DNA of 35,480 nucleotides from positions 1-35,480 of the forward strand of contig CANQMJ010000004.1 of NCBI GenBank assembly GCA_947624945.1. Reading direction: 5' to 3'. The DNA comes from an uncultured Clostridia bacterium (GTDB lineage Bacteria > Bacillota > Clostridia > Oscillospirales > CAG-272). Shown piece by piece: positions 1 to 35,480 of the stretch; the stretch's first letter is position 1, and each line of letters starts with the position of its first letter. The position numbers and the translations under genes were made by a program. The notes beneath the pieces were generated by a model. That model saw only the letters and a list, made by a program, of their open reading frames with translations, did not search any database and was not told where the DNA came from.

Positions 1-1
1 G

Positions 2-1438
2 TCGTACGGCGAACGGTACACGTACTCGCCGAACGACTGCTCGTGCGGCGACCTCGACGGCGACGGCGAGTATGAGATAGTGCTCAAATGGGACCCGTCG
101 AACGCGCAGGATAACTCGAAGGACGGTTACACGGGCAACGTGATACTTGACGCGTACAAATTAGACGGCACGAAGCTGTGGCGCATCGACCTCGGTGTCA
201 ACATCCGCGCAGGCGCGCACTACACGCAGTTCCTCGTGTATGACTTCGACGGCGACGGAAAGGCCGAGGTCGTCTGCAAGACGGCGGACGGAACCGTCGA
301 CGGTACGGGTCGGACGATAGGCGACGCGTACGAGGATTACAGGACGTCCGCAGGGCGTATACTGTCGGGTCCCGAGTATCTGACCGTGTTCAACGGCGAG
401 ACGGGCGCGGCGATAACGACGATAGATTACGAGCCGCCGCGAGGCACCGTCGACTCATGGGGCGACAATTACGGCAACCGCTGCGACAGATTCCTCGCAG
501 CAGTAGCATATCTCGACGGCAAGACGCCCTCGATCGTCATGTGCCGCGGCTACTACACGCGCGCGGTGCTCGCGGCGTACAATTTCGACGGAGCACACCT
601 GAACAGCGTGTGGACGTTCGACTCCGACGCGCATGTTCCGCGCAACGCAGAGGCGGCGGGGCAGGGCAACCACAACCTCTGCACGGCTGATGTCGACGGC
701 GACGGTTTTGACGAGATCGTATACGGTCAGTGCTGCATCGACCACGACGGTACGCTCCTTTGGTCGACGAGGCTCGGTCACGGCGACGCCGTCCATGTGG
801 GCAATTTCCTGCCCGACCGAGACGGTCTTGAGATATGGGGCTGCCTCGAGGGCGGTCAGGGCGCGTATCTCGCCGAGGCTGAGACCGGTAAAATACTCCG
901 CAAATACAGCACGAACCGCGACTGCGGGCGTGCGCTCGCCGACAATTTCGTCAGCGGCAACGACTCGGCAGAGTTCGTGTGCGCGACGACAGGCGACGTG
1001 TTCGTCGGCATCGACGGGAAGCTCGGCAAGTCGTGGAACGGCGGCATAAACTTCGCCGTGTGGTACACGGATAAGCTCGAAAGATGCGGTCTTGACGGTA
1101 CGCGCGTATATTCGTTCGAGTACGGCGACGTGCTCAACGGTCAGGGCGTCGTGTCCTGCAACGGCTCCAAGTCGACGCCGTGTCTGACGGCGGACCTTTT
1201 CGGCGACTGGCGCGAGGAAATAGTGTTTGCGTCGTCGAACGGCAAAAATTTGCGCGTTTACACGACCGACTTCGATACGGAATACAGACTGCCGACGCTG
1301 ATGCATGACACGATGTACCGCTGCGGCGTCGCGGCAGAGAACGTCGCGTACAACATACCGCCGCACACCGAATGGTTCCTTGACACGGACTATCCGCTGC
1401 CGGATTATCTCGACGTGCATATGGTAAAGGTAAAATAA
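2..1438 (+). CDS. Rhamnogalacturonan endolyase, PL11-like (5' truncated by window edge)
   Basis: The frame is open from base 2 (SYGERYTYSPNDCSCGDLDGDGEYEIVLKWDPSNAQDNS...), upstream of the ORF-track ATG at 80. Repeated DxDGDGxxE calcium-binding motifs, 'KTADGTVDGTG' and the C-terminal 'HDTMYRCGVAAENVAYNIPPHTEWFLD' are typical of PL11 enzymes. Confidence 0.88.
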   Translation, partial: SYGERYTYSPNDCSCGDLDGDGEYEIVLKWDPSNAQDNSKDGYTGNVILDAYKLDGTKLWRIDLGVNIRAGAHYTQFLVYDFDGDGKAEVVCKTADGTVDGTGRTIGDAYEDYRTSAGRILSGPEYLTVFNGETGAAITTIDYEPPRGTVDSWGDNYGNRCDRFLAAVAYLDGKTPSIVMCRGYYTRAVLAAYNFDGAHLNSVWTFDSDAHVPRNAEAAGQGNHNLCTADVDGDGFDEIVYGQCCIDHDGTLLWSTRLGHGDAVHVGNFLPDRDGLEIWGCLEGGQGAYLAEAETGKILRKYSTNRDCGRALADNFVSGNDSAEFVCATTGDVFVGIDGKLGKSWNGGINFAVWYTDKLERCGLDGTRVYSFEYGDVLNGQGVVSCNGSKSTPCLTADLFGDWREEIVFASSNGKNLRVYTTDFDTEYRLPTLMHDTMYRCGVAAENVAYNIPPHTEWFLDTDYPLPDYLDVHMVKVK

Positions 1439-1456
1439 ACGGCAAACGAATATAAC

Positions 1457-1486
1457 AAAGCCGTGCGGCTCCCGCCGCACGGCTTT
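1457..1486 (+). terminator. Rho-independent terminator
   Basis: AAAGCCGTGCGGC-TCCC-GCCGCACGGCTTT perfect hairpin just after the stop codon at 1438. Confidence 0.8.
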
Positions 1487-1631
1487 ACGTTATCCTCACC
1501 TGATTAATGACAATTTATGAACAAATTGTGAACAGATTTTGAACATGTGAATTTTTTATTCGCGCCATATTGGGTATGGAAATTTTTTTAATTGTATGGT
1601 ATATTTATAAAAGTTTGGTGTTTTCGGAAGT

Positions 1632-3395
1632 TTGGTAGGTAAGATGAGAACGTATTTTAATTATCTGCGCCCGTATTTCGGACGAATGACGGTAGGACTT
1701 GCGATCAAATTCGGCGGAACGATATTTGATCTGCTAATACCCGTCATGCTCGAGCTTATAATCGACGACGTAATACCGACGGGCAACGCGGCAAAAATTT
1801 ACTATTACGGCGGCATAATGGTGCTCTGTTCGGTGCTTGCCGTGCTCGGCAACGTGATTGCGAACAGGATGGCGTCGCGCGTCGCGAGCGAGTCGACGAG
1901 GCTTTTGCGTCATGATCTGTTCGTCAAGACGCTGTATCTGTCGTGCTCGCAGACGGACAAGTTCACGATACCGTCGCTCGAATCGCGTCTGACGTCGGAT
2001 ACATACAACGTGCATCAGTTCACGGGCATGATGCAGCGCATGGGCGTGCGTGCGCCGATCCTGCTCATCGGCGGACTCGTGCTCGCGTTCATGCTCGACC
2101 CGGTGATGACGCTCGTGCTCGTCGCTATACTGCCGTTTCTCGGCGTGTCCGTGTACTATATCGCAAGAAAGAGCGTACCGATGTACAGACGCCAGCAGTC
2201 GGCGACTGACGACATGGTGCGTACCGTGCGCGAAAACATACAGGGCATACGCGTCATAAAGGCGCTGTCCAAGACGGACTACGAGCGCCGCCGCTTTGAC
2301 GGCGTCAACAAGGCGCTGATGAAGCGAGAGGAGATCGCGGGTCTTACGGTGTCGGCGACGAACCCGCTCATGAACTTCTTCCTTTACGTCGGCTTGACGG
2401 TCGTCATAGTCGTCGGCGCGTTCCGCGTCAACGCTGGCACGTCGGCTGTCGGCAAGATAATGGCGTTTATGACGTTCTTCAACTACATTCTCAATGCGAT
2501 GCTCTCGGTGACGCGTATATTTACGACTTATTCGCGCTGCTCGGCGTCGATGTCGCGTATCACCGAGGTGCTCGAGGCGCAGCCCGAACTCGGCGTCATC
2601 ACGGTCGACGATACTGACGCAAATGCGGACGGCGCTGACGGCAAACCCGCAGCGGACGCGCCGCATATCGAGTTTGACGACGTGACGTTCTCGTATAACG
2701 GCAAGCGCGACAATCTGTCGCACGTAAGCTTTTCGCTCGGTCACGGTCAGACGCTCGGCGTCATCGGCGCGACGGGTGCGGGCAAAACTACGCTCATATC
2801 GCTGCTTCTGCGGTTCTACGACCCCGACGGCGGCAGGATATTCATAGACGGGCGCGACATCAGAACTATCGAGCCCGACGAACTCTACGAGAAATTCGGC
2901 GTCGCGCTCCAGTCAGACTTTTTGTTCGCGGATACGATACATGAAAACGTCCGGTTCGGACGCGACATAGACGACGAAGCAATAGATAATGCGATCGAAT
3001 ACGCGCAGGCGCGCGAATTTGTCGAGAATAAAGAGGGCGGCACGGGATTTGTGCTCGACATAAAGGGCGCGAACCTCTCGGGAGGTCAAAAGCAGCGACT
3101 TCTCATCGCGAGAGCGCTCGCAAGCTCGCCCGATATACTCATACTCGACGACTCGTCGAGCGCGCTCGACTATAAGACAGACGCTAACCTTAGAGGCGCG
3201 ATAGCGAATTCGTTTGAATCGTCGACGAAGATCATAGTCGCGCAGCGCGTCAGCTCGATAATGTCGGCGGATCTGATACTCGTGCTCGACGGCGGAGTCG
3301 TCATAGCGGCAGGTACGGACGCGGAACTGCGCGAGTCGTGCGACATATACCGCGAGATCGCGGAATCACAGATGGGAGGCGCGATCCTTGACTAA
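1632..3395 (+). CDS. ABC transporter ATP-binding/permease protein (exporter half 1)
   Basis: N-terminal TM domain; Walker A GATGAGKTT, signature NLSGGQKQRL, Walker B ILILDDSSSALD. Start is TTG 1632 or ATG 1644. Confidence 0.93.
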   Translation: MVGKMRTYFNYLRPYFGRMTVGLAIKFGGTIFDLLIPVMLELIIDDVIPTGNAAKIYYYGGIMVLCSVLAVLGNVIANRMASRVASESTRLLRHDLFVKTLYLSCSQTDKFTIPSLESRLTSDTYNVHQFTGMMQRMGVRAPILLIGGLVLAFMLDPVMTLVLVAILPFLGVSVYYIARKSVPMYRRQQSATDDMVRTVRENIQGIRVIKALSKTDYERRRFDGVNKALMKREEIAGLTVSATNPLMNFFLYVGLTVVIVVGAFRVNAGTSAVGKIMAFMTFFNYILNAMLSVTRIFTTYSRCSASMSRITEVLEAQPELGVITVDDTDANADGADGKPAADAPHIEFDDVTFSYNGKRDNLSHVSFSLGHGQTLGVIGATGAGKTTLISLLLRFYDPDGGRIFIDGRDIRTIEPDELYEKFGVALQSDFLFADTIHENVRFGRDIDDEAIDNAIEYAQAREFVENKEGGTGFVLDIKGANLSGGQKQRLLIARALASSPDILILDDSSSALDYKTDANLRGAIANSFESSTKIIVAQRVSSIMSADLILVLDGGVVIAAGTDAELRESCDIYREIAESQMGGAILD

Positions 3396-5175
3396 CGGCG
3401 GAAGATATTCAAGACACATCGAAGAAACGCCCGTTAAGCGCCACCGCTTCCGCGTTTTCTTCCGCATATTCAAATATATGTTCGAGCATCCGGCGCTCAT
3501 AACGTTCGCGCTGTGCCTGATGCTGTTGTCAAACGCGCTCGTGCTGACCGGGCCGCAGCTTTCGGGCAAGGCGATAGAGGCGATAGAGCCCGGTATCGGA
3601 GCCGTCGATTTCTCACGCGTGTTCTATTACTGCGGGCTTATGGCGGCGTTTTACGCCGCGTCGTCGCTGCTCTCGTACGTGCTGTCGGTCACGATGATAC
3701 ATCTGTCGCGCAGCATCGTCGCGAGGATGCGCGAGCAGGTTTTCGATAAGCTGATGAAGCTGCCCGTCAGCTACTTCGACAAAAACCAGACGGGCGACAT
3801 AATAAGCCGCATGTCGTACGACATCGACACGATAAACGCGTCGATATCGAACGATATGCTTCAGATATGCTCAAGCATCATCACGATAGTCGGCTCGCTC
3901 GTCATGATGATAACGATATCACCGCTGCTCGTGCTCGTGTTCGTTATAACGATACCGATGTCGGTTTTGTTCACGCGGTATAAATCGAAAAAAATACAAC
4001 CTCTGTTCCGCCGCCGTTCGGCAAAGCTCGGCGAGCTCAACGGCTACACGGAAGAGATACTGTCAGGGCACAGGACTATTAAGGCGTATCACCGCGAGGA
4101 CACGATGATAGGACGCTTCGACGGCTACAACGATGAGTCGATAGAGGCGTACTATAACGCCGATTATCAGGGCGCGATGATAGGTCCGACCGTCAACTTC
4201 ATCAACAATCTGTCGCTTTCGTTCATCAGCATGTTCGGCGGCGTACTGTATCTGTTCAATCTTACGTCGCTCGCGTCGATATCGACGTTCATACTTTATT
4301 CGCGCCGTTTCTCGGGCCCGATAAACGAGATGGCGAACATCATAAGCGAGCTTCAGTCTGCGGCGTCTGCGGCGGAGCGCGTGTTCAGGCTTCTCGACGA
4401 GCCGGAGGAAACGCACGATATCAACGGCGCTGTGGAGCTCACTGCGCCTCGCGGCGACGTCGACGCGGAGAACATCAGATTCGGCTATTACGAGGACCGC
4501 GAGATACTGCACGGCATATCCTTCGATGCGCCTGCGGGCAAAACTATTGCGATAGTCGGTCCGACCGGCAGCGGAAAGACGACGATCATCAATCTTTTGA
4601 TGCGCTTCTACGACCCTAACAGCGGCACGATACGCGTCGACGGCAGCGATACGCTGACGCTGACGCGAAAGAGCCTGCGCCGTGCGTTCACGATGGTGCT
4701 GCAGGATACGTGGCTGTTCGGCGGCACAATAGCGGAGAATATCGCATACGGCAAAGAGGGCGCGACGCGCGAGGAAGTCGTCGCCGCGGCAAAGGCGGCG
4801 ATGATAGACGACTATATCGAGAGCCTGCCCGACGGCTATGACACGGTCATAACCGAGGACGGCATAAACCTCTCGAAGGGGCAGAAGCAGCTTTTGACAA
4901 TAGCCCGCGCGATGTTGCCCGAATGCTCGATACTCATACTCGACGAAGCGACGTCGAACGTCGACTCACGCACGGAGGTAAAGATACAGTCGGCGATGGC
5001 GAAGCTGATGGAGGGGAAGACGTCGCTCGTCATAGCGCACAGACTGTCGACCGTGCGCGACGCGGACATGATACTCGTTCTTCATAACGGCGACATAATC
5101 GAGCGCGGCACGCACGACGAACTCCTTCGCTGCGGCGGATTCTATGCGTCGCTATATAATTCGCAGTTCAACTGA
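3388..5175 (+). CDS. ABC transporter ATP-binding/permease protein (exporter half 2)
   Basis: Overlaps the previous gene by 8 nt; Walker A GPTGSGKTT, signature NLSKGQKQLL, Walker B ILILDEATSNVD. Confidence 0.93.
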   Translation: MTNGGRYSRHIEETPVKRHRFRVFFRIFKYMFEHPALITFALCLMLLSNALVLTGPQLSGKAIEAIEPGIGAVDFSRVFYYCGLMAAFYAASSLLSYVLSVTMIHLSRSIVARMREQVFDKLMKLPVSYFDKNQTGDIISRMSYDIDTINASISNDMLQICSSIITIVGSLVMMITISPLLVLVFVITIPMSVLFTRYKSKKIQPLFRRRSAKLGELNGYTEEILSGHRTIKAYHREDTMIGRFDGYNDESIEAYYNADYQGAMIGPTVNFINNLSLSFISMFGGVLYLFNLTSLASISTFILYSRRFSGPINEMANIISELQSAASAAERVFRLLDEPEETHDINGAVELTAPRGDVDAENIRFGYYEDREILHGISFDAPAGKTIAIVGPTGSGKTTIINLLMRFYDPNSGTIRVDGSDTLTLTRKSLRRAFTMVLQDTWLFGGTIAENIAYGKEGATREEVVAAAKAAMIDDYIESLPDGYDTVITEDGINLSKGQKQLLTIARAMLPECSILILDEATSNVDSRTEVKIQSAMAKLMEGKTSLVIAHRLSTVRDADMILVLHNGDIIERGTHDELLRCGGFYASLYNSQFN

Positions 5176-5893
5176 GCTTTTCACGCATATAGTCGAAGAT
5201 CTTCTTTTCCTCGCGCGACACCTTGACCTGAGACAGTCCGAGCACGCGAGCCGTCCGCTCCTGCGATAGGTCGTGATAATACCTCAGCGATATTATCTTG
5301 CGCCACAGCTCGGGAAGCGTCGAGGTGACCTCGTGAAGCGCGATATAGTCGGTACGGTCGGACGTCGTGTCGGGCGCTTCTATCGTGTCGGCGAGTGTTT
5401 CCGCGCTGTCATCGAACGCAGATTCCGATATTGAGCGCACGGGATATGACGACGACATCGCGTCGGCGGCGTCCTCGACCGTGACGCCGAGTGCGGACGC
5501 TAACTCAGATATGCGCGGCTCGCGTCCGTGCTCTGCGACATACCGTTCTTTTTCATAAAGCAGCTGTGAGCCGAGACGCTTCTTGTCACGGCTCACCTTT
5601 ATTATGCCGTCGTCGCGCAGAAAGCGCTTTATCTCGCCTATTATGAGCGGCGTTGCATATGTGGAGAACGCGCAGCCGCGTTCGGGGTCGAAGCTGCGTA
5701 TCGCGCGCACCATGCCTATCATCCCGAGCTGACATAAGTCCTCGAACTCCGCGCCTCTGCCAGAGAACCGCGCCGCGATGCTTCGCACGAGTCCTTCATT
5801 TTCACGTATCAGCTCTTCCTCAGCCTTCGTGTCGCCGTCGCGTACGCTCAGTAGCAGCGCGAGATTGTCGTCGCGGTATGACGTCACCGCCAT
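5168..5893 (-). CDS. sigF: RNA polymerase sporulation sigma factor SigF
   Basis: Sigma-70 regions 2-4 (FEDLCQLGMIGMVRAIRSFDPERGCAFSTYATPLIIGEIKRFLRDDG); third gene of a spoIIAA-spoIIAB-sigF operon. Confidence 0.9.
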   Translation of the reverse strand: MAVTSYRDDNLALLLSVRDGDTKAEEELIRENEGLVRSIAARFSGRGAEFEDLCQLGMIGMVRAIRSFDPERGCAFSTYATPLIIGEIKRFLRDDGIIKVSRDKKRLGSQLLYEKERYVAEHGREPRISELASALGVTVEDAADAMSSSYPVRSISESAFDDSAETLADTIEAPDTTSDRTDYIALHEVTSTLPELWRKIISLRYYHDLSQERTARVLGLSQVKVSREEKKIFDYMREKLS

Positions 5894-5962
5894 GATAAAG
5901 GCTCCGTTTTATATTTTGTCAAGTACATCGCCGCGCTCCGCTTGATTGAATTATATGTACGG

Positions 5963-6445
5963 TCACTGACGCTCGCGTGGGCCGGACAGCGTCTTTATCA
6001 TAGTTACGCGCGTCCCCTTGCCGGGACGGCTGACGACGGCGAGCCTGTCCGTGAAGCTCTGCATTACGGTAAATCCCATGCCGGAGCGTTCGCCCTCGCT
6101 GTCGGTCGTGAATAGCGGCTGCATAGCCTCCTTCACGTTCTCGATGCCGCATCCTTTGTCGCGTACCTCTATGCGGACAGTGCGCTCGTTCAGTATTTTT
6201 ACCGTTATGTAGACGATACCGCGCGCGTCGCGGTATCCGTGGACGATGCAGTTGGTGACAGCCTCGGAGACGGCGCATTTTATGTCGCACAGCTCCTCAA
6301 ATGTCGGATCGAGCTGCGATATGAACGACGATACTATTGAGCGTGCAATTCCTTCGTTTATTGACAGCGACGGAAGCTCGATTCTGATTTCGTTTTTGAG
6401 GTCCTCCGGCGGTCTGCCCGACCTGCGTTTTTCGGTTGATTCCAT
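5963..6445 (-). CDS. spoIIAB: Anti-sigma F factor SpoIIAB (GHKL serine kinase)
   Basis: N-box 'KCAVSEAVTNCIVHGYRD' and 'VRDKGCGIENVKEAMQPLFTTDSEGERSGMGFTVMQSF'; operon position. Confidence 0.92.
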   Translation of the reverse strand: MESTEKRRSGRPPEDLKNEIRIELPSLSINEGIARSIVSSFISQLDPTFEELCDIKCAVSEAVTNCIVHGYRDARGIVYITVKILNERTVRIEVRDKGCGIENVKEAMQPLFTTDSEGERSGMGFTVMQSFTDRLAVVSRPGKGTRVTMIKTLSGPRERQ

Positions 6446-6460
6446 TTTATTTCGTTCCTT

Positions 6461-6790
6461 TCAGTGTTGTTTGATCTCGATGAGCCTGCCCGCTCCCGCG
6501 AGGTCGAGTATGCGCATGACCTGCGGCGACGGCGACAGGAGCGTCAGGCGGCATCCGATTTTTTCGGCGCATGCGATGCGCCCGAGAATTAGCCCGAGTC
6601 CGGCGCTGTCCATGAATTCGACGCCCGACATATCCATGACGGCGCGCTTCGGTCTGTTTGTAAAAAGTGAATTGTCTATCTCGCCGCGGATTCGCTTGGC
6701 GCTGTGATGGTCGATGTCGCCCGAGAGCGAAATTATCATCGTATGTCCGTCGAGCATAGTTTCCGCGCCGGCTTTTGTGTTGCGTTTCAT
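6461..6790 (-). CDS. spoIIAA: Anti-anti-sigma factor SpoIIAA (STAS)
   Basis: STAS domain with 'AVMDMSGVEFMDSAGLGLILGR' phosphorylatable-Ser region; first gene of the spoIIA operon. Confidence 0.9.
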   Translation of the reverse strand: MKRNTKAGAETMLDGHTMIISLSGDIDHHSAKRIRGEIDNSLFTNRPKRAVMDMSGVEFMDSAGLGLILGRIACAEKIGCRLTLLSPSPQVMRILDLAGAGRLIEIKQH

Positions 6791-6852
6791 ATTGCTCCCC
6801 GCTTACGTTTGATTTATGCGATTTTATTTTATTCCCACGAAGGCGAAAATAG

Positions 6853-6872
6853 TGTCGCAATCGGCTGTCGAA
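6853..6872. promoter_or_regulatory. Putative tandem Spo0A boxes upstream of spoIIA
   Basis: TGTCGCA (6853-6859) and TGTCGAA (6866-6872), 13 bp apart, 63-82 bp upstream of the spoIIAA start; 0A-box consensus TGNCGAA. Confidence 0.45.
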
Positions 6873-6926
6873 AAAAATATTTGTAAAAAAATAATGAAGG
6901 CGGAAATTGCCCCGCAAGCGATAAAC

Positions 6927-6958
6927 AAAACAGACGCGGCAGACGCCGCGTCTGTTTT
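6927..6958 (-). terminator. Rho-independent terminator downstream of the 6967 gene
   Basis: AAAACAGACGCGGC-AGAC-GCCGCGTCTGTTTT perfect inverted repeat. Confidence 0.75.
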
Positions 6959-6966
6959 GTATCGGG

Positions 6967-7158
6967 TCAGAACGCCCAGTCGGAGACGTTCTGCATCATA
7001 GTGCCGACGGCGTCGAGCGCCTTTCCCGCGCTGCGCTTGAACTTGCTTTTCTTCGGCTTCATCATCGAAACCGTCGCGGCACCGATCGCGCCGCCTATCA
7101 TGATCCCCGCCGCAACACCTTTTGCGACCTTCATCGTTGTTGACTGTGTCATCATCAT
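6967..7158 (-). CDS. Small glycine-rich membrane protein (YtxH-like), function unknown
   Basis: ORF track gives 6967-7188. ATG at 7158 is preferred because an AGGAG-type SD precedes it; 'VAKGVAAGIMIGGAIGAATVSMM' TM segment with basic tail. Confidence 0.65.
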   Translation of the reverse strand: MMMTQSTTMKVAKGVAAGIMIGGAIGAATVSMMKPKKSKFKRSAGKALDAVGTMMQNVSDWAF

Positions 7159-7255
7159 ATTTTCGTCTCCTCTGCAATGTATTTGCATTTATAGTATTAT
7201 CCGCCCGTGCGGGTTTGATACGGAATATAAGTAAAATATTGCGAAAGATACGTGT

Positions 7256-7278
7256 GGGGAGGGACGGTGTCCCTCCCC
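7256..7278 (-). terminator. Hairpin terminator downstream of the DUF378 gene
   Basis: GGGGAGGGAC-GGT-GTCCCTCCCC; no strong T-tract. Confidence 0.5.
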
Positions 7279-7287
7279 GCGCAGTCG

Positions 7288-7503
7288 TCAGCTGTTGCTG
7301 TTCTCGTACGACTCCGTCGGACGGAACAGGAGCGTGATGCACCAGATTCCGGCGAGGGCGACGAGCGTGTAGATTATACGCGCTATCATCGTGCCCTGAC
7401 CGCCGCATATCCACGCGACGATGTCGAAGCTGAACAGACCGATGCTTCCCCAGTTGAGCGCGCCGATAATGGCGAGCACAAGGGAGATCTTATCCATAAT
7501 CAT
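7288..7503 (-). CDS. DUF378 domain-containing small membrane protein
   Basis: 71 aa with 'LAIIGALNWGSIGLFSFDIVAWI...RIIYTLVALAGIW', characteristic of DUF378. Confidence 0.85.
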   Translation of the reverse strand: MIMDKISLVLAIIGALNWGSIGLFSFDIVAWICGGQGTMIARIIYTLVALAGIWCITLLFRPTESYENSNS

Positions 7504-7612
7504 ATCATTTTTTCTCCGAGAAATAATTGTGCAAAGCGTCGCTTCGGCGGCGCTTTACTTATAATATTCTCAAATTTGCGCTTCAATATTTGAATTTCGA
7601 GTGGAAATTTTT

Positions 7613-7642
7613 GTATCAACATCGAAATCGGTCACATATAAT
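7613..7642 (+). promoter_or_regulatory. Possible SigE-type mother-cell promoter for sigK
   Basis: GTATCAA (7613-7619), 15-bp spacer, CATATAAT (7635-7642), resembling the SigE -10 CATACAAT; about 50 bp upstream of the sigK start. Confidence 0.4.
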
Positions 7643-7692
7643 GAGAGAAAAGACTGAAAATGCGTGGCGGCGCAGCGCGGGAGGGACTCGGA

Positions 7693-8379
7693 ATGTTTAC
7701 AGATAAGCTTATCGACATGATGGTGTGTATTTTTCTCGGCGTATCGAGCGGACAGAGCTTTCCGCCGCCGCTGTCGCCGGATGAAGAACGACGCCTGTTT
7801 AACGACCTTGCAGACGGTGATATGGACGCAAGAGCGAAGCTGATAGAGCACAATCTGCGCCTCGTTTCGCATATCGTGCGCAAGTACTACTCGTCGAACA
7901 AGAATCAGGAGGACCTCGTCTCGATAGGCACGATAGGACTTGTCAAGGCTATCGACTCGTTCAACATGAAAAACGGTGCGCGCTTCGCGACGTATGCGGC
8001 GAAATGCATACAAAACGAAATACTTATGCATTTCCGCTCGCAGAAAAAGCTCAACTGCGAAATATCAATGAACGAAACTATCGACACCGACCGCGACGGT
8101 AATCCGCTCACATACGGCGATATAATCTGCACGGAGGACAACATCGCCGACGATATCGACACGAGAATGAAATGGCAGCGCGCGCGTGACTACATAACGA
8201 TGCGGCTCGGCGAACGCGAGCGCAAAATAATCGTCATGCGCTACGGTCTTTCCGGCAAACCGGCGCTGACGCAGAGGGAGGTCGCGCAGTCGCTCGGGAT
8301 ATCGCGCTCATACGTGTCGCGTATCGAAAAATCGGTGCTGTCCGAGCTGCGCGATTACATAAGCGGGAATATAACGTGA
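7693..8379 (+). CDS. sigK: RNA polymerase sporulation sigma factor SigK (pro-sigma K)
   Basis: ATG 7693 preceded by GGGAGG SD (ORF track starts at 7660). 'LIEHNLRLVSHIVRKYYSSNKNQEDLVSIGTIGLVKAIDSFNMKNGARFATYAAKCIQNEILMHFRS'; short hydrophobic N-terminal pro-sequence. Confidence 0.88.
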   Translation: MFTDKLIDMMVCIFLGVSSGQSFPPPLSPDEERRLFNDLADGDMDARAKLIEHNLRLVSHIVRKYYSSNKNQEDLVSIGTIGLVKAIDSFNMKNGARFATYAAKCIQNEILMHFRSQKKLNCEISMNETIDTDRDGNPLTYGDIICTEDNIADDIDTRMKWQRARDYITMRLGERERKIIVMRYGLSGKPALTQREVAQSLGISRSYVSRIEKSVLSELRDYISGNIT

Positions 8380-8390
8380 CATTATTTATA

Positions 8391-8420
8391 TTGACAACCG
8401 AGTGCATTTTTATGTATAAT
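8391..8420 (+). promoter_or_regulatory. SigA-type promoter for the DUF512-der-plsY operon
   Basis: TTGACA (8391-8396), 18 bp, TATAAT (8415-8420): both hexamers perfect. Confidence 0.8.
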
Positions 8421-8458
8421 AAGCGTGGATAAGCAAAGTATGGAAGGGAAGTGCCGAC

Positions 8459-9814
8459 GTGGTCGCGATAACGGGTGTCGACAAGCGTTCGCGCGCCGAG
8501 CGCGCGGGAATACGCGCGGGCGACGTGCTTATTGCAATAAACGGTCACGAGATAAACGATGTGCTCGATTACGGGTTTTATCTGACCGAAAAGCATATCA
8601 CGGTCACGGTCGCGCGCGGCGGCGAACACGTCGACTTCAAAATCAAAAAAGACACATACGACGACATCGGACTTTGCTTTGAGTCGGCGCTTATGGACAG
8701 CAAACACCGCTGTGAAAACGGCTGCATATTCTGCTTCATCGACCAAAACCCGAAGGGTATGCGTCCGACGATATATTTCAAGGACGACGACTCGCGCCTT
8801 TCATTTATCCACGGCAACTACATCACGCTGACGAACCTTACCGAGCGCGATATCGACCGCATAATCGAAATGCATATCACGCCGATAAACGTCAGTGTCC
8901 ATACGACGGACCCCGAGCTGCGCGTCAAAATGATGAAAAACAAGCGCGCGGGTCAGGTGCTGTCGTATATGGACAAGCTGATCGCTGGCGGCTGCGAGCT
9001 GCACTGTCAGATCGTTTTGTGCCGCGGCATCAACGACGGCGACGCGCTGCGGCGCACTATGACCGACCTGTCATACATGTACCCGGGCGTCACGAGCGTG
9101 TCAGTCGTGCCTGCAGGGTTGACGGGGCACCGCGACGGTCTTTATCCTCTCGAACCGTTCACGGAGTCCGAATGTGCAGACATAGTGCGTCTCGTCGACG
9201 ATTTCGGTTCCATGTGCGAGGAAAAGTACGGCGCGCGCATTTTCTATGCGTCGGACGAGCTCTACATCAAAGCGGGACTGCCGCTGCCGTCCTCCGAATA
9301 TTACGGTGCGTACGATCAGCTCGAAAACGGCGTCGGCATGATACGCTCGTTTCTCGACGATATAGACGCGGAGCTTGAGTTCATCGACACATACGATTTC
9401 GACCCGCAAAAGATGCGCCGTGTTTCTATCGCAACGGGGGAGGCATCGGCGCAGTTTATAAAAGCCGCGGTTGAAAAGCTGCGATGTGTGTGCTATAATC
9501 TCGAATGTAACGTCTATACGATAAAAAACAATTTCTTCGGCGGCGAGGTGACTGTCGCAGGATTGCTCACGGGCGTCGACATGGCGGAGCAGCTTGCCGG
9601 AAAGGATCTCGGTGACGAGCTTTTGATACCGTCGTCGACTCTGAGAGCGGAAGGCGATCTGTTCCTCTGCGGGCACACGCCCGAGTGGCTGTCAGAGCAG
9701 CTCGGCGTGAATGTCAGAACGACCGGGACGTCTCCGTCCGAATTTATATCTGCGGTGATCGGTTGCGACGATCCCGACAAAAAGGAAGGTGAATACTTTG
9801 GCACAGAAGCGTAA
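8459..9814 (+). CDS. DUF512 family protein (PDZ plus radical-SAM-like Cys motif)
   Basis: N-terminal PDZ-like 'AERAGIRAGDVLIAINGHEINDVLDY', then 'HRCENGCIFCFIDQNPKGMRPTIYFKDDDSRLSFIHGNYITLTN', diagnostic of DUF512 proteins next to der in Clostridia. Confidence 0.92.
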   Translation: MVAITGVDKRSRAERAGIRAGDVLIAINGHEINDVLDYGFYLTEKHITVTVARGGEHVDFKIKKDTYDDIGLCFESALMDSKHRCENGCIFCFIDQNPKGMRPTIYFKDDDSRLSFIHGNYITLTNLTERDIDRIIEMHITPINVSVHTTDPELRVKMMKNKRAGQVLSYMDKLIAGGCELHCQIVLCRGINDGDALRRTMTDLSYMYPGVTSVSVVPAGLTGHRDGLYPLEPFTESECADIVRLVDDFGSMCEEKYGARIFYASDELYIKAGLPLPSSEYYGAYDQLENGVGMIRSFLDDIDAELEFIDTYDFDPQKMRRVSIATGEASAQFIKAAVEKLRCVCYNLECNVYTIKNNFFGGEVTVAGLLTGVDMAEQLAGKDLGDELLIPSSTLRAEGDLFLCGHTPEWLSEQLGVNVRTTGTSPSEFISAVIGCDDPDKKEGEYFGTEA

Positions 9815-10805
9815 CAGTACCGCGGGCGGGAAGAAAAGCGCCCATAAGAACGAGTCTTCGTTTGTACCGCTGCTCGGCATATGCATAGCGGTATGCGCAG
9901 TCTGCATAATACTTGTAGCGATAATGGCGGGCGGCAAAAGACAGGGAACGAGCAATACCGGCACAGGTGACGGCAGCGCACAGTCGGGCTCGGGCACGTC
10001 GTTATCTTCCGGTACGGACGGCACGGAGAAAGCGCCCGACGTGACAGACGGTGCTGAAACGCCGCCGCAAACGAACGACGTTCCGTCGACGGGCGGCACG
10101 TCGTCAGGGTCTGATACAAGCACTCCCGACACGGCTGGAGCACCCGTCACGTCGGATGCAAATGACACAAATGACGGCGAAACAACAGCTTCGCCCGCGT
10201 CGGCAATAAATATAACGACAAAAAAATCGTCGTACGACGATAACGGGGCGCATGTGACGATGATATATCCGACAGTAAGCGGCATTGACGGCGCAGATAC
10301 AGTAACGGGTCTTTTGCGCGACGAGATGGACGAGCGGCGCCGTGAGGCTCTTATCGGTATGGCGGGCGGCGAGGTGAACTATACTGTCGAGGATACGTCT
10401 GTCAAGCTGTGTACCAAGTCGTTTATTTCGCTTGTAGTGTCGGGGTACAGTTATGTCGGCGACGCGTCGCATCCCGAGTATTTTGTGTATGCGCTCAATT
10501 TTGACGTTAAGTCGAAAAAGCTTATGACGGGCAGCGACCTTATAAAGGATTTCGACGCTGTAAAGAGCAGCTTCACAAGCGGCAAATTTTATCCCATGTA
10601 CAGTCAGGACGGGCTGCTCGACGAGATGTCGTATGAAGATATGATAACGGAGTATCACGTCGAATACGGCATATACCCGGAGGTATATTATACAAAGGAC
10701 AACTTCGGCATCGCGGTCGAGCTTGTATATTCGCTCGGCGGATACGCGCTTTTCGAAACATCACAGTCGTCGTTGTCCGGCGCGATATACGTGCCGCAGA
10801 ACTGA
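9798..10805 (+). CDS. Membrane-anchored DUF3298/RsiV-like protein
   Basis: ORF track starts at GTG 9789; TTG 9798 has a better SD (AAGGAAGGTG). One N-terminal TM, Ser/Thr/Gly-rich linker, and a C-terminal region resembling DUF4163/DUF3298. Confidence 0.65.
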   Translation: MAQKRNSTAGGKKSAHKNESSFVPLLGICIAVCAVCIILVAIMAGGKRQGTSNTGTGDGSAQSGSGTSLSSGTDGTEKAPDVTDGAETPPQTNDVPSTGGTSSGSDTSTPDTAGAPVTSDANDTNDGETTASPASAINITTKKSSYDDNGAHVTMIYPTVSGIDGADTVTGLLRDEMDERRREALIGMAGGEVNYTVEDTSVKLCTKSFISLVVSGYSYVGDASHPEYFVYALNFDVKSKKLMTGSDLIKDFDAVKSSFTSGKFYPMYSQDGLLDEMSYEDMITEYHVEYGIYPEVYYTKDNFGIAVELVYSLGGYALFETSQSSLSGAIYVPQN

Positions 10806-10823
10806 AAGAGAGTTGAGTTTATA

Positions 10824-12155
10824 ATGTCAAAACCTATAATTGCCATTGTCGGCAGACCGAATGTCGGCAAGAGCACGCTTTTCAATAAACTGATCGGCGA
10901 ACGCCGCGCCATCGTCGAGGACACGCCCGGCGTAACGCGCGACCGCATATACGGCGAGACGGAGTGGCGCGGTCGAAAGCTCGTTATCGTCGACACGGGC
11001 GGCATCGAGCCTAAAACGGACGATGTGATACTGTCAAAGATGCGCGAGCAGGCGCAGGTCGCGATTGACACTGCCGACGTAATCATATTTATGTGCGATA
11101 TTCGCACGGGTCTTGTCGCCGACGACAGAGACATCGCGACGATGCTGCGGAAGTCGTGCAAGCCCGTCGTCGTTTGCGTCAACAAAGCAGACAGGATAGG
11201 CGACGTCGAAGAAGAGTTCTACGAATTCTACGAGCTCGGTTTCGATACAGACCCTATCGCTGTGTCATCGCTGCACGGCAGCGGCTCGGGCGACCTGCTC
11301 GACGCCGTTATAGACGCGCTGCCTGATGATTCAGACGAAAGCGAGGACGGGGACGTGATAAACGTCGCCGTTATCGGCAAGCCGAACGCGGGCAAATCGT
11401 CGCTCGTCAACAAAATGCTCGGCGAGGAACGCCACATCGTATCGGAGATAGCAGGCACGACGCGCGACGCCGTCGACTCCGTCGTCGAGAACGAGTACGG
11501 ACGGTATAATTTCATTGACACGGCGGGCATACGCCGCAAGAGCAAGGTCAACGACAGGATAGAGAAATACAGCGTTCTGCGCGCGCAGATGGCGGTCGAA
11601 CGCGCCGACGTGTGCATAATGCTCATCGACGGCGCGGAGGGCATAACGGAGCAGGACGAGAAGATCGCGGGTATCGCGCACGACGCTGGCAAGGCGTGCA
11701 TAATCGCCGTCAATAAGTGGGACGCGGTAGAGAAGGATAACGACACCGTCAAAAAGTTCACGAACGATATCCGCACCGCTCTCGCATATATGACATACGC
11801 GCCGATACATTTCATCTCGGCAAAGACCGGTCAGCGCGTGTCGGGACTGTTCGAGCAGATAAACAAAGTTCATGAAGCCGCAAATACGCGCATCACGACG
11901 GGGCTGCTCAACGATATGCTTTCGGACGTGACTATGCGCGTACAGCCGCCGTCGGACAAGGGCAGACGGTTGAAGATATATTATATCACGCAGGTCGCGG
12001 TCGCACCGCCGACGTTCGTCATATTCTGCAACCGCGCGGAGCTGTTCCACTACTCATATCAGCGCTATATCGAAAACAATCTGCGCGAGACGTTCGGCTT
12101 TGCGGGAACGCCGATAAAGCTGACGATACGCGAGCGCGGGGAAGAAAAGGATTAG
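10824..12155 (+). CDS. der: Ribosome biogenesis GTPase Der (EngA)
   Basis: Two tandem GTPase domains: GRPNVGKSTLFNKL ... DTPGVTRDR and GKPNAGKSSLVNKML ... GTTRDAVD, plus KH-like C-terminus. Confidence 0.97.
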   Translation: MSKPIIAIVGRPNVGKSTLFNKLIGERRAIVEDTPGVTRDRIYGETEWRGRKLVIVDTGGIEPKTDDVILSKMREQAQVAIDTADVIIFMCDIRTGLVADDRDIATMLRKSCKPVVVCVNKADRIGDVEEEFYEFYELGFDTDPIAVSSLHGSGSGDLLDAVIDALPDDSDESEDGDVINVAVIGKPNAGKSSLVNKMLGEERHIVSEIAGTTRDAVDSVVENEYGRYNFIDTAGIRRKSKVNDRIEKYSVLRAQMAVERADVCIMLIDGAEGITEQDEKIAGIAHDAGKACIIAVNKWDAVEKDNDTVKKFTNDIRTALAYMTYAPIHFISAKTGQRVSGLFEQINKVHEAANTRITTGLLNDMLSDVTMRVQPPSDKGRRLKIYYITQVAVAPPTFVIFCNRAELFHYSYQRYIENNLRETFGFAGTPIKLTIRERGEEKD

Positions 12156-12162
12156 GTTCGGG

Positions 12163-13248
12163 GTGACGTATATGAAGCGCATTTGCGTTCTTTTACTGCT
12201 GTTGACTTTTACGTTTTCGCTGGTCGCATGCGGCGGTGGCGGCGGCTCGGAGTCGGCGGTTCCGATAATAAAAGAGGCGACGGGACTTGATGACGGCGAC
12301 GCCGAACGGCTGTATGAGCTCGTTGTCGATTCCGGCTTCAAGGGCACTCTCAAAGAGGTTGAGGTCAGAAGCGCTGCCGACGATAGTCCCGTTTACAGAT
12401 TCCGCGCCGACAGCAGCATACGCGACGTCTACGTCGGCAGCGCCGCGCTCGGCACCGAGAACGCCGACTGGAGCAAGATAGGCACGACGGGCGGCGATAT
12501 AATGCACGACGGCTTTATCGGTTTCCGTCTCATCGACGGCTCCGATTTGCCGACGACGCTGTTCGGAGCGCTCTATATCGGCGGATTTGTCGTATGCATA
12601 GCGGCGGGGTATCTGCTCGGAAGCATCAACACGGCGATAATACTGTCGCACGTCAAATACGGCGCTGACATACGCTCGAGCGGCAGCGGCAACGCGGGCA
12701 TGACGAACGTACTGCGCACGTACGGCGCGGGATCGGCGGGCGTGACGCTCGCGGGCGACGCTACAAAAACGCTTATCGCGTATATAGTCGGCACGCTCAT
12801 ATTCGGCATACGCGGCGCGTATTTCGCATGCTTCATGTGTGTCGTCGGACATATATTCCCGATTTATTACAAGTTCAAGGGAGGAAAGGGCATCGTTTGC
12901 GCGGGCATGATGATACTTCTGCTCGACCCGCTCGCGTTCCTTATAATCCTTGCCGTATTCATAATCGTACTTATCGGATTCAAATACGTTTCGCTCGCGT
13001 CTATAATGGCGGCGATGATATACCCGATGGCACATTCGTGGATGTTGCCGTACATACCGAGCCGAATATGGCCGGGTTCGACGGCGTTTGCCGTCGTCAC
13101 GGCGGTGCTCGTTTTGTGGCGTCACTATCCCAATATGAAGCGTCTGTTGAACCGCACGGAATCGAAAATCGATTTCGCGAAGCTGTTCGGCAAAAAGAAA
13201 GAGAAGTCTGACGGTAAAGACAAAGAGAAAGAGAAGGACAAAACTTGA
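12163..13248 (+). CDS. plsY: Lipoprotein-like N-terminal domain fused to glycerol-3-phosphate acyltransferase PlsY
   Basis: Residues 1-25 are a lipoprotein signal with lipobox-like LVAC; ~110 aa soluble region; from about residue 135 a full PlsY (GYLLGSINTAIILS...DIRSSGSGNAGMTNVLRTYG...GHIFPIYYKFKGGKGI). Single uninterrupted ORF. Confidence 0.88.
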   Translation: MTYMKRICVLLLLLTFTFSLVACGGGGGSESAVPIIKEATGLDDGDAERLYELVVDSGFKGTLKEVEVRSAADDSPVYRFRADSSIRDVYVGSAALGTENADWSKIGTTGGDIMHDGFIGFRLIDGSDLPTTLFGALYIGGFVVCIAAGYLLGSINTAIILSHVKYGADIRSSGSGNAGMTNVLRTYGAGSAGVTLAGDATKTLIAYIVGTLIFGIRGAYFACFMCVVGHIFPIYYKFKGGKGIVCAGMMILLLDPLAFLIILAVFIIVLIGFKYVSLASIMAAMIYPMAHSWMLPYIPSRIWPGSTAFAVVTAVLVLWRHYPNMKRLLNRTESKIDFAKLFGKKKEKSDGKDKEKEKDKT

Positions 13249-14396
13249 ATCAAACTGTGTCCGAAAAAGAGCTGACCGCGCTCGAACGGTTCGCGCTGCT
13301 TGCGTCGCGGGCAGCAAATGCCGGTGTTATGTCGCGCGTGACGTTTTCGCGTCCTGTGCAAAGTGACGGTGACGTCAAGACTGTCGTCACGCTCTATTCC
13401 GATAAAGGCGAGCTCATGCTGCGATGCGAAACGTCGAGGGTTGACGGCAAGGTAATACGGAAAAATCGTGCGGCGGCTGATTCACATGAGCTTTTCGCGG
13501 AGCTTGCGACGGGATATAAGCAGGGAAATCTGACCGTCGGCGGCGCCGAGGCGCAGTATATGGTATCAAAAAAAGGCAAAAGCACGCTCATCGGAGAACG
13601 CGCAGTCGAAAGTGCTATCGAGTCAGCCGACGGGAGCGGCTCCCGCGATGTACGTGTCGGTGCAGACGACAAAAAGCGCTATATTTGGACCGAGAGTGAG
13701 AGTTGGCTTTCGGCGCTCGGGATAAGCGACAAAAACGGACGCGTCCACGATAAGCGTCAGTCGAAGTTCCGTCAGATAAACCGCTTTACGGAGCTGCTCG
13801 ACGACGTATACGACGACTTGCCAAAGGAAGGCAAGCTCAGCGTGTGCGACCTCTGCTGCGGCAAGAGCTATCTTTCGTTCGCCGTATATGAATACCTGAC
13901 GCACATACGCGGCAGGGAAGTCGATATGCTCGGCGTCGACAGAAAAGCAGATGTGATAGAATACTGCGAGTCGGTGGCGCGCGAGGTCGGCGAGGACGGA
14001 CTGCACTTTGTAGCGGGCGACGTCTCCGACGAGACTGTATACGAACGCTTCGGCGGGCGCGTCGACCTCGTCGTGTCGCTGCACGCGTGCGATATTGCAA
14101 CCGATATTGTGCTTCGCCGCGCGGTGAAGCTCGGCGCAAAGGTGATACTGTCGACGCCGTGCTGCCATCATGAGCTGTACGGCAAGATAAAGTCGCCGCC
14201 GCTGTCGTTCATCACGTCACATTCGATGCTTTCGCAGAAGCTGACGGACGCCGTCACAGACGGACTGCGCGTGAAGATGCTCGAGGTCGAGGGCTACCGC
14301 GTCGGCACGGTCGAACTCATCGACCCCGACGAAACGCCGAAAAACGTGATGATACGCGCGATAAAAAGAGCGGACGCATCGACCGCGACAAACTGA
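13245..14396 (+). CDS. Class I SAM-dependent methyltransferase (C-terminus apparently frameshifted; see findings)
   Basis: 'LSVCDLCCGKSYLSFAVYEYL...VDMLGVDRKADVIEYC...VSLHACDIATDIVL...LSTPCCHHELYGKI', resembling Methyltransf_32/METTL25-like enzymes. Confidence 0.85.
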   Translation: MNQTVSEKELTALERFALLASRAANAGVMSRVTFSRPVQSDGDVKTVVTLYSDKGELMLRCETSRVDGKVIRKNRAAADSHELFAELATGYKQGNLTVGGAEAQYMVSKKGKSTLIGERAVESAIESADGSGSRDVRVGADDKKRYIWTESESWLSALGISDKNGRVHDKRQSKFRQINRFTELLDDVYDDLPKEGKLSVCDLCCGKSYLSFAVYEYLTHIRGREVDMLGVDRKADVIEYCESVAREVGEDGLHFVAGDVSDETVYERFGGRVDLVVSLHACDIATDIVLRRAVKLGAKVILSTPCCHHELYGKIKSPPLSFITSHSMLSQKLTDAVTDGLRVKMLEVEGYRVGTVELIDPDETPKNVMIRAIKRADASTATN

Positions 14397-14483
14397 CGCG
14401 CGAGTATAACGCGATAATAGAATTTCTCGGACTTGAAAACTCGTACTACGACATATACAGGTAGTCACGGATAATGATGAGGG

Positions 14484-14519
14484 CGCGAGGGGGACTTTTG
14501 GAAAAAAGTCCCCCTCGCG
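14484..14519. terminator. Bidirectional terminator-like long hairpin
   Basis: CGCGAGGGGGACTTTT ... AAAAGTCCCCCTCGCG between convergent genes. Confidence 0.75.
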
Positions 14520-14544
14520 TGATGATATTATATGAGCCGATATG

Positions 14545-15708
14545 TCATTCGGATTTACATTGTTTTACCCATTTTTCCCAGCGGGGATCCGCTTTTATTT
14601 CCTTTTCTATCTGCTCATAATCCGGGTTGCACCAGAACGGCCAATCGTCCGGCAGCGTTTTCGCGATCCCGACGCATAGCTCTGTTTTGTATGTTACGCG
14701 GGACAAAAGAGGCGCGGTGTAAGCGTGTTCTTTTCCGTCGCAGAGCGATTCGAGCGCCCGTGCATGACGGAGCGCTTCGTCCAAAGAGACAAAAGCGTCG
14801 TCGTGAAGTCCGCGCTCCCATTCGAGCCGCGATAAATACAAATAGAGCTTGATGAGCGTACCGTGATATGCGCCGAAGTTTCCGTCATCACAGAGAAGTC
14901 CCCAAAGCGAGATGACGCCCCTCACTTTTTGAACAGGCAAATCGCTCGTAAAGTGATTTTTATTGGCGATAAGCCCGTATACGACCTGCTCGGAAAAGAT
15001 ATCCGCCATTTTAAGCAGCAGTTCGCCGACGTATTTCGCTTCTTCTTTTCCGTCCTCAGCTCCCGCAAGCAAAACTTCACGGCTTTTGTGCAGTTCGGGC
15101 ATCCGTTCGGCGCAAGTGATTGCTTTTTCGTTTTCTCCGATGTTTCGATAGAGAAGCACCAATATTGAGATCGCTTTTGTGACGATTTCATAATCATGTG
15201 CAGAATCTGCCAAAGTTTCACAGAGCTTGATCGCTTCATCCCAATACGGGTTTTGCCTGTGAACATCATAGTCGTGCCTGATATAGCCCTCGTCGTCGTA
15301 ATACAGCCATTCATGATGACGTCTCCAACCCGCCTCGGAAAGCGTATCGGCAAGTGTGATCATAAGCCGTTCGTTTTGCGGAAATTCGGCAAGACCATCA
15401 CGTAAAATAGACAGACACTCGTCCACCCAGTTGTCGTCGCCGCGTCCTTTTATGTGAAACGAGTCGATTTTTTGAATAATGGCGTCGATCTTTTTCTCGC
15501 GGTCGTTTTGATACCCGAACAGCTCGTCTATGGACACGCCGAAATAATTTGCGATGCTCGGAACGAGTTCTAAATCCGGGTAACTGCCGCCGGCCTCCCA
15601 ACGGGAAACGGCTTGAGCGGTGACGCCGACCGCAGTTGCCAAATCGTCTTGTTTCCTCGCGTCACGCAGCCGAAGCTCTTTGATTTTTTCACCTATTGTA
15701 ATTTTCAT
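14545..15708 (-). CDS. XRE-family HTH transcriptional regulator with TPR-like C-terminal domain
   Basis: N-terminal HTH 'IGEKIKELRLRDARKQDDLATAVGVTAQAVSRWEAGGSYPDLELVPSIANYFGVSIDELFG' and ~310-aa helical C-terminus. Confidence 0.88.
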   Translation of the reverse strand: MKITIGEKIKELRLRDARKQDDLATAVGVTAQAVSRWEAGGSYPDLELVPSIANYFGVSIDELFGYQNDREKKIDAIIQKIDSFHIKGRGDDNWVDECLSILRDGLAEFPQNERLMITLADTLSEAGWRRHHEWLYYDDEGYIRHDYDVHRQNPYWDEAIKLCETLADSAHDYEIVTKAISILVLLYRNIGENEKAITCAERMPELHKSREVLLAGAEDGKEEAKYVGELLLKMADIFSEQVVYGLIANKNHFTSDLPVQKVRGVISLWGLLCDDGNFGAYHGTLIKLYLYLSRLEWERGLHDDAFVSLDEALRHARALESLCDGKEHAYTAPLLSRVTYKTELCVGIAKTLPDDWPFWCNPDYEQIEKEIKADPRWEKWVKQCKSE

Positions 15709-15879
15709 GTCTATACCTCATATTCTTTCTTTGCACCGGTGCAGCTTCATTATACAAGACGCTGACAAAGTATTCAATTATCAATTAGTTGTTTACTGTT
15801 CAACTGACGGTTGTCTGCGGCTCGATGAAAGAATGTTATGCAGTAACTGATATAAGGGCAAACGCTCGCGCATGAACAT

Positions 15880-15933
15880 AAAAAACGCCCGTTTCCGATA
15901 CGGCCGATACATTCAAGCCGCCGGAAACGGGCG
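15880..15933 (-). terminator. Terminator of the ROK gene
   Basis: CGCCCGTTTCCG (15886-15897) / CGGAAACGGGCG (15922-15933); A6 at 15880-15885 gives a T-tract on the minus strand. Confidence 0.7.
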
Positions 15934-15940
15934 ATATGTT

Positions 15941-16978
15941 TTATATAATGCTTTCCATCCACGATTCGCGCAGCGACATGGCGACGCCGCGCGCGCTGTG
16001 ACGCAGACTTGACGAGCCTGCGATGAATTCGGGCATACGCTCTGGCGGCAGATGGAACTCTTTGGCGAGCGACGATTTTATCTCCGATATAAGCATATCG
16101 GGTTCGCGGAGTCTGTCGCTTTCGATGATGAACGCGTCGGGGTCGATTATCGTGATGATATTGTATATCGCCGACGACAGCTCGCTGCATATTTCGGCGT
16201 CGGAGCGGCAGCGTGCGATGCGCGATTCCAAAAGCTCGCCGTGACGCAGCACCATGCGCCCGAAGTCGCACTCGAAGCCGTGCGCGCCCTTGACTACTTG
16301 GTCGCGGTTGTAGACGGCGCCGTCTATCGTCTCGCCCATGAACATGTAAATGACGGTGCGGTGTCCGCATCCGTCCATGCTGCGCACGTTCGACAGAGCG
16401 GCCGCCTCGACGCTTTTCATCACGACGGACACTGGTCTGCCGAGTACTGATTCTGCGGTTTCACACAGACGCACCGTGTCCATATCGGGTATCTTATCGC
16501 TTATGACGATGTCGCGGTCTCGCATGTATATTCCCGGCACGCATATGCCGACGCCGATCAGCTTATCCGCGTCGGCGCGGTCGGATATTGCAGATGCGGC
16601 ATTTTTGAGGAACAAAAGCAAGTTGTCGCGGTATGTGAACTCATCGGAATAATTGTGCGTGAACGAGTCGGTGTGGGTGAGCGACACGTCGACGATGTTC
16701 ATGCGGAACGCGCGCTCGGACAGATCGATCACGACGGCGTAATAGTCGCGGTTGAGCGACACGACGCCGGCGCGTCGTCCCGCCGCATGGCGCGTATCCT
16801 TTTCCTGCGTCAGCACGTCTGCGTCTAAAAGGGCGTCGACGACCTTGCCGACTGTCATGAGCGATAGTCCCGTCGATTTGGCGACGTCGGCGCGGCACAC
16901 ACGTCCGCCGTCTGCTATTGCCTTGAATATGCCGAGCGCTCCCGCGCGTTTTATGCCGTGAAGTTCCGCTTTTACCAT
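15941..16978 (-). CDS. ROK family transcriptional regulator (NagC/XylR-like)
   Basis: N-terminal winged helix 'RADVAKSTGLSLMTVGKVVDALLDADVL' plus ROK-like 'GVGICVPGIYMRD' and 'MGETIDGAVYNRDQVVKGAHGFECDFGRMVL'. Confidence 0.8.
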   Translation of the reverse strand: MVKAELHGIKRAGALGIFKAIADGGRVCRADVAKSTGLSLMTVGKVVDALLDADVLTQEKDTRHAAGRRAGVVSLNRDYYAVVIDLSERAFRMNIVDVSLTHTDSFTHNYSDEFTYRDNLLLFLKNAASAISDRADADKLIGVGICVPGIYMRDRDIVISDKIPDMDTVRLCETAESVLGRPVSVVMKSVEAAALSNVRSMDGCGHRTVIYMFMGETIDGAVYNRDQVVKGAHGFECDFGRMVLRHGELLESRIARCRSDAEICSELSSAIYNIITIIDPDAFIIESDRLREPDMLISEIKSSLAKEFHLPPERMPEFIAGSSSLRHSARGVAMSLRESWMESII

Positions 16979-17071
16979 ATCTGTGTTTTCCTTTTTTATA
17001 AAATTATGATATAATAATTTTAATACATATTTTATAAACTGTCAAGACTGATTTTTAGAAATGGTTTTTGT

Positions 17072-17101
17072 CAGGGGAAACTTTTGAAAAAGTTTCCCCT
17101 G
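17072..17101. repeat. Long palindromic hairpin of a dispersed family, in a divergent intergenic region
   Basis: CAGGGGAAACTTTT...AAAAGTTTCCCCTG followed by TGACCCCTTCAAAACTTTTCA. Confidence 0.6.
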
Positions 17102-17357
17102 TGACCCCTTCAAAACTTTTCACTGACCGGTTTTATTTGCCGTACCGTTCGCCTGTGCGGTGATTTTTCACCTGTACGTACGCTTCGGTGCTCGACTCCG
17201 TCTCCGCCCGTCTCTGACGAGACGGCAGCTTCGCTGATGTTTGGGCAAAGTGCGGGGCAATATTTTTTCAAAAAAAATCTCAAAAAATCCAACCGTTGAT
17301 TATTTAGGTGTGTCTATATAGTGCAGCTGCAAAAAACGTATTCCGAAGGAGCAGAAA

Positions 17358-19880
17358 ATGGTCAAATACAATGACGAAAGCGACGAAATACTTGTTGCGC
17401 TCACGCTGACGGGCGACGAACGGGCGTATGAGGCGCTCGTACTGCGCCATCAGAAGCGTGTGCTTGCGTCGGCGAAGGCGGTGACGCGCAGGGACTTCAT
17501 GGCGGAGGACGCGGCGCAGGACGCGTTCGTCGCGGCGTGGATGAAGCTCGACAAGCTGTCGGACCCGTCGAAATTCGGTCAGTGGGTGAGCCGCATAGCG
17601 CGCAACCGCGCCGTGAACATGATGACGCGGGCGAAGCAGTACGTAGACATCGAGGACGTGTCGTTCACGCTCGAATCGACATACAACGTCGAGGAAGCCA
17701 TTTTGCAGTCCGAGGAATACGGCGAGCTCCGCCGACAGCTGCAGAGACTGCCGCAGAAGATAAAGACGGTCATATATCTCTACTATTTCGAGGGGCTCAC
17801 GATACCGAAAATAGCGGAAAAACTGAATTACCCGGAGGGAACTGTAAAATGGCAGCTCTCGGAGGGCAGGCGGACATTGAGAGGAGAATTATCTGCAATG
17901 AATGAAAAGATCGACGATACGCTCGTCGAAAAGGTCATGAAGAAGGTCGAGGAGCTGAAAAACTGGCGTCTTAAGGACAACAAACGCGGCATCGAAAACG
18001 TATACCGCGAGGTGCTCGCGGCTGTCGAGGCGCTGCCGGAATCGAAGGAAAGGTATCACGCGCTCGCGGATACTCTCGTCGTCGGCAGATGGTGGGTGCA
18101 CGGCGAGGACAGCGACGAAAATTTAGCGCGTCTGCGCGATGCGGCTCTGCGCGGACACAACGAGAACGCGATGGCAACGGTCATGTATGTGGAGCAAAGA
18201 AGGCTTTTCGGCGACGAGAAGATTGTGTATGTACGTGACACACAAATACCGTTTTTGAAGGAAAACGGATTCAGCTCTGCGCTCGGATACGTGTATTTCA
18301 GGCTCTCGCGCGAGTATTTCGTGAACAAAAACGACAGAGAGAGCGGGTACGCTGCGCTGAGGTCGGCGCTGGACGTGCTTCCGGAAGAAAGCGAATATCA
18401 CGCGTGCGCGCTTGCGGCGATGAATGCGAACCGTATCTATGACGAAGAGGCGGCGAAAAAGCAGAAATTCGGTTTCGGCTGCGACTGCGATGTGATCAAA
18501 TTTGTAAACGGCGAACCGAGATATTACACACAGCCGGGATATAGCTATCGAATCAGCGGACTGGCGGGACTGGCGCGTGACGAGACGTTCTACGACGCAT
18601 CGCGCTGCGACAGCAGGTACTTTGTCAAAGGCGCGTCTGTCGGCGACGTATACACAGGCACCGACGAGGCTAAAACGCTCACATATGCGTCAAGCGGCGC
18701 GGTCGTAGAAACAAAGGCGGGCACGTTTGAAAATTGCGACGTCTGGGTCACAAACGAAAAATATGACGGAGGAAAAACGACCGTATACTACAAGGACGGC
18801 GTCGGCATAGTTCGCATCGTGTACGAAAGCATAACAAGACCGACTTACTCGGAGTCGCTCGTCTCGTATCATATCGCAGGCGGAAAAGGGATTCTGCCGT
18901 TATGCCGCGGCAATAAGTGGGAGTACGAAAAAGACAGCGCCGGCATATATTCGCATAACGGCGTTTATGAGGTCACATACTGCGACGGCAAATACGCGCT
19001 CGTGTCGGCTTATCAGACGTCATGGCTGCGCGACGGCGATCAGACAGTCGACTTTGAAGGAATGTTGACAACGATCCATGAAGAGTATGCTACACAGGAC
19101 GAGCAAGGTGATGAGCATATTCACGATGTGTCAAAGCGGGTCGCCGAGCTGCGCGAGCTTGCGAGTTCCGAGTGGCAGACCGTGTACTGCGATACGCTTG
19201 GGCGCGTGCTGAAGCGTATGTGCGACACTGATCCCGAATTTACGCCCGACTGCAAGGAGAACGGGATGTGGGAGTTCATCGAATTGTATAACATCGTCGA
19301 CGGCAACAGAATAAACAATTTATTCTGGCCGTACTCGCTGCAATGGAAGGGTGTAAGGGGAGACGCCGAAAGTCACTTGCTCTGCAACAACGACATATAC
19401 GGGATACTCACCGACTGTCTCGGCATGTCATGGAGCGACGATTGGGAGTTCGATGTCGACATGAGCGATCAGCACTATGTCTTCGATATAGCATATTCGT
19501 CACGGTTCAGACTGTCGCACGCAGGCACGGTCAGCGTCAGAGCCGGTACGTTTGACGACTGCGTCCGACTCGACGTTGACACCGACAATTTGCCGGCGGG
19601 ATGGAGTTATCGCGGCGGCAGGCACAGCTACGTGTATGCGCCCGGCGTCGGCATAATTCGCGTCGAGTTCGGCGAGGGCGACAGTCACGGCGTATACGAG
19701 CTTACGTCTTACGAGGGCGTCGGCGAGGGCTACATGCCGCTGCATGCGGGCATGAAGCGCCGCTACGAGCTGACGGGCGCGCGCGACGGTCTTATCGGCG
19801 AGACGGAGTATGTGTACGTCAGCACCGATACGGGCGTGCTTCTTATCGTGCGCGATTCGTCGGGCAGGGAAAAGAGGTAA
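17358..19880 (+). CDS. ECF-type sigma-70 family factor with large C-terminal extension (helical region plus repeated beta-type domains)
   Basis: Residues ~1-178: sigma2 (YEALVLRHQKRVLASAKAVTRRDFMAEDAAQDAFVAAWMKLDKL) and sigma4 (LQRLPQKIKTVIYLYYFEGLTIPKIAEKLNYPEGTVKWQLSEGRRTLR). The remaining ~660 aa include two 'AGTFxxC...GVGIxRxxxE' units. SD AAGGAGC precedes the ATG. Confidence 0.88.
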   Translation: MVKYNDESDEILVALTLTGDERAYEALVLRHQKRVLASAKAVTRRDFMAEDAAQDAFVAAWMKLDKLSDPSKFGQWVSRIARNRAVNMMTRAKQYVDIEDVSFTLESTYNVEEAILQSEEYGELRRQLQRLPQKIKTVIYLYYFEGLTIPKIAEKLNYPEGTVKWQLSEGRRTLRGELSAMNEKIDDTLVEKVMKKVEELKNWRLKDNKRGIENVYREVLAAVEALPESKERYHALADTLVVGRWWVHGEDSDENLARLRDAALRGHNENAMATVMYVEQRRLFGDEKIVYVRDTQIPFLKENGFSSALGYVYFRLSREYFVNKNDRESGYAALRSALDVLPEESEYHACALAAMNANRIYDEEAAKKQKFGFGCDCDVIKFVNGEPRYYTQPGYSYRISGLAGLARDETFYDASRCDSRYFVKGASVGDVYTGTDEAKTLTYASSGAVVETKAGTFENCDVWVTNEKYDGGKTTVYYKDGVGIVRIVYESITRPTYSESLVSYHIAGGKGILPLCRGNKWEYEKDSAGIYSHNGVYEVTYCDGKYALVSAYQTSWLRDGDQTVDFEGMLTTIHEEYATQDEQGDEHIHDVSKRVAELRELASSEWQTVYCDTLGRVLKRMCDTDPEFTPDCKENGMWEFIELYNIVDGNRINNLFWPYSLQWKGVRGDAESHLLCNNDIYGILTDCLGMSWSDDWEFDVDMSDQHYVFDIAYSSRFRLSHAGTVSVRAGTFDDCVRLDVDTDNLPAGWSYRGGRHSYVYAPGVGIIRVEFGEGDSHGVYELTSYEGVGEGYMPLHAGMKRRYELTGARDGLIGETEYVYVSTDTGVLLIVRDSSGREKR

Positions 19881-19885
19881 ACAAA

Positions 19886-19908
19886 GCGGGGACCCGACGG
19901 GTCCCCGC
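19886..19908 (+). terminator. Rho-independent terminator of the ECF gene
   Basis: GCGGGGACCC-GAC-GGGTCCCCGC right after the stop. Confidence 0.75.
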
Positions 19909-19930
19909 GGTTGTTTGCGGGAGACGAAAG

Positions 19931-19955
19931 AAAAACAGACGGCGGATGCCGTCTG
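19931..19955 (-). terminator. Terminator of the zinc-ribbon/nuclease gene
   Basis: CAGACGGC-GGAT-GCCGTCTG with A5 on the plus side (T5 on the transcript). Confidence 0.75.
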
Positions 19956-19958
19956 CTT

Positions 19959-22037
19959 TTACTCTACTTTTTCCCATCTGTAACTTTTGCATTTGGTGTT
20001 GTTTTTGATAGCACGTTCTATCGATTTTCTTGATACGCCGATAGATTTTGCTGCTGCTGCACCACTTTCAAAAATTTCACCGGTGTCGACATTTCTGACT
20101 TGCAGTCGTCCGGCACATTTAGGACATCCGGTTTTACCGTGTGTTCGTGAATTAATAATTGCTTCCCAGCTATGTCCTTTACTGCACCTCCACCAAACTT
20201 TTTCATTCGAACCTGATGGATAGTCTTCCGGATTTTTTTCGTTTTTATCGTAATCCCATTCTTTTACCAATTCGGGATAATGATCTGCCAAAGAGCCTTT
20301 TTTAGCAAGGTTATGTTTTTTTCTTGTTTCTACGCTTTTGCTTTGTCCGCATTTGGGGCATCCGCGGTGCATTTTTGTTCTCTGATATGGAGAAGATTCC
20401 CACGAATAACCGCAATTTTTGCAAACCCACCAAACTATTTTTGATGATCCCGGAATACAGTCTCCCGGAGAAATTTCTTTTTTTTCATAATCCCATTCTT
20501 CAAGTAATATAGGGAATTTTTCTGCAAGTGAACCTTTGCTTTTCTTCAATGTTTCATTCAAATTTATAATTCTATTTTGTTTTGCACAATTCGGACATCG
20601 CCCTCCTTGGCTGACTGAGAATATCTGTGCTTCCCATTCATATCCGCACGTATCACATTTCCACCAAACTTTTTTGTTAGAACCCGCAGTAAACTCTTCA
20701 GGGGCAGGTATATTCTTTTCATAATTCCATATTGTTTTCAGTTCCGGACAAGCGGTAAATAAATCATTTTCTCCCTTATACGCTTTCTTTCCGGCACAAT
20801 ACGGGCAACCCGCTTTTCTCCCGGATGTTCTCGAAGATATCGCAGCTTCCCATTCATGCCCTTTGTCACATTTCCACCAAACTTTTTCATCTGAGCCTTT
20901 ACTATATTTTTCCGGCCCGTTTTCGTTTTTATTATAATTCCATTCAGAAATGAGTTCAGGATTAGACGTTGTAAGGTCATTAAAACCGACTTTAATTCTT
21001 TTCCCCGAACAATATGGACACTTGTTGTGTCCAATTGTTTTATTTGCAACAGTCATGTCATAATCATAACCGCATTTTTTGCATGTCCACCAAACTCTTT
21101 TATTTGAGGCATAACCAAATGATTCAGGCTTGAGATTTTTATTTTTTTCGTAGCACCATTCAGCCGCAATTTCAGGATATTTTACAGCAACACTATTTTC
21201 TTTAATTGACCTAACATATAAATTATAGATATCTGTCGCATCACGTTTTAAATCTATGTCGGGAACCGGCAAACCTATTATTTCAACCACCTTTTTGAGT
21301 CCCCAGACAAACTCATCGTCAGTCGGGTTACTTTTTTCTACTGTTTGCAGAGTTATTGTGTCGCCCGTCTGTTCTCTGTTTCTGCCACACTGAATAACTA
21401 TAACTCTAATACCGTTGTTTCTGAGAAATTCGTATTTTTGCGCGTCTTTGTTTTCCTTTTGACTATGGAAATACTCACCGTTATATTCTATACCGATATT
21501 AAGATTGGAAATATAAACGTCTAATTCTTTTCCATGAACTATTTTTCTATTTTCAACTGAAATTATTTTTGAAAGATAATAGAAGATAGTTTGTTCCTGC
21601 TTCGATGTATGACTTTCTTTTGTGCAGTCCGGACATGCAAAGCCTTGCGATGTTCTTTCAACTATTTTCCTTTTATAGCTTTGACCGCATATAGGGCAAA
21701 CCCAGCTTACACTTTTATTTGAGAATGGCAAATAATCGCTCGGTAGTTTTTCATTATTTGCATAATCCCATTCTTTTGCCAATGCGGGGTATTTTGTTTC
21801 AAAGTCGTTCTCACCTTTTATCGGTAATTTACCCGCACAATAAGGACACCCGGACTGCTCCCTTGTTCTATGATCTATTCTCGCACGATATGAATGATTT
21901 TCTTTGCACCGCCACCATGCTTCGATGTCAGAATGCGGAGGTACTGTTGACGGCGTTTTATCGTTTTTCTCATAATCCCACTCTGATGCTATTTCGGGAT
22001 ATTCAGTTTGAAGGCTTTTTTTGAGTTCTTTTTTCAT
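19959..22037 (-). CDS. Multi-zinc-ribbon (DUF4379-like) protein with embedded Vsr/PD-(D/E)XK-like nuclease core and NUMOD-like C-terminus
   Basis: Seven repeats of 'YPELxxEWDYxKNxxxPexyxxGSNxKVWWxCxxxGxxWEAxIxxRTxxxxGCPxCxGK'; between repeats 2 and 3 'KELDVYISNLNIGIEYNGEYFH...DAQKYEFLRNNGIRVIVIQ'; tail 'VRNVDTGEIFESGAAAAKSIGVSRKSIERAIKNNTKCKSYRWEKVE'. Confidence 0.82.
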   Translation of the reverse strand: MKKELKKSLQTEYPEIASEWDYEKNDKTPSTVPPHSDIEAWWRCKENHSYRARIDHRTREQSGCPYCAGKLPIKGENDFETKYPALAKEWDYANNEKLPSDYLPFSNKSVSWVCPICGQSYKRKIVERTSQGFACPDCTKESHTSKQEQTIFYYLSKIISVENRKIVHGKELDVYISNLNIGIEYNGEYFHSQKENKDAQKYEFLRNNGIRVIVIQCGRNREQTGDTITLQTVEKSNPTDDEFVWGLKKVVEIIGLPVPDIDLKRDATDIYNLYVRSIKENSVAVKYPEIAAEWCYEKNKNLKPESFGYASNKRVWWTCKKCGYDYDMTVANKTIGHNKCPYCSGKRIKVGFNDLTTSNPELISEWNYNKNENGPEKYSKGSDEKVWWKCDKGHEWEAAISSRTSGRKAGCPYCAGKKAYKGENDLFTACPELKTIWNYEKNIPAPEEFTAGSNKKVWWKCDTCGYEWEAQIFSVSQGGRCPNCAKQNRIINLNETLKKSKGSLAEKFPILLEEWDYEKKEISPGDCIPGSSKIVWWVCKNCGYSWESSPYQRTKMHRGCPKCGQSKSVETRKKHNLAKKGSLADHYPELVKEWDYDKNEKNPEDYPSGSNEKVWWRCSKGHSWEAIINSRTHGKTGCPKCAGRLQVRNVDTGEIFESGAAAAKSIGVSRKSIERAIKNNTKCKSYRWEKVE

Positions 22038-22086
22038 ATCGTCACCGTTTTCATTTTGATATTTTACGTTATAGACGAAAACTATG

Positions 22087-22121
22087 AAAAAACAGGCTAC
22101 AGTAAATGTAACCTGTTTTTT
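22087..22121. terminator. Terminator between tRNA-Leu and the nuclease gene
   Basis: AAAAAACAGGcTAC-AGTAAAT-GTAaCCTGTTTTTT inverted repeat immediately 3' of the tRNA. Confidence 0.75.
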
Positions 22122-22122
22122 A

Positions 22123-22206
22123 TGCGGGTAAAAGGACTTGAACCTTCATGAAGTTGCCCTCACTAGAACCTGAATCTAGCGCGTCTGCCAATTCCGCCAT
22201 ACCCGC
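22123..22206 (-). tRNA. tRNA-Leu (anticodon CAG)
   Basis: Minus strand GCGGGTATGGCGGAATTGGCAGACGCGCTAGATTCAGGTTCTAGTGAGGGCAACTTCATGAAGGTTCAAGTCCTTTTACCCGCA: 7-bp acceptor stem, loop UUCAGGU, class II variable arm, T-loop GTTCAAGTCC; no encoded CCA. Confidence 0.95.
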
Positions 22207-22285
22207 GGATTTTATGAGCGAGTGTGGCGGAATTCTAACGCACATACCCGCGTAGTATATTGCTTTTATTTCAGCGAACAAATGT

Positions 22286-22314
22286 ATTATACACTATCGT
22301 TTGCGATTTGTAAA
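22286..22314 (-). promoter_or_regulatory. SigA-type promoter upstream of tRNA-Leu
   Basis: On the minus strand TTTACA (22314-22309), 17 bp, TATAAT (22291-22286). Confidence 0.65.
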
Positions 22315-22418
22315 CCCCTTTTTTCAAAAAAATTCAAAAAGTACATCGCCGCCTGAGATTGACAACATGTACGCGCTCTGATAAAATAGAATAAAACGAC
22401 AGGGAAGGCGGCGATACA

Positions 22419-23522
22419 GTGGCACGTGCAGGAACGGCAAATAAAAACTATCGCGGCGCGAGGGCGGGCAAGGGCGCCCTGCTCGCGGTATATGCGCTTG
22501 CGCATCTGCTCGTCGATATGTGCTGCTGCGCGGCGCTGCTCCGTTTCACGCGCGGCACCGATTACTTCGCCATGTCGCTGTTTATATACAATTTCTGCGC
22601 GTTCGCGCTTCAGATGCCGATAGGGGCGTTCGCCGACGGCATGACGAAGACTGGACCGCTGTCGGTGGTCGGATGCGTTACTGTCGCGCTGTCGATGATA
22701 GCGGCGCCTGCGCCGTATGTGCTTGCGGCGATGCTCGGGGTCGGCAACGCGTGCTTTCATGTCGGCGGGGGCGTGTACTCAATGCGTGCCGGCAGCGGAT
22801 GCTCACGTCTCGGTGTGTTCGTCTCGCCCGGTGCCGTCGGACTTGTTATAGGGCGAATCGTGTCCGATATGGACGCTGTCGCCGATATGATGATCATGAC
22901 AGGCGTTGCCGTGATAATGGTCGTTTCGGCTTTGCTTATAATTCTCGCCGAGCCGTTTGCCGTTACATATGAATCGGTAGCGCCGTTTGCGCACGGTATA
23001 AACGTGTCGTATCCGGGACGGAAAGCGCTCGCGTGCGCATGCTTTTTCATCGTTGTCGCGCTGCGTTCGTTCGGCGGGCTGACGTTCGTATTCGACTGGA
23101 AGTCGACAGTCGGTGCAACATTTGCGGCTATACTGACGGCGGCAGCGGCAGCATTTGGAAAGATGCTCGGCGGTATCGTCTCCGACCGCGTGGGTATGAA
23201 AGCGACGTCGGCGTTCACGCTGACGCTGTCGGCGGTCTTGATGCTGTGGAGCGCGAATATGTACACTTCGCTTTTCGCACTGCTGCTGTTCAACATGACG
23301 ATGCCGATCACATTGCGCGCGGCGGCTGACAACGTTCGCGGTCACGAGGGCTTCGCATTCGGGTTTTGCACGCTTGCGCTGTTCGTCGGCTACATACCGG
23401 CATTTATCGGCGTTACAATGCCTTTCGGCATATACGGCAATGCTGCGGTCGCTGTGATATCGCTCGCATTCATGGCGGCGGGACTCGAGTTCACGTCGCA
23501 CGGCGCGGGAAAACGCAAATGA
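22419..23522 (+). CDS. MFS-like multi-pass membrane transporter
   Basis: GTG start with SD; ~10-12 TM segments, 'QMPIGAFADGMTKTGPLSVVG', 'GVGNACFHVGGGVYSM'. Confidence 0.7.
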   Translation: MARAGTANKNYRGARAGKGALLAVYALAHLLVDMCCCAALLRFTRGTDYFAMSLFIYNFCAFALQMPIGAFADGMTKTGPLSVVGCVTVALSMIAAPAPYVLAAMLGVGNACFHVGGGVYSMRAGSGCSRLGVFVSPGAVGLVIGRIVSDMDAVADMMIMTGVAVIMVVSALLIILAEPFAVTYESVAPFAHGINVSYPGRKALACACFFIVVALRSFGGLTFVFDWKSTVGATFAAILTAAAAAFGKMLGGIVSDRVGMKATSAFTLTLSAVLMLWSANMYTSLFALLLFNMTMPITLRAAADNVRGHEGFAFGFCTLALFVGYIPAFIGVTMPFGIYGNAAVAVISLAFMAAGLEFTSHGAGKRK

Positions 23523-23523
23523 T

Positions 23524-23865
23524 ATGATGCTGATTTTTTCGCTCGCCGTGTCGCTGTTTTTGACGCTCGTTTTCGAGCTTGCCGTTGCAGCCGTATGGGG
23601 CGTAACAGAAAGGGAAGATATTGCGCTTATCTGCGAAGCAAACATTATCACGAATCCCGCCGTCGTGTTCGCTTCATTTGTACTGAAACGTGTGCTGACG
23701 GTGCATTTCCTCGTTTGGCAGCTGCCGCTTGAGGCAATTGCAGTTTTTGTCGAATGTCTGATATATACCAAATTCGGCAGGCGCATAACGCATCCGCTCT
23801 TATTTTCGCTGACTACAAATACTTTTTCGTATACGGCAGGTCTTGTTTTACCGTTGATTTTTTGA
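23524..23865 (+). CDS. 113-aa multi-pass membrane protein of unknown function
   Basis: Starts 1 nt after the MFS-like stop codon; hydrophobic with 'EANIITNPAVVFASFVLKR'. Confidence 0.6.
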   Translation: MMLIFSLAVSLFLTLVFELAVAAVWGVTEREDIALICEANIITNPAVVFASFVLKRVLTVHFLVWQLPLEAIAVFVECLIYTKFGRRITHPLLFSLTTNTFSYTAGLVLPLIF

Positions 23866-23881
23866 AAAAGGAGGCGCTTTG

Positions 23882-24034
23882 ATGAATTATTTGCATGCGA
23901 TGCTCGACATTGTTTACACCCCGGTTGACTGGATGCTTGAAAATTGGCGCAATATTATTTTGTATTCAATACTTATGATCGTTATAGCCGTCATTGTAAC
24001 GCTGGTCATAATATTCACACGCAAGCATAAATAA
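23882..24034 (+). CDS. 50-aa single-pass small membrane protein (not in ORF track)
   Basis: ATG 23882 behind a strong SD (AAAAAGGAGGCGCTTTG): MNYLHAMLDIVYTPVDWMLENWRNIILYSILMIVIAVIVTLVIIFTRKHK*. Confidence 0.7.
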   Translation: MNYLHAMLDIVYTPVDWMLENWRNIILYSILMIVIAVIVTLVIIFTRKHK

Positions 24035-24067
24035 GTCAAAAAGGGCGCGGCAGCGCCCTTTTTTGAC
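24035..24067. terminator. Bidirectional terminator
   Basis: GTCAAAAAGGGCGC-GGCA-GCGCCCTTTTTTGAC. Confidence 0.85.
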
Positions 24068-24130
24068 TTATGCGATTGCATAAAATCCCTGCGCGATTTC
24101 AAATTATACAACTGTCTATGCGAGTATGTA

Positions 24131-24772
24131 TCACTTTTCGAATATACTCATGTTCGACGGCAAAATTCCCGACTGCTGATATACGATCTCCGATATCTGC
24201 GCGACCTCATTCGGCAAAAGCCCGTCGCTCTTTACTATCACACTGACGTTCTCGCCATTGATTATTGCTACGCAGTCGGCAAATCCCTTTGCCTTGACGA
24301 GCTCCTCGATATTTGCCTCCGCCGACATATTCGCCGCGAGCGCGGCTATGTCGGCGCCCGCCTGATCGCGCACCTCCTGGAGCGCCGTCTCGTTGTCGAC
24401 GACTGTTGACAGTACCTGTATTGCTTCGTCGCGCGCACGGTCGCGGTTGTATGCCGCCGTGTCGAAGTATTCGTCTCGTACGGGCGACGCCGGCTCAGGC
24501 GACGCGTCGACGTCGGACGTGCCCTCTCCTGTGCCGTCCTCCTCAAGCAGCGCGGCATAATAATTCGGATCGATCTTGTACCCGCCGTCACCGTCCTTTC
24601 CGTTGCCGGACAAGATAAAGTTTAGCCCGATCGCGACGCCGCATACGAGCACGGCGCATATGATTATCATATTCTTCGCGCCGATCTTACGCGCCGCTCC
24701 CGCGGCTTTTTCCTTTACTCCGGCGAATTTTTCGCCGAGCTTCATTTCTTTGAACTTTTTCGTTATTTTCAT
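24131..24772 (-). CDS. spoIIIAH: Stage III sporulation protein AH
   Basis: One N-terminal TM, 'AYNRDRARDEAIQVLSTVV...KGFADCVAIINGENVSVIVKSDGLLPNEVAQISEIVYQQSGI'; last gene of the spoIIIA operon. Confidence 0.93.
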   Translation of the reverse strand: MKITKKFKEMKLGEKFAGVKEKAAGAARKIGAKNMIIICAVLVCGVAIGLNFILSGNGKDGDGGYKIDPNYYAALLEEDGTGEGTSDVDASPEPASPVRDEYFDTAAYNRDRARDEAIQVLSTVVDNETALQEVRDQAGADIAALAANMSAEANIEELVKAKGFADCVAIINGENVSVIVKSDGLLPNEVAQISEIVYQQSGILPSNMSIFEK

Positions 24773-24843
24773 GTGAGTGCCTCCCGTGTTTTTCTCCTTT
24801 GCTCAATGTATATGACGCGGCGGGCGCGCATATGACGACTTTT

Positions 24844-25329
24844 TTATTTTCCCGCGCCTGCGACCGATATTTTTGATACGGGCACACCGAGTGCGCATGA
24901 CAAAAGCTCCGTCAGCGTCCGCTTAGTCGCAGCGTCTCCGCCTCCACGGCATACGACCGCGATGCCGCGCACGGACGCGTATATTTCGCGCACGAGCACC
25001 GTCCTTTCCTCGCCGCCGACGCTTACGATGACATAACGGCTCCCGCCGCCGTCGCCGTCCTCGGCGTAAACGCGTTCAGTGCCGCCGTCGAGCGTCAGAA
25101 GCACCGACACGTCGGATACACCTTTGACCTGCTCGCACAGCTCCACTATACGCGATTCGAGCGAGCGCGCATATTCTGTCATGTCGACGTCGACGGACTC
25201 GCTTTCCGACGTCTTCGGGGCTGTGCGCGAGCCGAGTACGAGCAGCAGCACGCCGACGACGCCGAGTCCTATCATCAGCCACTTCTTCGGCGAGTTCTTG
25301 AAATATGAAAAGAATCCGTTTTCATTCAT
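24844..25329 (-). CDS. spoIIIAG: Stage III sporulation protein AG
   Basis: N-terminal TM, 'LCEQVKGVSDVSVLLTLDGGTERVYA...EIYASVRGIAVVCRGGGDAATKRTLTELLSCALGVPVSKISV'. Confidence 0.93.
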   Translation of the reverse strand: MNENGFFSYFKNSPKKWLMIGLGVVGVLLLVLGSRTAPKTSESESVDVDMTEYARSLESRIVELCEQVKGVSDVSVLLTLDGGTERVYAEDGDGGGSRYVIVSVGGEERTVLVREIYASVRGIAVVCRGGGDAATKRTLTELLSCALGVPVSKISVAGAGK

Positions 25330-25792
25330 AACTTATGTTCACCTCGCAGTCGTAAGTGCCGATTATATATTCCGTCAGCGATTCGGCGTCGGTCCAAACG
25401 GCACCGCCGCGCAGCGTGACCGTGACGGAGGCGATCTTTACGTCGTCGAAGTCGCTCGAGTCAAGCGTCGCGGACGCGTCGACGCTGCTGCGCTCAAGAT
25501 TAAATACTGCGGAGATATCATCGGCGACTGATGCTGAAATCGACGCTTCCACGCGTTTGATTATGTTCTCGCGAATGTCGAACTCGTACTGCTCCGTCTC
25601 GACCGAAAGCTCCGGAAGCTCGATTTTGCCGCGGTCGAAAAGCTCGAAAAGCGGCGTCGCCATGACGCACAGTGTGACGAGTCCGGATATGTATTTTATG
25701 TATTTTGAAGACGCGCCGTCACTCGGCATGACGATGCCGGCGAGCGCCGTCACAGACGCGCAGACTATGACGGCAGTCATGTACGCGCTCAT
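25322..25792 (-). CDS. spoIIIAF: Stage III sporulation protein AF
   Basis: Trimmed from ORF 25322-26551 to ATG 25792 (MSAYMTAVIVCASVTALAGIVMPSDGASSKYIKYISGLVTLCVM...); overlaps spoIIIAE by 4 nt. Confidence 0.88.
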   Translation of the reverse strand: MSAYMTAVIVCASVTALAGIVMPSDGASSKYIKYISGLVTLCVMATPLFELFDRGKIELPELSVETEQYEFDIRENIIKRVEASISASVADDISAVFNLERSSVDASATLDSSDFDDVKIASVTVTLRGGAVWTDAESLTEYIIGTYDCEVNISYE

Positions 25793-26934
25793 GACGATAT
25801 CGCGGGCGCTGTTTTCATAAACAGCGCGAGCGCGATTATGAATACGACGCACGACAGAGCGACAATCGCGACTGCGAAGCCGACGGTGTCGTGCAGCTCG
25901 CCGAGCAGCGTTGATTCGCGGTCGCAGCCGAGTATCGACGATGCCGCAGACGCTATATTGAGCGAAAACGACGTCAGAAACAGCGACAAAAGAAGCGGGC
26001 AGGTCAAAAGCAGCAGCACTGCGATGCCGAGTGCGCCGGCTCCGCTTTTGATGACGGACAGTCCCGTCGCGGCGGTCCGCAGCGCGTCGCCTATCGCGCC
26101 GCCGACGATCGGAACGGCGCTGCCTATCGTGTATTTGAGTCCGCGTGCCGCCGCACTGTCGGCGGCTGCCGCAAGCTGCGTCTGGTACGACAGCACGGCG
26201 GTGAAGATCGTCGCCGCTCCTGCCGTCAGCCACACGAACGCGCGCTTGACGGCACCGCACAGACGGTGAGCGCCGCCGCTCGACGTCACTGACGCGATAA
26301 CGGCGAGTGCGAGCGACAGTCTGAACACGGGCACAAATACATAGCTCATCAGATACTGCAATGCGGACGTGAAAAGCAGGAGTCCCGACGACGACACAGC
26401 GGCGCCTGTGACGTTGCCTGACGACGCGAGCATGGTGCTCATCATAGGGACCATCGCGCCCGAAAACGTCGATATCGCGCCTGTGAACGCGTTTATGCGC
26501 GTGACGAGACGCTCGCTCACGCCCGTCGCGTACACGGCGAGCGAAAGGCACGTCACGAGCGACATCGACTCGGCGAGCCTGCCGTCGGAGACATCGCGCG
26601 AAAATACACGCAGCGCAGACGATATCAAAACTGTGCCGAGCAGCACGGACAGAAACCCGCGCGCGGGAGTGAATGCGTCGCGCAGCATATCGGCGATTTT
26701 GCGGAAGATGAAATCAAATCCGAGCGAGCCGATATTTTCTGCGATGTCGTCGGGCAAAAGCTCCTCGACCTCGTCGGGTATGCCGTGCCGCATGTCGTAG
26801 TATACGTCCGACATGTCATTGTACGCGGCAGCGCTGTTTGTATCTCTTGTATCTGCATTTTCGTCGACCGCGCGGACAGGAACAAGCATCAAAAGCGCAA
26901 CGGCGAAAAATATAAACATCGATTTTATTTTCAT
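25789..26934 (-). CDS. spoIIIAE: Stage III sporulation protein AE
   Basis: Trimmed to ATG 26934 (MKIKSMFIFFAVALLMLVPVRA signal); multi-pass C-terminal region with 'KYTIGSAVPIVGGAIGDALRT'. Confidence 0.9.
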   Translation of the reverse strand: MKIKSMFIFFAVALLMLVPVRAVDENADTRDTNSAAAYNDMSDVYYDMRHGIPDEVEELLPDDIAENIGSLGFDFIFRKIADMLRDAFTPARGFLSVLLGTVLISSALRVFSRDVSDGRLAESMSLVTCLSLAVYATGVSERLVTRINAFTGAISTFSGAMVPMMSTMLASSGNVTGAAVSSSGLLLFTSALQYLMSYVFVPVFRLSLALAVIASVTSSGGAHRLCGAVKRAFVWLTAGAATIFTAVLSYQTQLAAAADSAAARGLKYTIGSAVPIVGGAIGDALRTAATGLSVIKSGAGALGIAVLLLLTCPLLLSLFLTSFSLNIASAASSILGCDRESTLLGELHDTVGFAVAIVALSCVVFIIALALFMKTAPAISS

Positions 26935-26939
26935 GCTTT

Positions 26940-27317
26940 TTATACTGTCAGCGCGGCGGCGGAGTTTATAAGCTTCAAAAGCAGCGGACAGCACATCGCC
27001 GCGAGTTCCGCGCGTCCGAATAAGAGTATCGCCGACGCGGGCTCGGACGCGCCGCAGCCGCGGCACACATCGGCGGTAAGCTCCGTCGCGTATCCTATGC
27101 CGACGGCGCGCACGAGCGTCTCGATATATTCCGATACAGCCGTATTGTCGGCGAGTGACGACATCAACTGAACCGACTGCCCGAGCGAGCCGAACGCGTA
27201 AAGGAGTATGCATACGGCGCCCGCCGTCGGCAAAAGAACGTGAACGGGACTTTTCGATTCGCGCAGAAGCGCTGTCGCCGCCGCGCACAGAACGGCGATT
27301 CCGATATATTTTATCAT
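26940..27317 (-). CDS. spoIIIAD: Stage III sporulation protein AD
   Basis: Trimmed to ATG 27317 (MIKYIGIAVLCAAATALLRESKSPVHVLLPTAGAV...); operon position. Confidence 0.88.
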   Translation of the reverse strand: MIKYIGIAVLCAAATALLRESKSPVHVLLPTAGAVCILLYAFGSLGQSVQLMSSLADNTAVSEYIETLVRAVGIGYATELTADVCRGCGASEPASAILLFGRAELAAMCCPLLLKLINSAAALTV

Positions 27318-27511
27318 AGCCCGAATATAGAGCGCAGCGAATCGAACAGCACGCCGAGTCTGTCCGCTATCATCGTAATGACTATGACGATGCCTGCGAC
27401 CGAAACGAGCGTCGCCTGTTCGTCGCGCCCGGATTTTGAAAGTATCTGGCATATCACTGCCGCAATCATGCCGATACCGGCTATTTTAAGTAAAAGTGTA
27501 ACGTCCGACAC
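27314..27511 (-). CDS. spoIIIAC: Stage III sporulation protein AC
   Basis: 65 aa, 'LLLKIAGIGMIAAVICQILSKSGRDEQATLVSVAGIVIVITMI'. Confidence 0.93.
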   Translation of the reverse strand: MSDVTLLLKIAGIGMIAAVICQILSKSGRDEQATLVSVAGIVIVITMIADRLGVLFDSLRSIFGL

Positions 27512-27528
27512 GGTTATGACTCCCTATA

Positions 27529-28014
27529 TCACAGAAAAAGGATTATAAACGACATAGAAATAAACACGGCGACGGCGCACGCGACGCGAAGCCTGTCCGA
27601 CTTTGACGAAGATAGCTCGTCGATATGAGCGCGTAGACGTTCGGAGGTGCGCGAACACAGCTCGATCTGCGAGTCGCGGTAGCCGCGTCCGAGCTCGGAC
27701 GAGAATTCTGTCATTATGCGCCGCGTCGCCTCATCGAACGGAAATTCACATACGACCTCCGACAGCGTCGTATCGGATGCTTTTTTCCACAGCAGACGAA
27801 GCGCACAGCAGCCGGTATCGTACGAGCCTATGATGTCGGATATATCGTCGGAACGGTAGCGGACGGCGTCGCCGACGAAGCGCACGAACCTTTCCGCGTC
27901 GCGCGCGGCGTCGAGCGATGTGCGCACGCATCGCGCGTAGTCGAGCGCCGTCATCGCGCAGGACAGCGCTATCGCAAGCGCGCCGACGGTCTTACAAATA
28001 AATACGGGATTCAT
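27529..28014 (-). CDS. spoIIIAB: Stage III sporulation protein AB
   Basis: Trimmed to ATG 28014 (MNPVFICKTVGALAIALSCAMTALDYARCVRTSLD...); overlaps spoIIIAA by 4 nt. Confidence 0.85.
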   Translation of the reverse strand: MNPVFICKTVGALAIALSCAMTALDYARCVRTSLDAARDAERFVRFVGDAVRYRSDDISDIIGSYDTGCCALRLLWKKASDTTLSEVVCEFPFDEATRRIMTEFSSELGRGYRDSQIELCSRTSERLRAHIDELSSSKSDRLRVACAVAVFISMSFIILFL

Positions 28015-28877
28015 GTCTTTGTTATGATGTGCCGCACGGCGCCCACCTCGCGGTAAAGCCCGACGAGATGCGTGAATACGCGTGCGTCGCAAAGCGACGC
28101 CATCTCCGCGCGCAGCTTCAGCTCGTCGACGGACGCGGCATGCGACGTCGCAACTATCGGCACGCCGCACGAGTGCGCGTACATGGCGGCGTCCGCGTCC
28201 TCGCGTCCCGACAGCTCGTCGCAGATTATGAGCTGCGGCGACAGAGACCGCACGGCGGCGCATATGCCGTCGGATTTGGGATAATCGGACAGCACGTCCG
28301 CAGACGTGCCGCGGCACGCTTCCGCAAGCTCGCCCCGGCAGTCGACGACGGAGAACTGCACGCCGTCGCGCGAAAGCGAGCGAATTAGATCGCGCAGAAG
28401 CGTAGTCTTGCCGACGCCGGGCGTGGAATAGACGAGCACACCCGTCAGTCTGCGGCGCAGTATCGCGTGTACGCGATCGGCGCAGCCGGGAACGTCGCGC
28501 CGTATTCGTATCGACACCGACGTGATACCGCTCACCTCGCGTATGCGCCCGCCGTCGAGTGCGGCGCGTCCGCATACGCCGCATCGGACGCCGCGCGCGT
28601 TTATGTAGCCCTCGCGTATAGTGTCTGCGTGTGCGTACAGCGACCCGCCCGTCAGCGTGAATATGAGCTCGTCGAAACGCGCGTCCGTTATAGGCGGCAG
28701 CGCATACGAGCGCTCGCCGCAGCTCAAATATGAGTTCCCGCCGCGGCGCAGGCGCACGTCGGTCACATCTGCGAGACGAATTCCCGCGTCAGAGGCAGCT
28801 TTTATAACGTCAGCGCGAATGTCGTCGGGCAGCGGCGACAAAGCGTCGTTGTCGCGTGTTGTTGCTTTTGTGTTCAT
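28011..28877 (-). CDS. spoIIIAA: Stage III sporulation protein AA (secretion-type ATPase)
   Basis: Walker A 'VYSTPGVGKTTLLRDLIRSLS', 'VVDCRGELAEACRG', 'PQLIICDELSGREDADA'. Confidence 0.94.
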   Translation of the reverse strand: MNTKATTRDNDALSPLPDDIRADVIKAASDAGIRLADVTDVRLRRGGNSYLSCGERSYALPPITDARFDELIFTLTGGSLYAHADTIREGYINARGVRCGVCGRAALDGGRIREVSGITSVSIRIRRDVPGCADRVHAILRRRLTGVLVYSTPGVGKTTLLRDLIRSLSRDGVQFSVVDCRGELAEACRGTSADVLSDYPKSDGICAAVRSLSPQLIICDELSGREDADAAMYAHSCGVPIVATSHAASVDELKLRAEMASLCDARVFTHLVGLYREVGAVRHIITKT

Positions 28878-28973
28878 GGTACATGTATATTTGTGTGCGC
28901 CGCCGTTTATGTAAAGATAAAAACGACCGCTTTCGCGACACCATCTTGCTGAGCGACGATTGCATGTAAACGA

Positions 28974-28996
28974 AAAGGGAGGCGGAGCCTCCCTTT
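28974..28996 (-). terminator. Terminator downstream of the 29000 gene
   Basis: AAAGGGAGGC-GGA-GCCTCCCTTT. Confidence 0.65.
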
Positions 28997-28999
28997 GAT

Positions 29000-29215
29000 T
29001 TACATTGTTGTTTCGTATTCACGCAGAAGTCCGAGCAGCTTCGCCGCATGAAGTCCCTCGTCGACAGCGAAATTGGCGAACATCGTCTTTTCGCGCTCGT
29101 CGGGTATCAGCTTTGAATACATCTCGAAGTCGCGCGTAAGCTCCGTCGAGTTTTCCCATGCGCGCAGGACTCTGTCGCGCGTCGTTATCGTTATATCGTG
29201 TCCTTTGTCTGTCAC
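29000..29215 (-). CDS. Small helical, ferritin/rubrerythrin-like protein, function unknown
   Basis: 71 aa 'ENSTELTRDFEMYSKLIPDEREKTMFANFAVDEGLHAAKLLGLLREYETT', resembling a half ferritin-like helix pair; divergent to the coat gene. Confidence 0.6.
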   Translation of the reverse strand: MTDKGHDITITTRDRVLRAWENSTELTRDFEMYSKLIPDEREKTMFANFAVDEGLHAAKLLGLLREYETTM

Positions 29216-29346
29216 AGCTTTGTTCCTCCGTTTCGTTATCCGTTTTTATTATACCGCGTATCGCGCGTGAATAGAAATGTAAAATTCTGCGCAGAATATT
29301 ACCGTCACGCGACAGCGCGTAATTTTATGATAACGGAGAAAACAAA

Positions 29347-29802
29347 ATGCAGCTAACGCAAAAAGAGATCGGACTTTTGAAGGACCTGTCGGAGCAGGAA
29401 AAGCTCTGCGTTGAAAAGTACACGAAGCATTCCGACTGCGCGAAGGACGCGCAGCTCAAAAATCTGTTTTCCGAGATCGCGAAGATGGAACAGAGCCACC
29501 TTACGATGATAACGGACATGCAGAACGGAAACGTGCCGCAGCCGGGACAGGGCGGGGGACAGTATAACCCGACGTTCGGCGCGACGTACAACACGACCGA
29601 AACGCCGGAGAAGAAAAACGACTGCTATCTCTGCTCCGACCTTCTTACGGCGGAGAAGCATGCGTCGCATCTTTACGATACGTGCGTGTTCGAGTTCAAC
29701 GACGAGAACGCCCGCAATCTGCTCAACTCTATCCAGTCTGCGGAGCAGCATCACGGCAAACTCATATACGACTATATGAAGACGAACAGCATGCAGGCGT
29801 GA
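29347..29802 (+). CDS. CotF-like spore coat protein
   Basis: 'LTQKEIGLLKDLSEQEKLCVEKYTKHSDCAKDAQLKNLFSEIAKMEQSHLTMI...SDLLTAEKHASHLYDTCVFEFNDENARNLLNSIQSAEQHHGKLIYDYM'. Confidence 0.88.
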   Translation: MQLTQKEIGLLKDLSEQEKLCVEKYTKHSDCAKDAQLKNLFSEIAKMEQSHLTMITDMQNGNVPQPGQGGGQYNPTFGATYNTTETPEKKNDCYLCSDLLTAEKHASHLYDTCVFEFNDENARNLLNSIQSAEQHHGKLIYDYMKTNSMQA

Positions 29803-29819
29803 GGGAAGCAGACGAGTTT

Positions 29820-29855
29820 GCGGGGGAAAAACTTCTCTAAAAGTTTTTCCCCCGC
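29820..29855. repeat. Long palindromic hairpin of the same dispersed family; probable terminator
   Basis: GCGGGGGAAAAACTT-CTCTAA-AAGTTTTTCCCCCGC followed by GCCCCCTTTTCAAAGCCTTTCA. Confidence 0.7.
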
Positions 29856-29877
29856 GCCCCCTTTTCAAAGCCTTTCA

Positions 29878-30993
29878 TCAAAAGGCGATTTTTTCGAGCC
29901 GTTCGGTTACGGCTTTGAATCTGTCGCTTTCACGTATCGGGTCGAATGTGTCGATTGCAAGTCTTTGATTCAGCATATACCATGCGTTGTTGTGGACGAC
30001 GGTTGTGTGGAAATCGCCGAACGGCGTGATCTCTTCGGGATACGCCATCATATTCGTGAACGGAGAGTTGAATTTGTCGCCGGGTTTGACGCTGCACTCC
30101 CGCTCAACGTGAGCGCACATCGTCTCGAGCGCGTCGAGCGCTTCATCGTACTTTTCCGCATAGAGCATGTAACAAGCGATGTTGCGGTAAAGCTCCGCGA
30201 CGCGGCAGTTGTAGAAATTGAGCTCATCACCGAAGACGAATTTGTAAATCGAAATGATGAACTTGAGCATTTCGATTTTTTTGTCCCACGAATCGGGACC
30301 GCCGGGGAGCCTGTTTAAGATGTATCTTTCAAGCTCGGAGCAAAGACCGTCCGTCAGCTTTTCTATGTAGTCCTGAACCGGATAGTCGTCGGAGTTATTG
30401 ATCGCATAGTCAGACGCGACCCTCTCGCGGCAGTTTTTCATCACAGGTAGGCGGAGAAGTGTGCGCTGTGCCTTGAAGTTGTCCTTGAACCCGTAGCCGT
30501 AGAGCGCCGTAAGTGAATCAAGCACTTCGTTTCTGAAATCGTTATCCTTCGTCGTCTCGGCAAGCGTCTGCAATATTCTCTCGGCTTCCGTCAACTCGTT
30601 CATATTCGGTTCATCGTCCCACATCGAATGTGAAAGGCAGTCCGCGAGATTGTCGAGGATCCGTTCGTCGTACGGGAATTCTGCGGCATACTCGCGTGCG
30701 CGCTTCAGCGAGTCCGCGCTGCCCTCGTCCGTCTCGTTGCTGCGCTGTATTTCGAGATAAATCTCGCGCAGACGGCGCGCGCGGTCGCTGTGTTCGACGC
30801 CCAAAAGCGTATCTGTGCTGACGCCGAAATATTCGGCGATATAGGGCAGCGTCTCGATGTCGGGGTATCCGTTGCCGGCCTCCCAGCGGGAGATCGCCTG
30901 CGGCGTCACGCCGAGAAACGACGATAACTGTTCCTGCGTCACTCTGCGCTCAGCGCGGAGATTTTTTATAGTTTCACCTATTTTGAGATTCAT
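29878..30993 (-). CDS. XRE-family HTH transcriptional regulator with TPR-like C-terminal domain (paralog of 14545-15708)
   Basis: HTH 'IGETIKNLRAERRVTQEQLSSFLGVTPQAISRWEAGNGYPDIETLPYIAEYFGVSTDTLLG' with helical C-terminus. Confidence 0.88.
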   Translation of the reverse strand: MNLKIGETIKNLRAERRVTQEQLSSFLGVTPQAISRWEAGNGYPDIETLPYIAEYFGVSTDTLLGVEHSDRARRLREIYLEIQRSNETDEGSADSLKRAREYAAEFPYDERILDNLADCLSHSMWDDEPNMNELTEAERILQTLAETTKDNDFRNEVLDSLTALYGYGFKDNFKAQRTLLRLPVMKNCRERVASDYAINNSDDYPVQDYIEKLTDGLCSELERYILNRLPGGPDSWDKKIEMLKFIISIYKFVFGDELNFYNCRVAELYRNIACYMLYAEKYDEALDALETMCAHVERECSVKPGDKFNSPFTNMMAYPEEITPFGDFHTTVVHNNAWYMLNQRLAIDTFDPIRESDRFKAVTERLEKIAF

Positions 30994-31214
30994 TTTGTAT
31001 GTCCTCTTTCCGTAAAGTTTATTTTAGTGGTTTCGTGAGCTCACGGGTATATGATAGCAGACGCATTTGAAAAAAACAATTATTGATTTGTTGTTGTGAT
31101 ATAAACGCTTCATTTACACCGTAATTTCACCGTTTTGCGCGGCGACAGCGCAAAATAGCCGAAAAAACGCGCGCTCGCGTGCGTTTTATTGGCGCACATA
31201 TGCAAATAACGTGC

Positions 31215-31243
31215 TTGATAAGATCGGCCGAATATGGTATTAT
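31215..31243 (+). promoter_or_regulatory. SigA-type promoter for yfcE
   Basis: TTGATA (31215-31220), 17 bp, TATTAT (31238-31243). Confidence 0.7.
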
Positions 31244-31289
31244 GAGATAGTGAGAGATATAAACGAAAACGGCTCCGAGGGATAACGAT

Positions 31290-31847
31290 ATGACCTTGAT
31301 GATAGCGTCGGACATACACGGTTCAGCGAAATACTGCGCGATGCTGCTCGAAGCGTACGCGCGCGAACGCGCGGACAGGCTGCTTCTGCTCGGCGATATA
31401 CTATATCACGGACCGCGCAATCCGCGCCGCTGCTATGACCCGAAGAAGGTCATCGAGATGCTGAATGGGATAAAGGATGATATAGTTTGTGTCCGCGGCA
31501 ACTGCGATTCCGAAGTCGACGGCATGGTGCTCGATTTCCCGATAACGGCGGAGGCTGTCATGCTGTTCGCGGGCGACAGACTCATATATGCGACGCACGG
31601 TCATCACGCTGGCGAGGATTCACCGCCGCCGCACAAAAACGGCGATATACTTCTGACGGGTCACACGCACGTGCCGAAGTGCGTCGATCACGGCGATTTC
31701 ATTTACATGAACCCGGGTTCGGTGTCGATACCGAAGGGCGATTCAAAGCGCGGGTATATGATACTTTCTGACGGCGCGTTTGTGTGGAAAACGCTCGAAG
31801 GCGTCGAATATAAAAGATGGGAAGACGGTACGCTCACCGAGTCGTGA
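31290..31847 (+). CDS. yfcE: YfcE family metallophosphodiesterase
   Basis: 'IASDIHGSAKYC...LLLLGDILYHGPRNP...VRGNCDSEVD...YATHGHH...LLTGHTHVPKCV...MNPGSVSIPK'. Confidence 0.92.
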   Translation: MTLMIASDIHGSAKYCAMLLEAYARERADRLLLLGDILYHGPRNPRRCYDPKKVIEMLNGIKDDIVCVRGNCDSEVDGMVLDFPITAEAVMLFAGDRLIYATHGHHAGEDSPPPHKNGDILLTGHTHVPKCVDHGDFIYMNPGSVSIPKGDSKRGYMILSDGAFVWKTLEGVEYKRWEDGTLTES

Positions 31848-31925
31848 AGGCGCCGCCGATTAAAGATACGTATGCGGCATAGCCGCGAAAGCAATATAAA
31901 GGAAAGGTCAACGGAGGTAACGGAC

Positions 31926-33602
31926 GTGGCATACAAAACAGACATAGAGATAGCGCAGAGCTGCGAGCTTAAACCGATCGAAAAGATCGCGGAGCGCGCG
32001 CATATAGCTCCCGAGTACATCGAGCAGTACGGCAGATACAAGGCAAAGGTATCGCCGGAGCTTATGGAGAAAACGGACCGACACGACGGCAAACTCATAC
32101 TCGTCACGGCTATAACGCCGACGCCTGCCGGAGAGGGCAAGACGACGACGACGATCGGACTCGCCGACGGTCTCTCCCGTATCGGCAAGGACGTGACGGT
32201 CGCGCTGCGCGAGCCGTCGCTCGGCCCCGTGTTCGGCGTAAAGGGCGGTGCTGCGGGCGGCGGATATGCGCAGGTCGTGCCTATGGAGGATATCAACCTC
32301 CATTTCACAGGCGACTTCCACGCGATAGGCGCGGCGAACAATCTTCTCGCCGCGATGCTCGATAACCATATCCAGCAGGGCAACTCGCTCGGCATCGACC
32401 CGCGCCGCGTTGTGCTGCACCGCTGCGTCGACATGAACGACCGCCAACTTCGTTTCCTCGTCGACGGCATGGGCGGCAAGTCGAACGGCACGCCGCGCGA
32501 GGACAGCTTTGACATAACTGTCGCGACGGAGGTCATGGCGGTGTTCTGCCTCGCCGAGTCGATTGCGGACCTGAAAGCACGCCTTGCGCGCATGATAGTC
32601 GCGTACACGTACGACGGCAAACCCGTAACGGCTGGCGATCTGCACGCTGTCGGCGCTATGACGGCGCTTCTGCGCGACGCGCTCAAGCCGAATCTCGTGC
32701 AGACGCTCGAGGGAACGCCCGCGTTCGTTCACGGCGGACCGTTCGCCAATATCGCGCACGGATGCAACTCCGTTATCGCGACGCGCACCGCGCTCCGCAT
32801 GGGCGATTATACAGTCACGGAGGCCGGATTCGGCGCCGACCTCGGAGCGGAGAAGTTCCTCGACATCAAGTGCCGCATGGCGGGACTCGTACCGAACGCC
32901 GTCGTCGTAGTTGCGACGATACGCGCGCTCAAAATGCACGGCGGACTTGCAAAGTCTGAGCTCGGTACAGAGGACCTCGCGGCGCTCGAACGCGGCATAC
33001 CTAATCTTTTGCGCCACGTATCGAACATCAAAAACGTGTACCGCCTGCCATGCGTCGTCGCCGTCAACAAATTCCCGACAGACACGGACGCAGAGATAGA
33101 TTTCATCATCAAGAAGTGCGCTGAGCTCGGCGTGAACGCGGTGCTTTCGACTGTCTGGGAGGACGGCGGCGCCGGCGGGGAAGACCTCGCGCGCGAGGTC
33201 GTGCGTCTGTGCGATGAGGAAAGGGGCGATTTCACATATTCGTACGAGCTTGACGACACGATAGAGCACAAGATCGAGGCTATTGTAAAGCGCATATACG
33301 GCGGCGACGGCGTGAATATCACGCCTGCGGCGCAGAAACAGATAGACGAGCTCACAAAGCTCGGATTCGCGGGACTTCCCGTATGCGTAGCCAAGACGCA
33401 GTACAGTTTCTCAGACGATCCGACAAAGCTCGGCGCGCCTGACGGCTTCACCGTCACGGTCAAAAACGTGAAGGTGTCGGCGGGAGCCGGATTCATCGTC
33501 GTTCTGACAGGCGATATTTTGACAATGCCGGGACTTCCGAAGTCTCCCGCGGCGGAGCGTATCGACGTCGACGACACTGGCAGGATAACGGGACTGTTTT
33601 GA
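31926..33602 (+). CDS. fhs: Formate--tetrahydrofolate ligase
   Basis: GTG 31926 preceded by GGAGGT (ORF track starts at 31872). '[88 protein letters not shown]'. Confidence 0.98.
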
Positions 33603-33613
33603 TAAAGAAAAAG

Positions 33614-33634
33614 CGGGGACCCGACGGGTCCCCG
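33614..33634 (+). terminator. Terminator of fhs
   Basis: CGGGGACCC-GAC-GGGTCCCCG; 25 nt including flank identical to the terminator at 19883-19907. Confidence 0.75.
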
Positions 33635-33639
33635 TACTG

Positions 33640-33772
33640 CTTTGTGTAACAGGTATGCCGACGGTCTGTAAGGGAGAACGGGAGAACCGACAGCCGCAGT
33701 TTACATCGTATGCCGTTCTGATGACCGATATATTTTGATTTGAGGCTGCCCTCGTTTGGGGGCAGCTTTTTT
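33640..33772 (+). ncRNA. Candidate small non-coding RNA between two terminators
   Basis: ~130 nt lying between the fhs terminator and the orphan terminator; no plausible same-strand ORF; internal complementarities CGGTC/GACCG and TGTAA/TTACA. Confidence 0.25.
33745..33772 (+). terminator. Rho-independent terminator with no ORF upstream
   Basis: GCTGCCC-TCGTTTGG-GGGCAGC-TTTTTT. Confidence 0.7.
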
Positions 33773-33784
33773 CTTTTTCTGCCT

Positions 33785-34079
33785 ATATTATACCATGTCT
33801 GCGAGCGCGCGGAGCAGTGCGAGCAGGCAGCCGTCAATAATAACAACAGTGTCGAAAGGCGGGCGATGCGAAGCATCGCGCGGCTTTCGGTAACATAGTG
33901 TTATTATTATACTACGAAGCAAAAATGCTTGCCATCATCCACCCCACAAAAGCAAGCTTTTGCGGGGACCCCGAATAAGAGCATTTTTGTGAGGTCGTCA
34001 ATATCGAGTCTGCGGCAGAGCCGCAGCAAAAGCGCAGCTTTTGGGACTTGTGCAACAAATCCACGATGATATTATACCA
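33785..34079. repeat. Mini-hairpin cluster flanked by 11-bp direct repeats (possible MITE-like element)
   Basis: ATATTATACCA at 33785-33795 and 34069-34079 flank at least five short perfect hairpins; see findings. Confidence 0.5.
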
Positions 34080-34363
34080 CAAATTTTACGATTTGTCAAG
34101 TACTTTTCACAAATTAGTGTGAATTTTTCTCACTCACAGCGTAAAAACATCGCGTCAACATTTCCTGCGAACACCTCCCTCGCGGCACGTCGAGCTGCGC
34201 GTCAGCTCGTCGCTGATCCTACGCCCTCCGACACGTTTTCACATTGCGAAATGATAAAAAGAAAATAATTTCAAACAAATTTCGATTTTCTGTAACGATG
34301 CTCCGAAAAAATCGTCATATATAATATAGACCATATTTGCGCCCGTTCACAGTAGGAGGGATC

Positions 34364-35269
34364 ATGCAGCTTCAAATCAAAAACATTACAAAGTCATACG
34401 GCAAAAACTGCGCGCTGTCGGACTTCACCGCGACGCTCGAACCCGGCATATACGCGCTGCTCGGCCCGAACGGCTCCGGCAAGTCTACGCTGATGAACAT
34501 CCTAACCGACAATCTGCCCGCCGACAGCGGCGAAATACTGTTCGCGGACGGCAACAGCAGCGGCGAGCCGCGCGACGTGAAGAAAATGGGGGTGGAGTTC
34601 CGCGAAAAGCTCGGCTTCATGCCGCAGTACCCGGGACTTTATCCGAATTTCACCGTCGAGCGCTTCATGTGGTATATGGCGACGCTCAAATGCATCGGAA
34701 AAAACGACGCGAAGCGGCAGATAGACGAAATTCTCGCGTCCGTCGAGCTCGACGATGCGCGCCGCAAAAAGATCGGCGCGTTGTCGGGCGGCATGAAGCA
34801 GCGGCTTGCACTCGCACAGGCAGTACTCGGCGAGCCGTCGATACTTATACTCGACGAGCCGACTGCGGGACTCGACCCGAAGCAGCGCATAGCGATACGC
34901 AACTACATCGCAAAAATCGCGCTCTCCAAGATCGTACTTATCGCGACGCACGTCGTCTCCGACATCGAATTCATCGCACGCGACATCATCATGCTGAAAA
35001 AGGGCGTCATCGTTGACAACGCGCCGCCGCATGAGCTGACGAAAAAGATAGAGGGCAAGGTGTGGATCACTCCTTGCGCTGAAAGCGAAGTCGTGGCTAT
35101 GCAGGAGCATCACCGCGTGACGAACATCTCCCGCGACGACGAAGCCGGCGGCGTCGACCTGCGCATCATCGCGGACGGCGCGCCGACGCCGAATTCGCGC
35201 AACGCCGCGCCGACGCTCGAGGACTATTACCTCTACGTATTCGGCGACGAAGCGGCGCAAAATCAATAA
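34364..35269 (+). CDS. ABC transporter ATP-binding protein
   Basis: ATG 34364 with SD AGGAGGG (ORF track starts at 34337). 'GPNGSGKSTLMNIL', 'LSGGMKQRLALAQAVLGEPSILILDEPTAGLDP'. Confidence 0.93.
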   Translation: MQLQIKNITKSYGKNCALSDFTATLEPGIYALLGPNGSGKSTLMNILTDNLPADSGEILFADGNSSGEPRDVKKMGVEFREKLGFMPQYPGLYPNFTVERFMWYMATLKCIGKNDAKRQIDEILASVELDDARRKKIGALSGGMKQRLALAQAVLGEPSILILDEPTAGLDPKQRIAIRNYIAKIALSKIVLIATHVVSDIEFIARDIIMLKKGVIVDNAPPHELTKKIEGKVWITPCAESEVVAMQEHHRVTNISRDDEAGGVDLRIIADGAPTPNSRNAAPTLEDYYLYVFGDEAAQNQ

Positions 35270-35286
35270 ATAAACGGAGGTACATC

Positions 35287-35480
35287 ATGAAAAAGATCGC
35301 GCTTACATCGCTTTTACTCGCGCTGACGCTTACGCTTACGATGCTTTTGTCGTGCGGGCAAAATAAAAACGGCGGTTCCGATGCCACGGACGGCGGAGAC
35401 GGCAAGACGGACGGCGGCGAAGCTGGCGAGATACTGTCCGCCGCAGACAAAAAGCGCTACGAGGACACGACCGTTTACTC
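35287..35480 (+). CDS. Putative lipoprotein (3' truncated by window edge)
   Basis: SD GGAGGT then MKKIALTSLLLALTLTLTMLLSCGQNKNGGSDATDGGDGKTDGGEAGEILSAADKKRYEDTTVYS; lipobox-like LLSC. Confidence 0.75.
   Translation, partial: MKKIALTSLLLALTLTLTMLLSCGQNKNGGSDATDGGDGKTDGGEAGEILSAADKKRYEDTTVY

Follow-up and report, generated by a model that had tools for sequence, protein, structure and literature searches.

A probable one-component, self-regulated ECF sigma factor with a long DUF3108-like extension in uncultured Clostridia

Published groups of extended ECF sigma factors have tails of 50-200 amino acids (PMC9023288), and ECF extensions can reach ~400 amino acids (PMC8999054). Of the 26 ECF groups that carry such extensions, 15 have had no study of their mechanism (PMC8999054). 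ECF42 factors have a TPR extension that makes contact with sigma4 (PMC9023288), and a YCII gene is retained in the neighborhood of their genes (PMC8999054). The fused domain of ECF41 factors allows as well as restrains activity, and only one target transcript is detectable (PMC3426412). Another example is OrbS, which senses iron with its own tail (PMC9023288).

We analyzed a 35,480-nucleotide stretch of DNA (the window) from the 2.34-Mb draft genome of an uncultured gut Clostridia bacterium. The window contains an intact open reading frame, with an ATG start, that encodes an ECF sigma factor with a fused extension (Table 1). The protein has sigma2 and sigma4 above curated cut-offs and no sigma3, as expected for the ECF superfamily, and it scores 82.7 bits against TIGR02937 (sigma70-ECF), versus a cut-off of 42.9. 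The original prediction, which was made from this sequence by itself, was that a complete ECF core is continuous with an extension of ~650 amino acids and that the protein has no transmembrane segment. Both statements hold. Across the 840 amino acids, there is no transmembrane-like segment (the best 19-residue hydropathy is 1.01), and the extension (~660 amino acids) is, on its sequence, soluble. No domain from Pfam or NCBIfam matches the C-terminal 660 amino acids above its curated cut-off.

In a full-length AlphaFold2 model, which was built with a 24-sequence alignment (pLDDT of 84), residues 180-364 are all helix and residues 371-840 are beta with a helical insert. This is the order that had been predicted (a helical region and then beta-type units). 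When the beta part was modelled alone, the pLDDT was 89 and the pTM was 0.85. For the TPR-like arm, a search of PDB with the family profile finds consensus TPR proteins, and 3 of 21 family members have a match to TPR_2. We think that this protein is probably a one-component, positively autoregulated ECF sigma factor that is gated by its own extension.

Table 1. Features of the sigma factor gene and its upstream region (positions in the window)
Feature	Position	Strand	Evidence
-35 element of predicted autopromoter, CCAACCGTT	17289..17297	+	Same-spacing conservation in most subfamily-A homologues
-10 element of predicted autopromoter, TGTCTATA (AACC-N17-GTCTA)	17311..17318	+	Conservation; pattern and matrix scans
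10-bp perfect palindrome over predicted transcription start, TGCAGCTGCA	17322..17331	+	Palindromes at the same place in homologues
Ribosome-binding site, AAGGAG	17346..17351	+	Read directly from the sequence
ECF sigma factor with fused extension, 840 aa	17358..19880	+	Intact ORF; Pfam and TIGR02937
Sigma region 2, residues 27-93	17436..17636	+	PF04542 (Sigma70_r2), E = 3.5e-12, above Pfam cut-off
Sigma region 4, residues 123-174	17724..17879	+	PF08281 (r4_2), E = 1e-10, above Pfam cut-off
Conserved linker helix and TPR-like helical arm, residues 177-364	17886..18449	+	All-helix model; profile match
DUF3108-like module 1, residues 371-508, without the free domain's N-terminal strands	18468..18881	+	Model; profile alignment
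DUF3108-like module 2, residues 512-787, with a helical insert at ~560-632	18891..19718	+	Model; profiles
C-terminal strands, residues 793-840, start of a further DUF3108-like domain	19734..19877	+	Model; profile alignment

The beta region had been described as repeated 'AGTFxxC...GVGI' units of a type usually seen in envelope proteins. The two units are true repeats (profile-profile probability of 99.4, E = 1e-21), but they are not equal units. Their tails (GILPLCRGNKWEYE and GYMPLHAGMKRRYE) already belong to the next DUF3108-like domain, whose start they form, and this gives the order C-half / N-half ... C-half / N-half. The profile of the free lipoprotein domain aligns to residues 444-506 (C-half), 513-534 (N-half), and 723-786 (C-half), and in members of subfamily B (described below), it also aligns to another N-half close to the C terminus. 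The same order of half-domains emerges for the whole family from profile-profile comparison, with a weak fourth match. The strands at 793-840 may pair with module 1 and complete it around module 2; in longer homologues, these strands run on for ~200 amino acids.

The link to DUF3108 comes from several comparisons. The window protein scores 19.5 bits against PF21347 (DUF3108_like), which is below the gathering cut-off of 27, and 22 of 24 family members match this model with E ≤ 0.01 (the best is 1.5e-9). With the beta profile, we found matching proteins in another 58 Bacillota genomes, and the best of these are lipoproteins; the matching proteins have 200-260 amino acids, and most have lipoprotein-type N termini. 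The beta profile also matches the structures 4fvs ("putative lipoprotein", E = 4.8e-8) and 3fzx ("putative exported protein", E = 4.2e-5). Two BlaR1/M56 peptidase receptors (L115 and L122) carry a DUF3108-like domain at their C terminus, which suggests a sensory role for the domain. The lipoproteins and the receptors share a homologous beta module with the sigma factor, including an AGxFxxC...GVGxV core, but theirs are single modules that are exported or membrane-bound, while the sigma factor has two interleaved modules in the cytosol. The pairing of envelope-type units with a cytosolic sigma factor was thus rightly singled out. DUF3108 proteins have been described as outer-membrane proteins with a YmcC fold (PMC4364669), and in the literature that we searched, no paper connected DUF3108 to sigma factors. 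Foldseek searches with both models gave no confident fold match beyond the sigma core (resemblances to helix-grip/START folds were weak, with TM below 0.2), so any ligand pocket in the beta part is hypothetical.

The fusion of the sigma core to the extension recurs in ~25 genes from ~19 genomes, in several families of Clostridia. With the window's own genome counted in both figures, there are fused homologues in 12 of 38 close relatives and in 8 of 291 genomes in a class-wide sample. In a phylum-wide sample, no genome other than the window's own had a full-length match. The same genome also holds a full-length paralogue (28% identity), and the gene's closest named relative is from an uncultured Clostridia metagenome-assembled genome, isolate Lapin-004. 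The family has two subfamilies, A (836-1056 amino acids, including the window gene) and B (about 873-887 amino acids), and the extensions have 660-870 amino acids. Homologues with the sigma core and the extension in separate genes had been named beforehand as evidence against a genuine fusion, and there are none. The apparent exceptions are pieces at contig edges (C1 and C39 of G008), a frameshift inside sigma4 (G210), and a shortened homologue (L035) that ends after module 1. Because independent genomes share the architecture, and because the apparent splits are due to contig edges or the G210 frameshift, we ruled out an assembly fusion. We also rejected a viral, phage, or plasmid origin: the extension has no phage or plasmid match, and matches to viral contigs cover the sigma core only.

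Across 21 homologous loci, we found neither an anti-sigma gene nor any other conserved neighbor, in agreement with the expectation that no anti-sigma gene is adjacent. Within the window, a ROK-family regulator (15941-16978, - strand) is divergent from the sigma gene; it is kept in the closest relative and is not found at most homologous loci. After the sigma gene is a low-GC (37-39%) gene (19959-22037, - strand) that encodes seven DUF4379 zinc-finger units and weakly matches a homing endonuclease. This gene is absent from the closest relative's locus (L056) and looks recently acquired. The window also has two XRE-type regulators (14545-15708 and 29878-30993, both on the - strand), the first with weak TPR matches.

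The window protein is an ECF sigma factor that is closest in principle to ECF41 and ECF42 and is a member of neither. Like ECF42, it lacks an anti-sigma factor and has a TPR extension that is C-terminal to its ECF core. However, the tail of ECF42 is ~200 amino acids and TPR only, while the tails in this family are ~660-870 amino acids with two DUF3108-like modules; in the window protein, ~470 amino acids of other domains come after the TPR part. ECF42 also features a DGGR motif, which is absent from the window protein and is found in just 3 of 24 members, far inside the extension (at residues 408, 992, and 993). None of the 20 window genes that we scanned encodes a YCII domain.

Control could nevertheless be like that of ECF42: the TPR arm would bind a partner that is encoded elsewhere, and the beta modules would be passive or would act as a contact surface, making a protein-protein switch instead of a ligand-driven one. 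The TPR-like arm does come directly after sigma4, and in ECF42, it is the sigma4-proximal part of the TPR extension that is needed for activity (PMC9023288, PMC8999054). We consider this unlikely, as the ~470-residue beta region is the most distinctive part of the protein and is absent from ECF42, and there is no conserved neighbor here, versus the YCII gene near ECF42 (PMC8999054).

The likeness to ECF41 (SigJ and Ecf41Bli) is that a fused regulatory domain takes the place of an anti-sigma factor and that there is a single detectable target transcript (PMC3426412). However, ECF41 has a SnoaL-like domain and reads TGTCACA, while here we find DUF3108-like modules and CCAACC/TGTCTA. The SnoaL-like C-terminal domain of ECF41 and ECF56 has no match in the 24 members. 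OrbS (ECF243) and CorE/CorE2 (ECF238) also have an on-board sensor in a C-terminal extension, but theirs are short metal-binding extensions, and this protein has no comparable metal-binding tail; the CXC motif in the sigma2-sigma4 linker of CorE-like (ECF238) factors is in 0 of 24 members. The extension has no match to WD40, whose repeats are a feature of ECF57, and neither the zinc finger nor the transmembrane helices of fused anti-sigma factors (ECF48, ECF52, and ECF53) were found. On the tested features, then, this is not an ECF41, ECF42, ECF57, CorE-like, or fused-anti-sigma protein (ECF262, ECF264, and ECF288 are further extended groups with Firmicutes examples). Placement in a characterised group with a known mechanism would have argued against the original prediction, and among the extended groups whose features we tested, there was no match.

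As for how the gene is controlled, a promoter motif upstream of it had been suggested as something to look for, and a conserved ECF-type promoter (CCAACCkTT-N13-TGTCTA) is directly upstream. The upstream regions of subfamily A cannot be aligned overall, yet they have CCAACC(T/G)TTT and TGTCTA in common, at a fixed spacing (AACC-N17-GTCTA). At the window gene, the promoter is of the form CCAACCkTTT-N12-TGTCTATA. We scanned 28 genomes (15 carriers of subfamily A and 13 others) for CCAACCKTT-N13-TGTCTA with at most one mismatch, and we used the reversed pattern as a control. In 13 of the 15 subfamily-A genomes, the pattern precedes the sigma gene, and 10 of these matches are exact. All ten exact matches precede the sigma gene, with one per genome and none elsewhere in the 28 genomes. 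The remaining seven matches in the 28 genomes have one mismatch each, which is similar to the control, and the 13 other genomes have only 4 one-mismatch matches. With two mismatches allowed, the total counts show no excess over the control; the scan would miss promoters that are recognised at lower stringency. When the window was scanned with a matrix, the promoter site of the sigma gene scored 28.0 and no other site scored above 16.4 (the matrix was built including the promoter site itself).

Subfamily B has its own conserved element, GACCGAGCATTT-N12-GNCACTA, likewise before its own genes. Copies of this promoter with no ECF gene downstream are found at L185 (in G005), L190 (G009), and L191 (G000), and these are possibly relics of lost genes. 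(The copy in G005 has no following ORF, and G000 and G009 have in common a second site without a clear target.) We considered a nucleoside phosphorylase as a further target (L160 and L170, in G000 and G009), and its related upstream site was too weak to claim.

Because the conserved promoter is nearly unique and lies upstream of the gene itself, the comparison of genomes strongly supports positive autoregulation and gives strong evidence for a very small regulon. The sigma factor of the window presumably recognises the self-promoter itself; against this, other ECF factors of the same genome could read it. A single clear target per genome would also be expected of an autocatalytic expression cassette, in which the sigma core mainly serves its own extension, there is no regulon, and what is useful is the DUF3108-like/TPR part in the cytosol (for example, as a binder or sponge). 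ECF41 factors likewise control one transcript (PMC3426412), but single-target factors normally control a neighboring effector gene too. Also, the relaxed scan leaves room for weaker targets, and the extension has no enzymatic signature. We regard such a cassette as quite improbable.

At the predicted transcription start, 17 of 21 homologous promoters (from both subfamilies) have perfect palindromes of 8-12 bp, centered 15-17 nt downstream of where the -10 element begins. In shuffled controls, the count averaged 0.56 and never exceeded 4. After near-duplicates were removed, 11 of 15 promoters have the palindrome. The sequences vary (TGCAGCTGCA, GAAAGCTTTC, CAGATGCATCTG, TAAGCGCTTA, TGTAACGTTACA, AAAGACGTCTTT, and TGTAGCTACA), which means that symmetry is conserved and sequence is not. 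The simplest reading would be a dyad to which a dimeric regulator binds. A nearby XRE regulator, with similar TGCA half-sites, was considered as the partner; this was unsupported at other loci.

Similar palindromes precede a second kind of extended ECF gene, some simple ECF genes, and the two XRE regulators, whose sigma-A-like promoters have TGCACCGGTGCA and CGTGAGCTCACG near the start site. A GC-containing palindrome of at least 10 bp is upstream of 20 of 41 ECF genes and of 13 of 161 genes of other kinds (the set includes close homologues). The second kind of extended ECF factor has ~450-565 amino acids, partial winged-helix-like matches, and no transmembrane segment. Several copies are in the window's own genome (L004, L008, L009, L011, L014, and L016), and further loci are L069 (2163-3785 and 7261-8907), L176, L177, L180, and L181. 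Members in G004, G017, G021, and G141 have a related promoter directly upstream (CCAACCTTT-N11-TGTCT, with a 15-nt spacer). In G141, two genes of this kind flank a subfamily-A gene.

Across families, the extension of the sigma factor is kept at full length and at 20-40% identity, and both modules have residues that are invariant. When the window gene is compared with its closest relative, the dN/dS values are 0.03 (sigma core), 0.38 (TPR arm), 0.81 (module 1), 0.62 (insert region), and 0.31 (module 2). For two further pairs of homologues, every part has a dN/dS of 0.09-0.35 (0.12-0.35 for the modules and insert). By these measures, the extension is under purifying selection and has a function in this family. 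In the closest pair, no other part evolves as fast as module 1; this might suit a sensor, but the weak constraint on module 1 there could also mean lost function. A constitutive, ordinary ECF factor with a decaying and selectively unimportant appendage would account for the ratio in module 1 and for the homologue that stops after it, but is very improbable given the full-length conservation of the extension across families and the low ratios in the other two pairs.

We return to the reading that we favor, a one-component sigma factor that activates its own gene and is gated by its extension. The sigma2-sigma4 core would recognise the promoter directly upstream of its own gene. A helix that continues from sigma4 links the core to the TPR-like arm and then to the two interleaved DUF3108-like modules, and a domain that is at the cell surface in related bacteria is here kept in the cytosol. 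The extension would most likely replace the absent anti-sigma factor: the core would be held or released by what the beta modules bind (a small molecule, lipid, or peptide) or, alternatively, by the contacts of the TPR arm. A small initial activation would then be amplified via the self-promoter. Gating seems the most likely role because of the precedents of ECF41, ECF42, and OrbS, and it is from this analogy that we infer the gating, its direction, and a ligand. Overall, the data suggest a single-protein sensor switch of an undescribed type. It is possible, if somewhat doubtful, that these proteins form a self-targeting class, with their own promoter as the principal or only target, a surface-lipoprotein domain recruited as a cytosolic sensor, and the palindrome as a second, gene-specific control.

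What is new here is the conserved ECF-type self-promoter, which points to how the gene is controlled. The tails of this family, at 660-870 amino acids, derive from a domain that is otherwise seen outside the cell. With a defined candidate promoter and no accessory genes, gating by the tail should be testable with one gene, one promoter, and RNA polymerase. For DUF3108-like domains, which are found repeatedly on lipoproteins and BlaR1-like receptors and have no known function, the family also offers a clue to function.
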